Assembly: GCF_000063445.1 (NCBI RefSeq)
Contig: NC_009464.1
Coordinates: 1,054,001 to 1,118,000, forward strand
DNA: 64,000 bases
Direction: 5' to 3'
Source of the DNA: Methanocella arvoryzae MRE50
GTDB lineage: Archaea > Halobacteriota > Methanocellia > Methanocellales > Methanocellaceae
Part shown: piece after piece, positions 1-64,000 of the stretch
Numbering within the stretch: position 1 is the first letter of the stretch
How the letters are laid out: each line of letters opens with the position of its first letter
Notes under the pieces: generated by a model
What the model saw: only the letters and a program-made list of their open reading frames with translations
The model's database searches: none
Told to the model about the DNA's origin: nothing
Program-made: the position numbers and the translations under genes

Positions 1-1341
1 CTCGGGAGAGATGTTCTTGTCGTACCAGTCTTTCAGACTGTCCTGGTACAGCGAGTACGAGTTAAGCCAGTTGATCGACGGGAAGTGTCTTCTCTGCGCC
101 AGCTTGGCGTCGAGTGCCCAGAAGACCTTGACGATACGCAGGGTGTTCTGCGTGACAGGCTCAGAAATGTCTCCGCCTGCGGGGCTGACTGCGCCGATGA
201 CGGTGACGCTGCCTTCCTTGCCGATCGGGGTGATGACACGGCCTGCCCTCTCGTAGAACTCGGAAAGCCTGGCTGCGAGGTACGCGGGGTAGCCTTCTTC
301 ACCGGGCATCTCTTCGAGACGGGACGAGATTTCTCTCATGGCTTCTGCCCACCTGGAGGTGGAGTCTGCCATCAGGGAGACACCGTAGCCCATGTCTCTG
401 TAGTATTCCGCGATGGTGATACCAGTGTAGCAGGATGCTTCTCTTGCTGCCACAGGCATGTTGGACGTGTTAGCGATAAGGACAGTCCTGTCCATGAGCG
501 GGTTGCCGGTCTTCGGGTCGGTGAGGTGCGGGAATTCGGCCAGCACTTCAGTCATCTCGTTGCCACGTTCGCCGCAGCCGATGTAGACGACGATCTCTGC
601 GTCAGACCACTTTGCCAGCTGCTGCTGAGTCACAGTCTTGCCGCTGCCGAAGGGGCCGGGGATAGCCGCTGTGCCGCCCTTGGCGATCGGGAACAGGCCG
701 TCGAGCACTCTCTGACCGGTAATAAGGGGGATGTCCGGCCTGAGCTTCTCGACGTAGGGCCTCGGTACACGGACGGGCCACTTGTGCATGAGCTTGAGCT
801 CGGTGCCGTTCTCGAGGTGTCCGATGACGTCCTCAACGGTGAACTCGCCCTCTTTGATGTCCTTGATGGTTGTTTCACCCACGTTGGGGGGTACCATGAT
901 CTTGTGAACGATAGTCTTGGTCTCCTGGACAGTACCGATGACGATGCCGCCCTTGACCTTGTCGCCAGCCTTGACGACCGGTACGAACTTCCACTTCTTG
1001 GTCCTGGAAAGGCCGGGAGCTGAAACTCCTCTCGTGATGAAGTTGCCCATCTTTTCCTTGAGGACCTCGAGGGGCCTCTGGATACCATCATAGATCGAGG
1101 TCAGCAGACCCGGACCCAGCTCTACGGATAAGGGCATGCCAGTGTTCTCCACAGGCTCGCCGGGCCTGACACCGGATGTATCCTCGTACACCTGGATGAT
1201 GGCCTTATCGTTGTCGATTTCGATGACCTCGCCCATCAGGCCCTCGTTGCCGACCTTCACCACGTCGTACATACGGGCGTTAAGGCCGACTGCGGTCACC
1301 ACCGGACCGGCAACCCGGTAAATTGTTCCTTGTTGGCTCAC
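1..1341 (-). CDS. atpA: A-type ATP synthase subunit A, 3' part cut off by window edge
   Basis: Catalytic subunit of the archaeal A1Ao ATP synthase, which makes ATP at the cytoplasmic face of the membrane from the ion gradient built by methanogenesis. The 447 codons present start with GTG at 1341 ([12 protein letters not shown]) behind an AGGTG ribosome-binding site. The P-loop GPFGSGKT lies at about residue 229, followed by the [13 protein letters not shown] segment typical of V/A-type catalytic subunits. The long insertion domain between the N-terminal barrel and the P-loop fits subunit A rather than B. The frame is open to base 1, so roughly the last quarter is missing. It is the last visible gene of the atpH-I-K-E-C-F-A operon, 49 bases after atpF; atpB and atpD would be expected to the left. 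Confidence 0.97.
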
Positions 1342-1390
1342 AGTTAACACCTTTGTTTAACAGATTACATTCAACTGCAGGTTTGATCGC

Positions 1391-1690
1391 TTACTTCCAC
1401 AGGTCTACACCGATGGCGCGCTTGATCTTGTCCCTCAACCCTGCATCTTCTTTACTTCCGATCGCGATGAACGTCGGCTCTACAGATTCGTCGATGACCT
1501 TCTGGAGACCCGGAGAGATATGTTTGAGGTCGTCCGAGTGCAAGACGATGATACCCAGGTTCCTGTCAGTCAGGCACTCCCGGATTTTGCTCTCGAGATC
1601 CTTGTCATTTTTGACTTCGTAGGTCTTGTGGATTCCGGCCAGCCTGAAACCGACCACGAATTCACTTTTCCCAACAACTGCGATTTCCAT
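1391..1690 (-). CDS. atpF: A-type ATP synthase subunit F
   Basis: Small central-stalk subunit of the A1 sector (99 aa), which sits on the rotor with subunit D. The start MEIAVVGKSEFVVGFRLAG is the usual glycine-rich N-terminus of the V/A-type F subunit, and a later stretch (GIIVLHSDDL) matches the second strand of its Rossmann-like fold. Length is normal for the family. The ATG at 1690 shares a base with the atpC stop, so the two are translationally coupled. Fourth from last gene positions in the operon (C-F-A) match the Methanosarcina-type order. Confidence 0.95.
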   Translation of the reverse strand: MEIAVVGKSEFVVGFRLAGIHKTYEVKNDKDLESKIRECLTDRNLGIIVLHSDDLKHISPGLQKVIDESVEPTFIAIGSKEDAGLRDKIKRAIGVDLWK

Positions 1691-2754
1691 CAGATCACCA
1701 GCTGGTTTCTAATGACCTCATTGCTGAGGTTCACTTCCTTGCCACGGGCAATAGTGCGGATGTTGTTGACCTCGACCTGCTTTCTGACAGTGTATCCCAG
1801 AATCGGCAAAATCGACAGGGGATATGCGTGCGAAATTTTATCCGCATAGCTGATGTCAGCCCGGGTGAGGGCCACTTCGATAGCGTTCAGAGACCCGGTC
1901 GCACGGTAGTTTTCGACAGCCTCGGCCAGGTCAGGCCAGTAGGGAGTATCCTTGACCAGGTTCACGAACTCGTCGAAGCTCGGCGCCTGGGCAAGCTTTC
2001 TCATTTCGTCTGCCTTGAGCTTGCCACCTGGCACGATGTAGTCCATGATCTTCTCGTGCTCGAGACCCTGCCTCTTCAGCCTGAAGAGCGTCCGGAGGTT
2101 CGTGATATCGACTTCTCTCCTGACAAAAGTCATCATAAGCTCGTCCGCACTGGTACCCGCAAGCTTGATAGAAAGCAGGTATGCATAATATGCTTTGTCC
2201 AGGTTGTTTTCGAGCCGGGAGAGGGTATGAGTCCTGTTGAACTCTTCCAGCGAACTGGAGAGAGGCTTGTAGAACCGGGTTCCGTTCAGTCCTTCGATTA
2301 CATCCGGTATGCTGCCTTTGTGGATCAGGTCAACCAGGGTCGACATGCGCAGCTCGCCCGCAGGCACGAAGGTTTCCTTAATCTCATCCTCTGAGGCGCC
2401 GTAATTCTTACCTCTCAGGATCGACTTGATATTCCAGACATCCCACTTCATGAGATAGGCACCCAGGAGAATCTTCATTTCGCCCTGACAGAAGTCGAGG
2501 ACTTCGTTCATCTCCCTTGCCATGTTGAGGTTCAGCGCGTACTCCAGCAGATCGATGCCGGAGTATTTGTTTGCCAGCTCGTCGATCTCCTTTTTGTACC
2601 TGCTCTCCTCGATGAACCTGCTTATTTCAGGTAGATCCATCTGCAAGAGCTTGAGGTAGGTCTCCTTCGGGTACAGGAACGATTTCCTCGTCTTGACCCT
2701 TGCGCTTGCATATGCGTAGTTGCCCATTGCACGTCGCCCTATCATGGATTTCAC
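1690..2754 (-). CDS. atpC: A-type ATP synthase subunit C
   Basis: Subunit C (354 aa, the V-ATPase subunit d homologue) is the socket that joins the central stalk to the membrane rotor ring. The protein is almost wholly helical, without membrane segments. It carries the typical N-terminus (MGNYAYASARVKTRKSFL), several acidic helices, and the ILPILGYTVRKQVEVNNIR block near the C-terminus, where conserved arginines occur in this family. The chosen GTG start at 2754 overlaps the atpE stop codon (GTGA). An ATG ten codons further in is an alternative, because the first nine residues are not obviously conserved. Confidence 0.93.
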   Translation of the reverse strand: MKSMIGRRAMGNYAYASARVKTRKSFLYPKETYLKLLQMDLPEISRFIEESRYKKEIDELANKYSGIDLLEYALNLNMAREMNEVLDFCQGEMKILLGAYLMKWDVWNIKSILRGKNYGASEDEIKETFVPAGELRMSTLVDLIHKGSIPDVIEGLNGTRFYKPLSSSLEEFNRTHTLSRLENNLDKAYYAYLLSIKLAGTSADELMMTFVRREVDITNLRTLFRLKRQGLEHEKIMDYIVPGGKLKADEMRKLAQAPSFDEFVNLVKDTPYWPDLAEAVENYRATGSLNAIEVALTRADISYADKISHAYPLSILPILGYTVRKQVEVNNIRTIARGKEVNLSNEVIRNQLVI

Positions 2755-3311
2755 CTGCTGCCAAACAATATGTCAGAAACGGGCTTCATCGAGGACGTCC
2801 AGACATCCTCCAGGATAGAGTCAAAGGTATAGTCGAGGTTGACGCTGCCGTCAACGCTGGTGACCACGATTCCGCCGATGCACTTGACGTTGCCGCCGTA
2901 CTCGTACCCGGAGTCCTTGACCAGGTCCGCGTCAGCTGCGTTCGTAAAGATCTTGCCCTGCGGAATGTCTTTCTTCGCCAGCTTGACCAGCTTCTGGAGC
3001 AGGTCGGCCTTCTTCTCACGGGGAAGGGTTGAGAGCTGCCTGACAAACGCTTCGTGCGTTTCGGCAAGCACATCCTTCTCGGAGTTAAGCTTGGCCTTCT
3101 TCACGTCAAGCTTGGCGCTGGAAAGTTCCCTCTGCCTCATCTTGGATATGGCCTGTTCTGCCCTGGCGTTCTCGGCTGCGATAATCTGCTTAGCCTCCGC
3201 CTCTGCCGACTTCTTGATCTCGGCAGCTTCGGCAGCGGCTTTCGCGGTGATATCCCTGCTGTCCGCCTCAGCCTTATCCATGATGTCCTTTACAACTTTG
3301 TCCAGTCCCAT
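2751..3311 (-). CDS. atpE: A-type ATP synthase subunit E
   Basis: Peripheral-stalk (stator) subunit E, 186 aa. The first 100 residues are a charged, alanine-rich helix (AAAEAAEIKKSAEAEAKQI) that pairs with subunit H as a right-handed coiled coil. The C-terminal half is globular, with the typical KCIGGIVVTSVDGSVNLDYT segment and a terminal helix. The length is normal. It follows atpK after 26 bases and ends inside the start of atpC. Confidence 0.93.
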   Translation of the reverse strand: MGLDKVVKDIMDKAEADSRDITAKAAAEAAEIKKSAEAEAKQIIAAENARAEQAISKMRQRELSSAKLDVKKAKLNSEKDVLAETHEAFVRQLSTLPREKKADLLQKLVKLAKKDIPQGKIFTNAADADLVKDSGYEYGGNVKCIGGIVVTSVDGSVNLDYTFDSILEDVWTSSMKPVSDILFGSR

Positions 3312-3337
3312 TGTCGGTTCACCTTAACAAAGTGTAT

Positions 3338-3550
3338 TTACATGAACATCAGCAGGATGGCAAAGACCAGACCGAAGATGACGATGGTTTCCGGCAGTGC
3401 GATGAAGAAGACACCCATACCGAGGAACGAGCGGTCCTCAGCGACAGCGCCTACTACACCAGCACCAATGGGACCCTGGGACATACCAGTGCCGATACCA
3501 GCTAATCCGACTGCTAATCCTACGCCAATTGCAACTAATCCATCAACCAT
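3338..3550 (-). CDS. atpK: A-type ATP synthase subunit K (rotor ring proteolipid)
   Basis: Membrane rotor subunit (c/K), 70 aa, one hairpin of two transmembrane helices. Helix 1 is glycine-rich (GVGLAVGLAGIGTGMSQGPIG). Helix 2 carries the ion-binding carboxylate in FFIALPETIVIFGL (Glu54). A glutamine in helix 1 (Gln25) sits where Na+-coordinating rings often have one, so Na+ use is possible but cannot be settled from sequence alone. It is a single-hairpin form with one carboxylate per subunit, as in Methanosarcina and unlike some methanogens with fused hairpins. Three bases separate it from atpI. Confidence 0.95.
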   Translation of the reverse strand: MVDGLVAIGVGLAVGLAGIGTGMSQGPIGAGVVGAVAEDRSFLGMGVFFIALPETIVIFGLVFAILLMFM

Positions 3551-3553
3551 GTT

Positions 3554-5617
3554 TTAGTCCTCCGTGTATATTCTGTTGTATCCAAATGGATTGTAAATTC
3601 TGCCCCCGCTCTTGTAGAATTTTTGGAAAAACTCTACGAAGTGCAACCTGAGAGACTGGATGAAGGGGGCGTACATAGCCAGTACCAGGTTTACGAGGTG
3701 TCCCACAAGGAACACGATAATTGCTCCAATCATTCCTATTGCGCCTGCATCCGCCAGCATCATGCTGATGGTGTTGATCGCGAACGCGATACCGACAGAG
3801 GACAGGCCTACTGCCAGTAGACGAGTGTAGGAGAGTACGTTGCTTAATAGAGAGGTTATCTCTATGAGACCCATCGGGCCTTCGCCCATCAGGACCATGA
3901 TAATGCCCAGCAGGAACAGGACCGCTCCGATTAAGAACAGCGGGTCGAACGGTGTGAACGTGCCCAGCGTCTGCGTCAGCGCCAGCGGGAACACATACCA
4001 TACGATCGAGACGCCGCCCATCAGCACGCAAGCCCAGCTTACCTTGTGGAGAATAGCGGTCTTGAGGCCGTGCTGCCTGAGCTCGTTCCAGAAGCCGAGG
4101 GCATAGCCCAGCATAATCTGAGCGACACCGATGATGCAAGTAAACACCAGCAGGTCCTTAATGCCGAACACATATACGCCGTCATGTGGTCCGCCTGCCT
4201 GCATCCTTTCTAAGGGCAGCGAGAACGGGCCGATGGGGCCGATGGTGATCGAGTGGGGGTACAGGCTCGAGAGCGAGACCAGCCCGAGTATGCCGCCATG
4301 GCCGTCTTCTATAGGCTCTGCTATCGCGAAGCCCAGGAACTCTCCGAACAATATTCCGAAGAAGATCGAGGAGATCGCGCATACGATCATGACTTTGATC
4401 AGGATCTGCAGGTTAGCGGATTTCAGGACAGACCTGAGTGCAAACATCAGGATCAGGATCAGCAGACCATAGCCTATGTCGCCTACGATAAACCCGTAGA
4501 ACAGCGGGAAGACGATGGCGAAGATCATCGTGGGGTCGATTTCGTTATACTTCGGCCTGCCATACGCATCGATGACGTTCTGGATCGGGCTCACGATCTT
4601 GGGATTGTTATACTTGACCGGAGCATCGATCTCGTGGTGGTCATCGTGGCTGTCAATTGCCGTGCCGGGCGCATTCTTCTCGTAGTGCCCGGGCTTCGGT
4701 TCGATCTTCGTGACGTAGACCCTGCCGTCGGCAGCCTTGTCGACCGTCGACTGGAGCCTCTCGAAGTCGTCCCTCGGAACCCAGCCTTCCACGACAAAAG
4801 TGCTCTCGGAAGTCGCGAACCTGATCGGAGCTTCGGCCTTCTGCGTGTCTATGCTGAGCAGCTCTTCCGCGGAGACGATGAACTGGGCGTACTTCTTGTT
4901 CAGGTCAGCCAGCTCGCCAGTAACCTTTTCGAGCTTCGACTCGGCCTGAGCTTTCCCGTCCTCGATGCGCTTCCGGATGGCTGCGGGCTCGCCACTTTCC
5001 CTGAGCTGCTCGATCTCGACGAAGTTGCTCTTGAGGAGCGCTTCCGAAACCTTGCCAGCGTCGTCCTTCGGGACGAACAGGGCTATGACGTTACCCTTTC
5101 CATAGGGTGCGGAAAATAGTTCATAATTAGTAGTGATGCCCTTGACGACGTTCTCGATGCCTTCGCTGGCAGTGCCGGTAAAGACTGTGACAGACTCGTA
5201 ACCGGATAGCAGCTCTAAAGGTAAGCCGAGAGCTTCGTACGGCTTCAGGACCTCGGACTTGTGCTCGAGATCTTTCAGCTCTGACTCAAGCGCATTCTTC
5301 TCATTCGTCTTTTTAGTGACGGTCTCTTCGAGCGACCCGAGGTTGGCCTCGAGCTCCTGTAGTACTTTGCTCTTCTTTGCCTTAGAAGGGGTACCCTCTT
5401 TCGTGCCGAGGTAGCTCTTGATCGAGCGGAGCTTCAGCAGCTTCTCAGAGAGCGGAGTTGCAGACTTCAGGGGCTTGCCTAGTTGAAAGTACTCGTCTTC
5501 CGCTACGTAGTCTTCCACGTGCAGCAGGTTCAGGTCGTGCAGCGCGTTGATCGTGGGCTCCATTACGTCCTTGGTACCGACGATGAGGACTCTATCCATT
5601 CTGTGAGGCTCTAACAT
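3554..5617 (-). CDS. atpI: A-type ATP synthase subunit I (stator a-subunit)
   Basis: Large membrane stator subunit (687 aa), equivalent to V-ATPase subunit a, forming the ion half-channels beside the K ring. Residues 1-340 are cytoplasmic and largely coiled coil (the LEANLGSLEETVTKKTNEKN region); the rest holds about seven to eight transmembrane helices. Family signatures include the NPKIVSPIQNVIDAYGRP block before the first helix, PTMIFAIVFPLFYGFIVGD, and the LLSNVLSYTRLLAVGLSS helix, whose arginine is essential for ion translocation in homologues. The start lies inside atpH (26-base overlap). MDRVLIVG six codons in is an alternative start. Confidence 0.95.
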   Translation of the reverse strand: MLEPHRMDRVLIVGTKDVMEPTINALHDLNLLHVEDYVAEDEYFQLGKPLKSATPLSEKLLKLRSIKSYLGTKEGTPSKAKKSKVLQELEANLGSLEETVTKKTNEKNALESELKDLEHKSEVLKPYEALGLPLELLSGYESVTVFTGTASEGIENVVKGITTNYELFSAPYGKGNVIALFVPKDDAGKVSEALLKSNFVEIEQLRESGEPAAIRKRIEDGKAQAESKLEKVTGELADLNKKYAQFIVSAEELLSIDTQKAEAPIRFATSESTFVVEGWVPRDDFERLQSTVDKAADGRVYVTKIEPKPGHYEKNAPGTAIDSHDDHHEIDAPVKYNNPKIVSPIQNVIDAYGRPKYNEIDPTMIFAIVFPLFYGFIVGDIGYGLLILILMFALRSVLKSANLQILIKVMIVCAISSIFFGILFGEFLGFAIAEPIEDGHGGILGLVSLSSLYPHSITIGPIGPFSLPLERMQAGGPHDGVYVFGIKDLLVFTCIIGVAQIMLGYALGFWNELRQHGLKTAILHKVSWACVLMGGVSIVWYVFPLALTQTLGTFTPFDPLFLIGAVLFLLGIIMVLMGEGPMGLIEITSLLSNVLSYTRLLAVGLSSVGIAFAINTISMMLADAGAIGMIGAIIVFLVGHLVNLVLAMYAPFIQSLRLHFVEFFQKFYKSGGRIYNPFGYNRIYTED

Positions 5618-5936
5618 CGACGTACCTCTCGAATTCTTTTATCAGACTGTCAGTTGCAGCGCTCACATTTTTCGCCGCCGACGCCTTCAGCGCGGCAGCG
5701 CTCTTTTCGCCTTCAGCCCGCATCGCCTTGGATTCCGTGCTGATCTCGGCTGCCGCCTTGTCGATTTTCGACTGGGCTTCAGCCGCTGCCTTTACCCGGG
5801 CATTTTCGAGGATAGCCGAGGCTTCCTTACGAGCGTTAGCGATCGTCTGCCTGGCCTCTTCCTCGGCCTTTGCGCGACGTCCCCTCGCCTGCTCCTCGGC
5901 TGTCTTTAACTGGGTCAGTATTTCAGCCTTTGACAT
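5592..5936 (-). CDS. atpH: A-type ATP synthase subunit H
   Basis: Peripheral-stalk partner of subunit E, 114 aa and a single long alanine/glutamate-rich helix (AEEEARQTIANARKEASAIL). This is the first gene of the operon. The frame stays open upstream, but the ATG at 5936 (MSKAEILTQL) is chosen because the upstream residues are hydrophobic and unlike the family, while this start gives the usual length of about 105-115 aa. The 3' end overlaps the atpI start. Confidence 0.9.
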   Translation of the reverse strand: MSKAEILTQLKTAEEQARGRRAKAEEEARQTIANARKEASAILENARVKAAAEAQSKIDKAAAEISTESKAMRAEGEKSAAALKASAAKNVSAATDSLIKEFERYVDVRASQNG

Positions 5937-6071
5937 ACAATTCCCCTGAATAGCATCATCTTTGTAGATAGCTGTCATTAGATGTACGGCTTCGTTCTTA
6001 AAGCTTTTTATTACCGTAGAATAATATGCGATGTTGATTATAATAAGTGAAAAAAACTCCTGCACAGGTAT

Positions 6072-6090
6072 TGTAGTAAGATGTACTACA
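6072..6090. promoter_or_regulatory. Dyad in the ATP synthase upstream region
   Basis: TGTAGTA and TACTACA form a perfect 7-base inverted repeat with a 5-base spacer, 136 bases before the atpH start in a roughly 390-base AT-rich gap (5937-6324). An A/T-rich TATA-like stretch, read on the minus strand around 6030-6042, could be the promoter, which would place the dyad just upstream of it. An operator role is inference only. Confidence 0.3.
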
Positions 6091-6324
6091 GGAGTGAGGA
6101 TAGACCTGACATACATGCGAAATATTATCATGAAATTAAAATAGAAAGTTACATCAGGATTATGCAGACGATTGAGTATCTGATACGTACCGGCCGGATC
6201 CTGGAGGGTAAATGTCCGGAGGATTGAAGGCGACAAAAGTAAAACTATTGTGAGACGAGAAGAAAAAATTACCCTTGAAAATATCGATGCGGCCCCTTAC
6301 GGGGCCTCGATAGAAATAAGAAAG

Positions 6325-6519
6325 TTATTTCTTAGATCTGGCCTTCACGCCGAGCACATTCTTCTTAGCCCTGGCTAAGACGCGGCGCACAAAGCCCTTG
6401 GAATCATAACGCTGTGAGGGGCCCGGCTTGTTAGCAGCAGAGTCGCCCTTGGGGACGAGCCTCATCTGGCCCTTCCTACCACGGATCTGGACCCATTCAA
6501 CGCTTCCAGTCTTTCCCAT
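6325..6519 (-). CDS. Small basic protein, probable DUF5350 family
   Basis: A 64-aa, lysine/arginine-rich protein beginning MGKTGSVEWVQIRGRKGQMR and ending in a basic tail (KKNVLGVKARSKK). From memory, the N-terminal sequence matches a short conserved methanogen family (DUF5350) of unknown function. The charge suggests nucleic-acid or ribosome binding, but this is inference. It has no cysteine, signal peptide or membrane segment. It lies alone on the minus strand between the ATP synthase operon and a DHH phosphoesterase gene. Confidence 0.75.
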   Translation of the reverse strand: MGKTGSVEWVQIRGRKGQMRLVPKGDSAANKPGPSQRYDSKGFVRRVLARAKKNVLGVKARSKK

Positions 6520-6570
6520 GCAGAATCACCGCCTTGCAAATAGTGTCTTCCAGTATTAAAATGTTACGGC

Positions 6571-6590
6571 AAAGAAAAAGGGGGGTGCCC
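6571..6590 (-). terminator. T-run terminator after DHH gene
   Basis: Directly after the DHH stop codon, the minus strand reads a C-rich stretch and then TTTTTCTTT, the oligo-T signal used by archaeal RNA polymerase. Confidence 0.45.
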
Positions 6591-7541
6591 TCAGGCACTC
6601 AGCTCTTCTCCGATGGCGTCGTCGAGGTCCAGCAGGAACTCTTTGAAGTTTCCGGCCGGTATCCGGCCGCCGGCTGCGAGCGGGTGGCCGCCGGCGTTGC
6701 CGCCGTATCTGGAGGCGATGCTGCTCACGAGGGGGTTCAGGTTGATCCGCCCTATCGCCCGCAGGCTGAAGTCGTAGACGTCCCGGTGGTCCCGGTACTC
6801 TGCAGACATGCCCACAGGAGTGCCGCCGTAGACCCGGGCATAGATCGCCGCCTTGGACATGCAGGCGTTCTGGTCCAGGACATAGGCCAGATTGCGCATC
6901 CTGATCACGTCTTTCGATACGTTCAGCCTCAGCTCATTCTCGAGAGCGGAAGCCCGGATGGCGTTCTTAGCAAGGTCGGGTATATCGGAAGGCTGTACGT
7001 TTTTGGCCAGCTGCATGACGAGGTAGCGTTTCCAGTCGTAGTCACGCCTGCCGATCTCTATACCCTGTGACAGAGTGCCGGCCTGGTAGTACAGGCTGCG
7101 CTTGTCCCAGTTCTGCACCATATTATAGATGCTGAGAGAATCGTCCCGGTAGTCCCCGATGGCCCCGTAGAGGGCTACCCGGCTCATGTCCGGGGACAGG
7201 AGTTCCTTGAAGTGCCGGAAGGCCATCTCGGAGGCGCTTGAGGCAGTATTGTTGATCATCCAGTCCGCGGAGAAGCCTTCGGGGAGAGGATGGTGATCGA
7301 GGTAGATCACTTTGGTTTCGGCGGCGAGCCTGTCGATGCGGTCCTTGAGGCGGGCGCCGGTCGAGATGTTGACGGCGATGTCGGTGATGACTGCCTGGTC
7401 GAAGCCGACGGCGTTCTCGATGTCGGCCAGGATCGAGACAGCGTTGGTAAAGTAGACTGGAGAGTCGGGGAAAGCGGCAAGGGCCAGGGCGCCTGCGCAA
7501 ATACCGTCGCTGTCTGCGTGGGTGAAAATGATCGTCCTCAT
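6591..7541 (-). CDS. DHH/DHHA1 family phosphoesterase
   Basis: Predicted soluble phosphodiesterase of the DHH superfamily (RecJ, NrnA and archaeal RecJ-like relatives); substrates in the family are single-stranded DNA/RNA ends, oligoribonucleotides or cyclic dinucleotides. Visible motifs are THADSDG near the N-terminus, a TDIAV aspartate motif, LDHHPLP at residues 81-87, and the C-terminal DHHA1 glycine loop GGNAGGHPLAAGG. About 316 aa, the size of the short two-domain forms. An in-frame GTG lies three codons upstream (7550), but the ATG at 7541 has AGGTG six bases before it. The genome also encodes a diadenylate cyclase (37397), so a cyclic-dinucleotide substrate is possible but unproven. 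Confidence 0.85.
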   Translation of the reverse strand: MRTIIFTHADSDGICAGALALAAFPDSPVYFTNAVSILADIENAVGFDQAVITDIAVNISTGARLKDRIDRLAAETKVIYLDHHPLPEGFSADWMINNTASSASEMAFRHFKELLSPDMSRVALYGAIGDYRDDSLSIYNMVQNWDKRSLYYQAGTLSQGIEIGRRDYDWKRYLVMQLAKNVQPSDIPDLAKNAIRASALENELRLNVSKDVIRMRNLAYVLDQNACMSKAAIYARVYGGTPVGMSAEYRDHRDVYDFSLRAIGRINLNPLVSSIASRYGGNAGGHPLAAGGRIPAGNFKEFLLDLDDAIGEELSA

Positions 7542-7729
7542 ACGTGACACCTGCAGTATATACTTATAATAGGATAGAGCCGGGGGTTCAAATAGCCTCT
7601 GATACGTGAGGGATAGGATACGGCCTCACAGACAGTATGATCGCTGCCGCCACCTGCCGTCAACTTAACCACCCCTTTTCATCAGGTTTGACGGCGGGAT
7701 AAATGAAATAAGTTTATTTCCTAAATGTA

Positions 7730-7738
7730 CTTATATAA
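7730..7738 (+). promoter_or_regulatory. TATA box for aIF2 gamma operon
   Basis: CTTATATAA in an AT-rich stretch implies transcription from about 7760. That leaves a leader of roughly 65 bases with a GGAGG site at 7812-7816 before the TTG start. Confidence 0.6.
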
Positions 7739-7825
7739 GAAGTGATACTAAGTCGTTAGAACATCGCGAAGAGTGATATATACAGATTTCATCTTATACA
7801 TTCTTTCTTCCGGAGGATACCAGAT

Positions 7826-9052
7826 TTGTCACAGCCTGTTGTTAACATCGGTATGGTGGGCCACGTAGACCACGGCAAAACCACCCTGGTCAGCGCTCTC
7901 TCCGGCGTGTGGAGCGACACGCACAGCGAGGAGTTAAAGCGAGGAATCTCGATCCGCCTCGGCTACGCCGACTGTACTTTTTACAAGTGCAAGAACTGCA
8001 ATGAGCCGGAGTGCTACTGCACTACTTCTAAGTGCCCTACTTGTGGCGGGGATACTGAGGAGATCAGGACTATTTCATTCGTAGACTCTCCGGGCCACGA
8101 AACGCTCATGGCGACGATGCTCTCGGGCGCCGCCATCATGGACGGCGCGGTCCTCGTGATAGCGGCTAACGAGCCCTGTCCCCAGCCCCAGACCAAAGAG
8201 CACCTGATGGCGCTGGACATCATAGGGATCAAGAACGTCGTCATCGCCCAGAACAAGATCGACATCGTATCGCGCGAAGACGCGCTCAAGCACTATAATC
8301 AGATCAAAGCATTCGTCAAGGGCACGGTGGCAGAGAATGCCCCGATCGTCCCGATATCCGCCCAGCAGAAGGTCAACATCGACGTGCTCATCAAGACCAT
8401 CGAGGAGAAGATCCCCACCCCGAAGCACGACCTGGATAAGCCCGTCACCATGTTCGTGGCCAGGTCCTTCGACGTCAACCGTCCGGGCACGACTCCGGCT
8501 AAGCTGAGCGGCGGCGTCATCGGCGGCACGATCTCTCACGGAAAGCTCGCCGTCAAAGACGAGATCGAGATCCGCCCCGGCAGAAGGGTCGAGTCCGAAA
8601 ACAGGGAAAGCTGGGTCCCGATCACGACCACAGTCACCAGGCTGATCTATGGCGGCGAAGCCGTAGACATAGCCACGCCAGGCGGCCTGCTCGCAGTAGG
8701 CACCAAGCTGGACCCCGCCATGACCAAGAGCGACGGCATGGCAGGCCAGGTCGTCGGCAAGCCCGGCACACTTCCTCCGGTATGGCAAAAATTCGTCATG
8801 AAGACGCAGCTGCTCGATCGGGTGGTCGGCGTCAGCGAAGACGAGAAAGTCAAGCCCATCGCCACGAGCGAGCCGCTGATGCTCAGCGTAGGCACCTCGA
8901 TGACGATCGGCGTGGTCACCTCCGCCAGGAAGGACGAGGCCGAAGTCAAGCTCAAGCGCCCTGTCTGCGCTGAAGTCGGCTCCAGGATCGCCATCAGCCG
9001 CCGCATAGGCGCCCGCTGGAGACTGATCGGCGTGGGAGAACTGATCGGTTGA
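7826..9052 (+). CDS. eif2g: Translation initiation factor aIF2 subunit gamma
   Basis: GTPase core of the heterotrimeric factor that brings initiator Met-tRNA to the small ribosomal subunit. The 408 aa contain G1 GHVDHGKT at the N-terminus, G3 DSPGH, G4 NKID, and the four-cysteine knuckle typical of aIF2 gamma ([11 protein letters not shown]... CPTCGG). Two beta-barrel domains follow. The start is TTG at 7826 with GGAGG ten bases upstream; no nearby ATG keeps the conserved [12 protein letters not shown] near the N-terminus. Its stop overlaps the start of the PIN gene. The beta subunit gene lies separately at 29199. Confidence 0.97.
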
Positions 9053-9414
9053 AGGTGCTGATCGACACCAACGGGCTCATGGTCCCCGGACAGCACGGCA
9101 TCGACGTGTTCGACGAGCTGCGCCGGCTGGGCTACGACGAGTTCCTGGTGCCGTCGGCCGTGAAAGAGGAAGTTGAAGCGCTGAAGCAAAAGGTCAGAGG
9201 AAAAGATCGCCTGGCGCTTTCGATCGCATCCGGCCTCCTGGACCGGTGCTCCGTCATCGAGGCGCCCGGCAGCGCTGACGACGTCCTGATCGCGCTCGGG
9301 AAGCGCCTGGAGGCCCCCGTATTCACCAATGACGTGATCCTCCGCAAGCGCCTGAAAGCAGAAGGCGTGAGAAGTATCTTCATGCGATCCCGGCACAAGC
9401 TGGAAATGGACTAA
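9049..9414 (+). CDS. PIN-domain protein (VapC9/Fcf1-like)
   Basis: Predicted small ribonuclease of 121 aa. The PIN fold shows as the first acidic motif in [10 protein letters not shown], a central glutamate in [13 protein letters not shown], and late acidic residues in SADDVL and [12 protein letters not shown], which together would bind Mg2+/Mn2+. The TTG start at 9049 overlaps the TGA of aIF2 gamma. In archaea this stand-alone PIN protein is often found beside aIF2 gamma and rpo7, which suggests rRNA processing or ribosome quality control rather than toxin action. No antitoxin-like gene adjoins it. Confidence 0.88.
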
Positions 9415-9459
9415 CTAGATCGTTATCATCAGTAATTATCACATGGATGGGATTATAGT

Positions 9460-10044
9460 ATGTACAGAAAGGTTAGACTCGTTGACATCATCAGGATACC
9501 GCCCCAGAGGCTGGAAGAAGACCTGGAGAAAGTAATCTCCGAGACCCTTCGCGAAAAACTGGAAGGCCGCATAGACAAGACGCTCGGATCGATCGTGGCA
9601 GTCACCGACGTCGTGGAGATCGGCGAAGGCCACATTCTCGTAGGCGACGGCGCCGTCTACTACGAGGTCACCTTCGACGCCATCGCGTACAAGCCGGAAC
9701 AGCAGGAGATCATCGAAGGCTCTGTCGTAGAAATCGTGGCCTTCGGCGCCTTCATAGCGGTCGGGCCAGTGGACTGCCTGGTCCACGTCAGCCAGATCGC
9801 CGACGAGTTCATGACTTACGACGAGAAGAACGCCCGCCTCACCAGCAGGGAAACCAACAGGTCCCTCAACGAGGGCGACCACGTCAGGGCCAGGATCGTC
9901 ACCGTGAGCCTGAACGAGCACGACCCCAGGGAGAGCAAGATCGGGCTGACGATGCGTCAGCCAGCTTTAGGGAGACTCGAGTGGATCGAAGAAGAGCTGA
10001 AGAAGAAGGGCGGCCGCTCAGAGAAAGCCGAAGCAAAAGCCTAG
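9460..10044 (+). CDS. rpo7: DNA-directed RNA polymerase subunit Rpo7 (E')
   Basis: Stalk subunit of archaeal RNA polymerase (194 aa), homologue of Rpb7. It consists of an N-terminal RNP-like domain (MYRKVRLVDIIRIPP) and a C-terminal S1/OB domain (EGSVVEIVAFGAFIAVGPVDCLVHVSQI). It binds nascent RNA and partners with Rpo4. In many euryarchaea the next gene is spt4 (rpoE2), but only 81 bases separate this gene from an unrelated HExxH protein, so spt4 must lie elsewhere. It follows the PIN gene by 45 bases. Confidence 0.96.
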   Translation: MYRKVRLVDIIRIPPQRLEEDLEKVISETLREKLEGRIDKTLGSIVAVTDVVEIGEGHILVGDGAVYYEVTFDAIAYKPEQQEIIEGSVVEIVAFGAFIAVGPVDCLVHVSQIADEFMTYDEKNARLTSRETNRSLNEGDHVRARIVTVSLNEHDPRESKIGLTMRQPALGRLEWIEEELKKKGGRSEKAEAKA

Positions 10045-10089
10045 ATCAGCTTTTGATCTCATAGCCTTGAAAACGATAACACCAGCAGA

Positions 10090-10125
10090 GTTTCCGGCCT
10101 CGCCCGGAAACCCTCAAATCTTTTT
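10090..10125 (+). terminator. Hairpin plus T-run after rpo7
   Basis: TTTCCGG and CCGGAAA pair around a 6-base loop and are followed by TCTTTTT. This resembles an intrinsic terminator, although archaeal termination mainly needs the T-run. Confidence 0.45.
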
Positions 10126-10668
10126 ATGATACTGCTCGCGGCCATTGCCAGCAGCCGACAACGGATCATGTCCGCTTGCGATGATCTCAAGGCACGCTAT
10201 CCACTGCTGACCAGAAGAGCGATCGTAGCAGGAGTCCCCATACCAGCGCCGATCCAGTGGATTGACCGTAACTTTTTCAAAGGCCAGCTCAACGCCTACG
10301 CTATGTGCCTCAACCACTGGCTGCCGTTCCTGCCCGTGCCGGTCATCCTGATCAACGCCGGCTGGCTCGACGATCACAGCCAGCTCAAGGACAGGTACCT
10401 GAATGACGTATCTATCAGCTACCACCCCGACTGCGGCTGTCCCATAAAATACATTATCTGCCACGAGTTCGCTCACTTCATCTACGTCAACATGAGCGCC
10501 AAAAGCCGACGGCAGTGGGAACAGGGCTACGAGCACGCTCAGCCATCCGGCTACTCTTTCAACCCCGAGGAGAGCTTCTGCGAAGCCTTCGCTGGCCACG
10601 TCGCCGGCCTGACCGGCAAGTACTACGACGAGGCTCCACGGTTTGCCGCTGATTATGGACAGGAGTAA
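10126..10668 (+). CDS. HExxH zincin-like putative metallopeptidase
   Basis: A 180-aa soluble protein of unrecognised family. The segment ICHEFAHFIY holds an HExxH zinc motif (His113, Glu114, His117). Thirty-six residues later EESFCEAFAG supplies a glutamate (Glu153) suitable as third ligand, the gluzincin arrangement. A PDCGC cysteine pair lies just before the motif. No signal peptide or membrane helix is seen, so it probably acts in the cytoplasm. The arrangement looks like SprT- or ImmA-type compact zinc proteases, but the rest does not match a family I can name. It occupies the position behind rpo7 often held by spt4, and a large repeat region follows. Confidence 0.65.
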   Translation: MILLAAIASSRQRIMSACDDLKARYPLLTRRAIVAGVPIPAPIQWIDRNFFKGQLNAYAMCLNHWLPFLPVPVILINAGWLDDHSQLKDRYLNDVSISYHPDCGCPIKYIICHEFAHFIYVNMSAKSRRQWEQGYEHAQPSGYSFNPEESFCEAFAGHVAGLTGKYYDEAPRFAADYGQE

Positions 10669-10699
10669 AGCAAAACAAGAAACCAATCAAACGCCAGGA

Positions 10700-11330
10700 C
10701 GCCAGGAGTCAGGTGATGATCGGAGCCTTGATCAGGTATAAGTGATGAAAAATTGGCAATTCTCAGTTTCTCCGCTTGTAAAGCCGCCAGGCTCGCCAAG
10801 AGTCCAAGCACTCATCCCATGATAACTGGTTTTTCAAGTTAAGCCGATGAAAACCTCTGGAGGTTGGGGAGTTCCCGGGAGTTCTGAGAGGATTTTCAAG
10901 CTGGGAGGTCAGAGAGGGTCAGAGGTCGGAGAAGAGGCCCGGGAGTGTGGAAAGGTCCGTGAGGATTTTTTAAGTTAATTCTCTCTGACCTCGGGGTACT
11001 CACATAACCTCCTCTCTGACCTCCATGACCTCCCTGACCTCCCAGCTTGAACGTTCTCTCTGAACTCCATGAACCTCTCCGACCTCCCCTCCGACCTCTC
11101 AACACCTCCCGGACCCAGATTTTTCATGGAACGCCAAGCAATAATTAGTGATCGGCATGGTTCCGGTCGAAAATGTTCCTGGCGTTCCATGAAAAATTTG
11201 CTCTTGGCGAGCTTGGCTCCTTGGCGTGCCTGGCGGTATTTTCGATATATACAGTGCCAAATTTCAATTTTTCATAGCCTCTACCTGAATATCCCAGTAT
11301 TCATAAAGTGAGTGCTTGGCGTCCTGACGT
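10700..11330. repeat. Composite dispersed repeat, copy A1
   Basis: About 630 bases without a credible gene. In order: a segment (10705-10800) present in inverted form at 58228-58340; a purine-rich tract (10855-10970, GGGAGGTCAGAGAGG type) facing a pyrimidine-rich tract (10978-11110, CTCCCTGACCTCCCAGC type), which together could fold back; a perfect hairpin with 18-base arms (ATTTTTCATGGAACGCCA) at 11119-11197; and a segment (11200-11320) matching, inverted, 58020-58145. Short open frames here are repeat artefacts. Confidence 0.85.
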
Positions 11331-11391
11331 TTGATATGTTTCAGGCATCCGAAATCCACTGCTGTAGAAACTGTATACGATCTACCAATGG

Positions 11392-11401
11392 CTTTTATAA
11401 C
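11392..11401 (+). promoter_or_regulatory. TATA box for MBL-fold gene
   Basis: CTTTTATAAC lies about 42 bases before the TTG start at 11435, predicting a transcript start near 11424 and a very short leader. Confidence 0.5.
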
Positions 11402-11434
11402 TAATGCCGTTGACTTTAGCACAAGGGAGTTAGA

Positions 11435-12283
11435 TTGAAGCCGGTACACGTCGCAGGAGAAACGTTTTACATTCCAGGCATCACCAACGTCTGTCTGTAT
11501 AAGGACTATATTCTGGACCCCAGCAACAACGAGAACGTGGACTGGGACAGCCCGCTGCCGGTTAAAACAGCACTAATTTCTCACTGCCATACCGATCATT
11601 TCTGGAATGGGGCAAAGCTCCACGCCAGAGGCGTGAAGATCTATGCTCCGCGCGAGGAGCGTTCCATGATCGAGAATACGGCGGTGAATACTAACGGCAA
11701 CTTTTGCTGGGCGGTGCCGCCGGAGAGCATGCTGCCGTGGTACTTCCGCAAGATCTGCTGCCCGGTGGACGACACGCTGGATCGCCTCGTCTCCCCGATC
11801 AAGGTGGTGCCGCTGCCCGGCCACTCCCAGTGGCAATGCGGCTTCCTGACACCGGATGGCGTGTTCTACGTGGCGGACTCCATGGTGACGAAGAAAGTCT
11901 GGGACACCAAGCACATAGTATATTATACCAGCGTTCCGGACGCCCGAAAATCCCTGGAGACGATCATCAGGTCGAAAGCCGAATTCGTGCTCCCGTCCCA
12001 CGGCGTCCTGCTGAACAGGGATCAGGCCGTGGAGCTGGCGGAAGTGAACCTGAAAGGCATAGACATGCTCGAAGAGGCGGTGATCGCCATTCTCGGTAGA
12101 GAAGAGAGGACTGTCGAGGAGATGGTCAGCCTCGTCGGGCGGAAATTAGGTATAAGGGACGACTTCTCCATGCACATCGTCTGCGAGACCACGGTCCGGT
12201 CGATGCTGTACATGCTCAACCGCCGCAAAGAGGCCGACTACGAGCTCCGCGGGCATAAAGTGTACTGGAAAGCCAGACCTTAA
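11435..12283 (+). CDS. MBL-fold metallohydrolase, paralogue 1
   Basis: Soluble metallo-beta-lactamase-fold hydrolase of 282 aa. The metal motif is SHCHTDHFWNGA (His50, His52, Asp54, His55), with later ligands likely in LPGHSQ, VADSM and LPSHG. A C-terminal helical domain of about 80 residues (EEAVIAILGREERTVEEMVSL) resembles the winged-helix extension of the glyoxalase II/LACTB2-type group. The substrate is unknown. The start is TTG, chosen for its GGGAG site and the TATA box. It resembles the MBL protein at 16206 through most of its length (ITNVCLYKDYILDP versus TSNTGLFKDYVIDP), so the two arose by duplication. Confidence 0.85.
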   Translation: MKPVHVAGETFYIPGITNVCLYKDYILDPSNNENVDWDSPLPVKTALISHCHTDHFWNGAKLHARGVKIYAPREERSMIENTAVNTNGNFCWAVPPESMLPWYFRKICCPVDDTLDRLVSPIKVVPLPGHSQWQCGFLTPDGVFYVADSMVTKKVWDTKHIVYYTSVPDARKSLETIIRSKAEFVLPSHGVLLNRDQAVELAEVNLKGIDMLEEAVIAILGREERTVEEMVSLVGRKLGIRDDFSMHIVCETTVRSMLYMLNRRKEADYELRGHKVYWKARP

Positions 12284-12316
12284 TCAGATAACCGCTGTGC
12301 AGGAGGAGGGAAAGGC

Positions 12317-13612
12317 TCAGTCTGCCGCAGGCAGCAGGACTACGAACCTGGCGCCCTGGCCAGAGTTGCCGGGCACCCGGTCTTCGACCCACACTCTGCC
12401 CCGGTACTGCTCTACCAGCGATTTTACCAGGTACAGCCCGAGGCCGCTTCCCCCGGCGGTAGTCTGGCCCCGGGAATACCGGAAGAAGAGCCGGTCTTTG
12501 ACGCTGTCCGGGATGCCAGGACCGTTGTCCTCGACTGCCACCTTATAGAAGATCTCATCATTCTCGCAGAGCCTCGTTGCCGTGATTTTTACATCGACGT
12601 CGCCGGGGCTGTGCTTGGCTGCGTTGGACAGGAGGTTGGAAAAGACATCTTTGAGGAGCTCGTTGGCTAAGACACGCCCGCCATTGCATGCGATCTGAAC
12701 AGATACGCGCTTTCCGGCGTGGGTCAGGCATGCGTCTTTCGCGTCTCCCAGGATTTGCCTCAGATCGACTGGCCTGACGGGGTGGTCTCCGGCCCTGGCC
12801 TTCTGCAGCACCCTCACGTTTTCGATGAGCCGGGAGCTGCGTTTAAACGAGTTCATCGCGCTTTCCAGCAGGGCTTTAGCCTGGCCGTCTTCGACTGAGT
12901 CAAGGGCGAGCTCAAGGTAACCCAGGCCTGTCTGGTTATAGTTGTTGATGTCGTGGGCCATCAGGTCGAGGTAAAGCTCGGCGTGAGCCTTGGACTCCAG
13001 CAGCGATTTTTTCGTCTCTTTCAGCTCACTGTTCTCAATGATCTTCCACTCGCCGTCGCACTTGGTTATCGCGAACTGATGGGTGCTGACTACGTCGATG
13101 ATCTCATTGGCGCTGCACCGGTCGAGACAATAGGAGCAGAGCACCAGGAAATTGCGGCCGTCGATGGCCCCGTTTATCGCGCTTTCGTACTCAATGAAAT
13201 CTTTCCAGATGGGCTTGTCAAGCCAGAAGGTATTGCCCGTGACCCGGATTCCTTCGAAGCCCCGGTCCTGCGCCTGTCGGAGCTTCTTTTCCCAGCCGTC
13301 AAGGACACGCTTTTGATCAAAGACCCCGTCGATGACGTACCACTGAGAATAGGGCACGATCTCGACCTGGCCTCTCTGCAGGTACTCGTCGAAACGGGGC
13401 ATTGCGGCTCTCATGAGGCGTTCCATCTCTACGGCATCCACCGGGTCGGCGGTGACACACATGCAGAACTCGTTATTTTTCAGGCCCGCATCGAAGTATG
13501 CTATGATAATGTCGACCAGGTCTTTGCCGGTCTTGTAAAACATGCAGAAGTGGGTTCCCCAGGGTACATTTCCAATGATATCGATGCCTGAATCGCGCAG
13601 TTTAGTATGCAT
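12317..13612 (-). CDS. MEDS-domain sensor histidine kinase
   Basis: Cytoplasmic sensor kinase of 431 aa. Residues 1-190 form a MEDS (DcmR-type) sensory domain, seen in WGTHFCMFYKTGKDLVDI and in the cysteine-containing LVLCSYCLDRCSANEI. A short linker follows, then a phosphoacceptor helix LMAHDINNYNQTG with His220, and a HATPase domain with N-box LLSNAAKHSP, G1 EDNGPGIPD and G2 GGSGLGLYLVK. MEDS domains are found in regulators of C1-compound use, so redox or C1 sensing is plausible. The kinase half resembles the C-terminus of the giant kinase at 41980. No response regulator is adjacent. Confidence 0.9.
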   Translation of the reverse strand: MHTKLRDSGIDIIGNVPWGTHFCMFYKTGKDLVDIIIAYFDAGLKNNEFCMCVTADPVDAVEMERLMRAAMPRFDEYLQRGQVEIVPYSQWYVIDGVFDQKRVLDGWEKKLRQAQDRGFEGIRVTGNTFWLDKPIWKDFIEYESAINGAIDGRNFLVLCSYCLDRCSANEIIDVVSTHQFAITKCDGEWKIIENSELKETKKSLLESKAHAELYLDLMAHDINNYNQTGLGYLELALDSVEDGQAKALLESAMNSFKRSSRLIENVRVLQKARAGDHPVRPVDLRQILGDAKDACLTHAGKRVSVQIACNGGRVLANELLKDVFSNLLSNAAKHSPGDVDVKITATRLCENDEIFYKVAVEDNGPGIPDSVKDRLFFRYSRGQTTAGGSGLGLYLVKSLVEQYRGRVWVEDRVPGNSGQGARFVVLLPAAD

Positions 13613-13656
13613 AGTAACCCCGCTTCTTGAACTAACCCTACTTCTTTATCGCTGAT

Positions 13657-13666
13657 AATATAAATA
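13657..13666 (-). promoter_or_regulatory. TATA box for MEDS kinase gene
   Basis: On the minus strand AACTTATTTATATTATC lies about 50 bases before the ATG at 13612 and would start transcription near 13635. Confidence 0.5.
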
Positions 13667-13730
13667 AGTTAGACTTAACGCCGTGAATTTGACGGGACGA
13701 AGTAAATAGTTTTGAAAAGACTACGCCAGC

Positions 13731-14492
13731 TCACTTTGCCGCCAGTAGTGCGGCTCCCATGGCTCCCGTGATCTGCGGCTCCGGAGGCACGAACAATTCC
13801 ATACCCAGCTCTTTTTCTAAAGCTGCCCTGATGCCTGAATTCTTCGCTACCCCTCCAACAAGGGCAATATGACCATCAAGGCCCTTCTGCTTCGCCATCA
13901 CCGCTACCCTTCTGGATATGCTCTCGACGAGCCCCGCCGCGATGTCCTTCTTTGGGTAGCCCCTGGCCCTCAGAGATATTACTTCTGATTCGGCGAAAAC
14001 GGTGCACATACTGTTGATGCTGGCCGGGCCTGTCGAAGACAGCGCAACCTGGCCGAGATCCTCTACAGAAAGCTCAAGCGCCCTGGCCGTGTGCTCCAGG
14101 AACTTGCCCGTGCCTGCCGCACAGCGGTCGTTCATGAGGAAGTCGACGACCTTACCTGCGTTAACGACTATGATCTTGCTATCCTGGCCGCCGATGTCGA
14201 TGATACCCCGTACCTCGGGATACAGGTGAGCTACTCCTCTGGCATGGGCGGTGATCTCGCTGATCTTTTTGGTCGCGAAGGCAACGTTGTCCCGGCCGTA
14301 CCCGGTGGCTCCGATGGCACCGACGGCAGCTCTGTCTGTCCCGGTTTCCCGGAGCAGGTCGTCGTAGATCTGCGCCGCTGCCGCCGAGAAATCAAACCCG
14401 GTGGGCCGGACGATGCTGCCCGCCACCCTGCCATCGACAAGCAGTACGGCTTTGATGGTCGCTGCACCCGCGTCGATTCCGGCGGTTATCAC
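13731..14492 (-). CDS. Acyl-CoA dehydratase activase-type ATPase (HgdC/BadF family)
   Basis: ATP-dependent reductive activator of the ASKHA fold (253 aa). The nucleotide-binding motifs are GIDAGAATIKAVLL at the N-terminus and GVIDIGGQDSK in mid-protein (read here as RGIIDIGGQDSK). Two cysteines, in MNDRCAAGTGKF and INSMCTVFAES, are placed to hold the single [4Fe-4S] cluster bridging the homodimer. It hydrolyses ATP to push low-potential electrons to its partner, encoded immediately upstream; the GTG start overlaps that gene's stop codon (GTGA). Length and motifs are normal for the family. Confidence 0.93.
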   Translation of the reverse strand: MITAGIDAGAATIKAVLLVDGRVAGSIVRPTGFDFSAAAAQIYDDLLRETGTDRAAVGAIGATGYGRDNVAFATKKISEITAHARGVAHLYPEVRGIIDIGGQDSKIIVVNAGKVVDFLMNDRCAAGTGKFLEHTARALELSVEDLGQVALSSTGPASINSMCTVFAESEVISLRARGYPKKDIAAGLVESISRRVAVMAKQKGLDGHIALVGGVAKNSGIRAALEKELGMELFVPPEPQITGAMGAALLAAK

Positions 14493-15652
14493 GCTAACAT
14501 CTCCAGGAAGGCGTCGATTCGGACTCGCAACTGCTCGACGTCTGAAGCCGAGTAGTCCGTCTCGATCGCCAGCATGGGAATCCCGGCTTCCCGCAGCGCC
14601 TGCTGTACTTTGAACTTCTCTACGTTGTAGCCGTGGCAGGACTGCAGGGAATAATGTACGACTCCGTCTACGCCATACTCCTTCGCAAGGGACAGGATGC
14701 GCTCGACTCGCCGGTCGTTGGGCGTCATGCAGGAGCAGGGTATCTGGAGGTACCGCTCCGCCAGCGCCTCCATAGGCGGCTTGCTCTCGTCAACAAGACT
14801 GTCGAAAGCCCTCGTACCCGTGCAGCTTTCCTCGACGACGATGACCGCGCCCCGCTCCTCGATGAGGCGGGGCACCTTGACGTTGCCTGCCGACATGGGG
14901 CAGCCGGAGATCATAATCCGCGGGCCGGAATGATCGACAGTACGCCCCTCCAGCTCGTCACACAGCCGGGCTACGCCCGCTTTCAGCTGCTGCGGGGACA
15001 GGAATAGCTGCCGCTGTGTCACCTGTAGCACCTCGAGGCCGGTGATGGGCGGCCGGGCCGCTTTCCGGTAAGCGAACAGGCGCTGCATCAGCTTCCGGAG
15101 TTCGTTCCCGGCCCGGATCTCCTCCTGCAGCCGATCGTCAGTGATCCTGTTACAGGTCAGCTGCTCCATGTACTCACGGAAAGCTTCGAGCTCCGAGAGG
15201 TAATACCGGAGAGCTGCAGGGGTATCGGGCTTCTGGGGCAGGTCGATCATGTAAGTCGGGATAAACTGCCGCATCAGCTCAAACATTTTCTTCTTGCCAT
15301 CGCAGGTCGATTCCCCGACGACCGCATCTACGGCGCCGAAGTGAGGGCATGCTTCGCCTTTGCCGGTACATCCTCCCACGATAGAGCCGAAAGAGGACTT
15401 GATCAGCGGACAGATATTTCGAGGCAGGTACTGCTCGCCAAGAGGAATAGTATCTTCTCTGCCCCCGCAGAGGACAACCCTGTCGGCGCCTGCGGCGAAG
15501 ATGATCTCGTCCGGGACGAACAGGCAAAAGGTGCCCACTACTTTTTTACCCGCCTTTCTCTGCGCCAGCAGATCATCTACCCTCATCCGGTACGCTTGCC
15601 TGAAAAAGTCGAGGCTCTTCGGGGGATTAACGGAATCTGCTGGTGTCGGCAT
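14489..15652 (-). CDS. Double-cubane cluster protein / 2-hydroxyacyl-CoA dehydratase-like subunit
   Basis: Member of the HgdB/BcrC superfamily (387 aa). Conserved cysteines occur in GTFCLFVPDE, RVVLCGGRED, RNICPLIKSSFG, GGCTGKGEACPHF, GESTCDGKKK, ISGCPMSAGN, EESCTG and QSCHGYN, more than a simple dehydratase beta subunit needs. A single such subunit next to one activase is the layout of double-cubane cluster proteins, which hold an [8Fe-9S] cluster and do low-potential reductions. True hydroxyacyl-CoA dehydratases have two subunits and a CoA transferase, neither present here. The physiological substrate is unknown. Confidence 0.85.
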   Translation of the reverse strand: MPTPADSVNPPKSLDFFRQAYRMRVDDLLAQRKAGKKVVGTFCLFVPDEIIFAAGADRVVLCGGREDTIPLGEQYLPRNICPLIKSSFGSIVGGCTGKGEACPHFGAVDAVVGESTCDGKKKMFELMRQFIPTYMIDLPQKPDTPAALRYYLSELEAFREYMEQLTCNRITDDRLQEEIRAGNELRKLMQRLFAYRKAARPPITGLEVLQVTQRQLFLSPQQLKAGVARLCDELEGRTVDHSGPRIMISGCPMSAGNVKVPRLIEERGAVIVVEESCTGTRAFDSLVDESKPPMEALAERYLQIPCSCMTPNDRRVERILSLAKEYGVDGVVHYSLQSCHGYNVEKFKVQQALREAGIPMLAIETDYSASDVEQLRVRIDAFLEMLA

Positions 15653-15760
15653 ATTACCAGAAAGACGGGGGCTGATCGTTTATATCGTTTTTCTTGGCCA
15701 GAGTGGTATATGGCTCGCGAACGTAGACGAACGCTGCGCTGTCACAGGGAGCCTGAGCAA

Positions 15761-16165
15761 TCAGAGATCCATGAGCCCCGTGTCTTCATGCATGTAAGGC
15801 GGCGCGCAGATGCACAAAATTCGAACCCCGCCTTCCCCTGCCTTGATCTTGTGGGGTGTGCCCTGCGGAATCAGTATTGCGTCACCTGTGCGGACGTCGA
15901 TACGCCTGTTGCCCAGCCACATGATCCCTTCTCCATCCAGCACGTAATAGATCTCCTGGGACTCGTGGTGGACGTGGAGCCGGGTTTCGTTGCCGCTTTC
16001 GACGTAGGCTTCCGCGACGCTGACGTCCATGACCGGGTGTTTCAGCGGGTGAAGCAACTCCCAGATTGTAGAGCCGTCCTTAGTAGTGTAAGGCTTGACA
16101 CGTTCCCGGTTTTGTACCACGTGGCGGCCTGCATCTGGAGAACCTTTAAGGTTGTTGAGCGGCAT
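15761..16165 (-). CDS. Cupin-domain protein
   Basis: Single-domain cupin of 134 aa. Motif 1 reads ETRLHVHHESQEIYYVLDG and motif 2 DAILIPQGTPHKI, giving the His, Glu and His ligands of a divalent-metal site. A cysteine pair (LCICAPP) ends the barrel. The frame is open to 16249, but the ATG at 16165 is chosen because the upstream residues are hydrophobic noise that would overlap the divergent MBL gene. The role could be sugar or small-molecule binding, isomerase or dioxygenase; the sequence does not decide. It is divergent from the MBL gene at 16206 with a 40-base gap. Confidence 0.82.
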   Translation of the reverse strand: MPLNNLKGSPDAGRHVVQNRERVKPYTTKDGSTIWELLHPLKHPVMDVSVAEAYVESGNETRLHVHHESQEIYYVLDGEGIMWLGNRRIDVRTGDAILIPQGTPHKIKAGEGGVRILCICAPPYMHEDTGLMDL

Positions 16166-16205
16166 TAAAAAAATGTATATCGTCAATCGGATATAAAGTG
16201 ATGCT

Positions 16206-17066
16206 ATGGCAAGCGAGAAGAGTGTGGAACCGGTCAGGGTTGTGGGCAACTCGTACTATCTGCCAGCGACGAGCAACACCGGGCTATTCAAGGATTACGT
16301 GATCGACCCGGGGAGCACTGGCTACAAAGAAGTGGCCGGGAAGGAGATCAATAATGTCCTTATCACCCACGGCCACAACGACCACTTCCGCCACGCCTGC
16401 GAGTTCAGGGAGCGGGGAGCGAGGGTCATAGCATCAAGAGACGATGCGCTGCTGGTCCGCTACCCGGAGGTCAACATCCGGGGCCTCTTCAGCTGGGCGA
16501 AGCCGCCGATCGAGCTGGTCACGCCGTACTTCCAGGGCAACGCCTGTGAGGTGGACAGGCTGGTCGAGGAGTGGCAGGACCCTGCGATCAGGCCCGTATT
16601 CCTCCCCGGCCACACGCTGGGCCAGTACGGGTTCATCACCGAAGACGGAGTATTCTACACAGCCGACGCGTTATACTCCGAAGACCTGTGGTCGAAGTAC
16701 AAGTTGCCGTACTGCATCGACCCGGACGTCTGCCGCACTTCGCTCCGGAGGATCAAAGAGCAGGACTTCGACTATATAGTGCCGGGCCACGGCAGGCCGC
16801 TCACCCGTAGCGAGGCGCTGAAGGCCGCAGACTTCCACCTGAGCCAGCTCGACAAAGTCGACGATGTGGTCCTGGACCTGATCTCCGAGCCGGTTTCCAT
16901 GGAAGACCTGCTCTCCATGCTGGCGGAGAAGCTGAAGCTCTACCACAGCATGAATAACTATTACATCGCCCTCGTGATGCTGAAAGGGCACATGAGCAGC
17001 CTCGTCGGCCGGGGCAAGGCGGGCTACAAGCTCGAAAACTTTACCCTGTACTGGTACAGGATATAA
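16206..17066 (+). CDS. MBL-fold metallohydrolase, paralogue 2
   Basis: Soluble metallo-beta-lactamase-fold hydrolase of 286 aa with the metal motif THGHNDHFRHA (His55, His57, Asp59, His60) and further ligand segments LPGHTLGQ, TADALYS and VPGHGRPL. A C-terminal helical region of about 80 residues follows. It parallels the protein at 11435 nearly end to end and keeps all metal ligands, so both copies are probably active. The substrate is unknown; quinolone-sensing-type, glyoxalase-like or nuclease-like activities all use this fold. Confidence 0.85.
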   Translation: MASEKSVEPVRVVGNSYYLPATSNTGLFKDYVIDPGSTGYKEVAGKEINNVLITHGHNDHFRHACEFRERGARVIASRDDALLVRYPEVNIRGLFSWAKPPIELVTPYFQGNACEVDRLVEEWQDPAIRPVFLPGHTLGQYGFITEDGVFYTADALYSEDLWSKYKLPYCIDPDVCRTSLRRIKEQDFDYIVPGHGRPLTRSEALKAADFHLSQLDKVDDVVLDLISEPVSMEDLLSMLAEKLKLYHSMNNYYIALVMLKGHMSSLVGRGKAGYKLENFTLYWYRI

Positions 17067-17067
17067 A

Positions 17068-17078
17068 ACTCTTTTTTA
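17068..17078 (+). terminator. T-run after MBL gene
   Basis: CTCTTTTTTAATTTT begins within five bases of the stop codon and fits archaeal oligo-T termination. Confidence 0.5.
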
Positions 17079-17221
17079 ATTTTCAGATCCAGTACCCGAT
17101 CGCTATCGAGCCGGAGCGTTGTCATATTCTTACCGGAGGCTGTCGATATGATAGTCGGCCATCGGTCCTGCCAGTATAAAATTGAATCTGTTTTTCACAT
17201 TCAGTGTTACGAACGCTAACT

Positions 17222-17229
17222 TTTTTATA
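17222..17229 (+). promoter_or_regulatory. TATA box for the cfb operon
   Basis: TTTTTATA preceded by a C/A-rich BRE-like stretch predicts transcription from about 17250, 43 bases before the cfbA start. Confidence 0.5.
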
Positions 17230-17293
17230 CCTTCAAGCTTACCTATCTTGTAAGAACCTGGCGAGCTATCGCTCGCCCAACGGAGTGTTTGTA

Positions 17294-17695
17294 ATGGAAA
17301 ACCAAAAGTTCGGCCTGCTGGTCGTCGGCCATGGCAGTTCCATGCCCTACAATAAAGAGCTGATCGAAGACATCGCCGCCCGAATCGCAAAGAAGATGCC
17401 CGACGCAGTGGTGCGTGTCGGGTTCATGAACATGAACAAGCCGACCATCAAGGAAGGGCTGGACAGCTTCAACGGTACCGGTGTCAGGAAGATCGTCGTG
17501 TTCCCGCTGTTCCTCGCAAAGGGCGTCCACATCAAGGAAGACATCCCTAACCTGATCGGGCTGAAAGAGGGCCAGAAGAGGATCACCTACAACGGCTATG
17601 ATATCGTCTACGCGGACCCCCTGGGCTCCGACGACCTCATCGCCGAGCTGTCCTGCAGAAGAGTAACGCAGGCGTTCGCCGTTTACGAGAGCTGA
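17294..17695 (+). CDS. cfbA: Sirohydrochlorin nickelochelatase CfbA
   Basis: Inserts Ni2+ into sirohydrochlorin, the first committed step of coenzyme F430 synthesis. At 133 aa it has the size of the short homodimeric CbiX-type chelatases. Conserved features are LLVVGHGSSMPYN at the N-terminus and VFPLFLAKGVHIKEDIP, whose histidines are the metal-binding residues. The open frame extends upstream, but the ATG at 17294 gives the family N-terminus. Four more F430 genes follow on the same strand, which separates this chelatase from a cobalt enzyme of B12 synthesis. Confidence 0.93.
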   Translation: MENQKFGLLVVGHGSSMPYNKELIEDIAARIAKKMPDAVVRVGFMNMNKPTIKEGLDSFNGTGVRKIVVFPLFLAKGVHIKEDIPNLIGLKEGQKRITYNGYDIVYADPLGSDDLIAELSCRRVTQAFAVYES

Positions 17696-17714
17696 GGCTC
17701 GAAGGTATAGCCGG

Positions 17715-18989
17715 ATGGAACTGAACGCATCCCGCATCGCCATCCTGGACGTGAACCACGGAGGGCTGGTCCTGGCCAGAGAGCTGCAAAGCCTGGGCTA
17801 CGACACTTTCGCGGTAGACGTTTATGGATCGGGTAAAGAAAGCGAAGATATCAGGATAGTGCAGGCTGACGAAGCCCCGGCTTTCGACATGCTCGTCGCG
17901 CCTGTGCACATGGCCCCCTATAAGCTGCTCTACGATGCGGTGCGGCGAGGCATGCCGGTCCTCACCCATCATCGCATGGCGGGCATGCTGATCGAAGCTA
18001 CCGGACGGCTGAAGGGCGTGAAAAGCGTGGAGGTCACGGGCACGTATGGCAAGACCACTGCCTGTGCGCTGCTGGGAAGAATGCTGCAGGCCAAAGGAGA
18101 GCATGTGCTGGTGCACGCCAGCATGGGGCTAACCTTTGATGGCATGCCAGTGGGCGAAAGGCTGAGCATTACGCCGGCGAACATGCTCCGGGCGCTTGAT
18201 TGCGCCAAAAAAGCGGGCCTGCACCCGACAGCCTGCGTGTTCGAGGTCTCTCTGGGCGGCTGCGGAACCGCAGACGTCGGAATCATCACCACGCTGGACA
18301 GGGACTACCCCGTCGCCGGAGGGACAAAACGATCATATATGGCTAAAATGCAGATGATAGAGCACGCCAAACCCCGTAGCACTATCGTCCACCAGGCAAC
18401 CTACAGGCTGACCGGCGGGCGTGATGAGATCACCTTCGGAGAAGGCGGAGATCTCTTCTACGGGAAAGCCGGGATGATCGAGGGCCCGCTGCTGGAAGGC
18501 GAGACCATATATCCAGCATTTGCGCCGGGGCTGGACCTTGAATCGTACGGAGACCCGGCCCTATGCGCTGCGGCTGCCGCCCTCAGTATGGGCACATCAC
18601 CGGAAGCAGTGTCCGACGCGCTGGCGGGCTTCGACGGCATCCCGGGCAGGATGAAGCGCGGCATCATCCAGGGCAGGGAACTGCTGGACAACTCCTGCTC
18701 GGGCCTCTCCATCGACGGAGTACTCAGGGCTCTGGAAAAGAGCGGCGGCCATCCGGGCAGAAAAGTGCTGGTGCTGGGCGAGGAGAAGTATAACGTCTGC
18801 GAAGGCCTGGACCCTGCGGAGGCTGCCCGAATTGCCGAAGCCTGGGCCGGAGAAGTCGTGCTGGTGGGCGATCGACTGCTATCGGTCAGCGGAGTGCACG
18901 CAGCCAGCCTGAAAGAGGGACTTCGGGAAGCGCTGAGCAGGACTGCGCCCGGAGACATGATCATATCCTGCGTGAAGACATGGAGGTAG
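17715..18989 (+). CDS. cfbE: Coenzyme F430 synthetase CfbE
   Basis: Mur-ligase-like ATP-dependent enzyme (424 aa) that closes the last ring, turning 15,17(3)-seco-F430-17(3)-acid into F430. The ATP motif VTGTYGKTTACALLGRM lies near residue 115, and the Mur ligase central and C-terminal domains follow (GIPGRMKRG; LDNSCSGLSIDGVLRAL; KVLVLGEEKYNVCEG). The N-terminal Rossmann-like segment is AILDVNHGGLVLARELQSLG. It lies 19 bases after cfbA. The pathway acts in reverse order to some of the genes: CfbE is last but its gene is second. Confidence 0.93.
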   Translation: MELNASRIAILDVNHGGLVLARELQSLGYDTFAVDVYGSGKESEDIRIVQADEAPAFDMLVAPVHMAPYKLLYDAVRRGMPVLTHHRMAGMLIEATGRLKGVKSVEVTGTYGKTTACALLGRMLQAKGEHVLVHASMGLTFDGMPVGERLSITPANMLRALDCAKKAGLHPTACVFEVSLGGCGTADVGIITTLDRDYPVAGGTKRSYMAKMQMIEHAKPRSTIVHQATYRLTGGRDEITFGEGGDLFYGKAGMIEGPLLEGETIYPAFAPGLDLESYGDPALCAAAAALSMGTSPEAVSDALAGFDGIPGRMKRGIIQGRELLDNSCSGLSIDGVLRALEKSGGHPGRKVLVLGEEKYNVCEGLDPAEAARIAEAWAGEVVLVGDRLLSVSGVHAASLKEGLREALSRTAPGDMIISCVKTWR

Positions 18990-18995
18990 ACTAAG

Positions 18996-20090
18996 TTGGA
19001 AGACAACCGGATCATTCAGCCGCGGCCCAGCGCCATCGTGGCGGCGCTCTATACTTTAAGGGACCTGGACGTGGACGTGGCAGTGCTGCACGGGCCACCG
19101 GGCTGCTGCTTCAAGCACTCGAGGCTGCTGGAAGAGGACGGCATGAGGGTGGTAACCACCGCCATGTGCGACTCGGACTACGTCTTCGGCGCCCACGACG
19201 TGCTGGTCAGCGTGCTAAAGAAAGTCTCCGACCGGTTCAGCCCGAAGACGATCGGCATAGTGGGCACCTGCGCCAGCATGATCATCGGGGAGAACTTCCA
19301 CCGGGCGGTAGAAGACGCGGAGCCGGGCGTACCAGTAGTAGAAGTAGAGATCCATGCCGGCCACGGGGACAACACCACCGGAGCGATAGCCACGCTGGAA
19401 GCTGCGCACGCCGCCGGAATCCTCGAAAAGGCGGAACTGGACCGCCAGAAGCAGATGCTGCTGCTGGCCACAGAGCTGGAGAAGAAGGCGGGAGCCGCGA
19501 GCAGCGACTACATTGAGCCCTCGAGAGGCGATCTCAAGTACAGGGCTGCAGCGCGCCTGCTGGAGCTGATGCGCGAGGACAAAAAGGGCATCTCCATCCT
19601 GAACGCCAAGAAGGAGACGGCATACATGTTCGCCGATGCCAACATGGCTGTAAACGAGGCTGCCCTGAGGCTGGGCGCTCCGGCTCCGGTTACGATCGCT
19701 AATCTGGATATGAGGATAGGCCTGCCGAGAATTCGCCGGTACGCCAGCACGATCACGAAGGCTTATGGCGAGAAGGGTTTCTCCATCGACCACATTACCG
19801 GCGGCCTGGACGAGTACCCCCTGGCTGGTGACAGGGCAGCGGAGATCATCAAAGAGAAGTACAGCGATTATGACTATGCAGTCATCACCGGCGTCCCCCA
19901 TGGCGTCCCGTTCGAGGCGCTTCAGGGCATGGAAATCTTCTCGATCACCAACGGCCCCCGCCAGGTGGAGCCGCTGCGGAAAGCCGGGCACCAGCACGTG
20001 ATGGTGGAGATCGACCTCCACCCGAAGACGCTGGGAGTAGATAATATAGTAGAGTCAGAGTTCGGGGCCACGCTCAGGAGCATGCTATGA
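18996..20090 (+). CDS. cfbD: Ni-sirohydrochlorin a,c-diamide reductive cyclase, catalytic subunit CfbD
   Basis: NifD-like catalytic subunit (364 aa). With the CfbC reductase it reduces Ni-sirohydrochlorin a,c-diamide by six electrons and forms the lactam ring. Cluster-binding cysteines are visible in [15 protein letters not shown] and [11 protein letters not shown]. It is shorter than nitrogenase NifD, as expected for this simpler homodimer. The start is TTG at 18996 with GGAGG upstream, six bases after the cfbE stop. The stop overlaps the cfbC start (ATGA). Confidence 0.93.
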
Positions 20091-20911
20091 GCTTGAAACA
20101 GTCTACGAGCCAGAAGCAATTGGCAGTCTATGGCAAGGGCGGCATCGGCAAGTCTACTACGGCTTCGAACATGGCCGCAGCGCTGGGGGAGATGGGGAAG
20201 AAAGTCATGCTCATCGGGTGCGATCCCAAGAGTGACTCTTCTATTACTCTGCTCGGCGGCCGCCGCATCCCCACTATTATGGACACGGTCAGGGAGCGGA
20301 AGAATAAGATCGATGGTATTAAAGAAGAAGACGTGGTCTTCGAAGGCTTCGGCGGCGTCAGGTGTACCGAAGTGGGCGGCCCCGAGCCCGGCATCGGCTG
20401 TGCCGGCAGGGGCATCATTGTTGCTGTCGATGTGCTCATGAAGAATTCGACTTTCATGAAAGAGGCGGATGTCCTGATCTTCGACGTGCCGGGCGACATC
20501 GTATGCGGAGGCTTCGCCGTCCCCATCACCAAAAAGATGGTCAGCGAAGCATATATTATTACTTCCGGGGAGTACATGCCCCTGTATGCGGCGAACAACA
20601 TATGCCGGGGCCTCAACACCCTCAGGACTCCGCTCGGCGGCATCATCTGCAACGAGCGGGAGGCGGCGGACGAAAAAGAGATCGTCGGACGGTTTGCGGA
20701 CGCGCTGGGCGTGCCGCTGCTGTCATACATTCCCCGCAGCCGGATCGTCCAGCAGTGCGAGCGGGAGGGGAAGACCGTCATAGAGGCAAGCCCTGACTCA
20801 GGGACCGCTTCAATTTACAGAGGTCTCGCAGCGAAAGTTTTAATGGAAAAGGATAATAAGGTTCCAGAAGCATTAGAAGACGCATACCTGAGGGAACTGA
20901 CACTATTATGA
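20087..20911 (+). CDS. cfbC: Ni-sirohydrochlorin a,c-diamide reductive cyclase, reductase subunit CfbC
   Basis: NifH-like ATPase (274 aa) delivering electrons to CfbD. The P-loop is [14 protein letters not shown], and the two cysteines for the inter-subunit [4Fe-4S] cluster are in [10 protein letters not shown] and [14 protein letters not shown], as in nitrogenase iron protein. The switch regions (GCDPKSDSS) are intact. No nifD/nifK/nifE genes occur here, and the cfb neighbours assign it to F430 rather than nitrogen fixation. It is coupled by 4-base overlaps to cfbD and cfbB. Confidence 0.94.
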
Positions 20912-22302
20912 TAAAAATACCGAGGGTCATCCTGGCCGGCGACAGGAGCAGCGCGGGAAAAACGACCATTTCCGTAGGCATTATGGCGCTGCTCAAAGAG
21001 CAGGGGAAGACAGTCCAGCCCTTCAAAGTGGGACTGGACTACATCGATCCCAGCTACCACTCCATGATCACCGGCAAGCAAGGCGGCAACCTTGATGGCT
21101 ACCTGATGTCGGACAAAGCTATAGCCGAGGCGTTCGTGCACTCCTCGGAAGGGTCTGACATCTCTATAATAGAGGGCGTCAGAGGCCTGTACGAAGGCCT
21201 GGAAAGCCTGTCCGACGTGGGCTCTACTGCGCAGATCGCCAAGGTCCTCAAGACACCGGTCATCCTCATCGTCGACGCCCAGAGCATCACCCGGAGCACC
21301 GCAGCCATCGTCAAAGGCTACCGGGACTTCGACAGGGGCGTCAACATCAGAGGCGTCATCCTCAACAAGATCGGCAGCGAGCGCCATGCTGAAAAAGCAA
21401 GAATGGCCATCGAAAAGTACACCGGCGTAGAAGTGCTGGGCGCCATCCCCCGAAGCAACTCGATGAAGCTGACCATGCGCCACTTAGGCCTGATCCCTGC
21501 GCGGGAGGGCGCGTCCAGAGTCGAGGGCTTCGACTCCAAGCTGGAAAAGATCAAGGAGACCATCAGGGATAACCTGAACCTGAAGCGCATCGTCGAAATC
21601 GCCGCCGGGGCACCCCCCCTGAGGGAGCCAAAACCGGACATATTTGTCAGGAAAAATCCCGGAGGAGTCCGCATCGGCCTTGCCCTCGACGAGGCATTCA
21701 ACTTCTACTACAAAGATAATATAGACCTGCTCCAGTGCCGCGGCGCCGAGATTGTCCACTTCAGCCCGGTGAACGACGCCGGGATACCGGAAGTCGACGG
21801 ACTGATCATCGGGGGAGGCTACCCCGAGGTTTTCGCCGCAGAGCTGGCCCAGAATGAAGCTATGCGGAAGTCTATTTTCGAAGCGTCCAGGCGGGGCATG
21901 CCCATCTACGCGGAGTGCGGAGGGCTCATGTACCTTATGAAGAGCCTGGAGACCGAGGACGGTTCCCGCCATGACATGGCAGGCGTGTTCGAAGGCGTCG
22001 CCTCGATGAAGCACGTCCGCACCATAGGCTACGTATCGGGCCGCTTCGCGATGGATACGCCCATCGGCCAGGAAGGGGCACTGTTCAAAGGCCACGAGTT
22101 CCACCACTCGGTCATCACCGACCTGGCCTCGAACGCGAGGTTCGCATGCAGGCTGGACAGGGGCACGGGAATCCACAACGGCCTCGACGGCATCATGTCA
22201 GACAACACCCTCGCCACCTACACCCACTTACACGCAGCATCGTACGTGCCATTCTCGGGCAAGTTCGTAGAATCGTGCGCTGTCTACCATGAAAAGGGAT
22301 AA
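20908..22302 (+). CDS. cfbB: Ni-sirohydrochlorin a,c-diamide synthase CfbB
   Basis: Amidates the a and c acetate side chains of Ni-sirohydrochlorin with glutamine and ATP (464 aa). The N-terminal CobB/CbiA domain has the nucleotide motif [14 protein letters not shown]. The C-terminal class I-like glutaminase domain has [12 protein letters not shown] and the nucleophile cysteine in [11 protein letters not shown], with a late histidine in TYTHLHAA. Homologues also make cobyrinate diamide; the operon context favours the nickel substrate. The ATG overlaps the cfbC stop (ATGA), completing cfbA-E-D-C-B. Confidence 0.92.
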
Positions 22303-22309
22303 CGAAGAC

Positions 22310-22316
22310 TTTTTTC
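22310..22316 (+). terminator. T-run after the cfb operon
   Basis: Six consecutive T (22310-22315) lie eight bases after the cfbB stop codon. Confidence 0.45.
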
Positions 22317-22465
22317 GCGGGGGCCAGAAGTAGCGCTCGTACCGTAATAAGCTCTTTTACCCCCGCTGGTCATGCGTTTTTACCATTAACGCCAGTACAG
22401 GGACACAAAAAGTTATAATGTATAATAACTAAGGTAATGCAAGTATAGCTACAGGAAATATAACA

Positions 22466-22477
22466 AAGTATATATCA
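22466..22477 (+). promoter_or_regulatory. TATA box for coiled-coil operon
   Basis: AAAGTATATATC, preceded by AACA, predicts a start near 22498, 40 bases before the ATG at 22538. A second TATA-like sequence (AGTTATAATGTATAAT) lies at 22411-22426, so two promoters are possible. Confidence 0.55.
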
Positions 22478-22537
22478 AAGAATTTTTGAATATTAACGGT
22501 AGCTTTAAAAGCGAAATAACCAAGGTTGGGATTCATA

Positions 22538-25500
22538 ATGGGTTTATTCGACAGAAAACCGAAGAAAGACGAGTCAAAACCGGCAAAAACGAAAGAAGAC
22601 GACGAACGGCTGAAGAAAGAACTCGAAACACTCCAGTCTATACTTTCGAAGAGCGAACCTCCCAGGCCGGAGGCTTCGACGAAAGCTGAGCCTGCAAAGG
22701 CAGAGGCTAAGCCCGGAAAGGCACCTGAGAAGCCGGCTGAAAGGATGCCTGCACCCGCTGGCAAGACCCAGATCCCAAAGCCGCAGGCTGCTCCGCAGAA
22801 AATGCCGGAGAAAGTAGAGAAGATCGAAAAAGCACCTGCACAGAAGCCGCCGGTCAGGCCGTCGGTGCCGCCACTGCAGAAGCCTATTTTGAAGCCTAAC
22901 ATATTACATTCATCCCAACCCACACAGCCCCCAGCCCCAACCTCAGCCCCGGCCAAAGCGCCAGAAAAGATAGAGATCAGGGAAGCGCCGGTCAAGCCGG
23001 CAGCCGCCCAGGCCGAGCAGGCCATCGGGGAAGCCAGGCCTGCCCTGCAGCCGGACCCCGCTTTAGTGGAAGAGCTGAAAGCGCTGATCGAAAAGCAGAG
23101 CGCAGACTTCGAGAAGCAGCGCAGTGAAATCGAAGCTCTCAGGAGCGAGCTTAAGCAGCAGAACGAGAACCTCGCAAAACAGAACGAGGAGCTGATCCTG
23201 AAAGTCGCCAGCATGCAAGCCCTGATAGAGAAACATGGGACAGAGATCGAGAAGCTCGAGGCCGAAAAGCCGGACCTCGAGAAGATCAAGGCGACAGCGG
23301 CGGCGGCAGCCGCCGAAGCCGTGGCAGCCATGCCGAAGGAAGAGGTAAAGCTCCCGGAGCTGCCGAACTTCAGCAAATACGAGGCCGATATCAGCGAGAA
23401 CCGGGCCATGATCGACACCCAGCGCCAGACAATCATCGCGCTGCAGGACGAGATCAGCAAACTCAAGGACATCAGCTTCGAGGACTACATCGAACAGGAA
23501 AGGGAAGTCCTCGAGACGCTCGCAGTAGAGATCAAAGACCTGAAAGACACTGTATCCGGCTATGACGAGAAGATTGCTGCAGTAAGTAACACTGTAGCCA
23601 GCGTCTCCGAGAGTCTGAGCACCTCGAAGGCAAAGTCCGAAGGCATCGAGCACGAAACCTCGGCGATCACCGCCAGGCTCAACGAGTTCGGACAGGCGAT
23701 CGAAGCGCTCAAGAGCGCCGGGACGGAGCAGTCCGGAAGCGTCGAGCAGATCAAGACCTCCATTACTATCCTCGACAGCAAGATCAACTCGCTGCGGGAC
23801 AACATCATAGAGATCGGCGAGTCGAAGAACAACGCAGAGATCGAGTCAATCACCGCAGCCATAGCAGGCTACGAAGAAGAGATCAGGTCGCTTAAGGCGA
23901 CTGTAGATGCGATCACCGGCAGGGTAGACAGCAACGCCGAGGAACTCGCATCTGTAAAAGCAGCCATATCATCCGACATAGCCAGCGTCAGGGAAGCACT
24001 GGATGCCTCGAAGGATGCCCTGAATACCGGCATGTCTTCGGTCATGGCAGAGATCGCCACAGTCAAGGCGACCATCCCCGACATGGCCCACATCAAGGAA
24101 TCGATCGCATCCGACCTGTCATCGATCAAGGAATATGCCAGAGAATCCGTTGCCGCGGACATCACCAAGGTCAGGGAGTCCATGGCGTCCGACATTATGA
24201 GGATGTCAGACGACATCACACAGATGTCGTCCGACATCACCAGGATGTCGTCCGACATCACAAGGGTGTCGTCTGACATAGAAGCCGTGAAGTCGGATAT
24301 CGGAACGATGAATGACAGTATAGAGATCGTCAAGTCCAGCGTGGACTCGGTCAGGGCTTCGACGGCAGCCGACATCGAGAGAGTGTCGGCGAATGTCACC
24401 AGAGCCAGCGAGTCGCTGACCACAGATCTCGAGACGGTGAAAGCCAGCGTAGAATCCGTTAAGGCCGACGTTGAGCGCATGACAGACGACATATCAAGGA
24501 TGTCGTCCGAAATCGGATCTACGAGGGATAGCATAGAGATTGTAAAGTCCAGCGTGGACTCAGTCAGAGACACCATGGCAGCGGACATCCAGAGAATGTC
24601 CGACAGCATAGAAATCGTCAAGTCCAGCGTGGACTCAGTCAGAGACACCACTTATGCGGAGATCGAAGGCCTCAAGGGAGCCTCGCTCAACGATGTTGAC
24701 CGGGCCAGAATGACCACCGAGATCAGCCAGGTGAAAGAAGCCCTGACAGCCGAGGTCGCTGACGCAAAGAGCGAACTCATGGCGGAGATCAACCAGATCA
24801 AAGCTTCGACATCCGCAGACATCAGCCAGGTGAAAGAGTCGCTGTCGGCAGACATCGGCAGGGTGAAGGACACTCTTACAACCGACGTCGACACGCTAAG
24901 GGACTCGGTCAGGGCAGACGTATCCTCGATCAGAGAGATGACGAGGACCGAGATGGCCGACTTCAAGGAAGCCTTCGGGTCTGACATCAGGGCCTTCGAC
25001 GGCTACCGTGACGACCTGAACAAGCTCAGGGACAGCATGGAGCAGGTGAACTCGCTTAGCAAGGCAGTCATGGACTACCGGAGTGAGCTGAAGTCGATCA
25101 AGGGCATGGTGGAAAAGTTCGCCGAAGATGTAAAGCAGGCAAGGGAATTCGCCAAGGGCAGGGAGGAGATCCTCCGCCTCAAGGACGAATTCAGGCTGTA
25201 CACTAACGATATCAAGACTATCCGCGAGATCATCGGGGATCAGAAGGACGAGCTGAACGCCGTCAAGAAGACTCTCGACAGCTTCAGCGAGGAGTCCGAG
25301 AGGGTCACCCCGCAGGAAGCCAAGCTCATCAAGTCGGGCCAGTACCTGAAAGCCCAGATCGACCAGGTCAACAAGACCTTCTCCGACCTGGACGAGAGAC
25401 TCGCGGCCATCCGCAAGGAGTTCATCAACCTCAACAACATCGAGTACCGCTACCGGGCGCTTGAGGACAACCTGAACGCAATGGAGCGCAACCTCGAGAA

Positions 25501-27424
25501 CAAGATCGAGGTGGAGATGATCACCCGGGTCCGGGAGGCCGAGAGCGAACTGATCACCAAGGTCAGCGAGGTAGAGGCCAGCATCGCCCAGCAGAGCCGC
25601 GAGGCCAAGGATCTCCTGAAGGAGCTGGAGGATACCAAGGAAACCCTCACCAGCGAGCTGGAGAACACCCGCACCAGCCTGATGCAGGAACTCGAGGAAA
25701 CCCGTTCCACGGTCACCAGGGAAATCCAGGGCACCAGGACGGAGGTCAAGCACGACATCGAGGAGACCAGGTCGGAGGTCACCAGGGAAATGGAAGAGGT
25801 CCGGACCCAGGTATCCGCCGAAGTCGAGGATATCCGCACTACGGTCAAGAGAGAGCTGGACGATGCCCGCTCCAGGACTATCAGCGACCTGGACGACATC
25901 CGCAACAAGACGATCACCGAGATCAAAGACGTGAGCTCATCTGCAGTAGAGCGGGTGGAGAGCGTCAGCGCCATGACGATCGAGAGGATCGAGGATGTCA
26001 GCGTCAAGACGACCACCCAGATCGAGAATGGCAGAGTGGAAGCGGTCAGAGAGATCAGCGCAGTGAGCTCGGCAGCTACCAGGCAGGTAGAAGATGCCCG
26101 GGCATCCCTGCTCCGCCAGCTGGACGAAACCCGTGCCTCGGTTACCAGCCAGCTGGAAGAGACCAGCAGCACGGCAATCAGACAGCTCGAAGAGACGAAG
26201 GATATCACCCTGAAGCAGCTCGAAGAGACGAAGGATATCACCCTGAAGCAGCTCGAAGAGACCAGCCGTGCCACTATAAGGGACATGGAAACGACCAGAG
26301 ACTCTACCCTGAAACAGATAGAGGATAACAGCACTGCAGCCCTGAGAGAACTCGAAGAGACCAGAGACTCTACCCTGAAACAGATAGAGGATAACAGCAC
26401 TGCAGCCCTGAGAGAACTCGAAGAGACCAGAGACTCTACCCTGAAACAGATAGAGGATAACAGCACTACGGCCTTGAGAGAACTCGAAGAGACCGGCGCC
26501 GCATCTGCGAGAAGGATCGAGGAGACCAGCAGCACGGCCCTGAAGGAGCTGGAAACTGCACGGTCGGACCTCACCGAGCACGTCGTGAGCCTCAGGGAGA
26601 ATGCGATAAGGCAGATGGAGGAGACCAGAGGCGACGTCCTGAAATCCACGGCCAGCCTGAAGGCAGAGACGGTCAAGTCGATCAAGGACTCGACGGCCGA
26701 ATCGATCAAGGCAGCGGACGTTGCCAGGGAATCGCTCTATAACGCCAGAAACGAGGTGCTCACCGACGTCAGCGCTACCAGAGACGAGATCCTGAAGACT
26801 ACGGCGGAGCTCAACTCCGCATCCCGCAAGTCCCGGGAGGAAGTCGCCAGGATCGTCGGCAGCGTAAGCGAGGAGACCGGGGCCGCGGTCAACAAGGCCA
26901 AGACCGAGATATCGGCGATGATCAAGCAGGAGAGAGACAGCCTCCACGGCATCGTCGATACCCAGAAGAAGGAAGCCATCGAAGGCATGTACAAGGTCAA
27001 GGACGAACTCATCGTCTCCCTGCGGCAGACCGAGTCCATCGTGCTGTCGTCGACGGAGAACGCCCGGATCGTGGCAGAAAAGTCGATGGCCAAGACGAGG
27101 GACGAAATCCTGGACAGCATCAGGAGCACCAGAGAAGAGACCATCAAGAAGCTCCTGGATACCAGAGATGTAGTGATCTCCGCGGCTAACAACACCAAGG
27201 ACACCACGCTGGAATCGATGTTCAAGTCCAGGGACGAGGTCATCAACACAGTTAACACTGGCAAGGCTTCCCTGATCTCGGTCAGAGACGAAGCGCTGGC
27301 CCAGCTGAAGAGCACTCAGAAGGAAGTCGAGGAATCCATCAACAAGAAGCTTGAGTCCGACAGGGAGAACACCGAGAAGATCAAGCAGATCATGAAGACG
27401 ATGAACGAGCTGATCAGGGCATAG
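22538..27424 (+). CDS. Giant hendecad/heptad coiled-coil protein
   Basis: A 1628-aa protein of unrecognised family. Residues 1-35 are basic (MGLFDRKPKKDE); 36-175 are rich in Pro, Ala and Lys and look disordered; from about 180 to the end it is nearly all predicted coiled coil. Repeats change along the chain: 7-residue units (MSSDITR type) around 24230-24290, and 11-residue units (QLEETKDITLK and IEDNSTAALRE types) around 26100-26520. At residue 928 a segment AKLIKSGQYL followed by LDERLAAIRKEF matches the N-terminal part of the next gene's product, and both end in a related motif (KIKQIMKTMNELI). There is no signal peptide, membrane helix or enzyme motif. A scaffold, cytoskeletal or desiccation-protection (LEA-like 11-mer) role is possible, all inference. 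A TTG four codons upstream is an alternative start. Confidence 0.8.
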   Translation: MGLFDRKPKKDESKPAKTKEDDERLKKELETLQSILSKSEPPRPEASTKAEPAKAEAKPGKAPEKPAERMPAPAGKTQIPKPQAAPQKMPEKVEKIEKAPAQKPPVRPSVPPLQKPILKPNILHSSQPTQPPAPTSAPAKAPEKIEIREAPVKPAAAQAEQAIGEARPALQPDPALVEELKALIEKQSADFEKQRSEIEALRSELKQQNENLAKQNEELILKVASMQALIEKHGTEIEKLEAEKPDLEKIKATAAAAAAEAVAAMPKEEVKLPELPNFSKYEADISENRAMIDTQRQTIIALQDEISKLKDISFEDYIEQEREVLETLAVEIKDLKDTVSGYDEKIAAVSNTVASVSESLSTSKAKSEGIEHETSAITARLNEFGQAIEALKSAGTEQSGSVEQIKTSITILDSKINSLRDNIIEIGESKNNAEIESITAAIAGYEEEIRSLKATVDAITGRVDSNAEELASVKAAISSDIASVREALDASKDALNTGMSSVMAEIATVKATIPDMAHIKESIASDLSSIKEYARESVAADITKVRESMASDIMRMSDDITQMSSDITRMSSDITRVSSDIEAVKSDIGTMNDSIEIVKSSVDSVRASTAADIERVSANVTRASESLTTDLETVKASVESVKADVERMTDDISRMSSEIGSTRDSIEIVKSSVDSVRDTMAADIQRMSDSIEIVKSSVDSVRDTTYAEIEGLKGASLNDVDRARMTTEISQVKEALTAEVADAKSELMAEINQIKASTSADISQVKESLSADIGRVKDTLTTDVDTLRDSVRADVSSIREMTRTEMADFKEAFGSDIRAFDGYRDDLNKLRDSMEQVNSLSKAVMDYRSELKSIKGMVEKFAEDVKQAREFAKGREEILRLKDEFRLYTNDIKTIREIIGDQKDELNAVKKTLDSFSEESERVTPQEAKLIKSGQYLKAQIDQVNKTFSDLDERLAAIRKEFINLNNIEYRYRALEDNLNAMERNLENKIEVEMITRVREAESELITKVSEVEASIAQQSREAKDLLKELEDTKETLTSELENTRTSLMQELEETRSTVTREIQGTRTEVKHDIEETRSEVTREMEEVRTQVSAEVEDIRTTVKRELDDARSRTISDLDDIRNKTITEIKDVSSSAVERVESVSAMTIERIEDVSVKTTTQIENGRVEAVREISAVSSAATRQVEDARASLLRQLDETRASVTSQLEETSSTAIRQLEETKDITLKQLEETKDITLKQLEETSRATIRDMETTRDSTLKQIEDNSTAALRELEETRDSTLKQIEDNSTAALRELEETRDSTLKQIEDNSTTALRELEETGAASARRIEETSSTALKELETARSDLTEHVVSLRENAIRQMEETRGDVLKSTASLKAETVKSIKDSTAESIKAADVARESLYNARNEVLTDVSATRDEILKTTAELNSASRKSREEVARIVGSVSEETGAAVNKAKTEISAMIKQERDSLHGIVDTQKKEAIEGMYKVKDELIVSLRQTESIVLSSTENARIVAEKSMAKTRDEILDSIRSTREETIKKLLDTRDVVISAANNTKDTTLESMFKSRDEVINTVNTGKASLISVRDEALAQLKSTQKEVEESINKKLESDRENTEKIKQIMKTMNELIRA
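24230..24645 (+). repeat. Heptad-coding and 39-base repeats inside the giant gene
   Basis: Near-identical 21-base units (ATGTCGTCCGACATCACCAG type) run at 24230-24280. A longer block beginning ATAGAGATCGTCAAGTCCAG recurs at about 24319, 24534 and 24607, coding for the same SIEIVKSSVDSVR peptide three times. Confidence 0.75.
26183..26248 (+). repeat. Two 33-base direct repeats inside the giant gene
   Basis: Two identical 33-base units starting CAGCTCGAAGAGACGAAGG at 26183 and 26216 code for the 11-residue unit QLEETKDITLK twice. Confidence 0.85.
26300..26497 (+). repeat. Three 66-base direct repeats inside the giant gene
   Basis: Units starting GACTCTACCCTGAAACAG at 26300, 26366 and 26432 are almost identical and code for 22 residues each, i.e. 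two hendecads. Near identity at synonymous sites points to recent tandem duplication. Confidence 0.85.
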
Positions 27425-27434
27425 AGGTGTCGCC

Positions 27435-28403
27435 ATGGATTTCGAGAGCTACATTTCGAGAGAGCGGCAACTCATCGCCCGGCTGGACAAAGAGAGAAGC
27501 GACAGCAACTCTTACGAGCGGCGGGCAGACGTGGGCAACTACGAGCTCGCCGAGGACGAGATCCGCCTGCTGAAAGCCGGAGAATACGTCCTCAGCCGCT
27601 CGGAAGTCGCCGCCGAAGCCGTGATGGCCATCGATGAGAGACTGGCAGAGCTTCACCGGATCGAAGCCGACGCCCAGGCCCGCAACACAGAGTTCGTGCG
27701 GAGGGTCGAGGAGTGGGAAGCGAAGTTCAACCAGCGCTACACAGAGATCATGAATCAGATCGCCAGGGAGAGCTCGGAGGTCCATGCACGGACAGCAGAG
27801 CTGAACGCCCTGATTGAGGCCGCTAACAGGAATATCAAGCTCGTCAGCGACACCGCCGCAGAGAACGTCAGGAAGATCAGCGAAGCCTCGATTGCCGATC
27901 TCAAGAGTATCAGCGAAGCAACGGCAGAAGACATGAGGAAGATCAGCCAGACGTCCGTGACAGAGGTCAGGCAGATCAGTGAAACCGCCGTGGCAGAGGT
28001 CGGGAAGTTCAGCCAGACATCGATCGACAAGGTAAAGCAGATAAGCCAATCATCTGTTGACGATGTAAAACAGGTCAGCCAGGCATCCGTTGACGATGTA
28101 AGGAAGACCAGCGAGGCTACGATTGCAGAAGTCAGAGCTACGACAGCCGCATCGATAGAAGAAGCCAGGGTCATCAGCCAGGCATCGGTCGAAGAGCTGC
28201 AGAAGATTAGCGAATCGGCAGCCGCCAGTATCCAGGAGATCAGCGATTCTACCATAGCCGAAATCGCCCGCATGTCTGAAGACCTCAAGGCCTCGCAGGC
28301 AAAGTTCGACGCGTCCGTCGGCGACAAGCTCGCCCGGGACAAAGAAACGGTCGAGCGCATCAAGCATATTATGAAACAGATGAACGAAATGATCAAGATA
28401 TGA
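27435..28403 (+). CDS. Hendecad-repeat coiled-coil partner protein
   Basis: A 322-aa coiled-coil protein of unrecognised family, ten bases after the giant gene and surely co-transcribed. Residues 35-100 resemble residues about 920-990 of the giant protein: EIRLLKAGEYVL and IDERLAELHRIE against AKLIKSGQYL and LDERLAAIRKEF. Residues 134-276 are thirteen consecutive 11-residue units (KISEASIADLK, QISQSSVDDVK, QVSQASVDDVR and so on), a strict hendecad pattern without interruption. The last 24 residues (ERIKHIMKQMNEMI) match the giant protein's end. The two probably assemble through these shared parts. No signal peptide or membrane segment is seen; ATG start at 27435. Confidence 0.82.
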   Translation: MDFESYISRERQLIARLDKERSDSNSYERRADVGNYELAEDEIRLLKAGEYVLSRSEVAAEAVMAIDERLAELHRIEADAQARNTEFVRRVEEWEAKFNQRYTEIMNQIARESSEVHARTAELNALIEAANRNIKLVSDTAAENVRKISEASIADLKSISEATAEDMRKISQTSVTEVRQISETAVAEVGKFSQTSIDKVKQISQSSVDDVKQVSQASVDDVRKTSEATIAEVRATTAASIEEARVISQASVEELQKISESAAASIQEISDSTIAEIARMSEDLKASQAKFDASVGDKLARDKETVERIKHIMKQMNEMIKI

Positions 28404-28455
28404 TGGATCAGGCGATAACTTTTATATTTTTAAAAGCTGCCTGATCTGCCATAAC

Positions 28456-28465
28456 ATTTATAATA
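28456..28465 (+). promoter_or_regulatory. TATA box for rpl10e
   Basis: ATTTATAATA predicts transcription from about 28487, 36 bases before the ATG. An earlier TTTATATTT at about 28411 may be a further promoter or part of the upstream terminator. Confidence 0.5.
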
Positions 28466-28522
28466 CCCAAAGTCATTTTAAGACCGCAACTAATACTCAT
28501 AGATTTCAACGGAGATCAGATT

Positions 28523-29041
28523 ATGGCGAGAAAACCAGGAAGAATGTACAAGAAGTTTTCGGGCCCGGCCTACACCAGGCGTGAATACATGGGCGGTGTC
28601 CCGGGTGTCAAGGTAGCCCAGTTCGATATGGGCAACCTCACTGAAGAATTACCCATCGCAGTCACCCTCGTCGTCAACGAGACCTGCCAGATCAGGCACG
28701 ATGCCCTCGAGGCAGCCCGCATCTCTGCTAACAGGTACCTCCTGAACGACGTCGGCAAGACCAACTACAGGTTCAAGGTAAGGGTCTACCCACACCAGGT
28801 CCTCAGGGAGAACAAGCAGGCAACCGGCGCAGGTGCAGACCGTGTATCGGACGGCATGCGCAGGGCTTTCGGCAAGGCCGTCGGCACCGCAGCCCGCGTC
28901 TACGAGGGACAGGGCGTCTTCACCATCTGGGTCAACCGCGCCAACTTCGAGAAGGCCAAGGAAGCCATGAGGCGTGCCGGCCACAAGCTCCCGACCCCCT
29001 ACAGGGTCGTCGTCGAGAAGGGCGCAGAGCTCGTTAAGTAA
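28523..29041 (+). CDS. rpl10e: 50S ribosomal protein L10e (uL16)
   Basis: Large-subunit ribosomal protein at the tRNA corridor near the peptidyl transferase centre; 172 aa. The start [19 protein letters not shown] and the central segment [20 protein letters not shown] are family signatures. Length is normal. It stands as a single gene with its own TATA box and is followed by a T-rich stretch (about 29062-29080). Confidence 0.97.
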
Positions 29042-29150
29042 GCGGCCTGACGGCCGCCAGATTCTTTTTCTATTCTTTATACTTCGTAAACTGAAGCGAG
29101 TAGTGTACACTATAAAAGGGTCGTGCCCGGAGCTCTTTTTTTACCAAAAC

Positions 29151-29160
29151 CTTTTTAAAT
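29151..29160 (+). promoter_or_regulatory. BRE/TATA promoter for aIF2 beta
   Basis: CTTTTTAAAT preceded by CCAAAAC (BRE-like) predicts a start near 29182, 17 bases before the ATG. Confidence 0.6.
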
Positions 29161-29198
29161 ACCCCGCCCATAAGCTACTCTAACCAAAGTGTGTAACA

Positions 29199-29813
29199 AT
29201 GGAAGGATACGACTCATTATTAAGCAGGGCGATCTCCAAAACGCCTAACCCCAACGCGAGCGGAGAGCGCTTTAATGTACCGAAGCCGAAGACTTTTATC
29301 GAGGGCCGGACCACCGTCTGGGACAATTTCGAAGAAATCCGCGACACCCTGAACAGGGAGCAGGACCACTTTTTGAAATTCCTGCTCAAGGAAATGGGCA
29401 CCGCGGGCAAAGTCGAAGGCAACAGGCTTGTCCTGCAGGGACGTTTCACCTCTGAACAGATAAGTTCCCTGGTGGACGAGTACGTCGGAGAGTACGTAAG
29501 GTGCGCAGAATGCGGCCGCCCTGACACTAAGCTGGTCAAGTATGACCGGGTTACCACTCTCAAGTGCGATGCCTGCGGAGCCCAGCGCTCGATCCAGAAG
29601 AGAAGGTCTAAGATGGCCTCTGTCAAAGCCGTGGCATCCATAGAGGAAGGCAAGACCTACGAGTTCAAGATCGAGACCCAGGGCAAAAAGGGCGACGGTA
29701 TCGCCAAGGTAGACAAGTTCACTATCTTCATCCCCAACGCCAGGACAGGGGAGATCGTCAAAGCCAAGATCAACAAGGTCGACGGCAACCTCGCTTTCGC
29801 GTCCAAACAATAA
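29199..29813 (+). CDS. eif2b: Translation initiation factor aIF2 subunit beta with C-terminal TRAM domain
   Basis: Beta subunit of aIF2 (204 aa). Residues 1-145 are the usual aIF2 beta: an N-terminal helix binding the gamma subunit, a central domain (LKFLLKEMGTAGKVEGNRL), and a zinc ribbon (CAECGRPDTKLVKYDR...CDACGAQ). Residues about 146-204 add a TRAM/OB domain (GKTYEFKIETQGKKGDGIAKV), an RNA-binding module. The normal length without TRAM is about 135-140 aa. Similar fusions occur in related methanogens, where free TRAM proteins act as RNA chaperones. Confidence 0.95.
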   Translation: MEGYDSLLSRAISKTPNPNASGERFNVPKPKTFIEGRTTVWDNFEEIRDTLNREQDHFLKFLLKEMGTAGKVEGNRLVLQGRFTSEQISSLVDEYVGEYVRCAECGRPDTKLVKYDRVTTLKCDACGAQRSIQKRRSKMASVKAVASIEEGKTYEFKIETQGKKGDGIAKVDKFTIFIPNARTGEIVKAKINKVDGNLAFASKQ

Positions 29814-29816
29814 AAA

Positions 29817-29833
29817 ACTCTTTTTTCTTTTTC
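29817..29833 (+). terminator. T-rich terminator after aIF2 beta
   Basis: Within seven bases of the stop codon the sequence reads CTTTTTTCTTTTTC (29820-29833), a strong archaeal oligo-T signal. Confidence 0.6.
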
Positions 29834-29923
29834 TTGCGCTGAGAGCGCGGGCTATCAATAAAATCAAGCAAGGAAGATTTAATGTCCCGTTTACTCTAAG
29901 ATCAGCAGCCGCTCCATCAGCAA

Positions 29924-29933
29924 GTATATAATA
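29924..29933 (+). promoter_or_regulatory. TATA box for exported protein gene
   Basis: GTATATAATA lies 90 bases before the ATG at 30014 and predicts a start near 29955. Confidence 0.5.
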
Positions 29934-30013
29934 AATATTTCTATAACATAGGATTTACAATTCAATCGGCGAAGGCCCTGTAGCTGGAGTCGATATCGCC
30001 CGAAGGAGCAACT

Positions 30014-30418
30014 ATGATGACAGGCAAAAATAGCTTTAGAATCTGCGCAGTGATCACATTATTCGTTATCCTTCTGGCAGCCATTGCTCCCGCTTATGCC
30101 GACCCTGTCTCAGCGTATGCCGCCGGCGTAACATCCCCGAAGCTCCTGAACTCGACACCAAATCCGGCGCTGGACGCTGCCGCCCTCGAGGCCGCCGGAC
30201 AGTATGGCGTGCCGTTCGATCGCGATGTACAGATCTCCCGGATCATCACCACAGAGGACGGACGGTACTACATCGTGGAATACAAAAACTATCTGCCGCT
30301 GGCCGGAGGCATCGAAGTCCTGGCGGAAAACGGCACGAAAGTGGCTAACTCTAGCCAGGCTAAGTCGATTTTGAAGGCCGTGGCGTGGACTGAGTCGATC
30401 CAGTCGCTCGAAAACTAA
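30014..30418 (+). CDS. Exported protein, N-terminal part before an in-frame TAA
   Basis: 134 aa of unrecognised family. Residues 1-29 are a clear signal peptide (a hydrophobic run ending APAYADP). The remainder looks like one small extracytoplasmic domain (ITTEDGRYYIVEYKN). The frame ends at TAA 30416-30418 but continues without further stops for 277 codons in the same frame, and the helical text on both sides (SIQSLEN, then DIAALEIIRDDTRNIRN) runs on smoothly. It is therefore probably the first third of a 411-aa membrane-anchored protein that carries a nonsense mutation, a sequencing error or a recoded stop. TAA is not the pyrrolysine codon. Confidence 0.7.
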   Translation: MMTGKNSFRICAVITLFVILLAAIAPAYADPVSAYAAGVTSPKLLNSTPNPALDAAALEAAGQYGVPFDRDVQISRIITTEDGRYYIVEYKNYLPLAGGIEVLAENGTKVANSSQAKSILKAVAWTESIQSLEN

Positions 30419-30472
30419 GACATCGCCGCGCTCGAGATCATCAGGGACGACACCCGGAACATCCGTAACACA

Positions 30473-31249
30473 GTGACGCCTCTCGCCAACCTTTCGAACA
30501 GCATCATCGACAATCTCAACCTGAAGCGGAGCCTGAACAAGTACGGGATCACCAACGAGTACGCCATCGGCCTCATCACCGGCACCGTCAACAGCACCAA
30601 CGCCGGGTACGAAGGCGCGGTCATCCTCATCAACAACCTGAACAACCAGCTGAACGACTTCAGCAACGCAACCGTCGAAGCCAACGAACGCCTGCCGGGG
30701 ATCATCTCGAGGTCGAAGGAAATAAAGAACGGCACAGGCTACGCTGACCCTGAGCTGCAGGACGATATTACGCATACGACGACGGACCTCGACGTCATGG
30801 AGGACCAAATAGCGAAAGTCCAGGGAGCGCTGGACAACATGTCGGACGTCGGAGATTTCCTGGCCTTTATCCAGCAGTGGGCGACAGGTTTGCTGGCTTA
30901 CGTGCCACTGATAGGAGGCAGCCTTCAGGAATACGCTGAATATCTGTTCGGCGTTGCGGAGGACTACCAGGAAAACGTCCTCAACCTCAAGGGCTATGCC
31001 AAAAACCTGCTCGACAACGTCCGGCAGGAGCAGCTAAAGCTAAGTTCAGTCAGCGCAGATGCGGGCCAAAAGACAGCAGAGCTCACCGGAGGCTGGAACG
31101 CCCGACAGACGGCGTGGGCCAAAATCTGGATATATGCGATCGCCATTGCGATCCTCCTCATCGCCGTGCCTGTAGCCCTGCTGGTAGCTTTCATCTACCG
31201 CAGGAACCTCTATACCATAGTAAAACGCCCTGTAGAGAAGAAGAAATAA
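30473..31249 (+). CDS. Membrane-anchored protein, C-terminal part after an in-frame TAA
   Basis: 258 aa from a GTG with no ribosome-binding site, in the same frame as the ORF ending at 30418; 18 sense codons lie between the TAA and this GTG. The chain is Asn-rich and helical (NNLNNQLNDFSNATVEANER), then has a short hydrophobic hairpin (WATGLLAYVPLIGGS), more helix, and one C-terminal transmembrane helix (IAIAILLIAVPVALLVAF) with a basic cytoplasmic tail (KRPVEKKK). With the preceding ORF's signal peptide this makes a type I membrane protein with a large outer domain. Translated alone it would lack an export signal. Family unrecognised. Confidence 0.6.
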   Translation: MTPLANLSNSIIDNLNLKRSLNKYGITNEYAIGLITGTVNSTNAGYEGAVILINNLNNQLNDFSNATVEANERLPGIISRSKEIKNGTGYADPELQDDITHTTTDLDVMEDQIAKVQGALDNMSDVGDFLAFIQQWATGLLAYVPLIGGSLQEYAEYLFGVAEDYQENVLNLKGYAKNLLDNVRQEQLKLSSVSADAGQKTAELTGGWNARQTAWAKIWIYAIAIAILLIAVPVALLVAFIYRRNLYTIVKRPVEKKK

Positions 31250-31320
31250 CTGTGGAGATTGCAGAACGAACACTGCGCTATGCGTTACCCGGTTGTGCAG
31301 GCTCTCCCGAGACAGCATGT

Positions 31321-31566
31321 CGAACGCTGCGCTGTGCCAATCCTCACAGATACCACAGATTCAGATTGATTCCACAGATTTCTCTGCTGAATCCACGGAT
31401 TACTACACGATATCACAGAAAGAATACTCTAATACTATTCGAATACCGATTGCAATCATAAGAGTACTCGATCAGAACATTTTTGCTTATCTGTGCAATC
31501 GGTCGTAATCTGTGGATTCTGTCTCAATCCGTGGAATCTGTGAGGTTTTGCACAGCGCAGCGTTCG
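31321..31566. mobile_element. MITE-like element, copy B1
   Basis: A 246-base non-coding element bounded by perfect 17-base terminal inverted repeats (CGAACGCTGCGCTGTGC at 31321-31337 and its complement at 31550-31566). The next inner sequences (CACAGATACCACAGATT, AATCTGTGGATTCTG) are also roughly inverted, so it can fold into a long hairpin. A second copy in the same orientation lies at 62250-62533. There is no transposase gene and no clear target duplication. It fills the gap 31250-31655. Confidence 0.75.
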
Positions 31567-31655
31567 TATTGCTATCTCACCGCACATAGACAACAGTGTA
31601 CGAGTAATGAACATTAAAAAGTAACAGGGGTGACTAGATAACACCGGGTTTTGCG

Positions 31656-32486
31656 CTACCGGACCTTCTGGAGGAACTCTTCCAGGTACATTGTGCCTGG
31701 TAGAGGGGTTGCGCTCTTAGCAGGCTCGAAGGGCACGATTTTGATGACTCCGGGCCGGCATACGACCTCGCAACGGCCACAGCCTTTGCACCGCCTCTCG
31801 TCGATGACCGGGCCCTCGACGATGTCGTCCAGCCGGATGGCTTTGAAGGGACATACGCCCACACAATTTGTGCACCGGGTACAGTCGTCCACGCTGGTGA
31901 TGCGGGACACTCCGAAGCCTGCAATCCCGTCGAGGAACGCCACAGATGCATTCCTGGTCTTGAAGGCGAGACAACAACATGGACAGCACGAGCAAAGCTC
32001 GACAGTGTGTGCGGGGTCTGCGCCCATGGCGGCCAGTTCCAGCGAGGACCAGATCACGTTTGTGATAAGGCCTGCCTCGCGCGCCCTTTCGAGATGGGCG
32101 AGCGCTTCTTCCCGGGTCACCGGGCGCACCTTATTATGCCGGCCCATCTTTCGGGCGCCCTCGCCCAGAAATAAGCAGCCGATATCGATCGGGTACTCAG
32201 TACACTGCTGGCTTTCCCGACACATGCAGTCGGTGCGGACGATGTAGGAAGAGGCTTCGACCAGCGCCTTAGCAGCGTCAATGTGGAGTACTGCCGGGTT
32301 GCGGCTGAACTTTGCTTCCACGGGCACAGTGACGACCTTGAGCCTGTGCCGGGAAGCTACAATATCAAAGAACTTGCCAATGACAGGGACACGGGATAGC
32401 CGCAGGCCTACGGCAGCCAGCGAATACATGAGCTTGCCTGCCGTGCCATATCTTTTCACCCGGAATATCCGGTCCTTGCCTGCCAT
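31656..32486 (-). CDS. Cysteine-rich 4Fe-4S ferredoxin-type protein
   Basis: A 276-aa iron-sulfur protein. The C-terminal third has two ferredoxin motifs (CTRCTNCVGVCPFKAI and CKGCGRCEVVCRPGVI), enough for two [4Fe-4S] clusters. Upstream lie unusual cysteine clusters: RTDCMCRESQQC near residue 88 and ELCSCCPCCCLAF near residue 170, the latter with five Cys in seven positions. It may carry additional clusters or metal. The N-terminus is basic and weakly hydrophobic, without a convincing signal peptide. Role probably electron transfer; partner unknown. It is monocistronic on the minus strand. Confidence 0.85.
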   Translation of the reverse strand: MAGKDRIFRVKRYGTAGKLMYSLAAVGLRLSRVPVIGKFFDIVASRHRLKVVTVPVEAKFSRNPAVLHIDAAKALVEASSYIVRTDCMCRESQQCTEYPIDIGCLFLGEGARKMGRHNKVRPVTREEALAHLERAREAGLITNVIWSSLELAAMGADPAHTVELCSCCPCCCLAFKTRNASVAFLDGIAGFGVSRITSVDDCTRCTNCVGVCPFKAIRLDDIVEGPVIDERRCKGCGRCEVVCRPGVIKIVPFEPAKSATPLPGTMYLEEFLQKVR

Positions 32487-32612
32487 ACGGGTTATAGTTA
32501 GCCTCCGATCGTTTAAAAACTTCTTGATACCGACATGATGCGATTTAGTAACCCGATTGGCGCGGCTGGCAATATTAAATTAATACGCGTAGAAAATGAA
32601 CATTCAGGAGAA

Positions 32613-32927
32613 TCACCATTCTTTTCTACGATCTCCGCTAAGCTCTCGCGTTAGCACTCCCACAAGATCCCGGTGTTTCTTCAGGATGTCGTGCCAGGTA
32701 TGGCCTTTTTCAGTCATATGGTAGCCTTCCTCCTTGTTGCCGCCTATGAGACCATTATCCTGCAGGTACTGGATCATGCTATCTGTCTGATACTGATTGC
32801 CTGCCCTGCGGTATATATCGTACCAGAGCGCCTTGCCACGCTGATCCTGCGCCATTTTGATAATGTCAAGGTACTCCATGAGTCTCTCCGCAGCCTTTGA
32901 GGGCGGAGGCGATTTGCTCCGGGTCAT
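32613..32927 (-). CDS. Winged-helix transcriptional regulator
   Basis: A 104-aa protein with the short archaeal winged-helix pattern: helix MEYLDIIKMAQD, recognition-like helix YQTDSMIQYLQDNGLIGG, and wing YHMTEKGHTWHDILKK. The C-terminal helix could dimerise. It starts three bases after the stop of the membrane-protein gene, so the two form an operon. The layout (regulator plus multi-spanning protein) suggests it controls or senses through that protein, which is inference. Confidence 0.75.
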   Translation of the reverse strand: MTRSKSPPPSKAAERLMEYLDIIKMAQDQRGKALWYDIYRRAGNQYQTDSMIQYLQDNGLIGGNKEEGYHMTEKGHTWHDILKKHRDLVGVLTRELSGDRRKEW

Positions 32928-32930
32928 CCA

Positions 32931-33704
32931 TCAGGCTCCAAGGGTTTTTTCCATCTGAATAAGCCTTGAATAGCGCTTCTTCAGCTTGTAGTACCAGTAT
33001 AGTAGGTATGGGCTGATGATTATCTGTATCAAGCCGCCGGCGATTTCGCCGATTACGATGACATAATCTGATGCTGCGCCTCCCCTAGGGCTGAGATACT
33101 GCCAGCCGGCAAGCCCCATCCCGAGGATTACCAGACCGCAGATCAGCATCAGGACCCCTCCAAACAGGTAAACCCTGATGCTCCGGTTCATGTCGATAAC
33201 CAGGGTCGTCGCATCTTTCCATAGCTCATCGTATAAAGTTTTTAGCGCTGCAGGATCAGGGTCCTGCTCACGCGCTGGAATACTCCAGTAGAGCTCCCTG
33301 GTGAAAAAAACTGCCAGTGCAGAGCACAAGCCGCAAAGCACAATAGTGAAGGGTGCCTGGAGGAGAATACTAATGAGCATGGGTAAAACTAAGTCCTTCC
33401 CGTGCTCACCGCCTATTACTGGGAAGATAATACTGGCCGCTATGAGTATTTTTACAAAAGTTACGATTCCGCCGGCGATCAGCCCAGGTAGCAGAGACTC
33501 CTTAGTACTCATGACATGGCGAGACGCAAATATACCGGCCAAAGCGCCCGGTACGGCATAACATAACAGTGTGGTAGCCAGCCCGATGAATCCCATCTCG
33601 GAGACAGGAAATGCCTTGACTAGAAGCATCATGGTAAATAGTTTGGCAACAATTAACACAATACCTAATATTCCTGCAGAGATGCCAGCTTTAATCGCAT
33701 TCAT
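32931..33704 (-). CDS. Multi-spanning membrane protein of unknown function
   Basis: 257 aa with about seven hydrophobic segments: three to four in the N-terminal half (GILGIVLIVAKLFTMMLLV, LATTLLCYAVPGALAGIF, TFVKILIAASIIFPVI, FTIVLCGLCSALAVFF), a charged loop of about 45 residues, then three more (YLFGGVLMLICGLVILGMGL and two near the C-terminus). The basic tail (KLKKRYSRLIQMEK) is cytoplasmic. I do not recognise the family. It is first in a two-gene minus-strand operon with a winged-helix regulator. Confidence 0.7.
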   Translation of the reverse strand: MNAIKAGISAGILGIVLIVAKLFTMMLLVKAFPVSEMGFIGLATTLLCYAVPGALAGIFASRHVMSTKESLLPGLIAGGIVTFVKILIAASIIFPVIGGEHGKDLVLPMLISILLQAPFTIVLCGLCSALAVFFTRELYWSIPAREQDPDPAALKTLYDELWKDATTLVIDMNRSIRVYLFGGVLMLICGLVILGMGLAGWQYLSPRGGAASDYVIVIGEIAGGLIQIIISPYLLYWYYKLKKRYSRLIQMEKTLGA

Positions 33705-33881
33705 GATATCACCGGTAACTTGGTAATTACTACTTAGGCTACAAGAGTAAATCAGGCTGATTCTATAACTAACCAGGCCTTTATTTCTATATCTCTAAAC
33801 TAACGATGACGGGAGAAATCTGCGATGCGAACTCAATTGTCCGGATATAAGGGCAATAATAGGCATTTTACCAGCTTTCTG

Positions 33882-33889
33882 TTTATATA
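33882..33889 (+). promoter_or_regulatory. TATA box for trmO
   Basis: TTTATATA centred at 33886 predicts transcription at about 33911-33913. That coincides with the ATG at 33913, so the transcript is probably leaderless; this decides the trmO start. Confidence 0.55.
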
Positions 33890-33912
33890 CCCGCATGTCC
33901 TATCCCTTTAGT

Positions 33913-34359
33913 ATGGACCGGATGACGCTTACCCCCATTGGCTACATAAATAATGACGCGGGACAGGATACTCATTCCGATGAATTCCGGCACATGCGCT
34001 CCGAGATCGTGATCGATGAGGAATATGCCGACGGCCTCATGGACATAGAGCAGAACGAGCTGATCACCGTGATCTTCTACTTCGACCGCTCAACAGGATA
34101 CCGGCTCAGGCTTCACCCCCGTGGCGACGAGTCTCGCCCTATCACCGGCGTTTTCAACACCCGGAGCCAGTTCCGGCCGAACCCGATCGGCGTCACGGTA
34201 GTAAAGCTTATCGAGCGGAAAGGCAATACTCTGGCCGTCGAGGGGCTGGACGCGCTTGACGGCACCCCGGTGCTGGACATTAAGCCGTTCGTGAGAACTT
34301 TCGACGAGGGTGTGATTGTTGATGATCCCCGGCAAGACAGAGCTCTCAGGGCTCATTAG
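33913..34359 (+). CDS. trmO: tRNA m6t6A37 methyltransferase TrmO family protein
   Basis: SAM-dependent methyltransferase that adds a methyl group to t6A37 of tRNA in the well-studied bacterial case; 148 aa, single-sheet beta-barrel fold. Signatures are LTPIGYINN at the start, TGVFNTRSQFRPNPIGVTVV in the middle and GLDALDGTPVLDIKPF near the end. An ATG at 33895 would add six residues, but the TATA position predicts a leaderless start at 33913. The 3' end overlaps the next gene by 38 bases. Confidence 0.85.
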   Translation: MDRMTLTPIGYINNDAGQDTHSDEFRHMRSEIVIDEEYADGLMDIEQNELITVIFYFDRSTGYRLRLHPRGDESRPITGVFNTRSQFRPNPIGVTVVKLIERKGNTLAVEGLDALDGTPVLDIKPFVRTFDEGVIVDDPRQDRALRAH

Positions 34360-34828
34360 AAAGGGACTGATTGAGGGCGCCATAGATGCTGATGCCCAGA
34401 CACAGGTGAATGGTCTGGAGCTGACAGTAGAACATATAGAAGCCTTCGACGGCCCCGGGCGTATCGGGTTCGACAACGCCGACCGAAAGCTGCCCGTATA
34501 CCAGCGGCTCGAATGGGATTCGGACGGCTGGCTCTTCCTGCCGAAGGGCTGCTATAAAATCGTGTTCAACGAGATCGTCAGCATTCCTAAGGATATGTGC
34601 GCCATTGCCCGGCCCAGGTCAAGTTTGCTCCGCATGGGCGCCACCGTGGAGACGGCCATCTGGGACGCCGGCTACCGGGGCAGAAGCGAGGCGCTCCTGG
34701 TCGTTCACAACGAGCAGGGCCTCTTCTTGAAAAAGGATACCAGGGCCATCCAACTCATCTTCATGCATCTCAGTTCAGAGCAGGAAGGGTATAGCGGGCG
34801 GTATATGAACGAGAATATTAAAAAGTAG
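34322..34828 (+). CDS. dUTPase / dCTP deaminase family protein
   Basis: Trimeric nucleotide hydrolase of the dUTPase/Dcd superfamily (168 aa). Motif 2 is seen in ARPRSSLLRMG, motif 3 in ETAIWDAGYRGRSEALL, and a phosphate-binding C-terminal segment contains SGRYMNEN. It would lower dUTP and/or deaminate dCTP, keeping uracil out of DNA. The family contains both enzyme types and the sequence alone does not separate them; archaeal homologues are mostly called dUTP diphosphatase. The ATG at 34322 is preceded by two in-frame TTG codons, and the gene overlaps trmO. Confidence 0.85.
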   Translation: MIPGKTELSGLIRKGLIEGAIDADAQTQVNGLELTVEHIEAFDGPGRIGFDNADRKLPVYQRLEWDSDGWLFLPKGCYKIVFNEIVSIPKDMCAIARPRSSLLRMGATVETAIWDAGYRGRSEALLVVHNEQGLFLKKDTRAIQLIFMHLSSEQEGYSGRYMNENIKK

Positions 34829-34885
34829 ATAATGATCAAGGCGCTTCAGCGCCTGAACCATTTATTTTAGGGAACTTTTCATCGC

Positions 34886-35404
34886 CTATGGCGACGGCCT
34901 CGGGTTAAACCCGCCGTGTGAGCCCATGCCTGGCCCCATGTCGCGGAGCCTGTTGGCGACGTCGCTGCCGGGGACCAGGTCGTTGAGCCCTTCGATGATC
35001 TTGCGGTAGCGTACTACGCCGTTTTTATCAATCAGGAATAGGGCGGGATAAGCAGTATCGGTCGTCGTGTCGAAGACGCCGTAAAGGTCAGCGATCCTGT
35101 GCTCCGGGTCGCTGATCACCCGGAAGGGCAGTTTTAAGTCTACGGCCAGGTTCTTCGCCTCGTCGAGGTTGTCGGTGCTGATGGCGACTACTTCCCCGTC
35201 CTGCTGAGAGATGTAGCCATAGTAGTCGGCCAGGTTTTTCAGCTCTTCCCGGCAGGTCTGGCACCGGCTGTTGCGGTAGAAAAAGATGACAAGGTTGTTT
35301 CGGCCTCTAAAGGTAGCGATGTTGAACTCAGTGCCTCGGACGTCTCTCGCGGCGAATTCAGGGGCGTTGCTGTTCACATCCACGGCTTTGCGCATCTGGT
35401 ACAT
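34886..35404 (-). CDS. Peroxiredoxin (AhpC/TSA-like)
   Basis: Thioredoxin-fold peroxidase of 172 aa. The active region reads LVIFFYRNSRCQTCREELKNL, i.e. a CxxC pair where classical peroxiredoxins have one peroxidatic Cys. The segments VVAISTDNLDEAKNL and FRVISDPEHRIADLYGV are typical. Because of the CxxC it could be a thiol-disulfide oxidoreductase rather than a peroxidase. The open frame reaches 35536, but the ATG at 35404 avoids overlap with the glycosyltransferase gene and gives the family length. Probably oxygen/peroxide defence. Confidence 0.85.
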   Translation of the reverse strand: MYQMRKAVDVNSNAPEFAARDVRGTEFNIATFRGRNNLVIFFYRNSRCQTCREELKNLADYYGYISQQDGEVVAISTDNLDEAKNLAVDLKLPFRVISDPEHRIADLYGVFDTTTDTAYPALFLIDKNGVVRYRKIIEGLNDLVPGSDVANRLRDMGPGMGSHGGFNPRPSP

Positions 35405-35495
35405 GGTTCCAGTTTCTACCCGCGGGAGAATTAGCTTGATACCACGTAAATGGCGGATAGCACTGCCCACAGAATGATCCGGGCATCTCTGGCGG

Positions 35496-36827
35496 TCAAA
35501 TACGCTTGTTTTCCTCCCAGTCGCGCTCGGCGTCAAGCACTTCGAGCACGACTGAGTATACGCCTACGAGGGAGTAGGCGAAGATGATCCATGGCCGGAC
35601 GAAGATAGAGAGCAGGATGTCGGAGATGCTTCCCCTCCCCTCTTCGAGCTGGAGGATGGACTCGGCAGCGAACAGGATGGCCAGCGGTAATACAAGCGCG
35701 ATCAGGATTATGGGGGGCACGACGTTGACGTAGAGCATGAACCCCAGGAAGCCCATCAGGATGACGCTGAACAGCAGCCCTCCGGTGCTCAGGGAGTACA
35801 GCAGGATCGTGTTGAGCGTTTTCAGGTTGATGCGCTCCTTTGCAGACTGCTTGAGGTGCTTGCGCAGGACGCCCATGCTGCCCCGGGTCCACCGCACGCG
35901 CTGGTGCCACCAGTCCCGTGGGCCAAGCGCCGGCTGCTCGTAGCTTTTGATCGTGTAGTCGATGCGCATGTGGCAGTTTTTCCTGATCAGCTTCATGCCC
36001 AGGTCGCAGTCCTCGGTCAGGCTGGACTCGTCGAAGCCGCCGATGCGGTCGAACACGGTTTTCCGGAGGAAAACGTTCGACCCATAGATGGAGTGGTTAC
36101 CTGTCAGGAAGTCGGAGATGAACCTCGAGAAATTGTTGAGGACCGTCGATTCGTTGCCGGTTATCGTGGTAAAGAGGTTGTAGTCCATGTTCCTGGCCAT
36201 GACCTTTCCGCCGATGCAGTCCAGCTTCGGGTCCATGATGAATTCGGCCGAAGCCCGGATCAGCGCGTCCTTATCTATGGTGTGATCCGCATCGTAGATG
36301 GCGATGATCTGGCCGGTCGCATGGGTGAGGCTGTTATTGATCGATCCTGCCTTAGAGCCGGCGTGGGGCCCTTCGTTAGGAACGACCTTGACACACGGGT
36401 ACTTCCGGGAGAGCGCCGCAGCGATCTCCGGTGTCGAGTCCCTGCACCTCGGGCGGACCTCAGGGGCGATGATCACTTCCAGCCTGTCGTGGGGGTAGTT
36501 CGCCTTCATGATGCTTTCGACGCACTGCCCGATGGTGCGCTCCTCGTTCAGGGTGGGGATGATGATCGTCATCGGCAGCGGGTTCCGCACGCTGGCTTCC
36601 GGCAGGCGGTACATGCGGCTCTGCTCGACAAAGCGGGCGGCAAAATAGATGGTGATAACCACCACGATACCCAGCAGTGTGTACGACGCCAGGGGTATCC
36701 ATTCTCTGACCAGCACCCAGTTGACCACCGAGGCGAGAAGGATGGTCGAGTAGACGAGACTGCCGGCGAGGACTCCCAAAGCCAGCAGCATCAGGAGGAC
36801 AAGCACAAAGGCGAGCTTGTTTTTCAT
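35496..36827 (-). CDS. Membrane family 2 glycosyltransferase
   Basis: Processive-type polysaccharide synthase of 443 aa (relatives include hyaluronan, NodC and poly-GlcNAc synthases). Two N-terminal transmembrane helices precede a GT-A domain with IIPTLNEERTIGQCVESI, the metal-binding YDADHTIDKDAL, the base-providing TEDCDLGMKLI, and the product-channel motif HQRVRWTRGSMG. At least three helices follow (GLLFSVILMGFLGFMLYV). It would polymerise a cell-surface sugar using a UDP-sugar. It is divergent from the diadenylate cyclase gene across the 88-bp hairpin array. Confidence 0.92.
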   Translation of the reverse strand: MKNKLAFVLVLLMLLALGVLAGSLVYSTILLASVVNWVLVREWIPLASYTLLGIVVVITIYFAARFVEQSRMYRLPEASVRNPLPMTIIIPTLNEERTIGQCVESIMKANYPHDRLEVIIAPEVRPRCRDSTPEIAAALSRKYPCVKVVPNEGPHAGSKAGSINNSLTHATGQIIAIYDADHTIDKDALIRASAEFIMDPKLDCIGGKVMARNMDYNLFTTITGNESTVLNNFSRFISDFLTGNHSIYGSNVFLRKTVFDRIGGFDESSLTEDCDLGMKLIRKNCHMRIDYTIKSYEQPALGPRDWWHQRVRWTRGSMGVLRKHLKQSAKERINLKTLNTILLYSLSTGGLLFSVILMGFLGFMLYVNVVPPIILIALVLPLAILFAAESILQLEEGRGSISDILLSIFVRPWIIFAYSLVGVYSVVLEVLDAERDWEENKRI

Positions 36828-36852
36828 GGTTTAGTGCATATCCACCCTTTTG

Positions 36853-36862
36853 GTATTTAAGA
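36853..36862 (-). promoter_or_regulatory. TATA box for glycosyltransferase gene
   Basis: On the minus strand CTTAAATACC lies about 30 bases before the ATG at 36827, giving a nearly leaderless transcript. The hairpin array starts 29 bases further upstream. Confidence 0.5.
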
Positions 36863-36890
36863 GTACTTCACAACTGCTTACGGCTCATAC

Positions 36891-37240
36891 AATTGGAGCG
36901 TGCGTAGCAAAGCTTCAATTGCCTAAGACACAAGCTATTGTAGCATGCAAAGCAGCTACAATTGCTTGTGTCGCATTCAATTGGAGCGTGCGTAGCAAAG
37001 CTTCAATTGCCTAAGACACAAGCTATTGTAGCATGCGAAGCAGCTACAATTGCTTGTGTCGCATTCAATTGGAGCGTGCGTAGCAAAGCTTCAATTGCCT
37101 AAGACACAAGCTATTGTAGCATGCGAAGCAGCTACAATTGCTTGTGTCGCATTCAATTGGAGCGTGCGTAGCAAAGCTTCAATTGCCTAAGACACAAGCT
37201 ATTGTAGCATGCGAAGCAGCTACAATTGCTTGTGTCGCAT
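36891..37240. repeat. Four tandem 88-base units with paired hairpins
   Basis: Units begin AATTGGAGCGTGCGTAGC at 36891, 36979, 37067 and 37155 (period 88) and differ by only a base or two. Each unit holds hairpin 1 (arms CAATTGGAGC and GCTTCAATTG, 12-base loop) and hairpin 2 (18-base arms GACACAAGCTATTGTAGC and GCTACAATTGCTTGTGTC, one mismatch, 10-base loop; 36927-36972 in copy 1). The two hairpins resemble each other around their loops. There are no open frames and no unique spacers, so it is not CRISPR. It occupies most of the 570-base gap between two divergent genes. Confidence 0.95.
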
Positions 37241-37396
37241 GCTATTTCCTTTTATAGGATAAGGACAAAATACGAATTGGCCTGCTTGGACGAGCAAGCC
37301 CGTCTGGCGAGTAAGCGTACTCACCAGTCTATGATAACCTACTAATATTTCAAAGTGCACTAAGACATAGGAAATTTTGAGTGGCGGAGGCGGACG

Positions 37397-38047
37397 TTGG
37401 CAGCAGAAGCAGTGACTATCGACGAGCGTGAGGTCCAGGAAGAAAAAGTGATGGACGTAATCCTGGGCGTCGCTAAGGGCATCTCCAAGAGCGGAGAGGG
37501 CGGCCTGATCGTGATAGCCGACCGTGCTGACATAGACGGCCTTTTCGAAACCCACTACCCGCAGTTTACCACCGCTTATCCTGTGACCGAGAAGGGCATG
37601 AATGTGGTCCTGGAGAAGCTGGCGACCATCGACGGCTCTGTTTTGATTACCCCGAGAGGAGAGCTCGTGGCCTTCGGCGCCCGTTTGCTACGCTCGACCA
37701 CCCTGCCGGGCTTCGGCACCAGACACGCCGCCGCCAGCGGCATCACCGAAAGCCTGCCAAACTCCACGGCCATCCTGATCTCGGAGGAGTCCAGCTGGAT
37801 CAAAGTATTCCAGAAAGGCACCATCGTGCTGGAGATGGACTCGTCCGAAGTCAACCCCAACGTAATGGAGAAAGTGGCCGCCTTCCTCACCAGAGGCGAC
37901 ACCGCCCTGCTGGCCGCAGCCTTCCTTTCCATCGTAGTGCTGCCCGTGACCCCGCAGAGCATAGTCTACATCGGCGGCGCATACCTCATCGTGAAGTCTA
38001 CTTTTGAGACCTTATCGTCGCTGCTCAAGGGCATCGACAGCGCCTAA
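37397..38047 (+). CDS. dacZ: Diadenylate cyclase (DisA_N domain, DacZ type)
   Basis: Makes cyclic di-AMP from two ATP; 216 aa, soluble. The DAC domain covers residues 65-200: the first catalytic motif is IDGSVLITPRGE (residues 78-89; DGS where most enzymes have DGA), and the second is GFGTRHAAASGI (residues 105-116). About 60 residues precede the domain without a membrane helix, unlike bacterial CdaA, and the DNA-binding half of DisA is absent, as in euryarchaeal DacZ. TTG start at 37397 with GGAGG eight bases upstream. c-di-AMP controls osmolyte and K+ transport in studied archaea. Confidence 0.88.
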   Translation: MAAEAVTIDEREVQEEKVMDVILGVAKGISKSGEGGLIVIADRADIDGLFETHYPQFTTAYPVTEKGMNVVLEKLATIDGSVLITPRGELVAFGARLLRSTTLPGFGTRHAAASGITESLPNSTAILISEESSWIKVFQKGTIVLEMDSSEVNPNVMEKVAAFLTRGDTALLAAAFLSIVVLPVTPQSIVYIGGAYLIVKSTFETLSSLLKGIDSA

Positions 38048-38124
38048 ATATTTTAATCCAGTTGCCGGGCGAGCGTCAATGGCGAAGGAACCGGTATACG
38101 GCCATCTGGGCTGGAACGAAAAAA

Positions 38125-38577
38125 TTATTTGAATATCTTAAACGTCACCGACTTGTTGATCGTAAAAGCGTAGATGAAGCCGATGAAGGCTACAATGACG
38201 TTGGCGATCATGACGTAGAGAGTCGCGTCGTTCTGGAAGATGAACTGGACCAGAACGAATAGCAGGGCTACCGTTAAAGCCATCTGAGAGTATGCTACCA
38301 GCGCGAAAGACGCCAGCTGATGGTGGTATTTCTCATAGGTGTTCCTGAACGTGAAGGTCTTGTTAAGGTAGAAGCTCACGCCCATGCCAACGTGATAGGA
38401 AATGATCTTCGCGATGATGTAGAAGAGGCCGACATAGTGATCCAGTGCGAACAGTATCGCCATGTCGACGAGCGTGGCAAGCACGCCCACCATCAGCGAC
38501 TTTACCAGCTTCCGGTAGTCGGGGTAGAATCTCGAAATGGCGATCTCTGCCTGTAATAATATGTCCTTCACTAACAC
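38125..38577 (-). CDS. GtrA-family membrane protein
   Basis: Small four-helix membrane protein (150 aa) of the GtrA/DPMS family, which helps flip lipid-linked sugars. Helices: LMVGVLATLVDMAILFAL, GLFYIIAKIISYHVGMGV, LVAYSQMALTVALLFVL and MIANVIVAFIGFIYAF. The segment YLNKTFTFRN between helices 2 and 3 and the ending NKSVTFKIFK are family marks. GTG start at 38577 (a second GTG lies two codons in). Last gene of a minus-strand run with hisH and a PP-loop protein; a functional link to them is not obvious. Confidence 0.9.
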   Translation of the reverse strand: MLVKDILLQAEIAISRFYPDYRKLVKSLMVGVLATLVDMAILFALDHYVGLFYIIAKIISYHVGMGVSFYLNKTFTFRNTYEKYHHQLASFALVAYSQMALTVALLFVLVQFIFQNDATLYVMIANVIVAFIGFIYAFTINKSVTFKIFK

Positions 38578-38602
38578 ACCTGCACTACATTTTTGGCCAG
38601 AG

Positions 38603-39202
38603 TTAAATCATCTCTGCGAAATTTTTAAGCATCCTTAGTCCGACAGGGCCGCTTTTCTCCGGGTGGAACTGGGTGCCTACGGCGTTGCCGGCATCGTTGG
38701 AGACGATGGCTGTAAAGGCCCCTCCATAGTCCGCTGATGCCACGGTACAGGGGCTTACTTCAGCCCTGTACGAGTGGACAAAATAGACGTAGCTGCCAGT
38801 CTCGATGCCCTTGAGCAGCGGATGCTCCCGCTCTACGGACAGCGAATTCCAGCCCATGTGGGGGACTTTCAGGCCTCCCGCAAACCGGGATACCGTGCCG
38901 GGGACAATCTTGAGTCCCTCGTGCCGGCCGTTCTCTTCGCTGGCCTCGTAGAACATCTGCATGCCGAGGCAGATGCCGAGCAGAGGCACTCCGGCATCGA
39001 CGCGCTCCAGGATGACCTTTTTTAACGGCTCGACCTGGCGCATGCAGGCTTCGAAAGCTCCGACCCCGGGGAGGACGAGCGCGTCCGCAGCCTCGATCTC
39101 TGCGGGATCGCCGGTGATCCTGCCCGGCGTCCCGACGAAGGCGAGGCCTCTTGCCACGCTGTTCAGGTTGCCTGCACCATAGTCGATTATCGCGATCTTC
39201 AC
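38603..39202 (-). CDS. hisH: Imidazole glycerol phosphate synthase glutaminase subunit HisH
   Basis: Glutaminase that feeds ammonia to HisF in histidine synthesis; 199 aa. The start KIAIIDYGAGNLNSV, the nucleophile in LLGICLGMQMFYEAS, and the His/Glu of VGTQFHPEKSG form a complete class I triad. GTG at 39202 is chosen because GGAGG lies ten bases upstream; the open frame extends to 39262 only by overlapping the previous gene. No other his gene is present; hisF must lie elsewhere. Confidence 0.95.
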   Translation of the reverse strand: MKIAIIDYGAGNLNSVARGLAFVGTPGRITGDPAEIEAADALVLPGVGAFEACMRQVEPLKKVILERVDAGVPLLGICLGMQMFYEASEENGRHEGLKIVPGTVSRFAGGLKVPHMGWNSLSVEREHPLLKGIETGSYVYFVHSYRAEVSPCTVASADYGGAFTAIVSNDAGNAVGTQFHPEKSGPVGLRMLKNFAEMI

Positions 39203-39203
39203 T

Positions 39204-41087
39204 TTACTGTCCTCCGCTTCTCCTGAATTTGACGAGGGGGCAGATGGAGATACATTCACCACATGCGTTGCATGCCTCGCTGATGCTAGCTTTGTGGTTC
39301 TCCTTAGTTATAGCGTTTATGGGGCATGCGCCCACGCACACCCCGCAGCCGGTGCACAGCATGCCTCTCCTGATGGCATTTTCGGCCAGCCGGATGGTCT
39401 CTCCCACTGCTGCTTCGTCCTTGCCCCTGGCCACTACAGTGCCGGTGGCGAAGACCTGTACGCTCCCCTCTGCGGAAGGAATGAAGAGGACTCCGTCTAT
39501 GGTCTTGATCTCGCCCAGCGGCCTGAGCATGACTTCGAGCCTCTCCAGATCCAGCGGGGCGTCGAAGCTGCCCTCGGCGCTCACGGAGCCGTCCTTGCAC
39601 GGGCGATGGCCGCAGACGACGTTGAACTCCAGGGCTTCCACCTTACCCTCAGGTGTAGTAGTCGTGATACCCAGAGCCTTGCGGATCTCCTCCCATTGCG
39701 GGGGCAGGCGCTTCCACCGCCAGAGGCCGTAGGTCACGTAGCCGGGGGACAGCCCTACCTTTTTACAGTAGTCCAGCAGGAAAGCCTCCCACTGCTGCCA
39801 CATTTCGGGGTGCTGCTGCCGGACGTATTCATAGTCGGCCAGGCTGGCGCTCGGGCACAGCCAGCACCCGATCCGGTCGAAGCCCCGCTCGTATAACGGA
39901 TTGTAGGGCGCTTTCTCCCGGAACAGGTAGAGCCAGATGTGCAGGGCGGTCCAGTTCTGGATGGGCGACGCGCTGATCTGGTTGCCCACCCATGGGTTTT
40001 GCCAGACCCGCAGGCTCTTCGCCCGGACCTCGGACTCGTACCGGCGCTGGCCAATGAAGGAAAGGCAGCCCTCAGGGTAGCTGTTCTCAATCAGGTCGGT
40101 GATCGGGCCGAGCTTGCAGACCTTGCAGCACCAGCGTGCCTCAACCGACGGAGGCCCGAACTTGGGGGCCGCTGCCCAGAAGGACTCAGCCTCGGCCACC
40201 TTCAGCTTCAGCTGGTACTTCTCTGCCACCTCGTGCACGTTGGCCGTGGTCTCAGGGAACTCCAGCCCTGTATTGATGTACATCACATCGAAGTCCGGCA
40301 GGGCTTTCCTCACGATCAGCAGCGTGGCCAGGCTGTCCTTGCCGCCGGAGTACGAGACAGTGACGGGCAGGTTCTTCTCTGCAGCCACCCTCTTCGCGAA
40401 GCTGATGCCTTCGCTCTCGAAGCCGTCGATATAGTTTGCGTTAGCGGCTATCGCATCGTCCCAGGTCTGGCCCCCGGCCGGGACGGCGTGGTCATCGTAG
40501 CCGTTCCACCGGGTCTTGACCGCCACACCCTTTTTCCTGGCCTTCATGTCGGCGCCCGTCATCTTGGCCCTGCCCATAGCCACCGGCCTGCCGTTGACCA
40601 GTACTATGACCTCGTCGTCGATCTGGATAGACTCGTCACAGCCGACCACCCCGGGGCCAAGCATGTTGGAGCTGCCAAGCAGGGGCTTTTCCGCCCCTTT
40701 GTCGGCGATCACGAAGCCCTTGGTCAGCTTCATCTGTTTAGCCGCATAGGGCCTGGGCATGAAAATCCACCTGAGCCTGACCGGGTCGAACCTGACGGCG
40801 CCGAACATCCGGCCGTCCACGTAGATCTCGTCGAGCCGGTCCTCGTACGGAGCCTTGTTGAGCACGACAACTTTATCCTGGATCATGCCTTCGTGGCCGA
40901 AGCCATCGGCGATCGCCCGGTTTATGAGATCGACGTCGAAGGGGAAGGCCGGCCTGATGTCGCCGGGCGGCGTGACCTCTACCCGTCGCGTCTCGTTCCC
41001 GCACTTCGCGCACCTTTTGCCGAGCACGGGCACGTTGCAGGCGTCACACCAGAACAGCGTCAGCTTTCCAAGATAAACGTGGCTCAT
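39204..41087 (-). CDS. PP-loop (PAPS reductase-like) protein with zinc ribbon, PUA-like and ferredoxin domains
   Basis: A 627-aa multidomain protein: N-terminal zinc ribbon (FWCDACNVPVLGKRCAKCG); a PUA-like domain around residues 140-185 (GFVIADKGAEKPLL); a PP-loop adenylylating domain with VSYSGGKDSLATLL and an ARWCCKVCKLGP cysteine cluster (residues about 240-450); and two C-terminal ferredoxin motifs (CTGCGVCVGACPINAI, CNACGECISICPLVKF). Usually annotated as phosphoadenosine phosphosulfate reductase, but zinc ribbon and PUA suggest RNA, perhaps tRNA thiolation. The substrate is unproven. hisH starts one base after its stop. Confidence 0.85.
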   Translation of the reverse strand: MSHVYLGKLTLFWCDACNVPVLGKRCAKCGNETRRVEVTPPGDIRPAFPFDVDLINRAIADGFGHEGMIQDKVVVLNKAPYEDRLDEIYVDGRMFGAVRFDPVRLRWIFMPRPYAAKQMKLTKGFVIADKGAEKPLLGSSNMLGPGVVGCDESIQIDDEVIVLVNGRPVAMGRAKMTGADMKARKKGVAVKTRWNGYDDHAVPAGGQTWDDAIAANANYIDGFESEGISFAKRVAAEKNLPVTVSYSGGKDSLATLLIVRKALPDFDVMYINTGLEFPETTANVHEVAEKYQLKLKVAEAESFWAAAPKFGPPSVEARWCCKVCKLGPITDLIENSYPEGCLSFIGQRRYESEVRAKSLRVWQNPWVGNQISASPIQNWTALHIWLYLFREKAPYNPLYERGFDRIGCWLCPSASLADYEYVRQQHPEMWQQWEAFLLDYCKKVGLSPGYVTYGLWRWKRLPPQWEEIRKALGITTTTPEGKVEALEFNVVCGHRPCKDGSVSAEGSFDAPLDLERLEVMLRPLGEIKTIDGVLFIPSAEGSVQVFATGTVVARGKDEAAVGETIRLAENAIRRGMLCTGCGVCVGACPINAITKENHKASISEACNACGECISICPLVKFRRSGGQ

Positions 41088-41211
41088 CGCGGAAAAAATG
41101 GAGGCTGCATCCTATAAAGACTTTTACATGGGCGGTCAGACGTCACGCAGACATGTGCGCGGTAACAGCTGCCTGCGTATACATTGCGAGTGAGAAGCGC
41201 CCGGTATTTGA

Positions 41212-41223
41212 TGTTGTACAACA
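41212..41223. promoter_or_regulatory. Perfect 12-base palindrome in divergent promoter region
   Basis: TGTTGTACAACA stands immediately before an AAATTTATTTATC TATA-like run, in the 344-base gap between the PP-loop gene (minus) and the GrpE-like gene (plus). It would suit a dimeric regulator. The rest of the gap (41088-41431) is AT-rich with no gene. Confidence 0.4.
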
Positions 41224-41431
41224 AAATTTATTTATCGTTTTTGACGAACTTGTTACAGTCGTATATTAAAATATTTCAGATATCACGTAGTATTAGCATT
41301 GCCATTTAAACTGAATACTGGCATCAGCGGCTTTGACCCTGTTCATCGAACTTCCGGACTGACGGGACATGGTGATAAGTGCTGAGCAAATGGTGGAAAA
41401 TAGGTATGCTGGTAGCGGTGGATGAGGAACA

Positions 41432-41962
41432 ATGATGAACGATAGAGCAGCACGATCAGTAGCCCCGCAGGGAAAAGACACACCTGCCGGCCTGTCGAGT
41501 CTGGAAGAAAGGTACGCACAGGAGCTCATGACCAGGACACAAGGCTTCAGAGACGTGCTTTTGAGTTATATGAAAGAGGTACAAAAAGAAAGGATCAGCA
41601 TGGCCAACAACCTGGAGGTACAGCTACTCAGCTTGATAGAGGTCTGCGACGGCCTTTCTGGTTACATCCGGCAGTATGAAGGTAAAAACGTAGAAGGGTT
41701 CGGATGGATAGTGACCGTTTATTCCAGCCTGCTGCAGAGGCTTGAGCAGGCAGGGGTAGCAAAGATACCGATCGAAAAGGGCGAGCCCTTTGACGATATC
41801 AGGCACGAGATCATCAATCTCGCGGACCGTCCCCCCAAAATTCTCGTAAGGCCGACTGTCCGGTACGTGGCGATGCCGGGATATTACCTGAAAAACAAAG
41901 TGTTGCGCAAGGCTCGAGTGGAAGTAGACTGGGCACCCAGGCCGGGAGTATCCGGGCGGTGA
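41432..41962 (+). CDS. GrpE-like protein, isolated from dnaK/dnaJ
   Basis: 176 aa with a long helical N-terminal half (YAQELMTRTQGFRDVLLSYMKEVQKER) and a C-terminal part like the GrpE beta domain: RLEQAGVAKIPIEKGEPFDDIRHEII, then GYYLKNKVLRKARVEV. GrpE proteins exchange ADP on the DnaK chaperone. Here no dnaK or dnaJ adjoins, and conservation outside the beta domain is weak, so it may be a divergent paralogue with another partner. It is convergent with the giant sensor kinase gene, 17 bases apart. Confidence 0.7.
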   Translation: MMNDRAARSVAPQGKDTPAGLSSLEERYAQELMTRTQGFRDVLLSYMKEVQKERISMANNLEVQLLSLIEVCDGLSGYIRQYEGKNVEGFGWIVTVYSSLLQRLEQAGVAKIPIEKGEPFDDIRHEIINLADRPPKILVRPTVRYVAMPGYYLKNKVLRKARVEVDWAPRPGVSGR

Positions 41963-41979
41963 GGCCGGTAAGGTTCGCT

Positions 41980-44900
41980 TCAGCCCGGCAGGGCAGTACC
42001 GGGCTGCTCCGAAGCTGCGACGGCAGGCAGCATGATCACGAACCTGCAGCCTTTTGTGTGCTCCCCGGCCACGCAGTCTTCCAGCCAGACTTTGCCGCCG
42101 TAGTCTTCGACCAGCACTTTCACCAGGTATAGGCCGAGGCCTTTGCCGCTGGTGCGGGTTTTTCCTTTCTGGAACCTGCTGAAGAGCCTCACCTTTAGCT
42201 CGTCGGGGATGCCCGGGCCATTGTCCTCTACTGACACGTAACAGTAGGGTTTCCCGTCGACCACCTCTTTTTTCAGCGTGATGGAGATGATCAGCTTGCC
42301 GAGAGAGTGCTTGATGGCGTTGCCGATGATGTTGGAGAAGACGTCGGTGAGCAGCTCGTTGGCCATCACGATGCACTTGCACCCGGTGTAGTTGATCTTT
42401 ATATCTCTGCCGACGAGGTTCGAGTAGGTCGAGACCAGTTCCCTGATCACCTGGTCGACGTCGGTTTCGTAGTGCCTGACGCCGCCCTCAATTACTCGCT
42501 GCAGCTTCCGAACATTCTCTATCAGCCTCGTGCTGCTTTGCAGTGCTTCCAGCGGCTTGGAGATTAGTTCCCTGCTGCTCCTGTCAAGGTCCATGGTGCT
42601 CAGGGCGAACTCCAGGAAGCCGATGCCGATCTGGTTCAGGTTCGTGATGTCGTGGCTCATCAGGTCCAGGTACATCTCGACCTGTGCTTTGGCCGCTTTC
42701 AGCCCTTCCTCCGCCCGCTTGCGATCCGTGACGTCGATCAGGATGCCCAGGCCGGCTGGCTGACCCTGGTACTGGAACTGTGTGACGGAGACATCGATCC
42801 ACCTCGTTTCACCGTCTTTCCGGACCATCGGATACTCGTCGTGGGTGGGTACGGCCTCGCCATTCAGCCGGCACTTCACCCGCTCCCTGACCTTTTCCCG
42901 GAACTCGGGGTGGACGATCTCTGCGATATCCATGGACAGCAACTCTTCGACGCTGTAGCCCAGGAGCTTCTCAGTAGCCGGGTTTGCGTAGAGGATTTTC
43001 TGGCGGTAGACAAGGATGCCGGCAGAGCTGGTCTCGGCCAGCGTCCTGAACCTGGATTCGCTCTCCCGCAGCGCATCGTAGACGTGAGCGTTCTCGATGG
43101 AGATGGCGGCCTGGTAAGCCAGTGCTTTTAAAAGCTCGAGGTTCTCAGGGGTAAACACGTTTGTGGCCAGGTTATTCTCGAGGTACAGAATGCCCGACAG
43201 GGCATCGTGGTGGACGATAGGAAGACAGAGCATAGACCTGGTACGATGCTCCGAGATATACGGGTCCGACCCGTAGATGCTGTCGTGGCACGCGTCGTTG
43301 AGCATGACTGGCGTCTTCGTCCTCGCCACGTAGTTGACTACGGAGACGGGGACCTCCCCGCTCTCCTCGATCGGCAGTCCCGGGAGAGTCTCGACCTGCG
43401 GGCGACCGATGACGCCTCGTGCCTGCACGAACAGCGAAGCGTTTCTTACCATCATCAGGATGCCCTTCTGGGCACCCGCATTCTCTATGGCGATGCTCGT
43501 GAGCCGGTTCAGCAGCTGCTCGAGGCGGATCTCCTGGGAGAGAGTGCGAGATGCTGCGATAATCGCCGCAGCGTCCAGCGAAGCGGCGCGTTCCCGGACG
43601 AGCAGGTACTTGTACTGTGCTTTGAGGTTCTCAGCCTTGCGTGAAGCGCCCCATATGCGATAGCAGTCGGTGGCATTGCGAAGGCTGACCCCTGCGAGAT
43701 CGTCCCGGCCCAGAGACAGGTAAAATTTGGCTTCCAGCTCGTAGGCCAGCGCTTCTTCGCTTACGAAGCCGTTTTCCCGGGTGGCCCTGATCGCATGACT
43801 GTACAGGGCTACTGCCTGGCCTATCTCGCCGGTCGCGCGGGCTAATTCGGCTTCTACTAAATCACACTTATGACTGAAGTTCAGGGGCGAATGGCTGGCC
43901 CGGCTATTCAGGTCAGCGAGGACCGATTTCGCCTTCTCGAGAAGCCATATTTTCTCGTGCTCCGCGGCGTTCGGGTAGTACGCCAGCAGTGCCAGCGCAT
44001 AATAGAAGAGAAAATCGGCGTAGTACAGGTAACCTTCGCCGGATTTTTCATATTCCGCACAGGATGCGGCGGACTCGATCGCGCCCCTGTAGTCGCCGAA
44101 CAGGTATTGTAGCCGGATTTTACAGTACAGGGTGCAGAAGGCGGGGAAATAATTCTTTTCCATTCTCCACCGGACAAGGGCGGTGGTCTCGTCCAGAAGC
44201 CTGCCATGTAGATGCCGTGGATCGGCGGCCTCGCCGGCCAGGTTAAGCGCAGCCTGTCCCCATATCCGGGCCAGATCGCCGTGCAACTCCAGCCTCAGCC
44301 GATCCATGGTATCCAGGCATGTAATCGCGCTCCTGCGGATCTCGTCGACCTGTCCGCCAGTGCAAAAGAGATAGCCGCTGTAGTGAACCGCGCTGGCAAA
44401 AGCGTATTCGAGGTCGCCGGTTTCCATGCCGGCCTGAGAGACTTCTTTCAGTGTCTTAAGCGAGTCCCGGGCATCCTCTTTCCAGGGCCTCACGAACACG
44501 TTGAAGAGGAAGTTGATCTTCGCCTCATGCTCCCTTGCCTTGTACAGCCTCTGCAGTTTCAGGGAAAGCTGTCCGAACCGGTAGCCGGTTTCGACGTCCC
44601 CGTACGGCCCGCATAGCAGCACTGCATACCAGCCGTATGCGAAGGCCGACATGGGCGAGTTACCGTGCTTCACAGAGATGAGGACCATCATCGAGATGAG
44701 CGCCGTGAGCAGGGTATAATTCATCCTGTACGCAGGCGCGGCTAGGCTCATCATCACCCTCATCAGCGTCAGCTGCCGGGCTTCTGTCATTGCGGGCAGG
44801 TAGGCAAGGTCCTCCACCCGCGGGATTTTCCTGGCAAGTTCCTGGCGTAGCTGCGCTGAGTACTCCTGAAGCGCTCCAGGCTCCCGGGGGAGCTGTACCC

Positions 44901-47463
44901 CCAGCAGGTCGAGCGCTTCCAGCCCCGCCTGGATAGCTTCCTCGTCCTGCCGTTGCGTCGCGTAGAAAATGACATGCAGCTCGTACACCCGCCCCCGGAC
45001 CAGCACGTCGTCCGTGTGCTGCAGTACCTCGCTGGACAGCAGTTCAGCCCTTTCGAAGTTCAGGCTGAGGTATTCTGCTTCGATGGCCTCCATGTACAGG
45101 TTAAGTGTCAGGTTGTGATACCTCTCCCACTTATCCGGAGGCAGCATCCCTATGCCCATGCTGAAGTACCAGATGGCTGCCTGATAAGCCGCCTCCCGCT
45201 TCGCCTTCTGCCCGGCGGAAAGATTTAGCTCGACCAGCCGGAGCCGCTCAGCTGCGCTATCCAGGTACTGGAAGCCCTCGTTGAGGTGGCTGACCAGGGT
45301 GAAGATCATATCTTCAAGCTCTGTTTCAGAGGTACTCTGCAGGAGCATCCGGCCCAGCTTCACATGCACGAGCTTTCGCTGCCGCCGGGGAAGTAAAGAG
45401 AGGGAAGCTTTCCTGACCCGGTCGTGCAGGAACTCGAACCGGCTCTCGTTTGCCTGCAGAGTCTCGCCCAGATCCGGGGAGATCGGTTCCCCGACAGGCA
45501 GGATCAGCCCTTCTTCGACCGCCGGCCAGAGGTGATCTTCGACTTCCTGGTCCGGCATCTCAGCTGCCGCTGCCAGTGTCCAGGTATCGAACTGGTTTCC
45601 GATGCATGCGGCCAGCGATAGCAGGTGTCTCGTTTTCTCGGGCAGCCGCTCGATCTTTTGCATCGCCAGCCTGACCACGTTATCAGTGATCCCCATGTGC
45701 TGAATGTGATCGACGTCCCATTCCCACTGACGCAGGTCGTAGTTGAAGGTGAGGTGGCCGGCTTCATACAGCGACTGGAGGAACTGTACAGCGAACAGCG
45801 GGTTACCCCCGGTCTTCTCGAAGATCAGGTTGGACAGAGGGCGGGAGAATGAGGGATCGCAGCGAAGCGTATCAGAGACTATCTGGTTGAGCGCATCCGG
45901 CGACAGGTTTTCCAGCTGGATAAACCGGATATGAGCCTGACTTCGTCTCAGCTCATCTATCGCCATGGACAGGAGGTGTCCGGGGCCCGTCTCAGTATTC
46001 CTGTACGCGCCGATAAACAGCAGGTACGGGTAGTCCTGTCCTGCCATCAGCGGCCTGAGCAGGTTCACCGTCGCGGGGTCGGCCCACTGCAGGTTGTCGA
46101 TGAAGAGGACGAGCGGATGCCCTTTTCCCGCTATCGATCTGACGAAGCTCAGGAAGACGAGCCTGAAGCGGTTCTGCGCTTCGGTGGGCCCGAGGTCCGG
46201 AACCGGGGGCTGCCGGCCGATGATGAGTTCCAGCCGGGGGATCATGCTGACCAGCAAGCCTCCGCTGGTTCCGACTGCCTGTAAAATTTTCGCCTTCCAG
46301 TTAGCTACGCTCTCCACGCTCTCGGTGAGTATCTGGTCGACCAGTTCGGTGAAAGCCTGGATCAGGGCATAATGTGGGGAGTTTTTCTGGTACTCGTCCG
46401 GCTTGCCGGTGATAAAATAGCCACCGGCTTTTCCGGCAAACCGCTGCACGTCGCTGACCAGCATGGTCTTGCCCACTCCGGGAGGGCCGGTAATCAGCAC
46501 AGCCTCGGAGCCACCCTCCGCAGCATCCTCTATCGCTTTGAGGAGCTCGACGGTCTCAGGTTCCCGGCCGTACAGCTTGCCGGGCAGCTGGAAGACTCCG
46601 GGCAGGTCTTCGAGGCCCGGCTGGAACGGCTCGACCCTGCCGGAGGACCGCAGCCGGCTCAAGGCCTTTTCCAGGTCCGCCATCAGGCCGTACGCTGACT
46701 GGTACCGATCTTCAGGGCTCTTGGCCAGCAGCTTCATCACGATGGCAGAAACCGCCTCGGACACCAGCGGATTGACCTCGTGCGGAGGCACCGGGTTTCT
46801 GGCCAGGATCTGGTGGGTGAGTTCTGAGCGGGAAGCCGCATAGAAGGGCAGCCTCCCGGCAAACATTTCGTAGAGTATGACGCCTGCCGAATAAAGATCG
46901 CTGCGATAGTCGATAGGGAGATTTATCCTTCCCGTCTGCTCGGGCGAAATATACTCCAGCGGACCTTCGAACATGTCGAGGCTCTCCCGCCTGACGACCC
47001 TGCCGCCGGCCACTGCCATGTCCAGGTCAATGATTGTGGCCTGCATATCTTTGTCAATGATAACATTGCTGCTGGTGAGGTTTCTGTGCAGTATTTTGTG
47101 GCGGTGCAGCTGATCCAGTGCGACGGCCAGGGACAAGGCTATCCTGAGCATGTTCTCGAGACTCAGTCGTTCCCGGAAGACCTCAGAGGCCGCCCTGCCT
47201 TCGACGTACTCAAGGACAATTGCCGGGCTGCCATCGATCGTCAGGTACTCCCAGGCTTTTCTGACGCCCGGCAGATCCAGTCCTTTCGCTATCTCGTACT
47301 CTACGTCAAGCCGCCCGGTCCCGCCATGGGCAGCATATCCGGGCTGAAGTACCTTGATTACTACGGGGCCGCCGTACTCCGACTCTTCCAGGAGGTACAC
47401 CAGAGTGCTGTTGCCCTCATAGAGTAGCGGAAGTGATGAGAGGTCTTCGCGGGTTACAATCAT
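41980..47463 (-). CDS. Giant hybrid sensor: protein-kinase-like, AAA ATPase, GAF, PAS and histidine kinase
   Basis: 1827 aa, cytoplasmic. Domains: residues 5-275 protein-kinase-like fold (VVIKVLQPG lysine kept; catalytic loop HRNLTSSN, with Asn128 where active kinases have Asp; DLD for DFG); about 300-640 predicted ATPase with P-loop ITGPPGVGKT (near 325) and Walker B LVLFIDNLQWAD; 650-1290 helical TPR-like repeats; 1310-1460 GAF; 1470-1590 PAS (SAGILVYRQKILYANPATE); then phosphoacceptor LMSHDITNLNQIG (His1604) and HATPase (EDNGPGIPDE, GKGLGLYLVK). The ATG overlaps the ramA stop (ATGA), making it the fourth gene of the methanol operon. It probably senses methanol, redox or energy state; no response regulator is nearby. 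Confidence 0.92.
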   Translation of the reverse strand: MIVTREDLSSLPLLYEGNSTLVYLLEESEYGGPVVIKVLQPGYAAHGGTGRLDVEYEIAKGLDLPGVRKAWEYLTIDGSPAIVLEYVEGRAASEVFRERLSLENMLRIALSLAVALDQLHRHKILHRNLTSSNVIIDKDMQATIIDLDMAVAGGRVVRRESLDMFEGPLEYISPEQTGRINLPIDYRSDLYSAGVILYEMFAGRLPFYAASRSELTHQILARNPVPPHEVNPLVSEAVSAIVMKLLAKSPEDRYQSAYGLMADLEKALSRLRSSGRVEPFQPGLEDLPGVFQLPGKLYGREPETVELLKAIEDAAEGGSEAVLITGPPGVGKTMLVSDVQRFAGKAGGYFITGKPDEYQKNSPHYALIQAFTELVDQILTESVESVANWKAKILQAVGTSGGLLVSMIPRLELIIGRQPPVPDLGPTEAQNRFRLVFLSFVRSIAGKGHPLVLFIDNLQWADPATVNLLRPLMAGQDYPYLLFIGAYRNTETGPGHLLSMAIDELRRSQAHIRFIQLENLSPDALNQIVSDTLRCDPSFSRPLSNLIFEKTGGNPLFAVQFLQSLYEAGHLTFNYDLRQWEWDVDHIQHMGITDNVVRLAMQKIERLPEKTRHLLSLAACIGNQFDTWTLAAAAEMPDQEVEDHLWPAVEEGLILPVGEPISPDLGETLQANESRFEFLHDRVRKASLSLLPRRQRKLVHVKLGRMLLQSTSETELEDMIFTLVSHLNEGFQYLDSAAERLRLVELNLSAGQKAKREAAYQAAIWYFSMGIGMLPPDKWERYHNLTLNLYMEAIEAEYLSLNFERAELLSSEVLQHTDDVLVRGRVYELHVIFYATQRQDEEAIQAGLEALDLLGVQLPREPGALQEYSAQLRQELARKIPRVEDLAYLPAMTEARQLTLMRVMMSLAAPAYRMNYTLLTALISMMVLISVKHGNSPMSAFAYGWYAVLLCGPYGDVETGYRFGQLSLKLQRLYKAREHEAKINFLFNVFVRPWKEDARDSLKTLKEVSQAGMETGDLEYAFASAVHYSGYLFCTGGQVDEIRRSAITCLDTMDRLRLELHGDLARIWGQAALNLAGEAADPRHLHGRLLDETTALVRWRMEKNYFPAFCTLYCKIRLQYLFGDYRGAIESAASCAEYEKSGEGYLYYADFLFYYALALLAYYPNAAEHEKIWLLEKAKSVLADLNSRASHSPLNFSHKCDLVEAELARATGEIGQAVALYSHAIRATRENGFVSEEALAYELEAKFYLSLGRDDLAGVSLRNATDCYRIWGASRKAENLKAQYKYLLVRERAASLDAAAIIAASRTLSQEIRLEQLLNRLTSIAIENAGAQKGILMMVRNASLFVQARGVIGRPQVETLPGLPIEESGEVPVSVVNYVARTKTPVMLNDACHDSIYGSDPYISEHRTRSMLCLPIVHHDALSGILYLENNLATNVFTPENLELLKALAYQAAISIENAHVYDALRESESRFRTLAETSSAGILVYRQKILYANPATEKLLGYSVEELLSMDIAEIVHPEFREKVRERVKCRLNGEAVPTHDEYPMVRKDGETRWIDVSVTQFQYQGQPAGLGILIDVTDRKRAEEGLKAAKAQVEMYLDLMSHDITNLNQIGIGFLEFALSTMDLDRSSRELISKPLEALQSSTRLIENVRKLQRVIEGGVRHYETDVDQVIRELVSTYSNLVGRDIKINYTGCKCIVMANELLTDVFSNIIGNAIKHSLGKLIISITLKKEVVDGKPYCYVSVEDNGPGIPDELKVRLFSRFQKGKTRTSGKGLGLYLVKVLVEDYGGKVWLEDCVAGEHTKGCRFVIMLPAVAASEQPGTALPG

Positions 47464-49118
47464 GATGAGCCCCCCTCAGGCAGGAGGCTGCTGAAAAACT
47501 GGCGGACCTTGAAGACCCTTTCAGGGCATATGCGCTCACATCGCCTGCAAGCCATGCCCTTGCACCGGGAAGGATCGATCGCTACGACAGGAGGCTCGCT
47601 CTTCAGGGCAGAGAGCGCTTTTCCGGGACATCCTGAGACACACTGCCAGCAGGCTGTACACCCCTCGAACTGCGCATCGGCGGAACTACCGAAATCGTGC
47701 AGCGTAGTCAGGCCCATAATGCCGGTATCCTCGATGTCCTTTTTCACGAGATGCAGAACCTCTGGCGTCCCTGCCACAGGCGGCAGATCTGGCAGGCCAT
47801 ACCGCTTCAGCAGGGACCTGTGAAGGTGGGCCGGCATGCCCTCGGTCCAGTACGAAAGTTCCAGCACGTAGGCCTTTTTGAAGACGGCCGACAGGGCGAA
47901 CATACAGTGGTATCTTTTCAGCTTCCGGGCAAGCTCTGACATCTCCCCGAGCTTCGCCGGGTCTGATACCAGGTCCCGGGCCATTGCCAGAGAGGTATTG
48001 CCGACATGGCACACTTTGCTCACCCTCGGCGGGATCAGCCCCAGTTTCTGCGCTTTCAGGGCATCCATATAAGTGCCGGCCGATCCTGACATGTACACAG
48101 TATCGATATCCTGAATGGCAATGCCCGCACGCTTGCATAGCGCTATGTACCCTGCCCTGATTGCGCCCATCGCCTTACCGGCCTCTATCAGGTCTGCTTC
48201 CGCCAGGTACACGTCTTCGCCGAAGTGCAACCTGCGATCGGTAGTGGTGATATGTGGAAGGCAGATCAGGCGGCACTCGATTCCCTCATAGATAGCTGCT
48301 ACTGTACCAGTGCCCGTGATACCTGCGGGCCTGGGCACGCCGGAGCCGACGAAACGGCTTTCACGGAAGTCGACAACGGGCCCTGGCACAGGAGACATGC
48401 CGGCATCCAGCATCATCAGCCGGTAGAAGGGTACGTCGGTCGTTTCTTCCGGCTCCAGGTCACATATAGCGCCAGGAATGGCTATTGTGCCGCAGGTGAT
48501 CTGCTGCCCTTCGAGAGCGGGCCCCGCCGCAGTTGAACCAGTATACACCACCCCGTTATGGAAGAGCGCCATCTCGGCGTTCGTCCCGTAATCGATCGCC
48601 AGGGAGGTCTCGTCACGCTCAAGCATGCCTGTTTTAATAATGAGGGCAAGCGCGTCTGCCCCGACTTCGTGGCGTACCGCCGGAGGAATGAGGATGTCGC
48701 AGTCCGGGGGGAGGAGAAGCCCGGGAAACTGCCAGGCCTTGAGAACAGCCGCTTCCCGCCGGGGAACATTCACGCCGAGCGAGTCAAGCTTTCGCTTCCC
48801 GGCATAAGCGAGATCACGTATTTCCATACCCTGGAACAAAGATAGCTGGGCGGGGTTGCCACAGACGCCGAACACGCTTACCTCGTCCAGAGGCACCCCG
48901 AGGGCTGCGATGAGACGGTTGACTGCCTCGACGATGAGCTTCCGGGCGACCTCGATGCCGGCATCTAAGGCAAAGCTGATATGATCGATCACATTGTCCC
49001 CCGGCAGCGGGTGGCATGACGTGATCACGGTGGACAGCGTTTCCCGGGACTCCAGGTTAAGGGCCTGAGCCCTGAATCCGCTCGTCCCCAGGTCAAGGGC
49101 AATAGCGAGTCTGGCCAT
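47460..49118 (-). CDS. Reductive activator of corrinoid methyltransferase (RamA-like)
   Basis: 552 aa. ATP-dependent enzyme that returns accidentally oxidised Co(II) corrinoid to the active Co(I) state. The ASKHA actin-like ATPase core shows as IALDLGTSGFRAQAL and LAIDYGTNAEMALF. The C-terminus has two ferredoxin motifs (CTACWQCVSGCPGKAL, CKGMACRRCERICPERVF) that pass the electrons. Length and order match RamA of Methanosarcina. Directly downstream of mtaB (43 bases), so MtaC is the likely client. Coupled to the sensor kinase gene by an ATGA overlap. Confidence 0.92.
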   Translation of the reverse strand: MARLAIALDLGTSGFRAQALNLESRETLSTVITSCHPLPGDNVIDHISFALDAGIEVARKLIVEAVNRLIAALGVPLDEVSVFGVCGNPAQLSLFQGMEIRDLAYAGKRKLDSLGVNVPRREAAVLKAWQFPGLLLPPDCDILIPPAVRHEVGADALALIIKTGMLERDETSLAIDYGTNAEMALFHNGVVYTGSTAAGPALEGQQITCGTIAIPGAICDLEPEETTDVPFYRLMMLDAGMSPVPGPVVDFRESRFVGSGVPRPAGITGTGTVAAIYEGIECRLICLPHITTTDRRLHFGEDVYLAEADLIEAGKAMGAIRAGYIALCKRAGIAIQDIDTVYMSGSAGTYMDALKAQKLGLIPPRVSKVCHVGNTSLAMARDLVSDPAKLGEMSELARKLKRYHCMFALSAVFKKAYVLELSYWTEGMPAHLHRSLLKRYGLPDLPPVAGTPEVLHLVKKDIEDTGIMGLTTLHDFGSSADAQFEGCTACWQCVSGCPGKALSALKSEPPVVAIDPSRCKGMACRRCERICPERVFKVRQFFSSLLPEGGSS

Positions 49119-49161
49119 CGGGTCACTCCGTTAAATCCATCCTTATCCATATTTATCAGTC

Positions 49162-50535
49162 TCATAGCTCGTAGGACGCTGGCTTGAACGCTTTGACTCT
49201 CTCGTATTTCTTCAGGCACATGTCGATGAAATCGCCTTCCCTGTCAGGGAGGGCTTCAAGCTCTTTCATGTACCCCAGCAGAGAATCCCGCTCGTAAGCG
49301 GTGAACCTGAGCCGGGCATCAGAGAGCATCAGCTGGCCGCATTTCAGCGCCGCCGCCTTCGCCCGGGAATACATGCTGTCGTTGTTCTCCACGATCGCTT
49401 TGCCGATCTCCCACGCGATGTCGGGGCAGAGGATGTAGCCGTGGGGGCTCCGGTACCGATCGGAGTTGATCATACAGGCCTGGAGTTCTTTATGGAAGCC
49501 AAGCGCGATCGAAGAGTTCATCATCGCTGCGTCGTACCCCAGCATCTCGGTGAAAACGGCGGGAGTGGTGCCGCCAAACATCTCGTGGTACTCCACCGCC
49601 TCGTTCGCCCAGAGGTCGCACACGGCGGCGGTCACGTTGCCGCACAGGCTCAGGTGCGCGCAGGCGCTGGTTTTGCCCTCGGCAGACATGGGCAGCCCGG
49701 TGATCGCCTTGATGATCGGGTTCTCGTACCCGCAGTCCTTACCAGGGCCAGTGGCGCCGCACTCGTAGGCGACGAGAGACCTGCCGGCTGCCATGGCCCG
49801 GCAGAGAGCGGCCAGCGAGTGAGGCACGTCCTTTGAGGCGAAGCCCCCGGCGAGGTACATGGCTACGTTCGCCTGAGCGCAGTCGGTATCCCCGCCGGCG
49901 ATACAGCCGCGCTTCTTCGCGATGCCGACGATCTGCGGCCACAGCCATTCCATGTCCCGGCCGCCCAGCACTGCCTGAGCGAAGAGCATCCCGGTAACGT
50001 CGTTCCGGATGATGGCGTGGTCCGAAATTTCCTTGCCGCCCACTGATTCTATGGAGATTATGTCCGCGTGCTCCGCGCAGGCCTCGAACGCCTCCAGGAT
50101 CAGAGAGGCCCGGTCCGACCGCCTCAGGTGGGCCACCTCGGGCTTTCTGAGGTCGGCGATGGTCGCCCGGTAGCCGGCGCTGAGGCCGTATTTATCGTAG
50201 TAATCGTCGATCTGCCCCGCCGTCTGCCTGGCGATCTCCTTTCCCCAGTCAGGGTTCTGCGTCATCTGGGACACGTGCTCGTTCTCGATGATGATGCCGG
50301 GGAAGCCCAGGAGGATGCACTGCTCCAGCGCATCGCCGTTGGCCCGCTCGAACTCCCGGAGCAGCGTCTTGAGGTTCTGCTCGCTCCCCAGCCGGGGATG
50401 CGGGACGATCTCAGGGATGACAGCACCTCCCCCGATGGCCATCCCGCACCTGACGCGGACAGGCTTCAGAGCCGAACCGAACATCATCAGATCAGGGCTC
50501 TGGTAAGCCATCGAATTCGACAGTTTAAGGCTCAT
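49162..50535 (-). CDS. mtaB: Methanol:corrinoid methyltransferase MtaB
   Basis: Zinc enzyme (457 aa) that transfers the methyl group of methanol to the cobalt of MtaC. The zinc ligands known from the Methanosarcina barkeri enzyme (Glu164, Cys220, Cys269) correspond to Glu163 (ISIESVGGKE), Cys219 (GGDTDCAQAN) and Cys268 (GPGKDCGYEN), a constant one-residue offset that supports orthology and activity. The start is ATG at 50535 behind GGGAGG. It follows mtaC by 16 bases, the classic mtaCB arrangement. No mtaA (methyl transfer to coenzyme M) is in the window. Confidence 0.96.
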   Translation of the reverse strand: MSLKLSNSMAYQSPDLMMFGSALKPVRVRCGMAIGGGAVIPEIVPHPRLGSEQNLKTLLREFERANGDALEQCILLGFPGIIIENEHVSQMTQNPDWGKEIARQTAGQIDDYYDKYGLSAGYRATIADLRKPEVAHLRRSDRASLILEAFEACAEHADIISIESVGGKEISDHAIIRNDVTGMLFAQAVLGGRDMEWLWPQIVGIAKKRGCIAGGDTDCAQANVAMYLAGGFASKDVPHSLAALCRAMAAGRSLVAYECGATGPGKDCGYENPIIKAITGLPMSAEGKTSACAHLSLCGNVTAAVCDLWANEAVEYHEMFGGTTPAVFTEMLGYDAAMMNSSIALGFHKELQACMINSDRYRSPHGYILCPDIAWEIGKAIVENNDSMYSRAKAAALKCGQLMLSDARLRFTAYERDSLLGYMKELEALPDREGDFIDMCLKKYERVKAFKPASYEL

Positions 50536-50551
50536 GTCAGGGCCTCCCTGC

Positions 50552-51301
50552 TCACCCGTTCCATTTGGCCCGCATCTCCTGCCAGGTCATGCCATTCATC
50601 GCGTCTTCCGCCATCTCCGGGGCCTGGCTGGCGTCTCTCCCCCAGATCCCCAGGTCGAAGCTGGTCACGAACTCTTCAGTCACTGCACCTCCCCCGCAGA
50701 CGAACGGAATGTCGAGGCCCAGTTCCCTCAGCCCTGCCGCAGTCCGGGGAAAAGCGGTCATAGTCGTGGTCATCAGGGCAGTGCCGGTCAGCATGACAGG
50801 ACGCCGGAGCCTGCAAGTCTCAACGACCTGCTCCACGGGCACGTCCACGCCAAGGTTGACCACTTCGAACCCGGAGGCGTTCAGCAGCGCGTTGACGATC
50901 ACCTGGCCGATGTCGTGAATGTCGCCTTCAGGCGTGTGGGTTACCACCGTGGCTTTTTTCTTGACAGGCTTGCCCAGCCGCTTCTCGCATAACGAGATTC
51001 CGGCCATCATCGCGTCGGAGGAGAGGATGACCTGGGGCAGGAAATATACGCCTTCCGCCCAGAGACGGCTGACTTCTTTCATGCCGGGGATCAGCCCGTC
51101 GTTGATGACCTTCATCGGCTCCTCGTGTTCAAGCGCCAGCTCTACGCTGGCTTCTACTCCTGCCTCGTCTCCGGCTACCAGCTGTTCGACTACCTTCTGC
51201 AGGAGGACGTCTTCGGAGACTTCGCGGGCTTTTTGCCGGGCTACTTCTATAGAGATATCGTAGCGTGAAAAGATCCCGGAGGTATCGGCAGCATACTTCA
51301 T
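50552..51301 (-). CDS. mtaC: Methanol corrinoid protein MtaC
   Basis: Methyl-carrying corrinoid protein (249 aa). Residues 25-105 are the helical cap domain, and the B12-binding Rossmann domain follows with EGDIHDIG, whose His129 coordinates cobalt from below, plus the downstream GTALMTTTMTAF and CGGGAVTEEF loops. It accepts methyl from MtaB and passes it to an MtaA-type enzyme. First gene of the operon mtaC-mtaB-ramA-kinase. A TATA-like TTTATTATG on the minus strand (about 51343-51351) gives a leader of roughly 20 bases. Confidence 0.95.
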   Translation of the reverse strand: MKYAADTSGIFSRYDISIEVARQKAREVSEDVLLQKVVEQLVAGDEAGVEASVELALEHEEPMKVINDGLIPGMKEVSRLWAEGVYFLPQVILSSDAMMAGISLCEKRLGKPVKKKATVVTHTPEGDIHDIGQVIVNALLNASGFEVVNLGVDVPVEQVVETCRLRRPVMLTGTALMTTTMTAFPRTAAGLRELGLDIPFVCGGGAVTEEFVTSFDLGIWGRDASQAPEMAEDAMNGMTWQEMRAKWNG

Positions 51302-51353
51302 GCGGATCAGCCTGAGTTTAGTTAGTGAAAAAGTTACTCTGGCAGCATAATAA

Positions 51354-51704
51354 ATGTATTCGAATAATAACCAGAACTATAATGTGAAATTTATGACCAC
51401 TATCGCAGGATTAGGGAGCAATGGACAGGTACTGGAGATCCACCTCCGGGAACGGCTTGAAATACGCCTGCCCGAAAGCCGGATTTCCGGGTACATGTGG
51501 AAATACCATGAGCCCGGCTGTCCCCGCCTGCAACTCGAAGACTCGGACTACCGGGAGAAAGGCGAGGCCAGGTTTACAGGGCTCGGGGAGAGATGGTGGC
51601 GGTTCAACGCAATCGCCACCGGGGAATGCAGGCTGGTATTCAGCCTGATCAGGCCCTGGTCGGCGCCGTCCCAGGAATATTTCATAGTGGTCCGGGTTTC
51701 ATAA
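51354..51704 (+). CDS. Chagasin-like (I42) protease inhibitor family protein
   Basis: 116 aa, beta-rich. Three loops match the chagasin pattern for blocking papain-like cysteine proteases: RISGYMWKY (for NPTTGYxW), FTGLGERWWRF (for GxGG..W.F) and LIRPWSAPSQEY (RPW loop). The first loop lacks the usual NPTT and the second lacks GG, so activity may have changed. No signal peptide is evident with either start (51354, or ATG 51393), which suggests action inside the cell. It is divergent from mtaC with a 52-base gap. Confidence 0.72.
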   Translation: MYSNNNQNYNVKFMTTIAGLGSNGQVLEIHLRERLEIRLPESRISGYMWKYHEPGCPRLQLEDSDYREKGEARFTGLGERWWRFNAIATGECRLVFSLIRPWSAPSQEYFIVVRVS

Positions 51705-52022
51705 TGGCATACGGAAAAAGCCATGACATAGATCAGCGACGGGGAAAGAGGGATGAGAATGCTCAGGCTATGAGGACATCACTGCGCCGCCGGCGATTGG
51801 CAGACCCCATATTAGATTGACCCCCTTGCCCCACTATTATATGCTCAGAAAATTATTTATAGAAGTGTAATCTCATATTTCACTGCAATTTTCCCCGTAC
51901 AGAAGGGAAAAAATCAAGTGGGCACTACATTTGTGGTCTATCAGCGATTTGCGCTTCGGAGAATCATAAATCCCTGTATGCTAACGGCTTTGGATGGCTT
52001 GTGGGCAAGACAGGCAATCGCA

Positions 52023-52033
52023 AATTATATATA
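52023..52033 (+). promoter_or_regulatory. TATA box for the thermosome gene
   Basis: AATTATATATA predicts a start near 52055. An additional TATA-like TTATTTATA at about 51852 lies in the same 390-base gap (51705-52094), which otherwise holds no gene. GGAGG at 52082-52086 precedes the TTG start. Confidence 0.6.
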
Positions 52034-52094
52034 GAATCACAAACTCATAAATGCCTGCTACATAGCTTACTTTACATTTAAGGAGGTTACACAT

Positions 52095-53741
52095 TTGGCA
52101 CAGCAACAGTCTGGTCAACCAGTGATTATTTTAAGGGAAGGCTCCACCCGGACGAGGGGCCGCGACGCCCAGGGCATGAACTTAATGGCCGCGAGGGCAG
52201 TCGCAGAGGCAGTCAGGACGACGCTCGGCCCGAAGGGCATGGACAAGATGCTCGTAGACTCTCTGGGCGACGTAGTCATCACAAACGACGGCGTCACCAT
52301 CCTCAAGGAAATGGACATAGAGCACCCTGCAGCCAAGATGATCGTTGAGATCGCCAAGACCCAGGACGACGAAGTCGGCGACGGCACCACCACCGCAGTA
52401 GTCCTCGCAGGCGAACTGTTGAAGAGGTCCGAGAGCCTCCTGGACCAGGACGTCCACCCCACTGTCATCGCCTCCGGCTACAGGCAGGCAGCCAGCAAGG
52501 CAAGGGAAATCCTGAACAACCTGGCCTTCGACGTCTCGCTCAAGGACGAGGCACTCCTCAAGGAATTCGCGATCACCGCCATGACCGGCAAGGGCGCTGA
52601 AGCAGTAGGCGAGAAGCTCGCCGACATCATCGTCAGGGCCATCAAGGCAGTCGTCGACGAGAACGGCAAGGTCGACGTGGACGATGTCAAGGTCGAGAAG
52701 AAAGTCGGCGGCACCATCGGCGACTCCGAGCTCATCGAGGGCATCGTAATCGACAAGGAACGCATCCACCCGAACATGCCGAAGACCGTCAAGAACGCAA
52801 AGATCGCTCTGCTCGACACCCCGATGGAGATCGAGAAGACCGAGATCGACGCCAAGATCGAGATCACCAGCCCCGACCAGCTTCAGAGCTTCCTCGACCA
52901 GGAAGAGAAGATGCTCAAGGACATGGTTGAGAAGATCAAGAAGGTCGGCGCAAACGTCGTGTTCTGCCAGAAGGGCGTGGACGACCTCGTCCAGCACTAC
53001 CTCGCCAAGAACGGCATCATGGCAGCCCGCAGAGTGAAGGAGTCCGACCTCAAGAAGCTCGCCAAGTCCACCGGCGCCAGGGTGAGCACCAGCATCGACG
53101 AGCTGAGCAAGGATGACCTGGGCACGGCAGGCCTCGTGGAAGAGCGCAAGATCGGCGACGAGAACATGATCTTCGTCGAGAAGTGCAAGAACCCCAAGGC
53201 AGTCAGCATAGTCCTCCGCGGCGGCACCGAGCACGTAGTAGACGAGCTCGACAGGGCAGTCCACGATGCTCTCCGCGTCGTAGGCGTCGTAGTACAGGAC
53301 AAGAAGTACGTCGTGGGCGGAGGCGCCTGCGAGGTAGAGCTCGCGCTCCGGCTCAAGGAGTTTGCCTCTACCGTCGGTGGCAGGGAACAGCTGGCTATCG
53401 AGGCGTTCGCAGAGGCCATGGAAGTCATTCCGAGGACCCTCGCAGAGAACGCAGGCCTGGACCCGATCGACACTCTCGTCAGCCTGCGCAGCAAGCACGA
53501 AGGCAAGGGCGCCCTGAAGACCGCGGGCATCAACGTCTTCACCGGCGAAGCCGTAGACATGAAGAAGGAGAAGGTCGTAGAGCCGCTCCGCGTCAAGACC
53601 CAGGCTGTCAGCGGCGCCTCTGAGGCAGCCGTCATGATCCTGAGGATCGACGACGTCATCGCAGCCTCCAAGCTCTCCAGCGACAAGGGCGCACCGGGCA
53701 TGGGCCCCGGCGGCATGGGCGAAATGGACATGGGAATGTAA
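52095..53741 (+). CDS. thsA: Thermosome subunit (group II chaperonin)
   Basis: ATP-driven cytoplasmic folding chamber subunit, 548 aa. The N-terminal [17 protein letters not shown] and the ATPase motif [15 protein letters not shown] are intact. A conserved [11 protein letters not shown] lies in the C-terminal equatorial domain, and the tail is the flexible Gly/Met-rich type ([11 protein letters not shown]). Normal length. TTG start at 52095 with GGAGG nine bases before. Monocistronic with its own promoter and terminator; whether it is the alpha or beta paralogue cannot be told here. Confidence 0.97.
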
Positions 53742-53762
53742 GGCCAGACCTTACACCCCCAC

Positions 53763-53780
53763 CTTTTTTCTAATTTTTTC
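53763..53780 (+). terminator. Double T-run after thermosome gene
   Basis: CTTTTTTC and ATTTTTTC follow each other about 22 bases after the stop codon, a strong archaeal termination pattern. Confidence 0.6.
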
Positions 53781-53861
53781 ATTGCTTCAGAATGCCCTCA
53801 GCTGGCATTCGTGGAAAAAGCCGATCAGTCTTAAGTATCTGGCTGTTCACCGTTTTAATAT

Positions 53862-54842
53862 ATGTCCGTCCGTCTGCCATCGTCTGCTTTACCCATAGCT
53901 GCGGCGATCGTACTATTCCTGTCCCTTGCAGGCATTGCTCATGCGGGCCAGACGGCAGACGCGATAGTGGTGACTATACCATCACAGTTCCCGCTATCCG
54001 GCCCGGCCGAGCTGACAAGCACAGGATCGACAGCGGGCGCTGTGGCAGGAAACATTCAGATAATACATACAGATACAGCCTCTTTTTTACTCATCCCCGC
54101 GGTATCAGCAGAGAACGGGGCAAGGCTGACTTCGCTGCGGGATTCTGAGACAGGGGTAGTCTTCCGTAACAATACGATAGCACTGCCCGTAGTCAAGGAC
54201 TCCGATGTGATAGCAAGACTGGTACTTGCCACAGACGAGATGATAGCGGGCAGGGATGGCTATACAGGAAGGATTACAGGTGTGGAGCTTGACATCCCGG
54301 GAGGAGAAAGAACTGTAGACGGGCACAGGTTCTCTGCTGGCACAGCCATCTTTCTCAAAAGCCTGCCACAGGGTATCGCCTATCGAATGGTTACGACCGA
54401 AGGTCAGGACATGAAAAGGGCAATCGATGCCGCCCTCGAACCTGCCGGGCTGGCTCCGCCCGCCGTGCCGCTGGCTATAGAGGTAGACGGCGTTGACCAG
54501 AAGAGCCGGAGCATGATAGAATTTATCATAGTCTCCGTGAGCACAGACCAGGATTGGGTGGAGAAATACTGCAGCGACAATATCACGATCTACGGGCGAC
54601 ACGACACATCCGTTGTGCCGGTAGCCACCCGCTTAGTGAAGGCGGACGATAATACCACTGTCGTATACCAGGCAGTCGTTTCCGGCCCCGGCAGATTCGC
54701 CCTCGCCGCAGCCGGAGAAAAGCCCGGAAGCGGCCTCGAATGGAGCATATCAGGCGCAGGCGAAGTGCTGATCTTCGGCGGCCTGCTGACTGTCCTGATA
54801 TCGGGGCTGATCATCATGGTCCGCAGGGTCCTGAAGAAATAA
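53862..54842 (+). CDS. Exported membrane-anchored protein of unknown function
   Basis: 326 aa with a signal peptide (residues 1-28, ending GIAHAGQ), an extracellular beta-rich region, and one C-terminal transmembrane helix (EVLIFGGLLTVLISGLIIM) followed by RRVLKK. The stretch before the anchor (NTTVVYQAVVSGPGRFALAA) resembles the end of the PGF-pre-PGF surface-protein domain of methanogens, a weak match. A surface or S-layer-associated role is likely. Single gene between the thermosome and a dispersed repeat. Confidence 0.75.
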   Translation: MSVRLPSSALPIAAAIVLFLSLAGIAHAGQTADAIVVTIPSQFPLSGPAELTSTGSTAGAVAGNIQIIHTDTASFLLIPAVSAENGARLTSLRDSETGVVFRNNTIALPVVKDSDVIARLVLATDEMIAGRDGYTGRITGVELDIPGGERTVDGHRFSAGTAIFLKSLPQGIAYRMVTTEGQDMKRAIDAALEPAGLAPPAVPLAIEVDGVDQKSRSMIEFIIVSVSTDQDWVEKYCSDNITIYGRHDTSVVPVATRLVKADDNTTVVYQAVVSGPGRFALAAAGEKPGSGLEWSISGAGEVLIFGGLLTVLISGLIIMVRRVLKK

Positions 54843-54859
54843 ATCATTTTATAGTCATT

Positions 54860-55082
54860 CAATCCTCAGGGGCCTCCGAAACCTCCCTGTTGTCCGGCTT
54901 GCGCACACATACCCGGCAAACTGGGAGGTTGGGGAGGGCCCGGAGATCAGGGAGACTTTTCAAACTGGGAGGTCAGGGAGGTTAAGAGGTCTGAGAGGAG
55001 GATGGTGAGGGCCCGGAGGATTAGAGAGGAAAAATCGTCTGTTGGGAATCGCCTTGAGAACGCCTGCATTCACAGGCGTTCA
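54860..55082. repeat. Composite dispersed repeat, copy A2 (purine-rich part)
   Basis: The region reads CCTCCGAAACCTCCCTGTTG, a GCGCACAC segment, then a purine-rich tract (GGGAGGTCAGGGAGG) and ends in a hairpin (GAACGCCTGC...CAGGCGTTC) at about 55048-55072. The same series appears in reverse complement at 58384-58610. The two form large inverted repeats around three genes. The remaining gap to 55240 shows no gene. Confidence 0.85.
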
Positions 55083-55240
55083 AAAGGCGAACGTCACGGC
55101 ATACGAAAGATTCTGCTCACAAATATGTCTTATTCGCCCATTTTTTACCGTTCAAGAGCATCAAAAAAGTTCCAGAACCGACTATGCTTTACATTTGTTT
55201 ATCGCCGCAGAAGAAAATCTTCACATATACCAGATGCGCT

Positions 55241-56245
55241 ATGAACGACTTATTATCACAGCTTCCACCAGAGGAACGGCTAAATGTTTTAAAGGCTGAA
55301 CAGCCCGAGTGGACGGAGCCGATGCTGGCGACACTTACCCACGAGAGGTTTTCCAGCCCTGACTGGATCTTCGAGAGGAAGCTTGACGGAGAGCGAGTTC
55401 TGGCCTTTAAGCGTGACGGCATAGTTCGGCTGATATCCAGGAATAAAAAGCCGTTGAACGATACCTATCCGGAAGTGGTAGACGCCCTCCTGGCACAGCC
55501 CGAAAAAAGCTTCGTCCTCGACGGCGAAGTGGTTGCTTTCAAGGACGGGCAGACCAGCTTCGAGGCACTCCAGAGGCGGATAGGCATCAGCAATCCCGGT
55601 GAGGCCCGCAGCCGGGGCGTTGAGATCTTTTACTATATCTTCGACATACTATACCTGGCTGGATATGACCTGACTTCCCTGCCCCTTGTCATAAGAAAAG
55701 AACTGCTCAGGCGGGCTCTCGTCTACAAGGATCCCTTGCGGTATCTGGATTATCGCAGGGAGCACGGCGAGAAGTACTTCGGGGAGGCTTGCGCCGTGGG
55801 CTGGGAGGGACTGCTGGCTAAAAATGCTAACAGTGTCTACGAGCACCGCCGCTCAGATAGCTGGCTCAAGTTCAAGTGCGTCAATCAACAGGAGTTCGTC
55901 ATCGGGGGCTACACCGAGCCAAAGGGTAAACGTATCTGCCTCGGAGCACTGCTGGTCGGCTATTACGAGGGCGAAAAGCTTCTGTACGCGGGCAAAGTAG
56001 GCACAGGCTATACCGACGAGACGTTGAGGCAGCTGTGCCAGCTGATGGCTCCTCTTGAGCGGGCAACGTCGCCATTCTCAGGTGGCGGCTGGCCTGATAA
56101 GGAAGTCCACTGGCTGGAGCCGAAGCTCGTCGCCCAGATCGGCTTCGAGGAGTGGACCCGCTATAACAGGCTCCGGCAGCCAAGGTTTAAGGGCCTGCGG
56201 GACGATAAGGAGCCTGAAAAAGTAGTCCGGGAGGACAAAGGATGA
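55241..56245 (+). CDS. LigD-type ATP-dependent DNA ligase
   Basis: 334 aa, matching the ligase domain of bacterial LigD. The adenylation motif is FERKLDGERV with nucleophile Lys47; later nucleotidyltransferase motifs are SFVLDGEVVAF, YIFDILYLAG, GWEGLLAKN and DSWLKFKC. The OB-fold domain follows. It would seal double-strand breaks in end joining with the polymerase gene, whose ATG overlaps its stop. The frame is open upstream, but ATG 55241 gives the family N-terminus. In Methanocella these activities are separate proteins rather than one LigD. No ku gene is in the window. Confidence 0.92.
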   Translation: MNDLLSQLPPEERLNVLKAEQPEWTEPMLATLTHERFSSPDWIFERKLDGERVLAFKRDGIVRLISRNKKPLNDTYPEVVDALLAQPEKSFVLDGEVVAFKDGQTSFEALQRRIGISNPGEARSRGVEIFYYIFDILYLAGYDLTSLPLVIRKELLRRALVYKDPLRYLDYRREHGEKYFGEACAVGWEGLLAKNANSVYEHRRSDSWLKFKCVNQQEFVIGGYTEPKGKRICLGALLVGYYEGEKLLYAGKVGTGYTDETLRQLCQLMAPLERATSPFSGGGWPDKEVHWLEPKLVAQIGFEEWTRYNRLRQPRFKGLRDDKEPEKVVREDKG

Positions 56246-57138
56246 CTGCACGAGTTACCACCGATTCAGATAGAGTCGAACTCTCTCACCCAGATAAAGT
56301 ACTATTTCCAGAGGACGGCATCACCAAGCAGGAGCTGGCCGATTATTTCCGGGACGTGGCAGAGTTTATGCTGCCTCAGGTCCGGGATCGGCCGATGACC
56401 TTGCAGCGTTTCCCGAACGGCATCGGGGAGCCCGGCTTCTACCAGAAAGAGGCCCCTTCTTACCTGCCTGAGTGGATTGACACCGTCACCTTTCCGCTCC
56501 GGGAGGAGGGCCGGGAGCAGCGCCAGATCCTGTGCAATAGCGCTGCTACGCTGGCTTATCTGGCCGACCAGGGCTCGATTACCCAGCACGTCTGGCTTAG
56601 CAGGGCCGACCGGCTGGAGTACCCGGACCGGATGATCTTCGACCTCGACCCGCCCGACGACGATTTTAGCATTGTCAAATTCGCGGCGAACACCCTCCGG
56701 GCGAAGCTGAAACATCTTGGCATACCCGCCTTTCCCATGACTACCGGCTCCCGCGGCCTGCACGTCGTCGTCCCGCTCGACAGGTCCGTCGACTTCGATA
56801 CAGTCAGGGCATGGGCTGCGGAATTCGCCCGGAAGCTGGCCTGGGCAGTCCCCGACAGCTTCACCACAGAGCTCCGAAAGGAAAGCCGCGGCGACAGGCT
56901 GTTCATCGACTATACCAGAAACGCCTACGGCCAGACCACCGTCGCACCATACACAGTCCGAGCGAAAAAGGGCGCACCCGTGGCGATGCCGGTAAGCTGG
57001 GAAGAGCTGGAAGACCTCGAATCATCGCAGGCCTACAACATCCGCAATATTGTAAAGCACCTCAGAGAGACTGGAGACCCGTGGAGAGATATCGACCGCC
57101 ATGCGGGGAAGCTCCCTGCTTTGCAGGAGAAAAAATAA
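56242..57138 (+). CDS. LigD-type end-joining polymerase/primase
   Basis: 298 aa of the archaeo-eukaryotic primase fold, matching the polymerase domain of LigD. It fills gaps at broken DNA ends, preferring ribonucleotides in studied homologues. Motifs: HPDKVLFPEDGITK near the N-terminus, catalytic DRMIFDLDPPDDDF, GLHVVVPLD, and DRLFIDYTRNAYGQT with the third acidic residue. The ATG overlaps the ligase stop (ATGA). Ku and the phosphoesterase known from the Methanocella paludicola end-joining system are not adjacent. Confidence 0.93.
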   Translation: MTARVTTDSDRVELSHPDKVLFPEDGITKQELADYFRDVAEFMLPQVRDRPMTLQRFPNGIGEPGFYQKEAPSYLPEWIDTVTFPLREEGREQRQILCNSAATLAYLADQGSITQHVWLSRADRLEYPDRMIFDLDPPDDDFSIVKFAANTLRAKLKHLGIPAFPMTTGSRGLHVVVPLDRSVDFDTVRAWAAEFARKLAWAVPDSFTTELRKESRGDRLFIDYTRNAYGQTTVAPYTVRAKKGAPVAMPVSWEELEDLESSQAYNIRNIVKHLRETGDPWRDIDRHAGKLPALQEKK

Positions 57139-57214
57139 CCAGCATCACCATTGCGAGTGGCCTTTTAACTATGGAAACGCTCAGAGTGGCTGGTTTTCGG
57201 CTGCATTACTTCTC

Positions 57215-57892
57215 TTACTGACTCTGGGGCTTGGGCAGCATGGGCCAGAGCCACCCGACGAAGGTCCGTGGTGATCTGGTCTGGACGTACAGCCTGCCCG
57301 GGCCTCTCAGTCTTAAAACCAGGCCTTCGCCGCTGAGCATCGTGGACTTGATGCCGCCGACTTTTTCTACGGTGTAGGAGATGCCCTGCTGGAAGGCTAC
57401 GAGGTTGCCTGTGTCTACTTTGACTTCCTCCCCTTGCTGGAGGTCGATGGGGTGGATGGCGCCGAAAGAGGATATGAAAAGCTCCCCCTGTCCGTAGATG
57501 CGGAGGAAGAACAGGTTTTCCCCGGAGAAGACCCCTTTGAGGCCCTGGAACTTCGTGTCAATGCCCAGCTCCGGTGTTGAGCACAGGTACGACCCGCTCT
57601 GGACGAACCACTCCCCGGTGAGGGGTATGTGCTCTACGTCGCCCATGTATGCGGGGCCGAAGCTGATCACGCCTTTGCCCTGCCTGCAGGTGAAGGTGTT
57701 CTGGAAGAAAGATTCCCCGCCGAGTATCGACCTTTTAAGCGACGAGAGGACGCCTCCTTTCGCGCTGGTCTGGATATCGATGTTCGGGGTCATAGTGACC
57801 ATGGCGCCCGACTCGGCGCTGATCGACTCTCCGGCCTCCAGCTCGATCTGGAGCAGAGAATAGACCGGACGGTATAAGATTTCATGCTTCAT
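57215..57892 (-). CDS. AIM24/TIGR00266 family protein
   Basis: 225-aa beta-helical protein of the TIGR00266/AIM24 family, function unknown. Characteristic runs are AESGAMVTMTPNIDI, GGESFFQNTFT, GDVEHIPL, NLFFLRIYGQGELFISSFG and VDTGNLVAFQQGISYTVEKVGG. A hydrophobic C-terminal patch (FVGWLWPML) could touch the membrane. It is convergent with the polymerase gene and sits inside the same pair of inverted repeats. Confidence 0.9.
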   Translation of the reverse strand: MKHEILYRPVYSLLQIELEAGESISAESGAMVTMTPNIDIQTSAKGGVLSSLKRSILGGESFFQNTFTCRQGKGVISFGPAYMGDVEHIPLTGEWFVQSGSYLCSTPELGIDTKFQGLKGVFSGENLFFLRIYGQGELFISSFGAIHPIDLQQGEEVKVDTGNLVAFQQGISYTVEKVGGIKSTMLSGEGLVLRLRGPGRLYVQTRSPRTFVGWLWPMLPKPQSQ

Positions 57893-58019
57893 ACTAATCC
57901 CTTGAATAGGATACTATTGGGCGCCGAGATTATAGTCATTACTGATATGTTTTGTATGAATGCCCGTACCGTTTACACGAATTTTAGTCCTATGAAACTT
58001 GTTGCTTCGGCGAGGGTTG

Positions 58020-58640
58020 CAAGATCGCCAAGCACTCGTCGTATGAAAAATGGAATATTCAGGTAGATGCTATGAAAAATTGAAAGTTGGCCCTGTGTGA
58101 GTCGAAAATACCGCCAGGCATGCCAAGGGGCCAAGCTCGCCAAGAGCTAATTTTTCATGGAACGCCAAGAAGCCAGGCACGCCAGGGACTTTTTCGATCG
58201 GAACCACGTCGATCAATAAATTTATCTCTTGGCGAGCTTGGCCCCTTGGCGAGCTTGGCGGCTTTACTAGCGCAGAAACTGGGAACTGCCAGTTTTACAT
58301 CACTTATGCCTGATCAAGGCTCCGATCATCACCTGACTCTTTGCCAAAACGTTTTGGACAGTTCCTTTGCCGGGATATTCGCCTGTTGAACGCCTGCATC
58401 CGCAGGCGTTCTCAAGGCGATTCCCGACAGCCGGTTTTCCCTCCCACACCCTCCGGGCACTCACCTTCCTCCTCCCAGACCTCCTGACCTCCCTGACCTC
58501 CCAGCTTGAAAAGTCTCCCGGACCTCCGGGCACTCCCCAACCTCTCACTTTGTAGTGTACGTGTGCGCAAGCCGGGCAACAGGGAGGTTTCGGAGGCACC
58601 GGAGATCAGAGAGGAGGAATGTGAGGGACCAGAGGCCCTG
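58020..58640. repeat. Composite dispersed repeat, copy A3
   Basis: Three parts. 58020-58145 matches 11200-11320 inverted (CGCCAAGCACTC, ATATTCAGGTAGATGCTATG, GCCAAGCTCGCCAAGAGC). 58228-58340 matches 10705-10800 inverted (TGATCAAGGCTCCGATCATC). 58384-58610 matches 54860-55080 inverted, including the GAACGCCTGC hairpin and the pyrimidine-rich tract. The remaining bases of the gap 57893-58687 hold no credible gene. Confidence 0.88.
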
Positions 58641-58671
58641 GAGGACCTGAATGACAAAGATGACTATACTT

Positions 58672-58687
58672 GAAAATTAAAAAAAGA
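58672..58687 (-). terminator. T-run after dapF
   Basis: On the minus strand CTTTTTTTAATTTTC starts two bases after the dapF stop codon. Confidence 0.5.
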
Positions 58688-59530
58688 TTAGAGGGCGCTG
58701 AAGTCTACATCAATTTCGCCCTCGTATACGGTTTCAGCCGGCCCTTCCATGTAGGCGATGTCGCTGACAAAGCTGATGTTGAGCTGGCCGCCCGCTGTAT
58801 AGACAGTGGTCTCGTCCCGGGTGTAGCCCAGGTACCTGGCGACTGCTGCCGAGGCTACGGAACCTGTGCCGCAGCTCAGGGTTTCGCCTTCCACGCCTCT
58901 CTCGTATGTCCTCACTCTGAGGTTGTGGCCCTCGCGCTGGACGAAGTTTACGTTGATGCCCTTCGGGAAGGTCTTGAGGTCGTACCGGATTTCCGGGGCC
59001 ACCTTCATAAGGTCCACCGCGTTTACGTCATCCACGAAGATGACGGCATGGGGTACTCCGGTGTTGACGGCGGTGACTTCATAGCCGTGCAGGGGCTTGT
59101 TGATGAAGTTGTTGAGGCCTGCGGCCGGGATCTTCTTCGGGTCGAATAATGGCTTGCCCATGGAGACTTTGACCAGGGTTTTGCCATCCTCTATTCTTGC
59201 CTCGACTTCGAGGATGCCGGCTTTCGTCTCAACCTTGTCCTTGCCGGGGTTCATGTGGCCGTTGTCCACTGCATATTTCACGAAGCACCGGATGCCGTTG
59301 CCGCACATCTCGGCTTCGCTGCCGTCCTCGTTGAAGATGCGCATGTGGAGCGACGTGTGCAGCGGCTTTGCCAGGAAGAGCACGCCGTCGGCACCGATGC
59401 CGAACCGCCTGTGGCAGACCTTTTTGGCGAAGGCCGCCTTCTTCTCCTCGGGCACGGGGTTCTCGAACTCATCGATCACGATGAAGTCGTTGCCGTTGCC
59501 GTGCATCTTGGTGAACTTGATCTTCGTCAT
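58688..59530 (-). CDS. dapF: Diaminopimelate epimerase DapF
   Basis: Converts LL- to meso-diaminopimelate (280 aa). The cofactor-free catalytic cysteine pair is present in AEMCGNGIRCFVKYA and ETLSCGTGSVASAA; FTKMHGNGNDFIVID is the N-terminal signature. The frame is open to 59635, but the ATG at 59530 overlaps the lysA stop by one base (TAATG) and gives the family length. Third gene of dapL-lysA-dapF; enzymatically it acts between DapL and LysA. Confidence 0.96.
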   Translation of the reverse strand: MTKIKFTKMHGNGNDFIVIDEFENPVPEEKKAAFAKKVCHRRFGIGADGVLFLAKPLHTSLHMRIFNEDGSEAEMCGNGIRCFVKYAVDNGHMNPGKDKVETKAGILEVEARIEDGKTLVKVSMGKPLFDPKKIPAAGLNNFINKPLHGYEVTAVNTGVPHAVIFVDDVNAVDLMKVAPEIRYDLKTFPKGINVNFVQREGHNLRVRTYERGVEGETLSCGTGSVASAAVARYLGYTRDETTVYTAGGQLNISFVSDIAYMEGPAETVYEGEIDVDFSAL

Positions 59531-60813
59531 TACAGTAACCTGCCTGGCATGATCTGGTTCTGCAACAGGTCGTCGAACGTCTCCCGCTTCCTGATCAGGT
59601 CTGCCTTGCCGTTGTGGACGAGCACCTCGGCGCACCTCGGCCGGCCCACGTACTGGGAACTCATGCAGAAGCCGTAGGCGCCCGCGTCGAGCAGCGCCAC
59701 GATATCGTCCTTCTCCACCACTGGCAGCTGCCTGTCGGTAGCCAGGATGTCGCCGGACTCGCAGATCGGGCCTACGACAGTGTACTCGCCCTTCGCAGGG
59801 GACCCGGCTTTGTTGGCTATTACAGCCTCGTGGTACGAGTCGTACATTGCCGGCCGTATCAGAGTGTTGAAGCCCGCGTCGGTGCCGACGAAGTTCTTGT
59901 AGGCCTTCTTCACAGTGTTCACCCTCATGAGCAGGACGGTGCTGTCTGCGACCATGTACCTGCCCGGCTCGAGATGGAGCTCGGGGCTGATGCCGATCTT
60001 CTTACATCTCGCCTTGAAGGTCGGCAGGATAGCCTTAGCCCAGTCCTTCGGGGTCGGGACTTTCGTTCCCTTCTGGTAGGGGATGCCGAAGCCTCCGCCC
60101 AGGTCGACCCATTCCAGGTCGATGAAGCCGCTGATCTGCTCCACGAGGTCCATCATCTTGTTGGTGGCCTCCGTATAGGGAGCGGTTTCTAAGATTTGAG
60201 ATCCGATGTGGCAGTGGATACCGACCGGGTTTACGCCCGGAAGCTTCTTTGCCTCCTTATATATCGATACGATATCCTTCGTCGGAATGCCGAACTTGGA
60301 GACCTTTAGCCCGGTCGCGAGCTTGGGGTGGGCGTCCGCGGATACGTCGGGGTTCACCCGGAAGGCGATCTTGACTTCCTTCTTCGCCTTTTTGGCCAGT
60401 TTCGACAGCGCCAGCAGTTCGTCCCGGGAGTCCACCGAGACCATGACGCCGGAGTCGATTGCGTACTGCAGTTCGGCGTCCGTCTTAGAGTTGCCCGTAA
60501 ACAGGATCTTCTCTGCGGGGATGCCGGCCATGCGGGCGAGGTAAATCTCACCGTCGGAAAAGGCGTCCGCGCCTGCGCCTTCCTGAGCGAAGATGCGCTG
60601 GACGACCAGGTTGTTGTTCGACTTGGCCGCGAAGAAAATGGACACGCCGGGGAATGCGGCGGAAAACCGCCGGTAGTTGTCCCGCAGGCGGTCTTCGTTC
60701 GTCACGTAGAGCGGCGTCCCGTAGGTTTCAGCGAGGCTGACAGCGTCAACTCCGCCTATAGTGAGATGGTTGCCCTTGACCTCCAGGTGGCCGGGGATTT
60801 CGTAAGCTTTCAT
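59530..60813 (-). CDS. lysA: Diaminopimelate decarboxylase LysA
   Basis: PLP enzyme (427 aa) forming L-lysine from meso-diaminopimelate. The PLP lysine lies in VSIFFAAKSNNNLVV; HCHIGSQI, the glycine loop VDLGGGFGIPY, EPGRYMVADS and the active-site cysteine in GPICESGDIL are all intact. Fold-type III barrel of normal length. Thirteen bases after dapL. Confidence 0.96.
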   Translation of the reverse strand: MKAYEIPGHLEVKGNHLTIGGVDAVSLAETYGTPLYVTNEDRLRDNYRRFSAAFPGVSIFFAAKSNNNLVVQRIFAQEGAGADAFSDGEIYLARMAGIPAEKILFTGNSKTDAELQYAIDSGVMVSVDSRDELLALSKLAKKAKKEVKIAFRVNPDVSADAHPKLATGLKVSKFGIPTKDIVSIYKEAKKLPGVNPVGIHCHIGSQILETAPYTEATNKMMDLVEQISGFIDLEWVDLGGGFGIPYQKGTKVPTPKDWAKAILPTFKARCKKIGISPELHLEPGRYMVADSTVLLMRVNTVKKAYKNFVGTDAGFNTLIRPAMYDSYHEAVIANKAGSPAKGEYTVVGPICESGDILATDRQLPVVEKDDIVALLDAGAYGFCMSSQYVGRPRCAEVLVHNGKADLIRKRETFDDLLQNQIMPGRLL

Positions 60814-60826
60814 GGCTGGGTCAACC

Positions 60827-61984
60827 TCAGAGTTTCTTCATTCTTTCGACGGCCTGCTGAATGCGCTCGAGGGGGCTGGTGAGCGAGAAGCGGATGTAGC
60901 CTTCGCCGTACTTGCCGAAGCCGGAGCCGGGCGTGCCGACGATGCCCGCCTTGTCCAGCAGGTACTTGGCGTACTCGATGGACGTGTAGTTCTTAGGTAT
61001 GGGCGTCCAGACGTAGAAGGTCGCCTTCGGGGGCGTCACGTTGAGGCCCATGGACTTGAGGCCGCTGCAGAGCGCGTCTCTCCTGACCTCGTACATCTTG
61101 TTGGTCTTCTCAGTGAAGGCCTGAGACTGCTTCAGAGCCGCTATGCCGGCCATCTGCACTGCGAGGAAGGCGCCGGAGTCCACGTTCATCTTGACCTTGC
61201 CGAGGCCTGCGACGATCTCGGGGTTGCCCACGGCAAAGCCGATGCGCCAGCCGGTCATGTTAGAGGTCTTGCTCAGCGAGTGCAGTTCGATGCAGCAGTC
61301 CATGGCACCCGGCACCTCCAGGATGCTGGGAGACCGGTAACCGTCGTAGCAGACTTCTGAGTAGGCGTTGTCGTGCACGACGACGAGGCCGTTGTCCTTG
61401 CCGAAGTCCACTACTTCCTTGAAGTAGCTCTTGTCAGCCACAGCAGCGGTCGGGTTGTTGGGGTAGTTGATGAAGATCATCTTCGACTTCTTCACGACGT
61501 CTTTCGGAATGGCGGACAGGTCGGGCTTGAAGCCGTTCTCCTCGAGCAGGGGCATGTCGTACGGCTTGCCGCCTGCAAAAGAGGTGCCGGTCGCATACAC
61601 GGTGTACCCAGGGTTAGGGCAGAGCGTGTAGTCGCCCGGGTTCACGAACGCCAGGGGAATGTGGGCAATGCCTTCCTTGGAGCCGATCAAAGTGATCACT
61701 TCGGTCTCCGGGTCGAGCTTGATGCCGAACCGGTTCTTGCACCACGTGGCGGCCGCGTCCCTGAATATATTGGACCCTGAGTACGCGGGGTACTGGTGGG
61801 CTGCAGGGTCCTTAGCCGCTTTACAGAGTTCCTCGATCACATAGTCGGGGGTAGGCGTGTCCGGGTCGCCGACGCCGAAATCGATGACGTCGACTCCTTC
61901 TTTGAGCTTCTGCTGCTTGGCTTTGTCCACCTCGGCGAACAGGTAAGGTGGCAGCGAGTTGATCCTCTCAGCATAGGTTACCAT
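60827..61984 (-). CDS. dapL: LL-diaminopimelate aminotransferase DapL
   Basis: PLP aminotransferase (385 aa) that makes LL-diaminopimelate from tetrahydrodipicolinate in one step, bypassing the acylated route. Fold-type I signatures: GVGDPDTPTPDYV, FINYPNNPTAAVAD, HDNAYSEVCYDG and the PLP lysine in ELHSLSKTSNMTGWRIGF. The lysA and dapF neighbours distinguish it from other class I aminotransferases. First gene of the operon. Confidence 0.93.
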   Translation of the reverse strand: MVTYAERINSLPPYLFAEVDKAKQQKLKEGVDVIDFGVGDPDTPTPDYVIEELCKAAKDPAAHQYPAYSGSNIFRDAAATWCKNRFGIKLDPETEVITLIGSKEGIAHIPLAFVNPGDYTLCPNPGYTVYATGTSFAGGKPYDMPLLEENGFKPDLSAIPKDVVKKSKMIFINYPNNPTAAVADKSYFKEVVDFGKDNGLVVVHDNAYSEVCYDGYRSPSILEVPGAMDCCIELHSLSKTSNMTGWRIGFAVGNPEIVAGLGKVKMNVDSGAFLAVQMAGIAALKQSQAFTEKTNKMYEVRRDALCSGLKSMGLNVTPPKATFYVWTPIPKNYTSIEYAKYLLDKAGIVGTPGSGFGKYGEGYIRFSLTSPLERIQQAVERMKKL

Positions 61985-62042
61985 TATCTGATGACGCTCC
62001 TTATGTCATGGACTTGAGTCCTGTTACTAATAGGGGCAAAAG

Positions 62043-62054
62043 GTGTAAATAAAC
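62043..62054 (-). promoter_or_regulatory. TATA box for dapL-lysA-dapF
   Basis: On the minus strand GGTTTATTTACACC lies about 60 bases before the dapL ATG and would start transcription near 62022. Confidence 0.4.
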
Positions 62055-62104
62055 CTGATCATGTGCGGTGCGCGGCGCGCAAGGCATTATGAAAAAGTCA
62101 TAAC

Positions 62105-62640
62105 TATCGCTGCGCTGTGCTATCCATTATTACAAGGATACTCGCAAACAGTTGTCTATGTGCAGGTGAACGTACACAAACGCTGCGCTGTGCTAGCCAC
62201 CATTACAAGGATACTCGCAAACAGTTGTCTATGTGCAGGTGAACGTACACAAACGCTGCGCTGTGCCAATCCTCACAGATTCCACGGATTGTGATTGATT
62301 CCACAGATTCCTCTGCTGAATCCACCGATTACTACTCGATATCACAGATGGAATACGATTATACTATTCGATCACCGATAGCAATCATAAGACAATCGAT
62401 CAGAATATTTTTTATCTATCTGTGGAATCCATCAGAATCATCAGATTCTGCGTCATCTGTGCTATCCATTAGAAATCTGTGGATTCTGTATCAATCTGTG
62501 GCATCTGTGTGGTTTAGCACAGCGCAGCGTTCGACTTGCAATCTCACTTCATATAAGCAATCTGTTATGCACAGCACAGCGTTCGACTTGCTATCTCACT
62601 TCATATAAGCAATCTGTTATGCATAGCACAGCGTTCGTTA
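62105..62640. mobile_element. MITE-like element, copy B2, with flanking tandem arrays
   Basis: 62250-62533 repeats the 31321-31566 element in the same orientation, with the same terminal inverted repeats (AACGCTGCGCTGTGC and GCACAGCGCAGCGTTCG). To the left a 73-base unit (TACAAGGATACTCGCAAACA) occurs at 62131 and 62204; to the right a 52-base unit starting GCACAGC(G/A)CAGCGTTCG occurs at 62517, 62569 and partly 62621. Each array unit ends in a copy of the terminal repeat, so the ends have been duplicated. No transposase gene. The gap 61985-62902 holds no gene. Confidence 0.8.
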
Positions 62641-62850
62641 TCGCATCGCCAGCATTTGACAGCCTGCTTAGCATCCTGGCGCCTTAGCGTTATAAGATCA
62701 ACCTCCCGGGCGTAGGATAACACATTATCACTAATGTTGATAGTCCACAGTATCACGAGTGATCCCGTCGGAGAGAACGATACGATCCATAGCAGCCGAT
62801 TGTAGAATGGTTTTCGTTCCCATGCACTCAAAGCAATTATTGCGCAAATT

Positions 62851-62859
62851 TTATATAAT
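62851..62859 (+). promoter_or_regulatory. TATA box for nucleotide-sugar dehydrogenase gene
   Basis: TTATATAAT predicts transcription from about 62882, 20 bases before the ATG at 62903. Confidence 0.55.
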
Positions 62860-62902
62860 ACACTTGTATATATTATGCTGATTACATCCCAAGGGGTTGA
62901 AC

Positions 62903-64000
62903 ATGGACGATTTAAAAAAGATCATCGAACGGAAAGGCCCGATCCGCAAGGTCGGCGTTATTGGTATGGGCTACGTAGGGATTCCCGCAGCAGCGCTGTT
63001 TGCCGACTGCAGGCAGTTCGAGCATGTCCTCGGATTCCAGAGGGACTCGCCGTCGTCGGGCTACAAGATCGATATGCTTAACCGCGGGGAGAGCCCGCTG
63101 AAAGGTGAGGAGCCGGGCCTCGAGGACCTGCTGAAGAAGGTGGTTTCCGAGGGTAGGTTTGAGTGTACCCCGGACTTTTCGAGGATCAGGGAGCTCGATG
63201 CGGTCACCCTCGCTATCCAGACGCCCTTTAAGAATCCCAAGGATCTGGTGCCTGATTTCAGCGCGCTGACCGAAGGCCTGCGCATGGCCGGTAAGTACAT
63301 CCGGTACGGCACGCTCGTAGTCATCGAGTCGACGGTCACCCCCGGCACTACGATGGGCATGGCAAAGGAAGTGCTGGAGGAAGAATCAGGCATGAAGGCA
63401 GGGGTAGAGTTCGCCCTCGCCCACGCTCCGGAAAGGGTCATGGTCGGCCGCCTGCTCAAGAACATCCAGGAGCACGATCGCATTGTGGGCGGCATCGACG
63501 AAGTGAGCACGAAGAGGGCGGTGGAGCTATATTCACCGATCCTCACGAAGGGCAAGATCATCCCCATGTCGGCGACAGCAGCAGAGGTCACCAAGACAGC
63601 GGAGAACACCTTCAGGGACCTGCAGATCGCAGCTGCCAACGAACTGGCACTCTACTGCGAAGCAATGGGCATTAATTTCTACGACGTCCGCACTGGCATC
63701 GACAGCCTGAAAGGCGAGGGCATCACCAGAGCCATCCTCTGGCCCGGCGCAGGCGTCGGCGGGCACTGCCTGACCAAGGACACCTACCACCTGGAGCGGG
63801 GAGTAAAGGTCCTGAACGGCCACCTCGACTATCCGGAGGGCAAGGACTCGATGTTCGTGCTGGCCAGGAACATCAACGACTTCATGCCCCGGCACATGTT
63901 TAACCTCACTGTCCAGGGCCTGAAACGGGCGGGCAAGAACAGGAAAGGCGCAAGAGCAGCCATCCTCGGCTGGGCGTTCCTCAGCAACTCCGACGATGCC
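62903..64000 (+). CDS. UDP-sugar dehydrogenase (WecC/UDP-ManNAc type), 3' end beyond the window
   Basis: 366 codons of an NAD-dependent four-electron dehydrogenase that oxidises the C6 of a UDP-sugar to a uronate for surface glycans. The NAD loop is VGVIGMGYVGIPAAALFA; the catalytic lysine/asparagine are in VTKTAENTFRD; the catalytic cysteine is in GVGGHCLTKDTYHL. It looks closest to UDP-N-acetylmannosamine dehydrogenase. The frame is still open at 64000 (ending GWAFLSNSDDA), so the C-terminal UDP-binding domain is incomplete. ATG 62903 has a weak AGGGG site. Confidence 0.9.
   Translation, partial: MDDLKKIIERKGPIRKVGVIGMGYVGIPAAALFADCRQFEHVLGFQRDSPSSGYKIDMLNRGESPLKGEEPGLEDLLKKVVSEGRFECTPDFSRIRELDAVTLAIQTPFKNPKDLVPDFSALTEGLRMAGKYIRYGTLVVIESTVTPGTTMGMAKEVLEEESGMKAGVEFALAHAPERVMVGRLLKNIQEHDRIVGGIDEVSTKRAVELYSPILTKGKIIPMSATAAEVTKTAENTFRDLQIAAANELALYCEAMGINFYDVRTGIDSLKGEGITRAILWPGAGVGGHCLTKDTYHLERGVKVLNGHLDYPEGKDSMFVLARNINDFMPRHMFNLTVQGLKRAGKNRKGARAAILGWAFLSNSDDA

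Follow-up and report, generated by a model that had tools for sequence, protein, structure and literature searches.

In the genome of Methanocella arvoryzae MRE50, a single contig of 3,179,916 bp, two adjacent genes 10 bp apart encode a giant protein and a small protein (Table 1), as the first-pass annotation of the window (the whole 64,000-nucleotide stretch of DNA analysed) had described. The start of the giant gene at 22538 (MGLFDRK) is correct because all orthologues in a four-orthologue alignment begin with the same residues. Four Methanocellales genomes were compared, M. arvoryzae MRE50, G001, G002 and G003. M. arvoryzae and G002 are the two genomes of genus g1, and G001 and G003, from the same family, form the other sister pair. 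The order cfbD-cfbC-cfbB-giant-small-L10e-aIF2beta is fixed and the pair adjacent in all four, the cfb names being ones that we assign by protein family and Pfam. By sequence comparison, the pair is thus conserved in every member of Methanocellales examined (4/4 genomes). The gaps of 165-383 bp between cfbB and the giant gene suggest that the latter is transcribed separately. The neighbouring genes, for F430 synthesis, a ribosomal protein and an initiation factor, give no clue to the function of the pair.

Other features were noted near the locus. An additional gene (L024 11594-12241, minus strand), which by reading we take to encode a fasciclin-like membrane protein, lies between L10e and aIF2beta in G001. 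Downstream of aIF2beta in M. arvoryzae (30014-31249, plus strand) are genes for a 134-aa protein, likely secreted, and a 258-aa protein with a single strongly hydrophobic segment at its C-terminus; neither gene gave a significant Pfam match or a tblastn match in the three orthologous loci. The strand opposite the repeats (22429-28396, minus) contains ORFs of up to 499 aa that are probably shadows of repetitive coding sequence, and a 1827-aa fusion of protein kinase, AAA-16 ATPase, GAF, PAS and HATPase_c is encoded at 41980-47463 (minus strand).

Table 1. Features of the giant and small genes, with positions in the window.
Feature	Position	Strand	Evidence
Giant coiled-coil protein, 1628 aa	22538..27424	+	ORF; orthologues in the other three genomes (1605, 1744 and 1494 aa)
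Tip MGLFDRKPKK and Pro/Ala/Lys/Glu-rich linker with conserved QKPILKPNI, residues 1-181	22538..23080	+	Four-orthologue alignment; distant homologues with similar MxLFKK tip and Pro/Ala linker
Heptad-type rod, residues ~310-916, period mostly 3.43-3.6	23465..25285	+	Periodicity scan
Core block, residues ~917-1006: predicted helix break, then TPQEAKLIKSGQYLKAQIDQVN...MITRVREAES	25286..25555	+	83-91% identity across genera; AlphaFold2
Hendecad array, ~34 units in one register, residues ~1020-1385	25595..26692	+	Periodicity scan and phase; DNA tandem units
Second conserved block DELIVSLRQTESIVLSSTENARIVAEKSMAKTRDEI..., residues ~1492-1587	27011..27298	+	73-82% identity (alignment A2)
C-terminal segment also found in the small protein, with amphipathic NTEKIKQIMKTMNELIRA at its end	27299..27424	+	Alignment, motif comparison, lipid-binding score
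Small miniature paralogue, 322 aa	27435..28403	+	ORF; orthologues of 256, 208 and 208 aa, each adjoining the giant
Thirteen hendecads of the small protein, residues 134-276	27834..28262	+	Periodicity; long array in genus g1 only

Modules and periodicity of the giant protein

The giant protein is modular, with a MGLFDRK tip, a Pro-rich linker, a heptad rod, a core block (a stretch of which can also be written VTPQEAKLIK..MITRVREAES), a hendecad rod and a near-invariant amphipathic C-terminus. The first-pass annotation took both proteins for almost pure coiled coil. This is right for the helical rods, but since the giant begins with ~180 residues of Pro/Ala/Lys-rich linker, which is probably disordered, it does not hold for the whole of that protein. 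Both proteins are nearly proline-free rods, the giant having only two prolines beyond residue 277, and neither contains cysteine. The pair has no enzymatic or membrane-spanning parts and no TM-like stretch was found in either protein, the maximum 19-residue hydropathy being 0.89 in the giant and 0.71 in the small protein. AlphaFold2 was applied to monomers, with one or four sequences. The single-sequence model of residues 800-1041 of the giant is broken at 918-924, directly before the TPQEAK helix.

The suggestion that the pair is built from both 7- and 11-residue repeats was borne out by periodicity scoring. In the giants of all four species, the hydrophobicity spectrum falls into two parts divided by the core block, with mostly 3.43-3.6 residues per turn on the N-terminal side and mostly 3.65-3.68 (11/3) on the C-terminal side. 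Heptads supercoil left-handed while hendecads run nearly straight and favour small residues in the core (PMC9858780). For the giant array (residues ~1020-1385) the peak power was 46 against a shuffle maximum of 9.9, with a lag-22 identity of 0.41. The thirteen units reported earlier in the small protein are also real, with a peak power of 11.7, where the best of 300 shuffles reached 8.6, and a lag-11 self-identity of 0.39; none of the 300 shuffled sequences reached the observed power. The unit of the small protein has V, I and I/V plus the small residues S/A/T, which by our reading may lie on one face. In the M. arvoryzae giant the 11/3 phase is steady over residues ~1030-1400 with one shift before the second conserved block, so that the giant has the longer array of the two proteins, ~34 units followed by more hendecad sequence up to the C-terminal end. 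At the DNA level, tandem repeats are seen at 26183-26494 within this array, with units of 66 bp (97%) and of 33 bp (100%), and these point to its recent expansion.

The small protein is a paralogue of the giant

Three collinear motifs are common to the two proteins, namely F[ED]xYIxxE[KR]xxL, E[AI]xLxKxGxYxx..DER and a stretch of ~40 residues at the C-terminus, and all scored above 200 shuffles except the middle motif in G001. As these motifs recur in the same order, the small protein is, on sequence, a miniature paralogue of the giant. The first-pass annotation had seen it as a reduced version of the C-terminal half, with a related C-terminus of 24 residues. Both the reduction and the shared C-terminus stand, but the latter extends over ~38-44 residues, and the additional motif at residues 1-23 of the small protein (residues ~312-334 of the giant) makes it a miniature of the whole rod and not of the C-terminal half alone. 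Similarly, the hendecad array that had been noted in it is long in M. arvoryzae but is not conserved, being shorter in G002 and absent in the two genera of G001 and G003, and the protein is 322, 256, 208 and 208 aa long in the four species. In the four-sequence AlphaFold2 model the small protein is a single long helix, in which residues 187-196 form a break of low confidence.

The C-terminal helix and possible lipid binding

In each of the eight proteins (giants and smalls from four genomes) the final 18 residues have a lipid-binding score D within 0.79-1.19, a value of at least 0.79 being found in 3.5% of the other windows of the same proteins, and three of five distant homologues have such a high-D C-terminus. 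The score allows that this amphipathic helix may bind membrane, though a protein-protein interface is equally possible.

Lipid-coat proteins had also been named among those with hendecads. On a lipid-coat reading the 11-residue repeats would lie on a membrane or a PHA or lipid granule, as in perilipin, apolipoprotein and phasin, and the amphipathic periodicity of 11/22 residues in apolipoprotein A1/A4/E (PF01442) and the perilipin 11-mers is indeed similar. The giant matched Apolipoprotein with 121 bits (5e-35), over the cutoff of 90, but the small protein reached 26 bits and the best orthologue stretch 50 bits; a single match over the cutoff was found in none of the four genomes, and the matches track the 11/22-residue periodicity. 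The small protein also matched Phasin_2 weakly (17.2 bits against 24.9), but class III PHA synthase (TIGR01836) is missing from the organism's own genome. Unlike the lipid-coat repeats, the hendecad arrays are acidic with a mean D of -0.18 to 0.01 by sequence score, half of the rod is heptad and so unaccounted for, and the small-protein arrays are missing in two genera. The lipid-coat reading is therefore unsupported, and a granule or lipid coat is improbable. Another ORF with apolipoprotein-like periodicity, of 706 aa, was seen in G003 (C3:133152-134099, L102).

Conservation and array length

The core block is 83-91% identical between genera, comparable to ribosomal protein L10e at 88-90%, and the second conserved block is 73-82% identical, while the hendecad arrays diverge. 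Measured from one invariant anchor to another, the giants of G001 and G003 differ by 88 and 22 residues and the two g1 small proteins by 66 residues, all multiples of 11. Between the sister pairs the distances differ by 11n+4 or 11n+7, offsets that coiled-coil spacing allows. Although the comparisons are few, array length thus appears to change between sister genomes by whole 11-residue units with the register preserved.

These observations bear on the suggestion of stress protection, according to which the pair would be an LEA-like desiccation protectant. The repeats are hydrophilic, Cys-free and 11 residues long, and LEA_4 (PF02987) gave 17.1 bits, but this is below the cutoff of 51.1, and a core conserved like a ribosomal protein together with a preserved register argues for a defined structure. 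A protectant role is highly improbable, and of the roles first put forward a filament or scaffold is the most plausible.

Comparison with known families

No family had been recognised in the first-pass annotation, and on the searches made the pair contains no domain of known function and could be assigned to no known family. A 2023 survey of hendecad families by Martinez-Goikoetxea and Lupas is said to cover large hendecad proteins, and the present family may be among them. The candidate families were rejected because their defining features are missing from the pair, whether the Walker A/ABC signature, a DivIVA-like motif, lipid-binding repeats, a score over the LEA cutoff or a signal peptide or membrane span. 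A clear match to a chemoreceptor, SMC or S-layer protein was looked for and not found by Pfam, Walker A/ABC signature and hydropathy checks; a chemoreceptor or S-layer stalk was rejected as no such Pfam match, signal peptide or transmembrane helix was found. Tetrabrachion and other archaeal surface stalks likewise present a long non-heptad coiled coil in an archaeon (PMC11676326), but the pair has no signal peptide or membrane segment. Weak coiled-coil matches to PADLOC ZorA tails, JetC and LmuB were discounted, the pair having neither a membrane segment nor an ATPase motif. A PDB sequence search returned nothing meaningful.

Very long coiled coils with a central interruption are also found in SMC, Rad50 and arcadin-4, and weak NCBIfam matches to SMC, Rad50, ASRP and arcadin-4 cover the heptad half, which might suggest a chromosome-associated rod organising DNA or a division structure. 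However, all of these scores are far under the curated cutoffs, ATPase heads are missing and the Walker A/ABC signature is absent from the eight proteins. Furthermore, the matches are limited to coiled coil, where composition yields such scores, and Rad50 appeared as a false match in our own profile search too. We consider a chromosomal role to have little probability.

The best analogy is with Scy/FilP, the polarity scaffold and filament proteins of Streptomyces in the DivIVA-like superfamily (PMC9858780). There too a giant and a small paralogue are encoded near each other, heptads are mixed with long hendecads and no enzymatic domain is present; the extended hendecad segments of the Scy/FilP branch were found in the pair by the periodicity scan. 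The superfamily is marked by an N-terminal RGYDxxEVD-type motif ahead of a dimeric coiled coil (PMC9858780). None of the eight proteins contains the motif GY[DN]xx[QE]V[DN], and Pfam gave no DivIVA match, so any likeness would be convergent. The pair differs also in being archaeal and in having an MxLF tip, a Pro-rich linker and a C-terminal helix peculiar to it.

Distant relatives

Beyond Methanocellales, a single related gene is present in six of eight genomes of genus g83 (family f30, another order), encoding about 440-500 aa where complete. Hence the co-occurrence of the two genes holds in Methanocellales, where they are adjacent in 4/4 genomes, but in g83 one gene combines the MxLFKK tip, a Pro/Ala-rich linker, an ALIKAGKYL core and a similar C-terminus. 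These homologues are without the giant arrays, and no partner gene was detected. They are placed beside DUF7121 genes, assigned by Pfam, and genes that we have named mptA-like ourselves. In two g83 loci (L053 3819-5416; L055 3110-4701) the homologue stands beside two more coiled-coil genes, one of them DUF7121-like. In the sister genus g138 the DUF7121-like and mptA-like genes are 52 bp apart with no related gene between them, and from this comparison of gene order it would have been either gained in the g83 line or lost in the g138 line.

Outside Methanocellales and g83, no convincing relatives were found in ~390 other genomes of the phylum using the small protein and profiles A1, A4 and A6. 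The weak profile matches inspected were spurious, L032/L061 being presumably Rad50 and L062 lying inside what we read as a RuBisCO-like locus. Viral contigs and plasmids gave no match. Of two narrow pattern scans reaching other phyla, the first found zero loci and the second one, in Methanocella sp. PtaU1.Bin125, which is G002 and already among the four.

The main rival to a structural role in the cell is that the pair serves as an assembly scaffold for a specific cytosolic complex, of translation or methanogenesis enzymes, and not in cell architecture. The invariance of the cfbBCD and L10e/aIF2beta neighbours speaks for it, as does the possible resemblance of the near-invariant core and C-terminal blocks to binding sites, but the probable separate transcription from cfbB and the different neighbours of the distant homologues speak against it. 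This rival is unlikely.

Proposed function

We tentatively favour an intracellular, two-component, end-anchored rod scaffold or tether, at a probability just short of even. The giant would form oligomers, probably parallel dimers or larger, and these would make a stiff rod about 200 nm long if 1300 helical residues each contribute 0.15 nm. One half of this rod would be left-handed heptad coil and the other nearly straight hendecad coil, with a hinge beside the near-invariant core block. The tip would be carried on the flexible linker at the N-terminus, and the conserved amphipathic C-terminus may contact membrane or a partner, in which case the rod would be a tether or the building block of a network of filaments. 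The miniature paralogue, which keeps the core helix and the C-terminus, would act by capping or spacing the giant or by assembling together with it. By analogy, the pair might further be an independently arisen archaeal counterpart of Scy/FilP, serving the cytoskeleton or polarity as an end-anchored scaffold; growth of its rod by whole 11-residue units, leaving the register unbroken, would set the length as in a molecular ruler. This is possible, if doubtful.

To our knowledge, little is known of how methanogen cells are organised inside. The giant coiled-coil pair, present in single copy at a fixed position across the order and with a core constrained like a ribosomal protein, offers a concrete candidate for a component of a cytoskeleton or tether, and its register-preserving repeat expansion supplies a natural series in which the growth of hendecad rods can be studied.

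Follow-up and report, generated by a model that had tools for sequence, protein, structure and literature searches.

A tandem array of near-identical 88-bp units occupies the spacer between a glycosyltransferase gene and a diadenylate cyclase-like gene in a 64-kb stretch of the Methanocella arvoryzae MRE50 genome (the window), and the features of the locus are listed in Table 1. We compared the locus with three other Methanocellaceae that have the orthologous spacer, namely Methanocella sp. PtaU1.Bin125 of the same genus (G001) and two further genomes (G002 and G003); the species itself is represented by one genome.

Table 1. Array, hairpins, promoter-like motifs and flanking genes at the locus (positions in the window)
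Feature	Position	Strand	Detail
Membrane glycosyltransferase family 2 gene	35496..36827	-	PF13632/PF00535; divergent from array
TATA-like box TTAAATA, glycosyltransferase gene	about 36851..36857	-	aligned in G001
Palindromic minisatellite, 4.0 x 88 bp, eight hairpins	36886..37241	.	TRF and unit alignment
Array units 1-4	36890-36977, 36978-37065, 37066-37153, 37154-37241
H1 of unit 1, again at +88, +176, +264	36890..36921	+	arms CAATTGGAGC / GCTTCAATTG
H2 of unit 1, again at +88, +176, +264	36927..36972	+	arms GACACAAGCTATTGTAGC / GCTACAATTGCTTGTGTC
TTTATAGG motif just outside array	37251..37258	+	among relatives kept in G001 only
Likely core promoter of diadenylate cyclase gene, CTACTAATATTTC	37339..37351	+
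Diadenylate cyclase-like gene	37397..38047	+	PF02457

The array and its flanking genes

Tandem Repeats Finder (TRF) reports a period of 88 at 36886-37240 with 4.0 copies, 99% match and no indels, and its score of 696 is the top tandem score of the window. Internally the units differ at position 36949 only, where unit 1 has A instead of G; the sole further difference is the last base of unit 4. An earlier sequence-only reading had described four near-identical 88-base units with two hairpins each, which these figures bear out; the array also lies where that reading placed it, except that it starts at 36886 or 36890 rather than at 36891. No open reading frame of at least 80 aa in the ORF list runs through the array, and a coding repeat is ruled out because 88 is not divisible by 3.

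Gene calls and Pfam matches agree with the earlier placement of the array between divergent glycosyltransferase and diadenylate cyclase genes, and all four Methanocellaceae examined have the two genes side by side in divergent orientation. The TATA-like box of the glycosyltransferase gene has a clearly aligned counterpart in G001, and G002 and G003 have similar AT-rich stretches; the 29-base gap reported between the array and a TATA box is correct for this side (36857 to 36886). On the other side, a related TACAAnTATTy or TACwAATATTy-like motif is located 58-83 bp before the cyclase start in the four Methanocellaceae. The best-conserved putative core-promoter motifs of both genes thus sit outside the array, and if the predicted promoters are those in use, neither mRNA would include it.

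The interval from the array to the cyclase promoter holds two more small hairpins (37270-37325), and at this place G001 has a hairpin region that is GC-rich and repeat-like but shares little sequence with it. The product of the cyclase-like gene is kept in the four Methanocellaceae, each of which also bears a second DAC protein of ~290 aa. It is a form distinct from DacZ, its NCBIfam scores are far below all cut-offs, and it shows DGS and TRHAAA in place of the DGA and TRHRAA of a bacterial cyclase, in motifs important for the catalytic activity of bacterial enzymes.

Two related hairpins in each unit

The arms of 10 and 18 bases noted earlier were found as H1 and H2, respectively. The 10-bp arms of H1 form nine Watson-Crick pairs and one G.U on the plus strand, and 17 of the 18 positions in the arms of H2 are paired, with one T.T mismatch. 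A single unit folds at -43.1 kcal/mol, compared with -23.8 +/- 3.0 for dinucleotide shuffles (z = -6.4, 0 of 200 shuffles as low), and the whole array departs from such shuffles with z = -17.4 on the plus strand and -11.9 on the minus strand. Energies as low as that of the unit occur in 4 of 1442 other 88-mers of the GC-rich window, and the array region is AT-richer (about 45% GC) than the genes (about 60%). The unusual feature of the array is its palindromy within an AT-richer stretch, not its raw fold energy. Among the long-unit tandem repeats in a 464-kb sample of the genome, made up of the window and 20 stretches of 20 kb each, no other is as strongly palindromic as the array.

Throughout the array, H1 and H2 have their dyad centres exactly 44 bp apart. 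The alignment score between H1 and H2 is 37, and the maximum among 5000 palindrome-preserving shuffles is 30. Since the observed score lies above all shuffles, H1 and H2 are homologous, two versions of one palindromic monomer of ~44 bp, with the 88-bp unit as its dimer; by this homology the array comprises eight copies of the monomer in a dimeric repeat. At stem pair 7 both sides have changed, from G.U in H1 to U-A in H2 or the reverse, and pairing is kept, while another stem pair is A-U in H1 and a U.U mismatch in H2. The kept pairing may reflect selection on structure or template-switch correction of quasi-palindromes, two processes that are inseparable here because there are just two hairpin types.

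Distribution in the genome and in relatives

To BLASTN the array is the sole locus of its kind in the genome (one contig of 3,179,916 bp). A covariance model built on the unit likewise hits nothing but the array, and the hits fall on both strands, as the array is similar to its reverse complement. With a second covariance model, that of the monomer, there was one extra weak site (405722-405763, E = 0.0165), which has merely short stretches in common with the monomer and lacks the shared hairpin, and we took it as a chance match. The H2 loop motif GCATGCGAAGCAGC, allowing 2 mismatches, shows no enrichment in the genome (46 sites against 59 for the reversed control).

These searches bear on two known classes of palindromic repeats. 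REP, BIME and REPIN sequences with their RAYT (Y1) transposases resemble the array in being intergenic clusters of palindromes. However, they are dispersed in many genomic copies, and BIMEs contain distinct REPs in alternating orientation; the array is a single locus, such alternation is not established for it, and the Y1/RAYT-type transposase family PF01797 has no match in this genome, whereas control genomes do match. The description of the array as BIME-like is therefore unsupported, and the dispersal over many unrelated genomic copies that the sequence-only reading had named as evidence against its own proposals was not seen either, the genome search giving one copy only. CRISPR arrays likewise consist of tandem repeats with a palindromic part, but the units here are directly joined and near-identical throughout, and the lack of spacers upholds the earlier statement that the array is not CRISPR. 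No Rfam family, CRISPR-DR families included, matches the array at the gathering threshold; the sub-threshold matches are to eukaryotic microRNA and snoRNA models and similar ones, the kind expected of any strong hairpin.

No match with a meaningful E-value was found in 60 relatives or in 392 genomes of the phylum, and the array is absent from the orthologous syntenic spacer in G001, G002 and G003, so that copy number in relatives, a comparison suggested earlier, comes to zero arrays in these three spacers. A phage or plasmid origin was rejected, as no phage or plasmid record matches the array. Three viral contigs match the 18-base arm in one common non-palindromic context that lacks the second arm, and they were treated as unrelated. 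Without the array, the spacer would measure about 215 bp, similar to those of G001 (288 bp), G002 (about 237 bp) and G003 (about 199 bp), and the array is for this reason an addition to an ordinary spacer. Exactly at the orthologous place in G001, one stretch, GCATGCGAAACAGGCTAATTACTT, resembles the H2 monomer to a degree reached by 7 of 1000 shuffles. It may represent the seed of the array; because six comparisons were made, this match is weak and only suggestive.

The array agrees with non-coding satellites as defined in a survey of prokaryotes (Subirana and Messeguer 2019; PMC6749651), which are non-coding and have at least four tandem repeats of 10-200 nt with at least 60% of identical length: it has 4.0 repeats, all four of 88 nt, is intergenic, and has a unit length that is not a multiple of 3. 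The survey, which also covers Methanocella, finds many such satellites to be unique to one place, and the array is likewise unique in its genome. A palindromic minisatellite is of a kind already described in prokaryotes. The array differs from these satellites in that its unit is strongly palindromic, a dimer of two related hairpins, and in that it sits between two divergent promoters. Among the papers searched, none was found that describes the array itself.

Origin and possible effects of the array

We consider it likely, with a probability of roughly 60%, that the array is a palindromic minisatellite that is young, non-coding and of local origin. Since it was found at one spot in one species, a recent, local duplication of DNA seems a better description of it than a new genetic system, and the near-identical copies together with the single-species occurrence fit a recent event. 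As the dimeric structure suggests, one hairpin-forming sequence at the locus may have been duplicated, and the two monomer copies may then have diverged into H1 and H2. The H1-H2 dimer would subsequently have been amplified, either when replication slipped or switched template at the hairpins, as would fit the way in which palindromic repeats are generally understood to arise, or through unequal recombination, and the same process would also homogenise the copies. Its position upstream of both core promoters would explain why the array is tolerated. It is probably without a dedicated function, and any effect would most likely come in cis from the DNA itself, upstream of the two promoters, not from an RNA; possible effects include altered spacing, cruciform formation or supercoil uptake, and accidental protein binding. 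Four points weigh against this origin: the palindromy of the array far exceeds that of the other sampled long-unit tandem repeats of the genome, its position between two promoters invites regulation, pairing is kept at stem pair 7, although template-switch correction would do likewise, and the possible seed in G001 is a weak match in view of the six comparisons.

If the array is such a minisatellite, it is a clear case of one caught early, with an empty-site relative at hand, a dimeric repeat that records the order of duplication and a possible single-copy seed still visible. Should copy number vary among strains, this would show how such repeats originate beside archaeal promoters and whether a c-di-AMP gene is altered by them; at present the interest of the array is most likely no more than local.

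The regular geometry could also point to a multi-site operator, in which a dimeric or oligomeric regulator occupies the eight dyads and controls the divergent glycosyltransferase and cyclase promoters, or to a supercoil buffer between these promoters used by nucleoid or topology proteins. The exact 44-bp interval between dyads and the location amid conserved divergent promoters, 29 bp from the glycosyltransferase TATA box, are in keeping with such a role, but with 10.5 bp to a helical turn, 44 bp does not amount to whole turns, the array is missing from the same spacer in all three relatives despite the conserved genes and promoters, and there is no regulon because no other copy exists in the genome. 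We regard this explanation as unlikely. It is quite doubtful, further, that the array has newly evolved into a cis-acting control element which, within one Methanocella lineage, couples expression of the diadenylate cyclase and glycosyltransferase genes via a bound regulator or cruciforms, with copy number tuning the effect.

A structured non-coding RNA, or an eight-hairpin 5' leader that is possibly processed, seems very unlikely. The fold is very stable on either strand, and the stem pair that is G.U on the plus strand and A.C on the minus strand leans slightly to a plus-strand RNA; however, the position of the best-conserved core promoters outside the array implies that neither mRNA should contain it, which argues against the structured leader proposed in the sequence-only reading, and Rfam offers nothing beyond the sub-threshold hairpin models mentioned above. 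For the sequence-only reading's protein-binding array and independent non-coding RNA, the hairpins are the one feature in favour. Insertion of a REP/BIME-like or other mobile palindromic element is highly improbable: the palindromic units are clustered, this genome harbours another dispersed family (GCACAGCRCAGCG, 202 sites), and one copy of a dispersed hairpin family in G001 has a 16-base stretch in common with H1 (GGAGCGTGCGTAGCAA), but a 16-base match has an E-value of about 1 in a genome of that size, the G001 family does not occur in the present genome, and the genome contains neither dispersed copies of H1 or H2 nor a PF01797 transposase.

Several other repeats came to light in these searches. 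The G001 hairpin on contig C192 that has the 16 bases in common with H1 is at most a possible relative of the array, being a member of a different dispersed family that is absent here. This G001 family of short inverted repeats, GTTAAAGGCCGCAGAGACCGCAGAGG, gave 120 BLAST matches, with partners often about 95 bp apart (examples are L155, C49:17120-17242 and C40:16510-16634), and three further Methanocellaceae genomes that were searched, one of them the present genome, gave none. Other tandem repeats unrelated to the array were found in the 464-kb sample, among them a 32-nt repeat of 6.7 copies and a 53-nt repeat of 3.3 copies, both at 100% identity. The 32-nt repeat is located at G000:C1:1363477-1363691 (L144 13477-13691), and its unit is not a multiple of 3; the 53-nt arrays belong to the dispersed GCACAGCRCAGCG family. 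The GCACAGCRCAGCG element has 202 sites in the genome against 0 for the reversed control, a count that suggests about 100 copies, and no Y1 transposase (PF01797) was found in the same genome. Its two ends, CGCTGCGCTGTGC (often as a 52-73-nt tandem) and GCACAGCRCAGCG (often as an about 53-nt tandem), are about 225-265 bp apart and enclose a CACAGATT-rich interior, as seen in the window at 31325-31562 and 62108-62637 and in L070 at 1150-1575. Two hairpins similar to each other also occur in the window at 55049-55090 (TCGCCTTGAGAACGCCTG / CAGGCGTTCAAAAGGCGA) and 58379-58420 (TCGCCTGTTGAACGCCTGC / GCAGGCGTTCTCAAGGCGA), which possibly represent a further dispersed palindrome family.
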